From: a bacterium
Lineage (GTDB): Bacteria > JAJVIF01 > JAGGVT01
Direction of reading: 5' to 3'
DNA length: 27,860 nucleotides
NCBI GenBank assembly: GCA_021157815.1
Contig: JAGGVT010000086.1
Span: 1-27,860 of the forward strand
Position 1 is the first letter of the stretch; every line of letters begins with the position of its first letter. The position numbers were made by a program, and so were the translations under genes. Positions 1 to 27,860 of this stretch are shown here, in pieces. Under the pieces are notes generated by a model, which was not told the DNA's origin, did no database searches, and saw only the letters and a program-made list of their open reading frames with translations.

Positions 1-894
<894 letters not shown>

Positions 895-1258
895 AAAGTT
901 TTTTCCAATTGAAGATCTTTCGACCTCCAATTTAAAATTCACTTTGGAATCACTGTATTTTCATACAGTTTACTGTATCTGCATACAGTAGTTAGGTTTT
1001 AACAAAGTTAAATTCGATTAAATCGAATTAACTTAGTCAACCTTCCCGCATCACTTCGCTATTCAATTTTCAAGGACCCAGCCCTTCCAACTTCTCGTAT
1101 GCTAATGCTCAGCAGACGTTCGGGGGCAAACAGAAATCATAACAGATCAGCTTTGGTTCGTCAAGGTTATTATCGGAATATATTTCTGAATATTTCGCTG
1201 ACGATAAAAAAAGCTTTTCTTTCATCGTTGGCCATGAATCTGACACAACGAGAGACGC
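895..1258 (-). other. rRNA operon leader with boxA-like site and inverted repeats
   Basis: This is the transcribed leader between the candidate rRNA promoter and the 16S 5' end. On the minus strand, about 1062-1079 reads GGTCCTTGAAAATTGAAT, which resembles the boxA antitermination sites of bacterial rRNA leaders. Two palindromes sit nearer the gene: TACTGTAT-CTGC-ATACAGTA (971-990, overlapped by a further ACTGTA/TACAGT arm from 964) and AATTCGAT-TAA-ATCGAATT (1011-1029). They may be leader hairpins for processing or antitermination. I see no convincing coding gene in 895-1566. Confidence 0.5.
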
Positions 1259-1286
1259 ATTATAAAGCATTGTTTGGGGATGTCAA
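1259..1286 (-). promoter_or_regulatory. Consensus sigma-70-type promoter for the rRNA operon
   Basis: On the minus strand there is a perfect -35 TTGACA (1286-1281), a 16-bp spacer and a perfect -10 TATAAT (1264-1259). It points at the 16S gene and leaves a leader of roughly 360 nt. Both hexamers match consensus and the position is right for an rRNA operon. Confidence 0.75.
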
Positions 1287-1334
1287 GATTTATTTTGAGT
1301 TTTTTTGATTGTCCCGTTTTTTCAGTAAAAACTC

Positions 1335-1363
1335 TTGACTAATCCTTTGAGAAGCGTTAATAT
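1335..1363 (+). promoter_or_regulatory. Candidate promoter for the 1567 lipoprotein gene
   Basis: TTGACT (1335-1340), a 17-bp spacer and TAATAT (1358-1363) on the plus strand fit a sigma-70-type promoter. It lies about 200 bp before the gene, so the 5' leader would be long and would include the palindrome at 1505-1523. By eye this is a moderate match only. Confidence 0.35.
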
Positions 1364-1504
1364 TCCCTTGAAGTAATTTGTGGTTTTAAAAATTTTGATG
1401 TAGTTTTCAAATTTGAAGTTCCTGTAATATTGGCATTTACAGTCATGCAGCATCCATGTCAACTCTCCTCTACCAAGTCCCGATAATCACCACAAATTGA
1501 AACC

Positions 1505-1523
1505 TGAGATATATCATATCTCA
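1505..1523. promoter_or_regulatory. Palindrome before the lipoprotein gene
   Basis: TGAGATAT-ATC-ATATCTCA is a perfect 8-bp inverted repeat with a 3-nt centre. It ends 30 bp before the Shine-Dalgarno site of the 1567 gene. It could be an operator or a small leader hairpin; nothing in the sequence decides between them. Confidence 0.4.
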
Positions 1524-1566
1524 AAAACATTGTTTTAGCTTTTCCAATTTTCTAAGGAGGTGCGTT

Positions 1567-2817
1567 ATGCGTACCAAAATATTGTTGATTATCGGTCTGC
1601 TATTGCTGCTGATAATCGGATGTTCCAATGAACATCCATCAACCTCTCCACTGATGAGTGATCTACCCAGTGGTGATGAACCATCGGAAGCTACCGATGA
1701 TTCAGATGTCGTTCGTAGTCTTATGGCAACCTACTATATCCACGGTAATGATCCGCAGGAAACCTATGAGGCCTATTTTGATCCGGAAGGTTTGGGATCA
1801 GGTTATTCAACACTCGTCGATTGCGTCGCAGCCACATATTACTATTATAATGGAAGCTACTACAACTACGTCTTAGTCTGTGACACTCAATACAAATGGT
1901 CAGGCAGCTATGCAAGTTATCCTCGATGTCAATTATGGAAGTTAACAACAGCCGATGAGCCCACTGCAACTCGTATTGGTTACATTCCGGGTACATATAC
2001 AAAAGACCCTGATGGATGTGATCTAATTGAAGAAAACAACTATCTCTACGCTTTCGTCTATGATGACTTCACTGAAAAAGTTTACTTATATTATTGGGCT
2101 CTCAATGCAGCCGGTGGAGTTACAGCACAAGCAGCAACATACTCTGACCAGTTTTATGATGCTGATATGAATGGCGGACAAGGTGTCGCAGTGACAATTA
2201 CCGATTCATGGCCAAACTACGACTTATTTGTTTGTGATCCTGAAAATGACATAGTTTTCGTTTTCAATGAGACAACAAAAACATCAGCTACCGAATACGC
2301 TATCTCGGGAGCCAGTCCGATCGATGTTTGCGCTGTCAGAAAAGACAGTAATGAGTGGTTCGCTTATGTTGCCTGTAGAAATGATGATGATGGCAACGAT
2401 GACGTTGTTAAAGTTTTCGATTGGAATTACTCAACGTCAGTTTATGATACAACAGACGCTGACTGTTCGACTGGGACCGATACTTTCCCATTTATTTTAT
2501 CCATCGCTTCACTAAAATGGGAGAGCCATGATAACAACACTGTCGCAGTACTCAGTTATGATAATATTGACTTTAAAGGGTACAGACTTAGACAGCTTGA
2601 TTTTGGTGTCGGATACACTTGCACTGAAGATTTTGATGCTGAAATCGTAGGCGGTATTGCCTCTGAAAGCCTCGCTATCTGTAAACAACGTTATTATGTT
2701 TCTCCAGATTGGTATATCGGATATCACTATGTTCTATCAGATCGAGATCCTGATCTGAATTCCTGCGGAACAACAAATGGAAGGAATGTTATCATCTATA
2801 ATAACAACACTACATAA
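1567..2817 (+). CDS. Secreted lipoprotein, Tyr- and Cys-rich, propeller-like
   Basis: The 416-residue protein starts at an ATG preceded by AAGGAGG (1554-1560) at a 6-nt spacing. Residues 1-19 form a lipoprotein signal: Arg/Lys, a Leu/Ile core, and a lipobox ending IIGC with Cys19 as the lipidation site. The mature part is rich in Asp, Tyr and Asn and contains 11 further cysteines. It has loose repeats of the kind YxxFVxD...VxxFxW (about residues 85-110, 155-180, 225-245, 265-290), which suggests beta-propeller blades; that is inference. I recognise no enzymatic motif. A strong terminator follows, so it is probably transcribed alone. Exported structural or binding protein of unknown role. Confidence 0.85.
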   Translation: MRTKILLIIGLLLLLIIGCSNEHPSTSPLMSDLPSGDEPSEATDDSDVVRSLMATYYIHGNDPQETYEAYFDPEGLGSGYSTLVDCVAATYYYYNGSYYNYVLVCDTQYKWSGSYASYPRCQLWKLTTADEPTATRIGYIPGTYTKDPDGCDLIEENNYLYAFVYDDFTEKVYLYYWALNAAGGVTAQAATYSDQFYDADMNGGQGVAVTITDSWPNYDLFVCDPENDIVFVFNETTKTSATEYAISGASPIDVCAVRKDSNEWFAYVACRNDDDGNDDVVKVFDWNYSTSVYDTTDADCSTGTDTFPFILSIASLKWESHDNNTVAVLSYDNIDFKGYRLRQLDFGVGYTCTEDFDAEIVGGIASESLAICKQRYYVSPDWYIGYHYVLSDRDPDLNSCGTTNGRNVIIYNNNTT

Positions 2818-2838
2818 TCATACAATCTGAGTTTTTCT

Positions 2839-2875
2839 GGCTAGCTATGATTCTTCATAGCTAGCCTTATTTTTC
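2839..2875 (+). terminator. Rho-independent terminator after the 1567 lipoprotein
   Basis: A perfect 12-bp stem GGCTAGCTATGA / TCATAGCTAGCC (2839-2850, 2855-2866) has a TTCT loop and is followed by TTATTTTT. It begins 21 bp after the stop codon and separates the lipoprotein from the membrane-protein array. Confidence 0.85.
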
Positions 2876-2884
2876 CCCCTATGA

Positions 2885-2890
2885 TATTAT
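2885..2890 (+). promoter_or_regulatory. -10-like hexamer immediately before the 2897 start
   Basis: TATTAT ends 6 bp before the ATG at 2897, and no Shine-Dalgarno site is present. If it is used, the transcript would start at or next to the start codon (leaderless). No clear -35 is visible, because the upstream position falls in the terminator stem. Confidence 0.3.
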
Positions 2891-2896
2891 TTTTAA

Positions 2897-4543
2897 ATGT
2901 GCCATACCAAAAATAAATATAATATTCAGGAACTGCTCCCTCCTCTTATCGGTCTGGCATTTGCCATCCTTTATGCATCTTACCTTTCTAAAATGCACTA
3001 TGTAGATGGACTTCTCTGGGCGCATAATATTGAAAATCTGCCTTTAGATTTCACTTGGCACCAACATCATCCAATCTGGGTTCCCACAATGCTAATATTG
3101 TTTAAAATCATCAAGGTGATTCTCCCAGAACTTAGATCGATGGTTTTTCTTTCTTTAGCAAATTCTGTTCTTGGTGGAATCGCAGTATTTCTGCTGATTC
3201 GAATTGTTTACCGATTAACGAAAAACAATCTTACCGCCATTCTTACTGGTCTTTTTCTTGGCACCAGTTGGGGAATGATGAACTTCTGTACCGATTCAAA
3301 TATTTACATTACCGTTCTGGTTTTCATGCTCTGGATTATTGATGTGCTGTTCAGAAATGTTACTCTTTCAAGGAGAAACGCAATTTACGCGACTATCCTG
3401 ATTATTATTTCATCATTGATGCACCAAATCTCGTTTTTTTTCACTCTGGTAGTACTGGCAGCAATACTTACAAGGTCACAAAAGAAAGATAGATTCCAAA
3501 CGTCAATAATCTGTACAGTCTTGTATTCAGTTGTCACAGTTTCCGTCAACTACCTTATTTTCCTTCGCACAATGTTGCTTTTAAATAATGAGATCATTAT
3601 GTCCTTCCCCCAGTGGTTAACTGCCTATGCGGCTGAAACAAGCTGGTGGACAATAATACATAACGGCTTTATCTACGGTATGCAGACACTCTGCTACACA
3701 ATAACCAATTCAATAGTGCATTTGCCTGGTTCTGAACTTTTAAGACATGCTGTCAAATTTGAAGAATCCATGTTTAGCAGTCTTTATTTGCTTTTCTATT
3801 TCTTTATGGTCATCTTTATCCTTTTGGAGATTTTTCAACTGAAAAAAGCATGGAGATCATTTAATGCCCTTAATCATACACGATTATTGCTGTTAATCTG
3901 GTTTGGTGTTTATTTCATTTTCAACCATTTTTTCTGTGCATTTGAACTTCATTACAAACTTTTTTACATCACACCTTTGTTAATTCTTCTGTCATTAAGA
4001 TTGCATGAACTTCCAAAAAAATACAGGTTAAATACTTCATTTGCAGTTTTGGGAATTGTGATTGTCCTTTTTACCTGGAATCTCTTCTCAGGTTTGATAC
4101 CAAATTCCAAACCGGAAAACAATCGCTTTCTTTTACCAGTGACCGAAATTGCCCAACATGTTAAAAAAGGTGATTTCATTATCTTCGCCAGAGATGAATT
4201 CTACATTGCATGGCTCGCAAGATATTACACTGATGCTGATGTTGAAATTCACAGAAACGCATTTAATAAATACGCGGTTTTAAATTGCAGTAATGAGGAT
4301 TTATACAGCAGGACCATCGAATTCATGGATAACAGATACAAAAGAATTTTTCTAACTAACAGGGAATATACTAATTTTAAGGGATCGAATTACTGCCATA
4401 TGTCCGCCCTTTTTCTGAAACCACCACATCCATGGCGGTTGTTATTAATTCCATCCAATGTTACACTAAAAAATAATGTTAAATCAGGTGAAGAAATAAT
4501 ACTGTACGAGGTTAGTTTATCTGATGCTTCCCATGACAACTAA
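2897..4543 (+). CDS. Polytopic membrane protein, GT-C-like glycosyltransferase family, paralogue 1
   Basis: The 548-residue protein has about ten or more hydrophobic segments and is the most diverged of four paralogues in this array. An N-terminal TM is followed by an extracytoplasmic loop with Asp-Gly (D37) and HQHH (55-58; HPHH in the others). Next come the family motif SWGMMN-x-x-x-DSNIYI, a His-Gln in a later TM, and FxxHFFCAFELHYKLFY. The soluble tail has KKGDFIIFARDE and RYYTDAD. An acidic residue in the first loop, many TMs and a C-terminal outer domain are typical of GT-C enzymes (compare DUF2723 and PMT families). That assignment is inference. No Shine-Dalgarno site is seen; TATTAT lies 6 bp before the ATG. 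The loop that reads YGS...PAxExF in the others is replaced here. The 3' end overlaps the next gene by 20 bp. Confidence 0.85.
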   Translation: MCHTKNKYNIQELLPPLIGLAFAILYASYLSKMHYVDGLLWAHNIENLPLDFTWHQHHPIWVPTMLILFKIIKVILPELRSMVFLSLANSVLGGIAVFLLIRIVYRLTKNNLTAILTGLFLGTSWGMMNFCTDSNIYITVLVFMLWIIDVLFRNVTLSRRNAIYATILIIISSLMHQISFFFTLVVLAAILTRSQKKDRFQTSIICTVLYSVVTVSVNYLIFLRTMLLLNNEIIMSFPQWLTAYAAETSWWTIIHNGFIYGMQTLCYTITNSIVHLPGSELLRHAVKFEESMFSSLYLLFYFFMVIFILLEIFQLKKAWRSFNALNHTRLLLLIWFGVYFIFNHFFCAFELHYKLFYITPLLILLSLRLHELPKKYRLNTSFAVLGIVIVLFTWNLFSGLIPNSKPENNRFLLPVTEIAQHVKKGDFIIFARDEFYIAWLARYYTDADVEIHRNAFNKYAVLNCSNEDLYSRTIEFMDNRYKRIFLTNREYTNFKGSNYCHMSALFLKPPHPWRLLLIPSNVTLKNNVKSGEEIILYEVSLSDASHDN

Positions 4544-6158
4544 AAATCAAAAACTAACGATGTTTATTATTTCTGCTGCTTTCACGGTAATCTACGCCCT
4601 ATTCCCAACCAAGATGCACTTTGCCGATGGTCTTTACTTTGCCTATCATCTGGAGGAGTTCCCGCTTTCTCATGCGTGGCATCCGCATCATCTTTTATGG
4701 CTGCCTTTGATGCACGTCATTTTTGATGCACTTCATTCAATTATTCCCTCACTCAGGGCGATGACATTCCTTCAATTATCAAACGCAATTCTCGGCGGTT
4801 TAACAGTCTATCTGATGATAAAGTTCGTATCATCAATCAGTGGCAATCGAATTGCCGGAATAATTACCGGGTTGATTTTCGGATTCAGTTGGGGGATGCT
4901 TCATTATTCCGCAGATGCGAATATTTACATCATCGTCCTGCTTTTAATGCTCGTTGTCGCAATACTGATTACCAGTGGAGATGAACTGAGCCGGAAAAAA
5001 GCAATCGTCGCCACAATTCTGATGATAATCATCACGTCCTTGCACCAGATAGGGTTCTTCTTTTCTTTCGCAATTTTAGCTGCAATCATCCTGCGCTCTC
5101 CTGAAAAGGGAAAAATCAATACCGCACTGACATGCGCAGCTTTATACGCATTGGTAACGTTGTGCCTGTATTACAGCGTTTTCCTGATGATTCGTCCCCT
5201 GCTCTTTGCTGAGTTGAAGGAAAGTTTCATTGCATGGATGACCTCGTACGGAAGCCACAAATCGTTCTGGTCGATTACCGATATGGGATTTTTCCCGGCT
5301 CAGGAAATATTCGAGTACACTCAGTTTGGCGCGTTTTTCCATAATCAGGACATTCTCAAGGTTCGCGCATCACTAAATTTCAAAGGAACATACAACACCA
5401 ACGTTATAAACATTTTCTTTCATGCTGTAATCCTCTTTTCAGCATTAATCCTACTATTCCAGGTAATTTTAAAAAAGCATATTCCCAACCGATCGATAAA
5501 GACCATCCTCTTAATCTGGTTTTTCTCATATTTCATCTTCAACCAGTTATATTGCGCGTTCGAGATTCACTTCAAGCTATTTTTCATCATCCCGTTACTG
5601 GCAATCTGGACTCTTCTGATACTGGAATCGTCACCTCGTGAGCTTAAGATATGGAACTACATTGCTGTCTCATTTATTATTGCCATGGCAGGATGGAATT
5701 TTGTTACAGGAGTTATTCCTGAGTCAAAACCCGACTTCAATCCTTTCATCAAGCAGGTAATGAAAATTGAGCCCTATGTAAAAAAAGGTGATCTGATTAT
5801 TTTTGCGAGGCACGAGAGATATAAGGCAGCGGTTGCACGATACTACACCGATGCAGATGCCGCTTACTTTCAGACAGAATTCAGGTATATTTCAACCGAC
5901 AACGATTCCTTTAGTAATATGCATAAAGAAACCATTGAATTTTTCACTAAACGTTATGATAGGATAATTCTTTCAGATGATGCCTGGAATTCCGGTTACA
6001 TGAAATGGTACTTCTCAGGGCATGTTTTTCCTCCACCTCATCCAGCATTTCTTGCGGTACAAAAATCAAGATTGATAGGCTCCGACTTTGTTAAAAACGG
6101 CAAAATCGCTGTCATCCGCGAATCCGATTTGCTGGACAAATACAATCCTGAAATTTAA
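4524..6158 (+). CDS. Polytopic membrane protein, GT-C-like glycosyltransferase family, paralogue 2
   Basis: The 544-residue protein is a close relative of the products at 2897, 7907 and 9874. It shows the full motif set: FPTKMHFADG (D35), HPHHLLWLPLMH (53-64), LGG, FGFSWGMLHYSADANIYI, LHQIGFFF, YGSHKSFW, PAQEIF, IFNQLYCAFEIHFKLFF, then a soluble C-terminal part with VKKGDLIIFARHE and RYYTDAD. The predicted role is transfer of a sugar from a lipid-linked donor at the outer face of the cytoplasmic membrane, by analogy with GT-C enzymes. Two in-frame starts exist, ATG 4524 and ATG 4533; both overlap the end of the preceding gene, which points to co-transcription and coupled translation. The initiating codon is not decided by a clear Shine-Dalgarno site. 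Confidence 0.87.
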   Translation: MLPMTTKNQKLTMFIISAAFTVIYALFPTKMHFADGLYFAYHLEEFPLSHAWHPHHLLWLPLMHVIFDALHSIIPSLRAMTFLQLSNAILGGLTVYLMIKFVSSISGNRIAGIITGLIFGFSWGMLHYSADANIYIIVLLLMLVVAILITSGDELSRKKAIVATILMIIITSLHQIGFFFSFAILAAIILRSPEKGKINTALTCAALYALVTLCLYYSVFLMIRPLLFAELKESFIAWMTSYGSHKSFWSITDMGFFPAQEIFEYTQFGAFFHNQDILKVRASLNFKGTYNTNVINIFFHAVILFSALILLFQVILKKHIPNRSIKTILLIWFFSYFIFNQLYCAFEIHFKLFFIIPLLAIWTLLILESSPRELKIWNYIAVSFIIAMAGWNFVTGVIPESKPDFNPFIKQVMKIEPYVKKGDLIIFARHERYKAAVARYYTDADAAYFQTEFRYISTDNDSFSNMHKETIEFFTKRYDRIILSDDAWNSGYMKWYFSGHVFPPPHPAFLAVQKSRLIGSDFVKNGKIAVIRESDLLDKYNPEI

Positions 6159-6191
6159 AAACCCTCTGTTTTAACGTTTTATCAACTATGT

Positions 6192-6197
6192 TATAAT
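6192..6197 (+). promoter_or_regulatory. -10 hexamer just upstream of the 6209 start
   Basis: A perfect TATAAT ends 11 bp before the ATG at 6209. Initiation would then fall only about 4-5 nt before the start codon. No Shine-Dalgarno site lies between. No good -35 is visible, so this is suggestive only. Confidence 0.35.
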
Positions 6198-6208
6198 CCA
6201 ACCTGCTC

Positions 6209-7804
6209 ATGCGATCACGGCTTTACATAATCGTTCCGCTGTTATTGATTATAATTGGATTTCTCCTCCGGTTATGGCTTCTTGTCGTAACGGATTCCCA
6301 CACAACGGACGGCATAGGATTTCTATCCACCGCATGTTATTTGCGTGATTCAACCGACTGGCCAAATGTGCCAAAGAGAATCACAATGCCGCTGTATCCA
6401 ATCCTGTCGTTGGGCATGTCGTATTTCACAGGCAATGACATTCCACTTGCGGGCAGATGGGTTAACATGCTTATCGGGATCACCATGATTCCATTGGTTT
6501 TTACTCTTGCAAGGAAATTATTCGATGCCAGAGTTGCTTGTTTTGCCGCTCTCTTCACAGCCGTTGACTTCATTTTTATTAAGTATTCGGTATCTGACAG
6601 GGCTGATCTCCCGTTCGTTTTCTTTAACGTTCTCCTCGCTTACCTGTTCTGGGTAATCCCATGGGAAAAATGCAATTACAAACATGCGTTGTTATTTGGA
6701 TTCTCGATGGGCCTTACGCAATTGACCCGAACAATAGGAATCCTGCATTTTACAGTTTTTGCCGTGTTCTGGATTGTCTATATGGTGAGGAATCATGTGC
6801 CATGGAAAAGGTTCGTGCCTGGAACGCTAATTCCTGTATTTGTTATTTTCGGTCTATTAGCCTCATTGCCTCCTCTTTATTTAAGTGCGATTGGCGCCCC
6901 CCAGCAAAGTTATATCGGGCACTCTTTCATTGATGGCACACTGGTCGCAAAAGGTGAGCGGGAAAAGGATTGGTCAAGTTTAAACGAGGATGCAACCGAT
7001 GCTGCTGTAACTGATGAGATCAGGAATTTCAAGATAATTGACGCTTTTGACTGGGATTTGATAGTCATGAAATATAAATTTGGGTTTACTTCCATCATGA
7101 CCCATTTCGGTGAATCAATGTGGGAGTATTTCCAGGGATGGATTGTTTTTCTGATGATGTTTGTGGTGGCTTTTATTTTAAGATACAAGATTATCGATGG
7201 ATGGGATAGAGTGGGATATTTGCTCTTGTTATTAACCCCAATATTATTTCTTCTGCCAATAGTATTTACGGATCCGATCTTTTTCCTGCCATTCAGACCG
7301 CTTTTTCTTATCATACTGGGATGGCTTGTCAGCGGTATGATCAGCTTAAAGGAACTCCGCAATTTTGGTGTGATAGTTGCCGCAATCCTGACAATTGCAA
7401 TTGTTACCAACAATTTCCTGAATCTTTATCCTATTCGTGAAAAGGAAGCCGGACATATAAACGGATATCGTTTTGTTGGAGAATATTTACATGAGATTAA
7501 AAAACACGATGACACAATAATGTCAATGAACAGAACGGTGTACTTCTATGCTTGTATGAAAGGATACGCTTTACCAGCCGCGCCCCTTGAAAAGACAATC
7601 AATTTTTGCCGGCACCATGATATTGACTACTTCGTTTACGGGCCTGATGAGCGGTACGCGCGTTCAGCATGGGCAAGTGAAATTATGGATATGATACAAG
7701 ACGGTGACAAAACATTCGAGTCTATTCATGTTGAAACACGCGGCGGTCCCATTCAGGTTTATAAGCTCCATTATGACACTGAAAATCCCCTACCGGTTGA
7801 TTAA
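6209..7804 (+). CDS. GT39/PMT_2-type membrane glycosyltransferase
   Basis: The 531-residue polytopic protein belongs to the ArnT/PMT_2 type. Residues 1-27 form the first TM. The first outer loop carries the expected acidic residue (TTDGIGFLSTA, D34), followed by MPLYPILSLG, GRWVNMLIGITMIPLVF, the next TM pair and SVSDRADLPFVFF. The second half has further TMs and a short soluble C-terminal domain with YFYACMKGYALP and IDYFVYGPDERYA. Members of this family move a sugar from a polyprenyl-phosphate donor to lipid or protein acceptors. It is the same size as its four neighbours and in the same direction, but only distantly similar, so it sits inside a paralogue array rather than being a copy. The acceptor is unknown. 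Confidence 0.85.
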   Translation: MRSRLYIIVPLLLIIIGFLLRLWLLVVTDSHTTDGIGFLSTACYLRDSTDWPNVPKRITMPLYPILSLGMSYFTGNDIPLAGRWVNMLIGITMIPLVFTLARKLFDARVACFAALFTAVDFIFIKYSVSDRADLPFVFFNVLLAYLFWVIPWEKCNYKHALLFGFSMGLTQLTRTIGILHFTVFAVFWIVYMVRNHVPWKRFVPGTLIPVFVIFGLLASLPPLYLSAIGAPQQSYIGHSFIDGTLVAKGEREKDWSSLNEDATDAAVTDEIRNFKIIDAFDWDLIVMKYKFGFTSIMTHFGESMWEYFQGWIVFLMMFVVAFILRYKIIDGWDRVGYLLLLLTPILFLLPIVFTDPIFFLPFRPLFLIILGWLVSGMISLKELRNFGVIVAAILTIAIVTNNFLNLYPIREKEAGHINGYRFVGEYLHEIKKHDDTIMSMNRTVYFYACMKGYALPAAPLEKTINFCRHHDIDYFVYGPDERYARSAWASEIMDMIQDGDKTFESIHVETRGGPIQVYKLHYDTENPLPVD

Positions 7805-7884
7805 TCTATTAATATCTTCGAGTTTCATCACGAATAAATAATTCAATCCAGCAAAAATAGAATTGCGTTTTTCGCGTGTCAAAC

Positions 7885-7900
7885 CTATCATTCATGATAG
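7885..7900. repeat. Small inverted repeat before the 7907 start
   Basis: CTATCAT-TC-ATGATAG is a perfect 7-bp inverted repeat that ends 6 bp before the ATG at 7907, where a Shine-Dalgarno site would normally be. It may act as an operator or as a hairpin affecting initiation. Confidence 0.35.
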
Positions 7901-7906
7901 TTAATC

Positions 7907-9517
7907 ATGGGCAAAAGAGCCGCCATAATTCCTGTTTTAATTGGATTCGTATTCGCCGTTGTTTACGCGGTATTTCCAACCGCCATGCTCACCGCAGATG
8001 GCTTATATTACGCGTGGCATATTGAAAACATGCCGATTTCATATTCGATTCACCCGCATCATCTTCTCTGGCTTGGGTTGATGCATCTTCTATTTAACGC
8101 AATCCATTTGGTGATTCCCGGATTATCCGCGCTTGAGTTCATGCAGTTTTTCAACGCCAGCATCGGCGGCGCGTGTGTGTGCCTTGTAATTTACATAACA
8201 ATGAAACTGCATTGCAATCTTACCGTCGCGATTATAACAGGGCTTTTCTTCGGCTTGTCTTGGGGAATGATGCACTTTTCCACGGATGCCAATATCTACA
8301 TTACCGTACTTTTTCTGATTCTTTTGTGCTCCGATATTCTTTTTAGTTCAACCGTAATTGATATAAAAAAGACAATTGCGGTTGTAATCGTAATGATTTT
8401 AGCAACGCTGCTGCACCAGGTGGCAATCCTTTTCGTGCCAGCACTTCTTGCTGCGATGTGGCTTAAAAGTCCGATAAAAACAAGGCTTTCGACTATCGCC
8501 GCTTCTTTGTTGACTTACACAACAATTGTGTTTTTGGTTTATTTCGCAGCGTTTCAATATGTCGCTAAATCTGCTATGCCCGACTCATCAGTTGATTTCA
8601 TCAGTTGGCTTGGGGCATATGGCAGCCATTCAGAGTACTGGACATTCCTGTCACAGGGGATGATGCCAGCGCAGGAGGCATTCCAACGTTCGCAGGCAAG
8701 CCTGTTTTTCCATTTTCACAACGCGCTGGATGTTTATCTGGCGCAGGAGTATTCGGAAACCAAAATACATTCAGTGCTGTATTTCCTTTTAAATCTTGTA
8801 ATCGTGATTTCCATTATTCGGGAAATAAAGGACATCATAATCAACAGGAAAATGCCAAAGGATATTCGCAACGTCAGCATAGTGCTTCTATCATGGTTTC
8901 TACCGTTTTTCATTTTCAACTACCTATACTGCCCGCATGAGATTCATTTCAAGCTGTTTTATCTAGCACCGCTACTGATTCTGTGGACATCACAAATAAT
9001 CTCAATCAGCGTATTTAATCGCACGTTCTGGCGTATTGCCGCTCCGTGCATTTTAGTAATAATAGCCGCATGGAACGTTTTCACAGGGCTTGTACCCAAT
9101 TCATCATTCGAGAATAATCCGTATTATCACGATGTTGAGCTTTTGAAACCACATCTGCAAAAAGGCGATTTGGTTATCTACGCACGTCAAGAGCGAAACA
9201 AAGCGTCACTTGTTCGATATTTCACCGATGCCGATGCTGTTTTCTTCCGCCCAAAGCCAAGGCATATTCAAGATAACATGTTGTTTTTTTTTGAGATGCA
9301 CGATTCCACAAAAGAGTTTTTAAAAGAGAGGTATAGTCGTATTCTTGTTTCCAGCGACGCATGGGATTCTCAATATCCGAAATGGTTTCTGCCTGAGCAT
9401 CTTTTTGTTCCGCCACATCCTGATGAACTAGGGATAAGCAAATTTCGGTTTATATTGGTTAGGCAGATTGATGTCGGTGATGGTGTAGTATTATTCGAGG
9501 TTAAGTTTCCTTTGTAG
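7907..9517 (+). CDS. Polytopic membrane protein, GT-C-like glycosyltransferase family, paralogue 3
   Basis: The 536-residue protein shares the family motifs: TADGLYYAWHIE (D31), HPHHLLWLGLMH (49-60), GLFFGLSWGMMHFSTDANIYI in pieces, LLHQV, SWLGAYGSHSEYWTF, PAQEAFQRSQ, FIFNYLYCPHEIHFKLFYLAPLL, WNVFTGLVPNS, LQKGDLVIYARQE and RYFTDADA. The order of TMs and the outer C-terminal domain match paralogues 2 and 4. It lies 102 bp after the GT39-type gene. No Shine-Dalgarno site is evident; a small palindrome occupies that position. The likely function is lipid-linked sugar transfer at the outer membrane face (inference from topology and the loop-1 Asp). Confidence 0.87.
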   Translation: MGKRAAIIPVLIGFVFAVVYAVFPTAMLTADGLYYAWHIENMPISYSIHPHHLLWLGLMHLLFNAIHLVIPGLSALEFMQFFNASIGGACVCLVIYITMKLHCNLTVAIITGLFFGLSWGMMHFSTDANIYITVLFLILLCSDILFSSTVIDIKKTIAVVIVMILATLLHQVAILFVPALLAAMWLKSPIKTRLSTIAASLLTYTTIVFLVYFAAFQYVAKSAMPDSSVDFISWLGAYGSHSEYWTFLSQGMMPAQEAFQRSQASLFFHFHNALDVYLAQEYSETKIHSVLYFLLNLVIVISIIREIKDIIINRKMPKDIRNVSIVLLSWFLPFFIFNYLYCPHEIHFKLFYLAPLLILWTSQIISISVFNRTFWRIAAPCILVIIAAWNVFTGLVPNSSFENNPYYHDVELLKPHLQKGDLVIYARQERNKASLVRYFTDADAVFFRPKPRHIQDNMLFFFEMHDSTKEFLKERYSRILVSSDAWDSQYPKWFLPEHLFVPPHPDELGISKFRFILVRQIDVGDGVVLFEVKFPL

Positions 9518-9873
9518 TTATAGGAGGAGGCATTTGATATAGGAAAACCCCGGCGAAGGGACGCCGGGTTACAATGGATTCCCGCCTTTGCGGCTTTTGA
9601 AAAATTGCTGAATGTAGGTGACAGGTCTCTGTGCCTACCCTAAATGTTGGCATAAATACAGGGCAACCACGGAGAGTTGCCCCTACGGTCTGGGATATAA
9701 TAGGCTTTTTCAACAGCCCCTTTCGCGTGAATGACATTCCTCACCACCAGCCCCTATCCACCATGCGGAGAGGGGGAGCAGGAATATATCACGCCTTCTC
9801 CCCTCTTCTGATACATGAGAGGAGTCGTGGGTAAGGTTTTTTAGTTCATATTTAACCTGACACTCAAAAAGAA
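9518..9873. repeat. Mosaic of short hairpin repeats between paralogues 3 and 4
   Basis: No gene is seen. The stretch holds a series of inverted repeats: CCCGGCG/CGCCGGG (9549-9568), GTAGG...CCTAC (about 9616-9640), GGGCAACC...GTTGCCC (about 9661-9685), and a CT/GA-rich block (about 9740-9840) with GGAGAGGGGGAG and CTTCTCCCCTC. Such units look like non-autonomous or REP-like elements. They separate the last paralogue from the rest of the array. Confidence 0.55.
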
Positions 9874-11508
9874 ATGAACAGGACTGACTATAAAATATAC
9901 GCACTCATCGGGATTGCATTCGCCTGCATTTACGCTCTATTCCCCACGAAGATGCATCTATCGGATGGCGTTGGCTACGCCTACATGCTGGAGCATTTTT
10001 CAGATGGCCATTTTATGCATCCGCATCATCCGCTATGGCTTCCGTTAATGCAATATCTCTATGATGGAGCAAAGCTAATCATTCCGGATTTGAGGTCGAT
10101 GCCTTTCATTTGCTTTATCAACGCTCTGCTTGGAGGACTCTCTGTTTTTGTTTTCATCCAGATTGCCCATAAACTCAGCAGAAGCAGAATGATTTCAATT
10201 TTAACGGGTTTGTTTTTCGGTTTCAGCTGGGGCATGATGAATTACAGCAGCGATTCGAATATCTACATTCTCGCTCTTTTTATCATCCTGCTTGCAGCGC
10301 GAATCATTCTTGCCAACGATAAACCAACGCCTAACGATGCAATCAAGGCGTCTTTCTTAATGGTGCTTGCATCGGTGATTCACCAGATTACTTTCTTTTT
10401 CACTTTTGTTGTCCTTGTGGCAATTCTATTAAAACTCCCCAAACGTGAGAGATTTCGATACGCCGCAATCTGTACCTTTTTTTATAGCATCTGTGTTTTC
10501 GCAATATTTCAGTGGTTGTATTATTTAGGGATTTTGGACGTCGATTTAAATACCAACTTCACCTTTTTCAGCTGGCTGACATCATATGGAAGCAATCCAA
10601 ACTGGTGGACTATCTTTAAGATTGGGTTCATCCCGGCTAATGAGCTATTCAGCTATTCACAGGTGAATCTCTTTTTCCACACAATCGGATATGAGATTGT
10701 ACGCCACACAGGATATTTCGAGAAACCTCTAAGCTACCTGCCATACATTATTATTTACGCGATTATCCTGCTTACAATCGTTTATGAAATCATCGATGTT
10801 TTCAGAACCAGGAAAAACGCATCCAGACATCGCAGCACACGCATACTGCTTCTTGTCTGGATTCTCCCCTACTTCATCTTCAACCAGTTTTACTGCGCGT
10901 TGGATGTCCACTACAAACTGTTCTATCTTGCACCGCTTCTTCTATTGTGGATGCTTCGCCTGTTCGAATCGCCAAAACGAATTAAGCTGCCCATTGGCGT
11001 TTTATCCTGTATTCTTCTTGCTTTTCTCGCGATATGGAATATCTCAACCGGAATGGTGCCGAATTCCAAAACTGAGTCAAACGATTTTCTTACCAGAGCA
11101 TTGGCAATTGGAGAAGCAGTTGACAAAAATGACCTTGTGATTTTCTCTGTCAGGGAATTCTACCTTGCATCGCTGACAAGGTATTACACCGATGCCGATA
11201 CTGTCCCATACAGAATGGATTTCAACAGATTCGCTGTTGTCGATAAGGGTTTTTTGAAGATTGACAACATGACTGTGGATTTCTTTAACGAAAACTACAA
11301 CCGTATTTTCCTTTCAGATCATGCGTACTTATCTAAGCCTCGTAACTGGTATTTCTCCGCGCTTTTCCTTCCCCGTTCAGCGCCCGGACTTCTGGCGCTT
11401 CATCCATCATCAATTGAGTATATCGGTGAGATCAAACTTGATATCGGTGAGTCTCTTCATGAGGTAAAGTTGAAATCTGCGATTAGGTACAGACGGGATA
11501 TTAACTAG
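9874..11508 (+). CDS. Polytopic membrane protein, GT-C-like glycosyltransferase family, paralogue 4
   Basis: The 544-residue protein is clearly homologous to the products at 2897, 4524 and 7907. Visible motifs are FPTKMHLSDG (D31), HPHHPLWLPLMQ (49-60), LLGGLSVFVF, GFSWGMMNYSSDSNIYI, IHQITFFF, YGSNPNWWTI, PANELFSYSQ, FIFNQFYCALDVHYKLFYLA, VDKNDLVIFSVREFY and RYYTDADT. The last tail motif reads SVRE where the others read AR-x-E. The start has no Shine-Dalgarno site. Repeats precede it, so it may have its own promoter. A GC-rich hairpin follows its stop. The function is inferred as membrane glycosyltransferase; the acceptor is unknown. Confidence 0.87.
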   Translation: MNRTDYKIYALIGIAFACIYALFPTKMHLSDGVGYAYMLEHFSDGHFMHPHHPLWLPLMQYLYDGAKLIIPDLRSMPFICFINALLGGLSVFVFIQIAHKLSRSRMISILTGLFFGFSWGMMNYSSDSNIYILALFIILLAARIILANDKPTPNDAIKASFLMVLASVIHQITFFFTFVVLVAILLKLPKRERFRYAAICTFFYSICVFAIFQWLYYLGILDVDLNTNFTFFSWLTSYGSNPNWWTIFKIGFIPANELFSYSQVNLFFHTIGYEIVRHTGYFEKPLSYLPYIIIYAIILLTIVYEIIDVFRTRKNASRHRSTRILLLVWILPYFIFNQFYCALDVHYKLFYLAPLLLLWMLRLFESPKRIKLPIGVLSCILLAFLAIWNISTGMVPNSKTESNDFLTRALAIGEAVDKNDLVIFSVREFYLASLTRYYTDADTVPYRMDFNRFAVVDKGFLKIDNMTVDFFNENYNRIFLSDHAYLSKPRNWYFSALFLPRSAPGLLALHPSSIEYIGEIKLDIGESLHEVKLKSAIRYRRDIN

Positions 11509-11538
11509 AGGTTTCGTAAATAAGATGCCCCACCCCAG

Positions 11539-11575
11539 CCCTCCCCGCGAGTGGGGAGGGAGAATTTTGACTTTT
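11539..11575 (+). terminator. GC-rich hairpin after the membrane-protein array
   Basis: A perfect 8-bp stem CCCTCCCC / GGGGAGGG has a GCGAGT loop (11539-11560) and is followed by a T-rich stretch. It lies 30 bp after the stop of paralogue 4 and may end that transcript. It is part of a repeat found in similar form near 9740, so termination may be a secondary use. Confidence 0.5.
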
Positions 11576-11627
11576 CCCTTCGCTAGTGCATAAACCAAAA
11601 TTATTGTTTGCCAATTCCAAAACATTT

Positions 11628-11645
11628 CCCCCCGCTCGCGGGGGG
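11628..11645 (-). terminator. GC-rich hairpin downstream of nrnA
   Basis: CCCCCCG-CTCG-CGGGGGG is a perfect 7-bp stem (8 bp if the loop is counted as two bases). It lies about 48 bp beyond the nrnA stop on the minus strand. No strong U tract follows in that direction. Together with the hairpin at 11539 it fills the gap between two convergent genes. Confidence 0.35.
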
Positions 11646-11692
11646 ATTAATGGGGGGGATAAAACAAATAAATAGCTCTTGAATTGTCAATA

Positions 11693-12712
11693 CTACGAAT
11701 AATCACCCAGCAACGACCCATCCTTTGCAGCTTCGCGAATCGTTTCAAGGCTTTTCTCAATCGCCTTCTCAAGTGTTCCCTGCATCTGGTAACCGCCAGC
11801 TCTTGGATGTCCGCCGCCATCGAACAGGCTGCATAATTTCGACGCGTCCCAATCACCTTTCGTCCTGACAGATACTTTTATTTCACAAGGTTCTACCTCT
11901 TTGAAGAAAATGATATTTTTTATATTATATCCAAAGAGTCCAATGTGTTCGATAATCCCCTCAGATTCCTCTATCGATGCTCCCGAGCGTTCAATCATTT
12001 CCTTTGTCATGAAGATATACGCGAGTTGTAAATCCTCTATGTACTCCATCGTTGCGAGTGAATCACGCTCCAGGCGAAGAGCTGATAATGTCCGATTTGC
12101 GAAAACGTTCCGGTAGATAAGGTTCGGATTAACACCCATTTCAACCAGTTCTGTCGCGTATCTCAATGACCTCGCATTTGTGTTTGAATAACTGAACCTG
12201 CCAGTGTCTGTAACTATCCCGGTGTAAATCACAACTGCGATGCTTTTGGTTATCTTCACATTCAGATATTTCGCAATCTCATAAACCTGCTCAGCAGTTG
12301 ATGAATAATTGCCTGACACCCAGTTAATTTCACCAAAATTAGTATTCGTAACATGATGGTCAACATTAAGAATCGGAATTGGTTTGGAATTGTACCAATT
12401 CTTAAATTCAGGCCCAAGACGATCGATGTCGCTTGAATCGACAGTTATAATCGCATCGAAAGTGTCGCATGGCTCATCCGGCAGGACAGTGTTGATATGC
12501 TTCGTTTCCTCAATCCATGAATATATTTTTGGTATAATTGTCTCACAGTATAAATATGCCGATTTGCCAAGCTGCTCAAGAATAAATTTCATTGTTATCA
12601 GTGAGGCGATATTGTCGCCATCGGGAAAAACGTGTGAGCCGAGAAAGAACCTATTGTGCGTATTTATGAACTTCTCGATTTGAGATAGTATTTTCTCATT
12701 TTCATTTTTCAT
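11693..12712 (-). CDS. nrnA: DHH-family phosphoesterase, NrnA-type oligoribonuclease / pAp phosphatase
   Basis: The 339-residue protein has the DHH-DHHA1 layout. Visible motifs are SHVFPDGDNIAS (26-37), the VDSSD strand, the VDHH signature, TGIVTDTGRFSYSNT and a C-terminal GGGHPRAGG. These ligate the two Mn2+ ions and bind substrate in the family. NrnA removes short RNA oligonucleotides and dephosphorylates pAp to AMP in the cytoplasm. The ATG overlaps the end of rbfA by 11 bp, and the order ylxP-rbfA-nrnA is the common one in bacteria, usually after infB. The length is normal for the family. Confidence 0.93.
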   Translation of the reverse strand: MKNENEKILSQIEKFINTHNRFFLGSHVFPDGDNIASLITMKFILEQLGKSAYLYCETIIPKIYSWIEETKHINTVLPDEPCDTFDAIITVDSSDIDRLGPEFKNWYNSKPIPILNVDHHVTNTNFGEINWVSGNYSSTAEQVYEIAKYLNVKITKSIAVVIYTGIVTDTGRFSYSNTNARSLRYATELVEMGVNPNLIYRNVFANRTLSALRLERDSLATMEYIEDLQLAYIFMTKEMIERSGASIEESEGIIEHIGLFGYNIKNIIFFKEVEPCEIKVSVRTKGDWDASKLCSLFDGGGHPRAGGYQMQGTLEKAIEKSLETIREAAKDGSLLGDYS

Positions 12713-13109
12713 CAGTCGTCTCAGTATCCGGTTTATTTAAGTCGTTGTTATCGCTGGTTTGGCTTTCTTCCGCCTTTATATTTTTAAGCAGCTCATCTAT
12801 TGACGCTGCGTAAATCAATGAATTGTCGAGTTTGAAATTCAATCTTGGTATTTTTCTTAATCTGACAGCTCTACCAAGTATCTTTTCAATGTGTCCTCTT
12901 GCCTTATTTAGAATATCCACAACAGCCTGGCGCGTTTCATCATCCTGAGGATGTGAAACGAAAACCGTAGCGATTTCAAAATCCTTCGCCACTTTGATAT
13001 GAGTAATCGACATCAACCCAAGGCGACGGTCGCTAAGTTCGTTTCGAATTATCAAATCGATCTTGGTTTTTAGAAGCGATTCCACTTTTTTATGCCGCTC
13101 TTCACGCAT
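12702..13109 (-). CDS. rbfA: Ribosome-binding factor A
   Basis: RbfA is a small KH-type protein that binds the 30S subunit during late 16S maturation. From ATG 13109 the product is 135 residues: an N-terminal MREERHKKVESLL helix, the DRRLGLMSITHIKVAKD strand, FVSHPQDD, the GHIEKILGRAVRLRKIPRL segment and the FKLDNSL strand, then an acidic tail. The start at 13109 is chosen because RbfA proteins begin this way and GGAG stands just before it; in-frame codons farther upstream run into a palindromic repeat. The gene is sandwiched between ylxP and nrnA. Confidence 0.92.
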   Translation of the reverse strand: MREERHKKVESLLKTKIDLIIRNELSDRRLGLMSITHIKVAKDFEIATVFVSHPQDDETRQAVVDILNKARGHIEKILGRAVRLRKIPRLNFKLDNSLIYAASIDELLKNIKAEESQTSDNNDLNKPDTETTDEK

Positions 13110-13121
13110 TGTTACTCCAAC

Positions 13122-13142
13122 GTGCAGGCTGGAAGCCCGCAC
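13122..13142. repeat. Palindrome between ylxP and rbfA
   Basis: GTGCAGGCT-GGA-AGCCCGCAC is an imperfect palindrome with 9-bp arms. It sits in the 45-bp gap and ends right beside the rbfA ribosome-binding site. It resembles a mobile REP-like unit and may form a hairpin in the ylxP-rbfA mRNA. Confidence 0.5.
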
Positions 13143-13154
13143 CACAATATCGTT

Positions 13155-13436
13155 CTAATAGTATTCTTCTTCATGCGATTCAAGTTCCAGCCCATCCACC
13201 ATTTCTATTTCATCGAGCATTCTACGAATTGTTGACTCAACAATTCTCTTTTCATTCGACACGCACGATACGCCAATTGTGGCATTGTTCCAACTGTCAT
13301 TGCCATCAACCTCAGCGATTGACACGTTGAATTTCCGCGCGAGTTTCTGAATTGTTCCCTTCAGAACACCCCGTTTATCCTTCAGGGAATGAGCCATGGG
13401 AATTCTTACATGAATATAAAATACGCCTACTATCAA
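13155..13436 (-). CDS. ylxP: DUF503 / YlxP family protein
   Basis: The 93-residue protein starts MIVGVFYIHVRIP and continues AHSLKDKRGVLKGTIQKLAR, the hallmark of the DUF503 (YlxP) family, which is normally encoded between infB and rbfA. The start codon is TTG at 13436, supported by the canonical MIVGV N-terminus and by AGGAA about 8 nt upstream. The biochemical role is not settled, though the family has been linked to ribosome assembly. infB is not found next to it here; upstream is a repeat cluster and then a helicase gene. Confidence 0.9.
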   Translation of the reverse strand: MIVGVFYIHVRIPMAHSLKDKRGVLKGTIQKLARKFNVSIAEVDGNDSWNNATIGVSCVSNEKRIVESTIRRMLDEIEMVDGLELESHEEEYY

Positions 13437-13541
13437 AAATCAGTTCCTGAAACCTTTTAAAAGTCAAGAGAGGAATTATAGGGGATTGAGACGATTTGAG
13501 CAAGAAAAACATACGTCCCACAGTCCGCGAATAAACACTTT

Positions 13542-13614
13542 GTCATTCCGGGCTTGACCCGGAATCCATCTTATTATGTAAAAAGAATGGATTCTGAATC
13601 AAGTTCAGAATGAC
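13542..13614. repeat. 73-bp inverted-repeat element, copy 1
   Basis: It begins GTCATTCCGGGCTTGACC and ends CAAGTTCAGAATGAC. The two 28-bp arms are imperfect complements of each other, and each arm is itself a small palindrome around CTTGA/TCAAG. It matches copy 2 at 15935-16007 in length and arms. It looks like a non-autonomous, MITE-like or REP-like repeat; no transposase is in the window. Confidence 0.8.
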
Positions 13615-13723
13615 AAATAATCACCATGGTTGTCATTCCGACAAATAATCACCATGGTTGTCATTACGACAAATAATCACTATGGTTATCATTACGACAA
13701 ATAAACACTATGCTTGTCATTCC
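13612..13723. repeat. Four 28-bp tandem repeats
   Basis: The units are 13612-13639, 13640-13667, 13668-13695 and 13696-13723, each beginning GACAAATAA and ending GTCATT(C/A)C (ATCATTAC in the third). Units 1 and 2 differ by one base; units 3 and 4 carry a few changes. Each unit joins the end of one inverted-repeat element (GAC) to the beginning of the next (GTCATTCC), so the array looks like collapsed or slipped junction sequence. Confidence 0.85.
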
Positions 13724-13768
13724 GGGCTTGACCCGGAATCCATTTTGTTACCAAGAGGAATAGATTCA
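13716..13768. repeat. 73-bp inverted-repeat element, degenerate copy
   Basis: The left arm GTCATTCCGGGCTTGACC is intact from 13716. The right arm has decayed (ATAGATTCAATTAAG) and runs into the helicase stop codon at 13766-13768. It may have supplied the last codons of that gene. Confidence 0.55.
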
Positions 13769-15856
13769 ATTAAGAATATTCTCATCACATTGTAATTCAT
13801 CGTCATCATCGGATAAATCAATCTCTTTTAGTTGATCTTTTAATTTATCATCCTTCTCAGATGCCGGTACATCCTCATATTCCAAAAGCACTTCCTGGTA
13901 TTTTGAATCGTCTATATCATCGACAAACGGGCTTACACGCTTTAAAACCGGCATTGTTCCCCGACGGCGCATCAGCTGCGGGTATGTAATATACAACTCA
14001 TCCTTCGCGCGGGTTACAGCTACATAAAAGACTCGCCTCTCCTCATCGACACCTCCCTCCTTTTCCGCATAAATGCTCGGGAGATTTCCCTCACGGCAAT
14101 GAATAAGAAACACTATGTTCCACTCCAACCCCTTCGCCTGATGAATTGTCGAGATTGTGAGAATGTCATCGTTTTCCTCAGCGGTGATTATATCCTCAGC
14201 AGACAGGCCTCCAAGAAGGCTTATCTCATCGAGGAATTCAGTAACCGATTTGTATTTCTCAGCGAAATTGCCAAGTTCCTCAATATCGCCCATACGGTTC
14301 ATGTAATTCGGAAACTTGTCTTTCAAGTAGTATCTATACGGCGATTCAGCAATTTGGAATATCGCCTCAGCCGGATTGGTCTCAGGAGTTCTCAAATGGC
14401 GTAAAAGCTTCTTTAAATCCTTAAGAGGACCTTTCCCATTTTCACCAAAGAATTTCGTATCAAGGAATTTCGCCAAAGGATCTGATTTGTGGGAGATAGT
14501 CGCCCAAACCTCCTGCGCGCGACGCGGTCCCACTTTTTTCTGCAATTTCAAAACACGTTTCCAGCTGATTTCATCCTTCGGATTAGCCACCAAAATCAGG
14601 TGAGCGAGGATATCCTTTATATGAGCCTGCTCGACAAAACGCAGTCCTCCACGAACGCGGTATGGAATCCGGCGCTTTTTCAATTCCATCTCAAGCGACA
14701 TCGCGTTTGACTGCGCGCGATACAAAACGCCTATCTGTTCGAGAGAAATTCCCTCCTCATTAAGGTCAAGCACTCGAGTTGCAATGAACATGGCCTCCTC
14801 ATCGGCATCACGAAGCGCAATCAGATATGGCTTCTCCCCTGTTTTTTTAACCGGACGAAGCGTTTTTCTAAAATGTTTTGGTGCATCCTTGAAGATTTCG
14901 TTTGCGAAGTTCAGTATCGGTGGGGTCGAGCGATAATTGATTTCAAGTTTCTTAATCACAACATTATCAAATCTTTCAGGAAACTCAAGGATATTTGAAT
15001 AAAGAGCGCCCCTGAATGCGTATATCGACTGCGAATCGTCGCCGACAACAAACAGATTAGCCCCCTCGGATGCCAGCAACTCTATTAACTTACCCTGGAT
15101 TGCGTTTGTATCCTGATACTCATCTATGAGAATATGCCGAAAATTCAGAGCGTATTTTTTGCGAACTTCATCCGATTCTTTCATTACTTTTAATGTATTA
15201 ATGAGCAGGTCATCGTAATCCATCGTGTTTAGTTCACGCTTGCGCTTTTCATAGTCATTGGCGATTTTTAAAATGGCATCCGTATCAGTCAGAAGAAATG
15301 AATAGCGCCATACGATAACCTCCGGAATTGTACGGGCCGTATTCCTCGCGAGTGAAATGATATCCGCAAGCAAGCTGGATTGTGGAAACCGCTTTTTAGT
15401 GTAATCGCGTGACTGCTCCGAACGTACAATCGACATTATTTCACGAGCGTCTTCACGGTCGGAAATTGTGAAATTCGAACTGTATCCCAGAATTTCAGCC
15501 TCACGACGTAGAATCCTCGCGCCAATTGAATGGAATGTCCCACCCCAGAATCCACTAAGCGGCTTTTCCAGAATCGTTTCAACCCGGTGAAGCATCTCCT
15601 TTGATGCCTTGTTGGTAAAAGTCGCGAGAAGAATTTGGTGCTGCTTTACATCCTTTTCGAGCAGATAAGCCACACGGTATGTAATTACACGAGTCTTGCC
15701 CGAGCCTGCACCTGCCAGTACCAGAACACGAGGCTCTTTCGAATAGACAGCATCCAGCTGGTCTTGATTGAGTTCGTATGGATAATCGATTTTCAAACCG
15801 ATATATCCGGCTTCACGCCGTATTTTAAATATTTTCTTTTCCGGTTTATCGCTCAT
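13766..15856 (-). CDS. UvrD/PcrA/Rep-family superfamily 1 DNA helicase
   Basis: The product is 696 residues from ATG 15856, with the full SF1A motif set. Visible are the Q motif YELNQDQLDAV (27-37), Walker A GAGSGKT (49-55), FTNKASKEM, WGGTFHSIGARILR, Walker B LIDEYQDT, VVGDDSQSIYAFRGA, LEINYRSTPPIL, VLYRAQSN, RGGLRF, TISTIHQAKGLEW and FYVAVTRAKDELY. It is an ATP-driven 3'-5' DNA translocase for repair or replication restart. The short acidic C-terminus lacks an obvious PcrA-type Tudor end. A TTG lies 13 codons upstream, but ATG 15856 fits the family better. There is no Shine-Dalgarno site; a TATCAT hexamer ends 10 bp before the ATG. PcrA, UvrD and Rep cannot be told apart by eye. Confidence 0.93.
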   Translation of the reverse strand: MSDKPEKKIFKIRREAGYIGLKIDYPYELNQDQLDAVYSKEPRVLVLAGAGSGKTRVITYRVAYLLEKDVKQHQILLATFTNKASKEMLHRVETILEKPLSGFWGGTFHSIGARILRREAEILGYSSNFTISDREDAREIMSIVRSEQSRDYTKKRFPQSSLLADIISLARNTARTIPEVIVWRYSFLLTDTDAILKIANDYEKRKRELNTMDYDDLLINTLKVMKESDEVRKKYALNFRHILIDEYQDTNAIQGKLIELLASEGANLFVVGDDSQSIYAFRGALYSNILEFPERFDNVVIKKLEINYRSTPPILNFANEIFKDAPKHFRKTLRPVKKTGEKPYLIALRDADEEAMFIATRVLDLNEEGISLEQIGVLYRAQSNAMSLEMELKKRRIPYRVRGGLRFVEQAHIKDILAHLILVANPKDEISWKRVLKLQKKVGPRRAQEVWATISHKSDPLAKFLDTKFFGENGKGPLKDLKKLLRHLRTPETNPAEAIFQIAESPYRYYLKDKFPNYMNRMGDIEELGNFAEKYKSVTEFLDEISLLGGLSAEDIITAEENDDILTISTIHQAKGLEWNIVFLIHCREGNLPSIYAEKEGGVDEERRVFYVAVTRAKDELYITYPQLMRRRGTMPVLKRVSPFVDDIDDSKYQEVLLEYEDVPASEKDDKLKDQLKEIDLSDDDDELQCDENILN

Positions 15857-15934
15857 GTGATGCAAGATGATAGCGCAAATCGCGAGGAAATACAATTGTT
15901 TAGTAACAACCCCAAATGCGCGATTTCCTTTTAT

Positions 15935-16007
15935 GTCATTCCGGGCTTGACCCGGAATCCATCTTATTCGCGAAATTATATGGATTCTGAATCAAGTTCA
16001 GAATGAC
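15935..16007. repeat. 73-bp inverted-repeat element, copy 2
   Basis: It has the same arms and length as 13542-13614 (GTCATTCCGGGCTTGACC ... TTCAGAATGAC), with a different 17-bp centre. It lies in the divergent gap between the helicase and K+ channel genes. The conserved arms and variable centre favour selection on the hairpin or recent spread. Confidence 0.8.
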
Positions 16008-16091
16008 ACTGTCTGCGAGATAAAATCACGATGTGAAAATGCAATCGCGGATTTCCGAGGTTAATGGTGCAAATAATAGCAATTAACCCAC

Positions 16092-16107
16092 ATGTAAATC
16101 TTTACAT
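16092..16107. promoter_or_regulatory. Operator-like palindrome before the K+ channel gene
   Basis: ATGTAAA-TC-TTTACAT is a perfect 7-bp inverted repeat in the intergenic region between two divergent genes. It overlaps TTTACA (16101-16106), which stands 15 bp before TAATAT (16122-16127), a possible though short-spaced promoter. A regulator bound here could control the channel. Confidence 0.4.
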
Positions 16108-16151
16108 TACAAGGTTGATACTAATATCGAAGGCATCTTTCACAAGATGGT

Positions 16152-17063
16152 GTGATTAGCTTGCGTAATCTAATGCGAAAGATACAAGATAGAATATGGG
16201 ATGTTGTCGAAGTGGCAAAACCAGGCGACAAAGCAAGCCGCTGGTTCGATATTGTCATCCTCTCGTTAATCGCTCTCAATGTGATAGCATCAATTCTCTG
16301 TACTGTCTCATCCCTTGCAAAACAATTCGGAACGTTCTTTCACTGGTTCGAGATAGTTTCTGTACTGATTTTTACTGGTGAGTACCTTATTCGCGTGAGT
16401 TCATGCACATCTGACTCAAGATATTCCCACAGTATCCCGGGGCGGCTCAAGTTTATGCTCACCCCAATGGCGCTCATTGACCTGTTTGCCATTCTCCCAT
16501 TCTACCTGTCATTCTTTATGGTTGACCTGAGAGCTATTCGAATCCTTCGAATGATTCGCATCTTCCGTGTCGCAAAGATGGCAAGGTACAGCCAGTCGAT
16601 GCAGTTGTTTGGCAATGTTTTCCATAAAAAGCGCGAAGAACTTGTTCTGATTGCTGTTTTTATGTTCTTCACAATTATATTTTCATCATCCATTATGTAT
16701 TACGCTGAACATAACTCACAACCTGATGTTTACAAGGATATTCCATCAACGATGTGGTGGGCGGTTGTTACTCTTACAACTGTCGGTTACGGTGATATAA
16801 CCCCGGTAACATCAATCGGAAAGACAGTTGCCGCTTTAATTTCGATTACTGGAATCGCCATGTTCGCGATTCCCGCCGGTATCCTTGGAGCTGCTTTTGT
16901 CGAGGAATTTTCACATAAACGAGCACAAGATAGTATTTATCTGAAATGCCCCCATTGCGGGAAAAAACTGGATAACGACCTCTTTAATAAAGCAGTTGAC
17001 AAGAAAGATAAATCGATTTCCCCTGAAATAGAGAAAATATCAGAAGCTGTTTCCGCGAAATGA
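16152..17063 (+). CDS. Six-TM voltage-gated potassium channel with C-terminal Cys pair
   Basis: The 303-residue ion-transport protein has S1-S3 at about 32-52, 62-80 and 104-122. The S4 voltage sensor has arginines every third residue (R127, R130, R133, R136, R139). S5 is at about 164-184, followed by a pore helix, the selectivity filter TTVGYGD (209-215) and S6 at about 225-250. The filter identifies K+ selectivity. The cytoplasmic tail carries one CPHCG knuckle (about 266-270) and a charged end. The start is GTG 16152; a second possible start is ATG 16173, and no clear Shine-Dalgarno site decides. The stop codon abuts the last base of the convergent TIR gene with no gap. Confidence 0.92.
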   Translation: MISLRNLMRKIQDRIWDVVEVAKPGDKASRWFDIVILSLIALNVIASILCTVSSLAKQFGTFFHWFEIVSVLIFTGEYLIRVSSCTSDSRYSHSIPGRLKFMLTPMALIDLFAILPFYLSFFMVDLRAIRILRMIRIFRVAKMARYSQSMQLFGNVFHKKREELVLIAVFMFFTIIFSSSIMYYAEHNSQPDVYKDIPSTMWWAVVTLTTVGYGDITPVTSIGKTVAALISITGIAMFAIPAGILGAAFVEEFSHKRAQDSIYLKCPHCGKKLDNDLFNKAVDKKDKSISPEIEKISEAVSAK

Positions 17064-20000
17064 TTAAAGCGGCTCTTTTGCCTTTATCAGCCAGATTCTG
17101 GCATCCGTGTACGACGGGTAAATCTCCAGGGCTTTTTTAATATTCTCAACAGCTTTGCCATGGTCGCCTTTTTCCTCGTATGTCAGCCCCAGATAATAGT
17201 AGCCTGCTGCTTTACTTGATCTTTTCTTAATCATGTTAGTATATGTTGAGACAGCGTCATCAAAATTGCCTGAGAATTTATATGCAGTCCACAATCCAGC
17301 CTGGGCGGATTTATAATTTGAATCAAATTGCAGTGATTTTTTAAATGCCTCAATCGCGTTAACCCATTCGTATTTGGCGTTGTATGCCATCCCAAGATAG
17401 TAATACCCCTGCTTGTTTCGTGGATCCAGCTGAGTATATTTCTTGAAATCATCTATCGGCGCCTGTAGATTCTTGCCCAGTTCCATGTATGCCCGTCCGC
17501 GATAAAGATAAGCCATTCTATCGTTGGAACTTAGCTGGATAACTTTTGTAAAACTGGCAACCGCGCTCTTGTATAGCTCTTCCTTTTTCAACTTTGTATA
17601 TGATGTACCCTCCTGAGCTTTCTTAAAGTAGGTCAGCCCAATGTAATACCACGCGCTTTTATAATTTGGGTCTTTCGCTACCGCTTTTTTCAAAATGCCA
17701 ATCGTGTCATCATAAAGCCCCTTATCAAACTTGCCCATCGCCGTATCGAACAACCCCTTTGCAGTGCTGCTTTCAACGGGTCTTGGTTCAGGTTTTGGTT
17801 CGATTTCCGATGGCTTTGGTTTTCCCTCTTCTTTTGGTTTTTCAACAGGCTTTGGAGGTTTCACAGGTTCCGGCTTTTTGCTTATTATCAGCTCAATCTG
17901 TTCCGGTGTTATGCTCATAATGTTGATTTCCTCAGGCAACTCAGGCGGTATAGACGCAATCAAATGAGTTCCATCCGCATACGACGAGACATCCAGAACA
18001 CTGCTCAATGATGTTGAATCAAAACCTTCCACCTGCTCATCGGGAATTTCAATTTGAATTGATAGTAAATCGGGCTTTATAACATACTCAAGCTCATCGC
18101 TTTCACCTGATAGTTCAACAGGTATGTCAGCCACATCAATCAGTTGAACAGCAGTCTCCTCGGCAAACGGTTCAATATCAATATTCAAATTAACGGTTTC
18201 AGGTTCAATTGTTATTTCAGAACCGGGTGAAATCAATTGGACATCGATTGATATATCCTGATTTATCTCTCCTAAAAAGAGAAATTCCGTTTTAATTGCT
18301 TTCAGCGCATTTATTATTTCCTCATCGCCATCCACGGCAATATCCGGAGGAGTTATCACCATTGACGCTATTTTATAACCCACAGATGGCTCTATTTCTA
18401 TCTGCAATTCGACCGGAATTCTAATCTCAACCGGTTCTTCAATTACTTCCTCAACTGGCGCTGGAGAGGGTTTTCGCATTATGTTCAAATTGGCAATTTT
18501 ATCGAAAAAGCTATTTTCAGGAAGGTTTGAAATAAAAGGCGGCAGAAGAAATAAAATAACGATACCCCATAAACAAAGAGAAGCAGGCGCAAGCCATGGC
18601 GAAACAATATCCTTTAATGATTTGCGAGTTCCCCTCAGCACCATAAGAAGATTCTGCGCAATGAAATCGTGAGCGACCTCCCAGACATCATCCTTCTGGT
18701 CTATTTGTCGCACCAGTCCGGCATTTGCCAGAAGATTCAATGTGCCCTTTATTTCGTTTTTAGGAATCCCCGTGCTCAGCATAAGGTGGCCGATTGTTCT
18801 GGGAACAGTAGTGCCAAGCGCGGTAACCATCTGTTCAAGAATGTCCGGAGCATGGTCTTTCATTTCACGGCGATACAGGTTATAACGCAGGTATTCAGCC
18901 ATAAGGTTTTCTGTTTTCTTCTGGCGCGCATCCGATTGGGTTTCACCTGATTTTTGGACTATCATTCCAACCATATTCAGGATGATCGGCCTGACAAGCC
19001 CTTTTGTGCCCTCAAACGCGGCTATCTGCTCAAACAGGTCGCGCAATGCGCTGTCGGAGAACATAATGTTGGAGCCTTTAAGAAACTCACGAGCCGCGGA
19101 TTCAGTAAACGCACCGACCTCAAACCAATTCTTGCGAATTGTCAGATTCGGCAGATCGAAATTCTCTAAAAGCGGAAGGTAATCGCTCCTGAATGACAAC
19201 AGGAAAGTCAGTCCGGGAATTGGATCATCGCATAGTGAGCTTAGCAAGTCATTCATCTCTTCAAGCCTGTCCGGTGATCTGTCCTGCAGAATTAGAAGTT
19301 CCTCGAACTGGTCAAAGATAATAAGCAATCGTCCGGGAGCCGCGTTGGATACCGCTTTTGCCAGAAGAGCTCTTATATCCAAATCCTTTTGCGCCGTAAA
19401 TGTGTCAACTATAGACAGCCTGAGAAGTTCATTTCTCAAATCCTTAAGCGGATTATCGAACGACCGTATCGTTATAGTCATCACAGCCGGATCCTGCTTC
19501 TGAAGCATAGGGCTGACATACGCCTGAAGAATGGATGTTTTCCCTGTCCCCGATTGCCCTGAAAAGAACAACAGCGGCTCTGTGCTTCTCGCTATCCATT
19601 TAAACGCTTTTTCGTGAGCTTTATCCGCGCGAAATTCCTTCATGTAGTCAGGAATCGTTTCATACGGATAAGTGCGGAAATATTCCGGGTCCCTGATTCT
19701 GCCGGAAATTCCCACTTCCTCTATCTTTTTCTTTCTTCGATACCTGTTTATATGCCCAATAGCATCCGGGATGATTATCAGTACCGGTACAAGCACAATT
19801 AAAAGCGGAATCCATAGGTTGGTTATCATTATGCCACGTAAATCATCACTCAGGACAGCAAGTGTCATGAAGAAAATGAGAATGGCTCCAATGTAGATAG
19901 CCAGGCTCCGTGATTCTCGCCTGACGGGTTTTGAAATTGTGCTTTTTACAGCGCCTGATTGCACTGTCAAATTGCCTGATTTTCGTTCAGCAAGGAGTTT

Positions 20001-20387
20001 TTTTATTCCATCAAGCAGACGTCTTCCGTTTTCCTCTGTTACGCCGCTTAAAGCATCAAGCCAGTTTTTAGTGCTAAGGAGATACTCCATCTGCTCATTC
20101 GGCTCGATGTCCTCTACTCGAACCGCTATAATCGGTAATCCTTTGTTAAACGCAGACAGGATTTCAGAGGTAACATGATTTGAGCTCATAGAATTGCTTG
20201 AAAACACAAGCACAACGAGTTGAGAATTTTTAATCGCTCGGATAATTGATTTCGGATAATCGGCACCTGATGGAATATCACGAGGCGCCATCCAGCAGCT
20301 AAGACCTTGCGTTTCGATGATTTCGCACATCTGATTCGCAATCAAAGCATCTTCCGATGCGTAACTTATAAAAATTTCATGGGCCAT
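17064..20387 (-). CDS. TIR - STAND-type NTPase - YbbR-like - TPR membrane protein
   Basis: The 1107-residue multidomain protein reads in order as follows. The TIR domain (1-112) has EIFISYASEDA, CWMAPRDIPSGADY, and E75 in HVTSEI, the position of the catalytic Glu of NADase TIRs. TM1 (~161-179) and TM2 (~190-208) follow. The P-loop NTPase has Walker A GQSGTGKT (277-284) and Walker B LLIIFDQFEEL (354-364). A winged-helix-like region (~515-587) precedes TM3 (~602-620). Then come two YbbR-like repeats (~657-740, ~753-837; compare B. subtilis CdaR), a Pro/Lys linker (~838-871) and about six TPRs (~875-1107). Predicted topology puts TIR and NTPase inside, YbbR and TPR outside. TIR-NTPases are often immune or signalling receptors. 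The YbbR call is from pattern memory only. No Shine-Dalgarno site precedes ATG 20387. Confidence 0.88.
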   Translation of the reverse strand: MAHEIFISYASEDALIANQMCEIIETQGLSCWMAPRDIPSGADYPKSIIRAIKNSQLVVLVFSSNSMSSNHVTSEILSAFNKGLPIIAVRVEDIEPNEQMEYLLSTKNWLDALSGVTEENGRRLLDGIKKLLAERKSGNLTVQSGAVKSTISKPVRRESRSLAIYIGAILIFFMTLAVLSDDLRGIMITNLWIPLLIVLVPVLIIIPDAIGHINRYRRKKKIEEVGISGRIRDPEYFRTYPYETIPDYMKEFRADKAHEKAFKWIARSTEPLLFFSGQSGTGKTSILQAYVSPMLQKQDPAVMTITIRSFDNPLKDLRNELLRLSIVDTFTAQKDLDIRALLAKAVSNAAPGRLLIIFDQFEELLILQDRSPDRLEEMNDLLSSLCDDPIPGLTFLLSFRSDYLPLLENFDLPNLTIRKNWFEVGAFTESAAREFLKGSNIMFSDSALRDLFEQIAAFEGTKGLVRPIILNMVGMIVQKSGETQSDARQKKTENLMAEYLRYNLYRREMKDHAPDILEQMVTALGTTVPRTIGHLMLSTGIPKNEIKGTLNLLANAGLVRQIDQKDDVWEVAHDFIAQNLLMVLRGTRKSLKDIVSPWLAPASLCLWGIVILFLLPPFISNLPENSFFDKIANLNIMRKPSPAPVEEVIEEPVEIRIPVELQIEIEPSVGYKIASMVITPPDIAVDGDEEIINALKAIKTEFLFLGEINQDISIDVQLISPGSEITIEPETVNLNIDIEPFAEETAVQLIDVADIPVELSGESDELEYVIKPDLLSIQIEIPDEQVEGFDSTSLSSVLDVSSYADGTHLIASIPPELPEEINIMSITPEQIELIISKKPEPVKPPKPVEKPKEEGKPKPSEIEPKPEPRPVESSTAKGLFDTAMGKFDKGLYDDTIGILKKAVAKDPNYKSAWYYIGLTYFKKAQEGTSYTKLKKEELYKSAVASFTKVIQLSSNDRMAYLYRGRAYMELGKNLQAPIDDFKKYTQLDPRNKQGYYYLGMAYNAKYEWVNAIEAFKKSLQFDSNYKSAQAGLWTAYKFSGNFDDAVSTYTNMIKKRSSKAAGYYYLGLTYEEKGDHGKAVENIKKALEIYPSYTDARIWLIKAKEPL

Positions 20388-20705
20388 ATTTGACTACTTA
20401 TTCCATAAATAAACTCTATCTGGTAACATTTTTCCCCTGTTGATTTAGATGCGTAACCAACATCATAAATAAAAATACCCTTAATCTATCTTTAATGCAA
20501 GTTTACGTTATGGATAGATAAGAATTCAACATCAGAACATATATAGTTCGTCATTCCGACATTCGCACCTTTCGACTCCGCTCAGGATCTTCGAAAATCG
20601 AATGGTCGGAATCCCTTTCTTCTTTTCACTTATCATAGCAATCTGTTTTTGTAATTGGGAACAGCGCGTAAGCTGTCTCAGGCATGGAATTATTCACGAA
20701 AAATT

Positions 20706-20813
20706 GTCATTCTGAGCGCAGCGAAGCATGTATAAGTTGCTGTGTTGATGATTAAACCAGATGATATTAATCCACGCAATCAAGGAGAGATCCTTCGCTT
20801 CGCTCAGGATGAC
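20706..20813. repeat. MITE-like inverted-repeat element
   Basis: The 108-bp element begins GTCATTCTGAGCGCAGCGAA and ends TTCGCTTCGCTCAGGATGAC, which are near-complementary termini of about 24 bp. The interior is AT-rich and has no gene. Related partial ends occur at about 20551-20620 (GTCATTCCGACATTCGC...) and about 20873-20905. Confidence 0.75.
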
Positions 20814-20908
20814 AGAGCTGGTAACCCGTGTTCTCATGAAAGCGTCTCAGAACCGTGAAATAGCTTGTTCTTATCATTCCGTAGCGAAGCGGAGGAATAT
20901 CCTGTTTC

Positions 20909-20939
20909 AAATTAATTCGTACCGGGTACACATTAATTT
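20909..20939. repeat. GTACCGGGTAC palindrome, copy 1
   Basis: An ATTAATTC-GTACCGGGTAC-ACATTAAT-type inverted repeat whose core is shared exactly with copies at 21016 and 21312. AT-rich arms around a GC core would give a hairpin with a CGG loop. Confidence 0.75.
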
Positions 20940-21015
20940 TGTCCTGCGAAGCAAGATCCGATAAACCCTCTTTTAATCATTGTTTCACTCTTTTTGAATT
21001 TTTAAATATGTCTCC

Positions 21016-21045
21016 AATTTAATTTGTACCGGGTACGAATTAAAT
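21016..21045. repeat. GTACCGGGTAC palindrome, copy 2
   Basis: AATTT-GTACCGGGTAC-GAATT with further AAT/ATT extension. On the minus strand it contains the stop codon (21040-21042) of the gene fragment that follows. Confidence 0.8.
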
Positions 21046-21311
21046 CCTGTGCATTTCGTACATGGCGACGAATCCGCCCCAGCTCATTTCATAAGTAGAT
21101 TCATTCCACTTAGGCGTTTGTCCGATTGAGTTGATTGAGAAAATAAATGCGAGAAGATTCCCGTCATCATCGTACCATTCATATTTCAGTACTTTGAATA
21201 TGGGAATTACTATGGATGCCTCCATCACTGTTCTGAATAAAATCGCGCTTCTTGAGTTTTCACGATCCAACGGGATCGTGCAAGCGCCCATGCCAATCGC
21301 CAGCGTATCGT
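21040..21311 (-). pseudogene. C-terminal fragment of a 21355-type lipoprotein
   Basis: Read on the minus strand, about 90 codons from 21311 to the stop at 21040 match the C-terminus of the neighbouring lipoprotein. The fragment has YDTLAIGMGACTIP, YEWYDDDGNLLAFI, IGQTPKWNESTYEMSWGG and MYEMHRI; the neighbour has YTTEALGLGACRIP, YEWYDDNGNLLAMI, IGQETQWNEDTYEMNYGG and MYEMYRQ. Homology runs right up to a palindrome at each side (copies 2 and 3). There is no start site or signal peptide, and a plain ATG exists only inside. The best reading is a duplicated gene end, not a functional gene. Confidence 0.8.
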
Positions 21312-21340
21312 ATTTAATTCGTACCGGGTACAGATTAAAT
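21312..21340. repeat. GTACCGGGTAC palindrome, copy 3
   Basis: ATTTAATTC-GTACCGGGTAC-AGATTAAAT, lying 14 bp beyond the stop of the 21355 lipoprotein on the minus strand. It marks the upstream edge of the gene fragment. Confidence 0.8.
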
Positions 21341-21354
21341 TCATTGTAAACCAG

Positions 21355-23076
21355 CTACTGCCTGTACATCTCATACATTGACATGATTCCACCGTAATTC
21401 ATCTCATAGGTGTCCTCATTCCATTGAGTCTCTTGTCCGATAAGGTTGACGGAAGCAATCATTGCAAGAAGGTTTCCGTTATCGTCATACCATTCATAAA
21501 GCAGAGCTTTGCAAATTGGTATGATTAAGGAAACATCTATAACGGTTCTCATCATAATGGAATCTTTCATGTTGGAACTATCGAATGGAATTCTACAAGC
21601 CCCAAGTCCAAGCGCTTCGGTTGTGTATGTAACAGATACGAATGTGTGAGATGTAAAAGTCTCTGTGTATGATGTGGAAATGTCATATGGAAATGGGAAT
21701 CCCTTGGTGAAATTGTTAGTATAAACCACTGTTCCACCAAAATGATCATCTTCATAAAACCCGAGCGGCACTTCTTTCATTGAATAGTAATCGAACTTTT
21801 CAGGCTGATAGTAAATACCGGAAGAAAAACCAAAATTTCCATCATCTTTGACAAAACGGTCAGCAGTGGGAAAATCATCCGCAAAATGAGATATTTCCGG
21901 ATTTGAGGGCTCCAGTATCTTTCTTTGTGCATAACTTGTATATGGCAAAGATGTAAAATCCCAAGGGCCATTGTTATCGAAATAATCAATTACATGATGG
22001 TCCGCCGGCCCTTCATAAGAATAGAAATTGTAATAATTCCCCGGTGTTTTATAGTCATCCATCTCCCATAATGTTATCTCAACATCCGCTTTATAAACCT
22101 CAGCCTCAAGAACAATATATGAGGATACGTCGTATGGATAACTGTCGTTTTCATTATCAGTTACCTGGACAAGCACATTGTGTATCCCGGAAGGTGCATG
22201 TCTTTCATTGGAAATCAAGTCGTTGTATGTGATGTTGTGGCCATCGCTGTAAACAAAATTCAGTGGTTTAGGATTCCAGAACAGATCATTACTGTAAGCT
22301 GTGATATCGCCAATCATGTATGTTAGCTGATAATCGTACATCGAAACCACGATTTCAGCCAAACCGCCACTGGTTGTCATACCATCCTCAATATAACCAT
22401 CCAAATTAATAACTTCAAGTGAATTGGCTGTGACCGGGAAAGTGACGCCGTCATTTTCATCCCAACTGGCATCGACGCCAATATCAAATTGCAATGCTCC
22501 AATCGGCAATTGAATTAAAAATCGCTCGCTTAAAACAGTGTCCGGTGCAAATGGACGCCTGTCAACTCCCTTGTTATAAGCCTTGTAACCATTAACAATG
22601 CCAGGTATTCCGGGATTATCCCAGAGTGATGTCATGCCGTCGCGATTCAGTAAAGCATAACTAACGCCTTTGGAACCAAAATATTCATCAGCTTCAAAAA
22701 TGGCAATCACTCTTAAATCAAAAGCTGTGAAATATGGGTTTGAAATCGGATGTTCAACTTCGACATCCAATTCCACCTGATTTTCTGGCAGCATGTGTAT
22801 ATTTTTTAATCTAAGACAATTTGAACAAGGCCATCCAAGTAAAAACTGTTTGGCGTTTAAGTGCATATTTGCTGTTCTGTTCATTTCAATCGATGCCGTT
22901 TCCGTTTCAGGCTCGATTGTCACAGTGTAATATCCCAACTGTTTTCTTTCTGAACTCGTTTGGAGGGAATCATCAGGCAAATCACATGTGAGTGGAGTAA
23001 CAGAATCCTGATTTGAACATGAAAACAGCACAAATACTGAAACGATAATCGCAATTAACGTGAATACTTACTTCAT
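21355..23076 (-). CDS. Lipoprotein with in-frame TAA at codon 3
   Basis: From 23076 the frame reads ATG-AAG-TAA-GTA-TTC, then an uninterrupted signal peptide core and a lipobox ending VLFSC (Cys at codon 20), then about 550 further codons. GGAGG stands 7 nt before the ATG, so this is the natural start. The TAA is one base from AAA (Lys). The only downstream restart of note, GTG 23031, would discard the signal peptide. The N-terminal region (IEMNRTANM..., VEHPISNPYFTAFDLRVIA) is related to the 23449 product; the C-terminus (YEWYDDNGNLLAMI) is duplicated in the fragment at 21040. I recognise no enzyme motif. It is a nonsense mutation, a readthrough case or a sequencing error. Confidence 0.8.
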
Positions 23077-23133
23077 TTTTAATCCTCCGATATTACTGAG
23101 ATTGTTAACTTACATTGTTAAATTAGCTGATAG

Positions 23134-23162
23134 ATAATAGCAATTATTTGTGGATACTACAA
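23134..23162 (-). promoter_or_regulatory. Candidate promoter of the 21355-23076 lipoprotein
   Basis: On the minus strand, TTGTAG (23162-23157), a 17-bp spacer and TATTAT (23139-23134) point to a start near 23127, about 50 nt before the ATG. Both hexamers are moderate matches and the spacing is ideal. Confidence 0.45.
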
Positions 23163-23278
23163 TTAAAGAATCATCACATTGTTCAAATTAATTGGTTCCA
23201 GGCATCAATTTACATTTCACTCACAAATCATAAAAAGACGTGATGTGTGGGCGGCACCCTCGAACTAAATCTGTAAAC

Positions 23279-23307
23279 GTAGGGGCGGGTTTTAAACCCG
23301 CCCCTAC
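23279..23307. repeat. GC-rich perfect palindrome between divergent lipoprotein genes
   Basis: GTAGGGGCGGGTTT, one T, then AAACCCGCCCCTAC: perfect 14-bp arms. A related GGGCAACC...GTTGCCCCTACG unit occurs near 9661-9687, so this is probably a dispersed repeat. It sits between divergent genes, so a terminator role is unlikely. The rest of 23077-23448 shows only AT-rich promoter sequence. Confidence 0.75.
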
Positions 23308-23403
23308 GGAAATAAGTCATCCTCCATTTTAAATTAATTCACTCCTTTCTTCGCAACGGTATATTTAAAATCGCAGGATTAACTATTATTCGATTTCTTC
23401 TGC

Positions 23404-23409
23404 TATAAT
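23404..23409 (+). promoter_or_regulatory. -10 hexamer for the 23449 gene
   Basis: A perfect TATAAT lies 39 bp before the ATG at 23449. I see no good -35 at 16-18 bp. The closest, TTAACT at 23379, has a 19-bp spacer. Confidence 0.4.
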
Positions 23410-23448
23410 GAAGTATCTGCTTATTTACTCCCGTGAGAAGGTGTGGAT

Positions 23449-25344
23449 ATGAAAAACCTGCGATTATTCCTGAACTTAATTTTAATTTTAGGGATTGTGT
23501 TTCTGCTGTTCGGATGCTCGAATGTGAGTAATCCGATTGATGCCGATTCACAGCCAACTATTCCTGATATCAGCAATGATGCCGATTACGGCAATCATCA
23601 CGCGATGGGGATATATAAGGCGATTATTGATACTGAAAACGAAACATTCAAATTTGAGCCGGTTAACAGGGAACTTTGCGACGGGCTGCATCTGTGGTTG
23701 AGCCAGTATTTTTCCAATTTAATCGTGATTGAGGGTTACTCGTTCACCCCTACTTTCTGGGCGGATATTAAACTTCAGCATCCCCTTCCGGGCAGCGGTT
23801 TGATTGCATACGACGCAAGGTTAATTGCGGAACTTCAAGCTACACCCGGTGTAAACCTGGCGTACTATCCCAACATGGATATTTTCACCAATAATAAAGT
23901 TGTGACAAATCCCGACGGCTACACTAAACTCAAGGACACCGGAATATACAATGGGAACACAAATCCGTTTCTGGCGTATTTCAAGGATGAGCCGTACCGG
24001 CAATGGGCATCGACAGGGGTAACCAGCGATACAAGACGCTGGGAGATGGATTTAAGCGGTTTCGGCGGGACGTTCGAGTATTTTTTCATTGTCGAGGTTT
24101 CGACCAATTTCCCGAATCCGCCAACTCCAATTACTGACAACTGCCCCGAGTCGATAAATATTCGATGTGAGCAGGAGGGTATTCTTATCGATAACACGCG
24201 GCTTGATGTGATTCTCCATGACTGGCAGGGAGAGGATACTATCGGCTCGACAAAAGTCGAGGCTCCCGGTGTTTTTGCGGGTACTGTCGGATTCTCATGG
24301 GATGGCCTTGGACCGGGAACATACGATTCCAGATTGCATTGCGAAATTTTCAATGAGTTGCACCCTCCTGCCGGGACATACAACATGATGATTTCCACTC
24401 ATAATTTCACGTGGGATTTGTATATGTATCAGGAATTTAAACTCTCTGTTGGAGAAAGTCCGTCACCGGAAATCATTGAAACGCTTGATTTGGATGGCAG
24501 CGCGCACAGCGTTTTTATATCCGGGGATTACGCATATGTCTGCGACGGCGATTTGCGAATCATTGACATCGCCGACCCATACGACATATCACTTGTCAAA
24601 ACGGTTACCACACCGGGACAGTCTCGTGAAGTGCATGTTCAGGGCGATTACGCTTATGTCGCGGAATATCCTATGGATGGTGATAACGCGCTGCACATTA
24701 TAGATATCAATCCCCCACTGTCTGCATATATAGTAAATACTATGAGTATAATGGCGAGTGATGTTTTCGTATCTGGTGATTATGCATACGTCGGTGATTG
24801 GGGAACAAAACTTGACGTTATCGATATAAACCCGCCTGAATCCATGCATATTGTGGGTGATGTAGAGGATATAATTGAGATTGAAAATGTCTTTAAGACC
24901 GGCTCTTATGCATACGTAACCGATACGATTCCACAATTTCATATCATTAGTGTTTCCAGCCCGACGGGGCCATATATATCTAAAACCATTGATATAACCG
25001 GAATTGGGAAAAGCATTCAGGTGGCGAATAATTACGCTTATGTCGCGGACAGCGCCGGTTTGCAGATAATTGATGTTTATCCGACCTATTCCGCAAGTGT
25101 TATAAAAACAATCAATTTTGCTGAATATCCCGCTCGTGCCACAGGAGTAGCTTTATATGATGGCTACGCGCTGGTTTCGGATGGCCGTATTGGATTGCAT
25201 ATAATCGATGTTGACCCGATACCATCAGCATTTATTGATGATACAGTCATCACACCGGGATGGGCATACGATGTCGCGCAATCCGGCGGTTTCGCGTATG
25301 TCGCGGATGGGAATAATGGGTTGGTTGTTATTAGTTTGTGGTAA
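23449..25344 (+). CDS. Lipoprotein with seven LVIVD-type beta-propeller repeats
   Basis: The 631-residue product starts at ATG 23449, with GAGAAGG 7 nt upstream; the in-frame GTG at 23443 is too close to that site. Residues 1-23 are a lipoprotein signal ending LLFGC. Residues ~40-340 form a region related to the 21355 lipoprotein (HHAMGIYKAIIDTENETF, LQHPLPGSGLIAYDARLIA). From ~345 to the end there are seven repeats of the type VFISGDYAYVCDG-x-LRIIDI, each about 40 residues, the signature of LVIVD propellers. The last blade ends LVVISLW. It is probably a surface-anchored binding or structural protein; no catalytic site is visible. It is convergent with the S8 peptidase gene. Confidence 0.88.
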   Translation: MKNLRLFLNLILILGIVFLLFGCSNVSNPIDADSQPTIPDISNDADYGNHHAMGIYKAIIDTENETFKFEPVNRELCDGLHLWLSQYFSNLIVIEGYSFTPTFWADIKLQHPLPGSGLIAYDARLIAELQATPGVNLAYYPNMDIFTNNKVVTNPDGYTKLKDTGIYNGNTNPFLAYFKDEPYRQWASTGVTSDTRRWEMDLSGFGGTFEYFFIVEVSTNFPNPPTPITDNCPESINIRCEQEGILIDNTRLDVILHDWQGEDTIGSTKVEAPGVFAGTVGFSWDGLGPGTYDSRLHCEIFNELHPPAGTYNMMISTHNFTWDLYMYQEFKLSVGESPSPEIIETLDLDGSAHSVFISGDYAYVCDGDLRIIDIADPYDISLVKTVTTPGQSREVHVQGDYAYVAEYPMDGDNALHIIDINPPLSAYIVNTMSIMASDVFVSGDYAYVGDWGTKLDVIDINPPESMHIVGDVEDIIEIENVFKTGSYAYVTDTIPQFHIISVSSPTGPYISKTIDITGIGKSIQVANNYAYVADSAGLQIIDVYPTYSASVIKTINFAEYPARATGVALYDGYALVSDGRIGLHIIDVDPIPSAFIDDTVITPGWAYDVAQSGGFAYVADGNNGLVVISLW

Positions 25345-25365
25345 ACACCAGTGTCCTTTTAGTTG

Positions 25366-25393
25366 GATTTAATTTGTACCCGGTACGAATTAG
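25366..25393. repeat. GTACCCGGTAC palindrome, copy 4
   Basis: ATTTAATTT-GTACCCGGTAC-GAATTAGT lies between two convergent stop codons (25344 and 25414). Its core is the complement of the other copies (CCC in place of GGG), so it is inverted relative to them. It could act as a two-way terminator, but no T tract follows. Confidence 0.75.
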
Positions 25394-25413
25394 TACGGTG
25401 ATATTTATTTGTA

Positions 25414-27030
25414 TCACTCAGGTTTGAAATATTCCATTTCGAGATATGGCAGCTGGCCGGATGTGCCCTCGCCGGATACTCGTATTCTAATCGCTCCCTG
25501 ATGCTTTGTGTTAAAGCGTCCTGACCAGATGCTGTCATGGTTTGGTAAATGGTGCAATCCGATTTCCTTTATATCCATAAAACCGGTTGTAACCAGAACA
25601 TATTGAAGAGTTGGTCTTTCCACCATCGGAAGTTTCTGCTTTACTATTACAATAATCTCATCGGTTACTATTGGGCTTGCGGTTACAGCGAGTATGAAAG
25701 CATCGTTTTCAATGTGAGTGCCGCCAATAAGCGCTTTGTGGAAATCGACCAGGCCCCATCCGAATTTGTCATCCCATCCGGGGTCTCCGATATCCCATAC
25801 CGATGTCTCAATCCTGATTCGGATTTCCTCATTTGTCATTTCAGGAAACTGGCTTTTGATTAATGCCGCAATGCCGCTGACAATCGGAGTGCTGAAACTT
25901 GTTCCGCTTATTTTTCCATAATCATAAACATTAGGCTGGAAGATTGAATAATCAGCTGTGTAGGTAGGAGCAGTCGTCCAGATATTGTTACCCATTGCTG
26001 TTACACTAACCGCGTCACCGTAATTCGAGAAATCAGACAGTTCAACATTTTCAAGATTTCCCTTTGCCGGATATTTAATAGATGACACGCCACAGACATT
26101 TTCATATCCTGCCGGATAGGCAATGAATTGTTCAAGGTCAGGATTGTCGAATTTCCCAAGCAATTTTTCATTACCAACCGCGGCGAACATCACGATTCCA
26201 GCATCCCATGCGGCATTGACCGCGTCACGTTCAAGCGATGATTCCTGAAATCCGCCAAGGCTCAGATTTATAATATCAACGCCTCGATTTATCGCCTCAT
26301 GAATGGCTTCGACCTCATCTGCAACGGTGCAATGTAATTCTATTCCGCCACATGACCTTAGTGGAAGCAATTTTACTTTCCACGATGATCCTGCAACCCC
26401 TTCGCCATTGTTTCCAACCGCGCCAATGACACCGCATACCGCAGTGCCATGCCCTGAATCATCCAGATAGCTGTCCCCATCACCGCGGAAATTCATTCCT
26501 TCAAGCAGATTGGGTAGAATGTCCGGATGGTTGTAATCTACGCCGGTGTCTATTACGGCGACTGTGACATCATAACTGCCAGTATTTATATTCCATCCAA
26601 AAGGAGCGTTTGACAGGATAAGATTAAACTGCTGCGGCCATTTAGGGTCGTTTGGATCAACCTGCGAATACCTGACAAAGTTAGGCTCGGCAATTTGAAC
26701 AAATTCGCTTTGCATTAGTTCAGAGCAGGCATCAAGGACATCGCCATCTATGTGTAAAAGGTCGTAGCTAAATGGCAGTATGCTGGAATTTCTTACGCTG
26801 GCAGTTCTCAGGGGATTTAGATCTTCCAATCCATATCCGTGCTTGAACTTTATAATCACCTGATTTGAAATATAAGCAAAATTCTTGTCTTGTGAGTCGA
26901 ATTTAACCGATTCACCACCGGGCAATTTCGCGGCGTGTGAATTGGATATGCAAATAAAAAGGAAGGAGGATAATAAAACAATAACGGGAACCAGACCTTT
27001 GATGAATCCGGTTTTGAAATTCATTTGCAC
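25414..27030 (-). CDS. Secreted subtilisin-like serine protease (S8 family)
   Basis: The product is 538 residues from GTG 27030, chosen because AAGGAG stands 6 nt upstream; ATG 27024 is 12 nt away. A signal peptide (about 1-34, ending SNSHAA) is followed by a propeptide-like region with NQVIIKFKHGYG, then the catalytic domain. The catalytic residues are Asp161 in VAVIDTGVDYNHPD, His194 in SGHGTAVCG and Ser378 in GTSFSTP, with Asn287 of AAVGNE as oxyanion residue. A C-terminal beta-rich domain of about 90 residues ends YLEMEYFKPE. It should cut proteins outside the cytoplasmic membrane. A paralogue follows in the same direction, upstream in transcription. Confidence 0.93.
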   Translation of the reverse strand: MQMNFKTGFIKGLVPVIVLLSSFLFICISNSHAAKLPGGESVKFDSQDKNFAYISNQVIIKFKHGYGLEDLNPLRTASVRNSSILPFSYDLLHIDGDVLDACSELMQSEFVQIAEPNFVRYSQVDPNDPKWPQQFNLILSNAPFGWNINTGSYDVTVAVIDTGVDYNHPDILPNLLEGMNFRGDGDSYLDDSGHGTAVCGVIGAVGNNGEGVAGSSWKVKLLPLRSCGGIELHCTVADEVEAIHEAINRGVDIINLSLGGFQESSLERDAVNAAWDAGIVMFAAVGNEKLLGKFDNPDLEQFIAYPAGYENVCGVSSIKYPAKGNLENVELSDFSNYGDAVSVTAMGNNIWTTAPTYTADYSIFQPNVYDYGKISGTSFSTPIVSGIAALIKSQFPEMTNEEIRIRIETSVWDIGDPGWDDKFGWGLVDFHKALIGGTHIENDAFILAVTASPIVTDEIIVIVKQKLPMVERPTLQYVLVTTGFMDIKEIGLHHLPNHDSIWSGRFNTKHQGAIRIRVSGEGTSGQLPYLEMEYFKPE

Positions 27031-27147
27031 GAGTTGCTCCTTATCTGATTTAGACAAATATAAACACGGATATTACCACAGATTTTAATAAATTCTATTT
27101 GCTAACTTTAACTGACACTATCCTTCAGGATAAGACCTTAAAAATTC

Positions 27148-27860
27148 TTAGTTGCTCTTACCCTTAAAATAGTCCATTTCCAGTTCCTGAAGACTACCAC
27201 CATTATATACGCCATTAACATTGAACGTGATATTGCCGGAGAAAAGTGTGTTATATCTTCCTGTCCAAATTGATGGATTTGTTGGAGACTGGATAATGGG
27301 AATTATTCCGGTTTGAAGCCCGCCCTGGTCGGTGAAGCTGTATGAAATAATCGGGTCGCCATCAATGGGAACCTTAACCTTGACAATGACAATGACATCA
27401 TCGTTAAGAATCGGATTTGTGGTTACGCCGAAATTAAAGGCATTGTTGCTTGCATAAGTTGAGCCAATCAGCGCTTTTTGGAAATCGACCAGGCCATATC
27501 CGAACTCGTTATCCCATCCCGGGGGACCTATATCAATTACTGAATTTTCAACCCTTGACCGCAATTCCACATTTGTCAGGTTTGGGAAATGGCTTTTGAT
27601 AATAGCCGCCATTCCGCTGACAAGCGGAGTGCTGAAACTGGTTCCGCTAATAAGGCCATAATCGGCCTTTTGGGTGAAGATAAGATGTTCCACTTCAACG
27701 GATGGCGCGGTTGTTACAACATCGCTTCCAACTGCGGTAACTGTGACAGCATCGCCGGAATTGCTGAAATCGGAAAGCACAACAGCGCTTAAGTTACCGT
27801 TAGCAGGATAGTCAATGGAAGAAACACCAATAACATTGGCATAACCCGCAGGGTAGTTAA
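27148..27860 (-). CDS. S8 subtilase, C-terminal part (5' end outside window)
   Basis: The frame is open to the right edge, so about 237 C-terminal codons are visible. It begins in YPAGYANVIGVSSIDYP, continues VLSDFSNSGDAVTVTAVGSD, and carries the catalytic Ser in ISGTSFSTPLVSGMAAIIKS. A C-terminal domain ending LQELEMDYFKGKSN is similar to that of the 25414 protease. Asp and His lie beyond the window. The gap to the next gene is about 120 bp, so the two may be an operon or a simple tandem duplication. Confidence 0.9.
   Translation of the reverse strand, partial: NYPAGYANVIGVSSIDYPANGNLSAVVLSDFSNSGDAVTVTAVGSDVVTTAPSVEVEHLIFTQKADYGLISGTSFSTPLVSGMAAIIKSHFPNLTNVELRSRVENSVIDIGPPGWDNEFGYGLVDFQKALIGSTYASNNAFNFGVTTNPILNDDVIVIVKVKVPIDGDPIISYSFTDQGGLQTGIIPIIQSPTNPSIWTGRYNTLFSGNITFNVNGVYNGGSLQELEMDYFKGKSN

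Follow-up and report, generated by a model that had tools for sequence, protein, structure and literature searches.

A predicted transmembrane STAND receptor joining a TIR domain to a CdaR-type ectodomain

Analysis of a 27,860-nucleotide stretch of bacterial DNA (hereafter the window) revealed a 1107-amino acid open reading frame on the minus strand (17064-20387) that begins with ATG, lacks internal stop codons and encodes, in order, a TIR domain, two transmembrane (TM) helices, an nSTAND1 NTPase, a third TM helix, two YbbR repeats, a Pro/Lys-rich linker and a TPR array. We propose that its product is a single-chain, NLR-like membrane STAND receptor that reads the state of the envelope and has a TIR NADase as its output, a reading to which we assign a probability of about 0.6. 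The order TIR, NTPase, TM, YbbR and TPR had been suggested by a sequence-only reading and is borne out by Pfam matches and hydropathy. The complete architecture is known from one MAG of a bacterium belonging to a poorly sampled phylum, and this single occurrence limits any claim of novelty.

TIR and STAND modules and membrane topology

The TIR_2 profile of Pfam matched residues 5-120 (20028-20375, minus strand) over positions 1-117 of its 122 positions (E 8.9e-20). A glutamate had been claimed at the NADase position, and E75 proved to be invariant across an alignment of 11 TIR sequences; in phmmer it aligned with the second glutamate of the Roq1 CLEEL motif and with a glutamate of oyster TIR-STING. 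Judged from this conservation, the domain is a putative NADase that has kept the glutamate of the NADase position, with E75 as its putative catalytic residue. The closest TIR domains, with up to 43% identity, come from another phylum, in which the TIR_2 subfamily of the window protein is present in 22 of 42 genomes.

Three hydrophobic segments had been noted, and hydropathy analysis placed their peaks at residues 161-179 and 188-206 (19770-19907, minus strand; values of 2.5 and 2.65), separated by a short loop, and at residues 602-620 (18528-18584, minus strand; 2.13), at the junction between the NTPase and the ectodomain. AlphaFold2 predicted helices with moderate confidence at the N-terminal hairpin (158-177 and 181-226). 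The NTPase with its winged helix occupies residues ~254-583 (18639-19628, minus strand) and was matched by the Pfam nSTAND1 profile at residues 269-583 (E 1.6e-14), and by NACHT as well (E 9.6e-8). Both Walker motifs had been recognized beforehand: Walker A (GQSGTGKTS) starts at residue 277 and Walker B (LLIIFDQFEEL) at residue 354, and both are invariant in a 28-sequence NTPase alignment. The AlphaFold2 model containing the NTPase reached a mean pLDDT of 69, with NTPase blocks mostly between 70 and 95. It resembles Apaf-1, MalT, a STAND-TPR protein, NLRC4 and Avs3 with Z scores of 14-15.5 over 250-300 residues; for model residues 254-590 compared with the first three of these, Z is ~15 and the rmsd 6-7 Å over ~270-300 residues. 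As modelled, the NTPase is a STAND fold with a winged helix. The first Foldseek matches of the model correspond to the plant TIR-NLR RPP1, with low structural TM-scores, as expected if the placement of domains differs. STAND NTPases are typically coupled to repeats (LRR, WD or TPR, for instance), and among conflict systems nSTAND1 has been named as a clade (PMC8195603). In most nSTAND1 homologues retrieved from named genomes, a single hydrophobic segment follows closely behind the NTPase; in those examined, WD40 or TPR repeats or an unassigned part come next.

On the C-terminal side, a Pro/Lys/Glu-rich linker apparent from the sequence (residues 839-878; 17754-17873, minus strand) leads into the TPR array (residues 879-1107; 17067-17753, minus strand), in which Pfam detected several TPR matches between residues 887 and 1093 with E-values down to 8e-15; a linker followed by TPRs had been claimed and was thus recovered. 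Another protein of this genome, 310 residues long, can be aligned to the TPR part along 229 residues with no gap (27.5% identity, E 3.5e-27); the TPR part scores 117 bits in its own genome and no more than 65 bits in any of 59 related or diverse genomes. This paralogue starts with MMRNLTFSILIIISVICIFTIVAC, carries a lipobox-type N-terminus (IVAC) and is probably exported as a predicted lipoprotein, which in turn supports an extracytoplasmic location for the TPR part of the window protein. Clusters rich in lysine and arginine flank the hydrophobic segments, namely KPVRRESR on the N-terminal side of the first, RYRRKKK on the C-terminal side of the second and RGTRK on the N-terminal side of the third. 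Hydropathy, charge and paralogues together support a predicted topology in which the TIR and NTPase domains are cytoplasmic and the YbbR and TPR parts lie outside. The same arrangement had been put forward earlier, and it agrees with the flanking charges, the lipoprotein-type paralogue and the membrane anchoring of CdaR.

YbbR repeats and their relation to CdaR

The region presumed to be the sensor begins with two YbbR repeats (residues 657-838; 17874-18419, minus strand). Pfam YbbR (PF07949) matched the first repeat only, at residues 657-736 (E 8e-10; 39.4 bits versus a cut-off of 22.3). A CdaR HMM was built from 22 CdaR sequences from other loci, leaving out the window protein. It scored 127.7 bits against residues 639-838, with an alignment extending to the C-terminal end of the model, and 71.3 and 57.5 bits against repeats 1 and 2 taken singly; none of 200 shuffled versions of the region was reported. 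The sequence-only reading had proposed two YbbR repeats and let the proposal hang on a significant HMM match to residues 657-837; such a match exists, and both repeats were recovered by the independent CdaR model. An AlphaFold2 model of residues 640-870, computed without homologues, had a pLDDT of 41.5, too poor for a fold search, and when the YbbR region was searched against PDB sequences, no relative and one chance match (E 0.55) came up.

Judged by these profile alignments, the window repeats correspond to the last two, C-terminal repeats and the tail of CdaR, the partner of the diadenylate cyclase CdaA, in which two consecutive YbbR repeats followed by a tail resemble residues 639-838. Unlike the window protein, CdaR is ~300-430 amino acids long, has one N-terminal TM segment and lacks TIR, NTPase and TPR domains. 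Only its C-terminal half is represented in the window protein, where the N-terminal TM and the full YbbR array are missing and the last two repeats stand after the STAND-TM module. The same genome also encodes a CdaR of its own on another contig (C103), where cdaA (DAC, E 3e-40) is followed by cdaR (three YbbR matches) and a glmM-like gene; the window gene is not adjacent to cdaA, and the cdaA-adjacent cdaR is a separate gene. 

Among 386 genomes, no sequence scores higher against the window YbbR region than this resident CdaR, as would suit an ectodomain that guards the c-di-AMP machinery or serves it as an integrated decoy, the C-terminal half of CdaR having been copied so that an attack on CdaR, or its displacement, is also felt by the receptor. 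Plant NLRs use integrated decoys. Under this reading, the window protein would be a transmembrane NLR-like receptor whose extracytoplasmic CdaR-module copy guards the c-di-AMP or envelope machinery and releases the cytoplasmic TIR NADase. That both repeats match the end of CdaR, namely its last two repeats and the tail, is in keeping with such a copy, as is the TPR module, likewise best matched by far within the same genome. However, identity to the resident CdaR amounts to 25.8% over 240 columns, and the YbbR-region tree did not place the window domain; together these exclude a recent copy of the resident CdaR and leave derivation from it unproven, and given the tree we make no claim of such derivation. 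Nor do we know of any attacker of CdaR, which also counts against a decoy, and we consider this reading unlikely, both for the ectodomain and for the receptor as a whole.

CdaR is generally considered to contact the cyclase through its membrane region. That region is absent from the window protein, which speaks against a housekeeping role as an envelope or c-di-AMP scaffold, where the TIR and NTPase domains would act in assembly rather than in NAD cleavage, and the YbbR repeats would bind CdaA or CdaR and tune c-di-AMP levels. Retention of the catalytic glutamate likewise argues against such a role. In its favour, the cyclase of Staphylococcus aureus is under the control of CdaR/YbbR and GlmM, both of which bind it (PMC11520302), and the gene has no defence neighbourhood; on balance we regard a scaffold as improbable.

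When residues 657-845 were used as a tblastn query, matches were found in 103 of 385 genomes, mostly in CdaR-sized frames and many of them covered over the full two-repeat span. Three long YbbR-containing frames from other genomes were considered and rejected: that of G233 (575 amino acids) is a multi-YbbR CdaR-like protein, and those of G004 and G275 did not match the CdaR HMM. Viral contigs gave no match with a CdaA alignment or DNA pattern, the genome-contig loci contained no CdaR, and A1 yielded no conserved stretch in the hunt for CdaR sequences.

Precedents for the architecture and genomic surroundings

Searches of four genomes from the phylum of this bacterium, of 385 diverse genomes and, with residues 1-860 as query, of 42 genomes from the phylum with the closest TIR domains turned up no YbbR fusion of this kind. 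Viral contigs searched with the window protein gave no match, nor did an exact short-peptide scan of genome contigs, which detects close relatives only and is weak evidence, and none of the papers searched mentions both YbbR and a TIR domain. The sequence-only reading had known of no described protein with this domain order. That part of the claim which concerns the complete order stands, since the same order was not found in the genomes searched, but nSTAND1-TM-repeat proteins, TIR/nSTAND1-TM pairs and TIR-TM-ectodomain proteins already occur. By comparison of sequences, the element that appears to be new is the CdaR-type ectodomain.

The first of these precedents comprises nSTAND1-TM-WD40/TPR proteins of cyanobacteria, Bacteroidota and others, which resemble the window protein in having an NTPase, then a single hydrophobic segment and then a repeat domain, but lack YbbR repeats and the N-terminal TM hairpin and have a different fused effector or none. 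The second consists of six loci (L080, L084, L112, L122, L135 and L140) in which a TIR gene and an nSTAND1-TM gene share a strand, the TIR gene lying directly upstream of the other or overlapping it; in contrast to the window, the two genes are separate and YbbR is missing. The adjacency seen in these six loci suggests that TIR is a recurrent effector of the nSTAND1-TM switch. Several TIR proteins of these two-gene loci are extended at the N-terminus by a part that, by eye, resembles SIR2, and PADLOC assigned no system to the tested NTPases.

The third precedent is provided by TIR-TM-ectodomain proteins (L172, L173, L187, L188 and L190) of the same TIR_2 subfamily, with TIR domains up to 43% identical to that of the window and propeller-like, TPR or FGE-sulfatase ectodomains after the TM; they differ from the window protein by their single TM and by the lack of a STAND NTPase and of YbbR. 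One of these loci (L187, 1052-15830; G414:C156) contains six consecutive TIR_2-TM-ectodomain genes on the same strand, with propeller-like or TPR ectodomains and TIR domains that share 27-43% identity with the window TIR where the two align, and looks like a tandem receptor array. Another locus (L171, 1566-5261) encodes a 1232-amino acid protein with the same TIR subfamily joined to what resembles, by eye, a nucleotide-cyclase and AAA region, with no early TM. More distantly, Avs-type STAND proteins and the plant TIR-NLRs RPP1 and Roq1 share the effector-STAND-sensor logic, and the NTPase model resembles Avs3, Apaf-1 and NLRs. Those proteins sense inside the cell, whereas the sensor of the window protein would lie across the membrane.

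The window gene is surrounded by genes for a K+ channel, a uvrD-like helicase, rbfA and subtilases, and no defence gene adjoins it. PADLOC found no strong system-protein match for its product, the best being weak local TIR matches (E ~1e-6 or worse). A search with STALD (PF18185) for a hint of a Thoeris partner gave no match, and the control was likewise silent. The K+ channel gene (voltage-gated type; 16152-17064) is convergent with the TIR gene and the stop codons of the two touch, leaving no spacer. On the other side, between 20903 and 21340, a 36-base near-palindromic repeat around GTACCGGGTAC occurs three times; two of the copies flank an 83-amino acid ORF (21040-21291) whose DNA, by eye, seems to duplicate in part the C-terminal end of a neighbouring 558-amino acid ORF.

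Occurrence in a single MAG might point to a gene-fusion oddity or an assembly artefact devoid of selected function. Against this, the 1107-codon frame and all motifs are intact, the domain boundaries respect folds, and the outer modules have diverged (26-27% identity) while keeping a well-conserved pattern. The base composition of the ORF segments is also roughly within the range of neighbouring genes, so that an assembly artefact was judged unlikely, and taken together a fusion or artefact without function is very improbable.

Proposed mode of action and implications

Under the preferred reading, an NLR-like membrane receptor, the YbbR repeats and TPRs outside the inner membrane would read an envelope cue that is probably also met by the resident CdaR or by TPR lipoproteins. 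A change in the ectodomain would be relayed by way of the third TM segment, and the nSTAND1 NTPase would respond by exchanging its nucleotide and oligomerizing. The cytoplasmic TIR domains, tethered to the membrane by the helical hairpin, would then be brought together as an active NAD-cleaving complex, which would exhaust NAD or generate a signal; when the envelope is attacked, for example through phage or toxin damage, the cell may stop growing or die altruistically.

To our knowledge, the bacterial STAND and TIR immune receptors described so far mainly detect intracellular cues. If a STAND receptor carried its sensor on the far side of the membrane, the STAND/TIR logic would reach out to the envelope, in a Toll-like topology. 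If the integrated-decoy reading were true, c-di-AMP control would be linked to TIR immunity in a bacterium. The YbbR ectodomain may also offer a handle on what the extracytoplasmic YbbR repeats of CdaR recognize, for which the read-out could be an easily assayed TIR enzyme.
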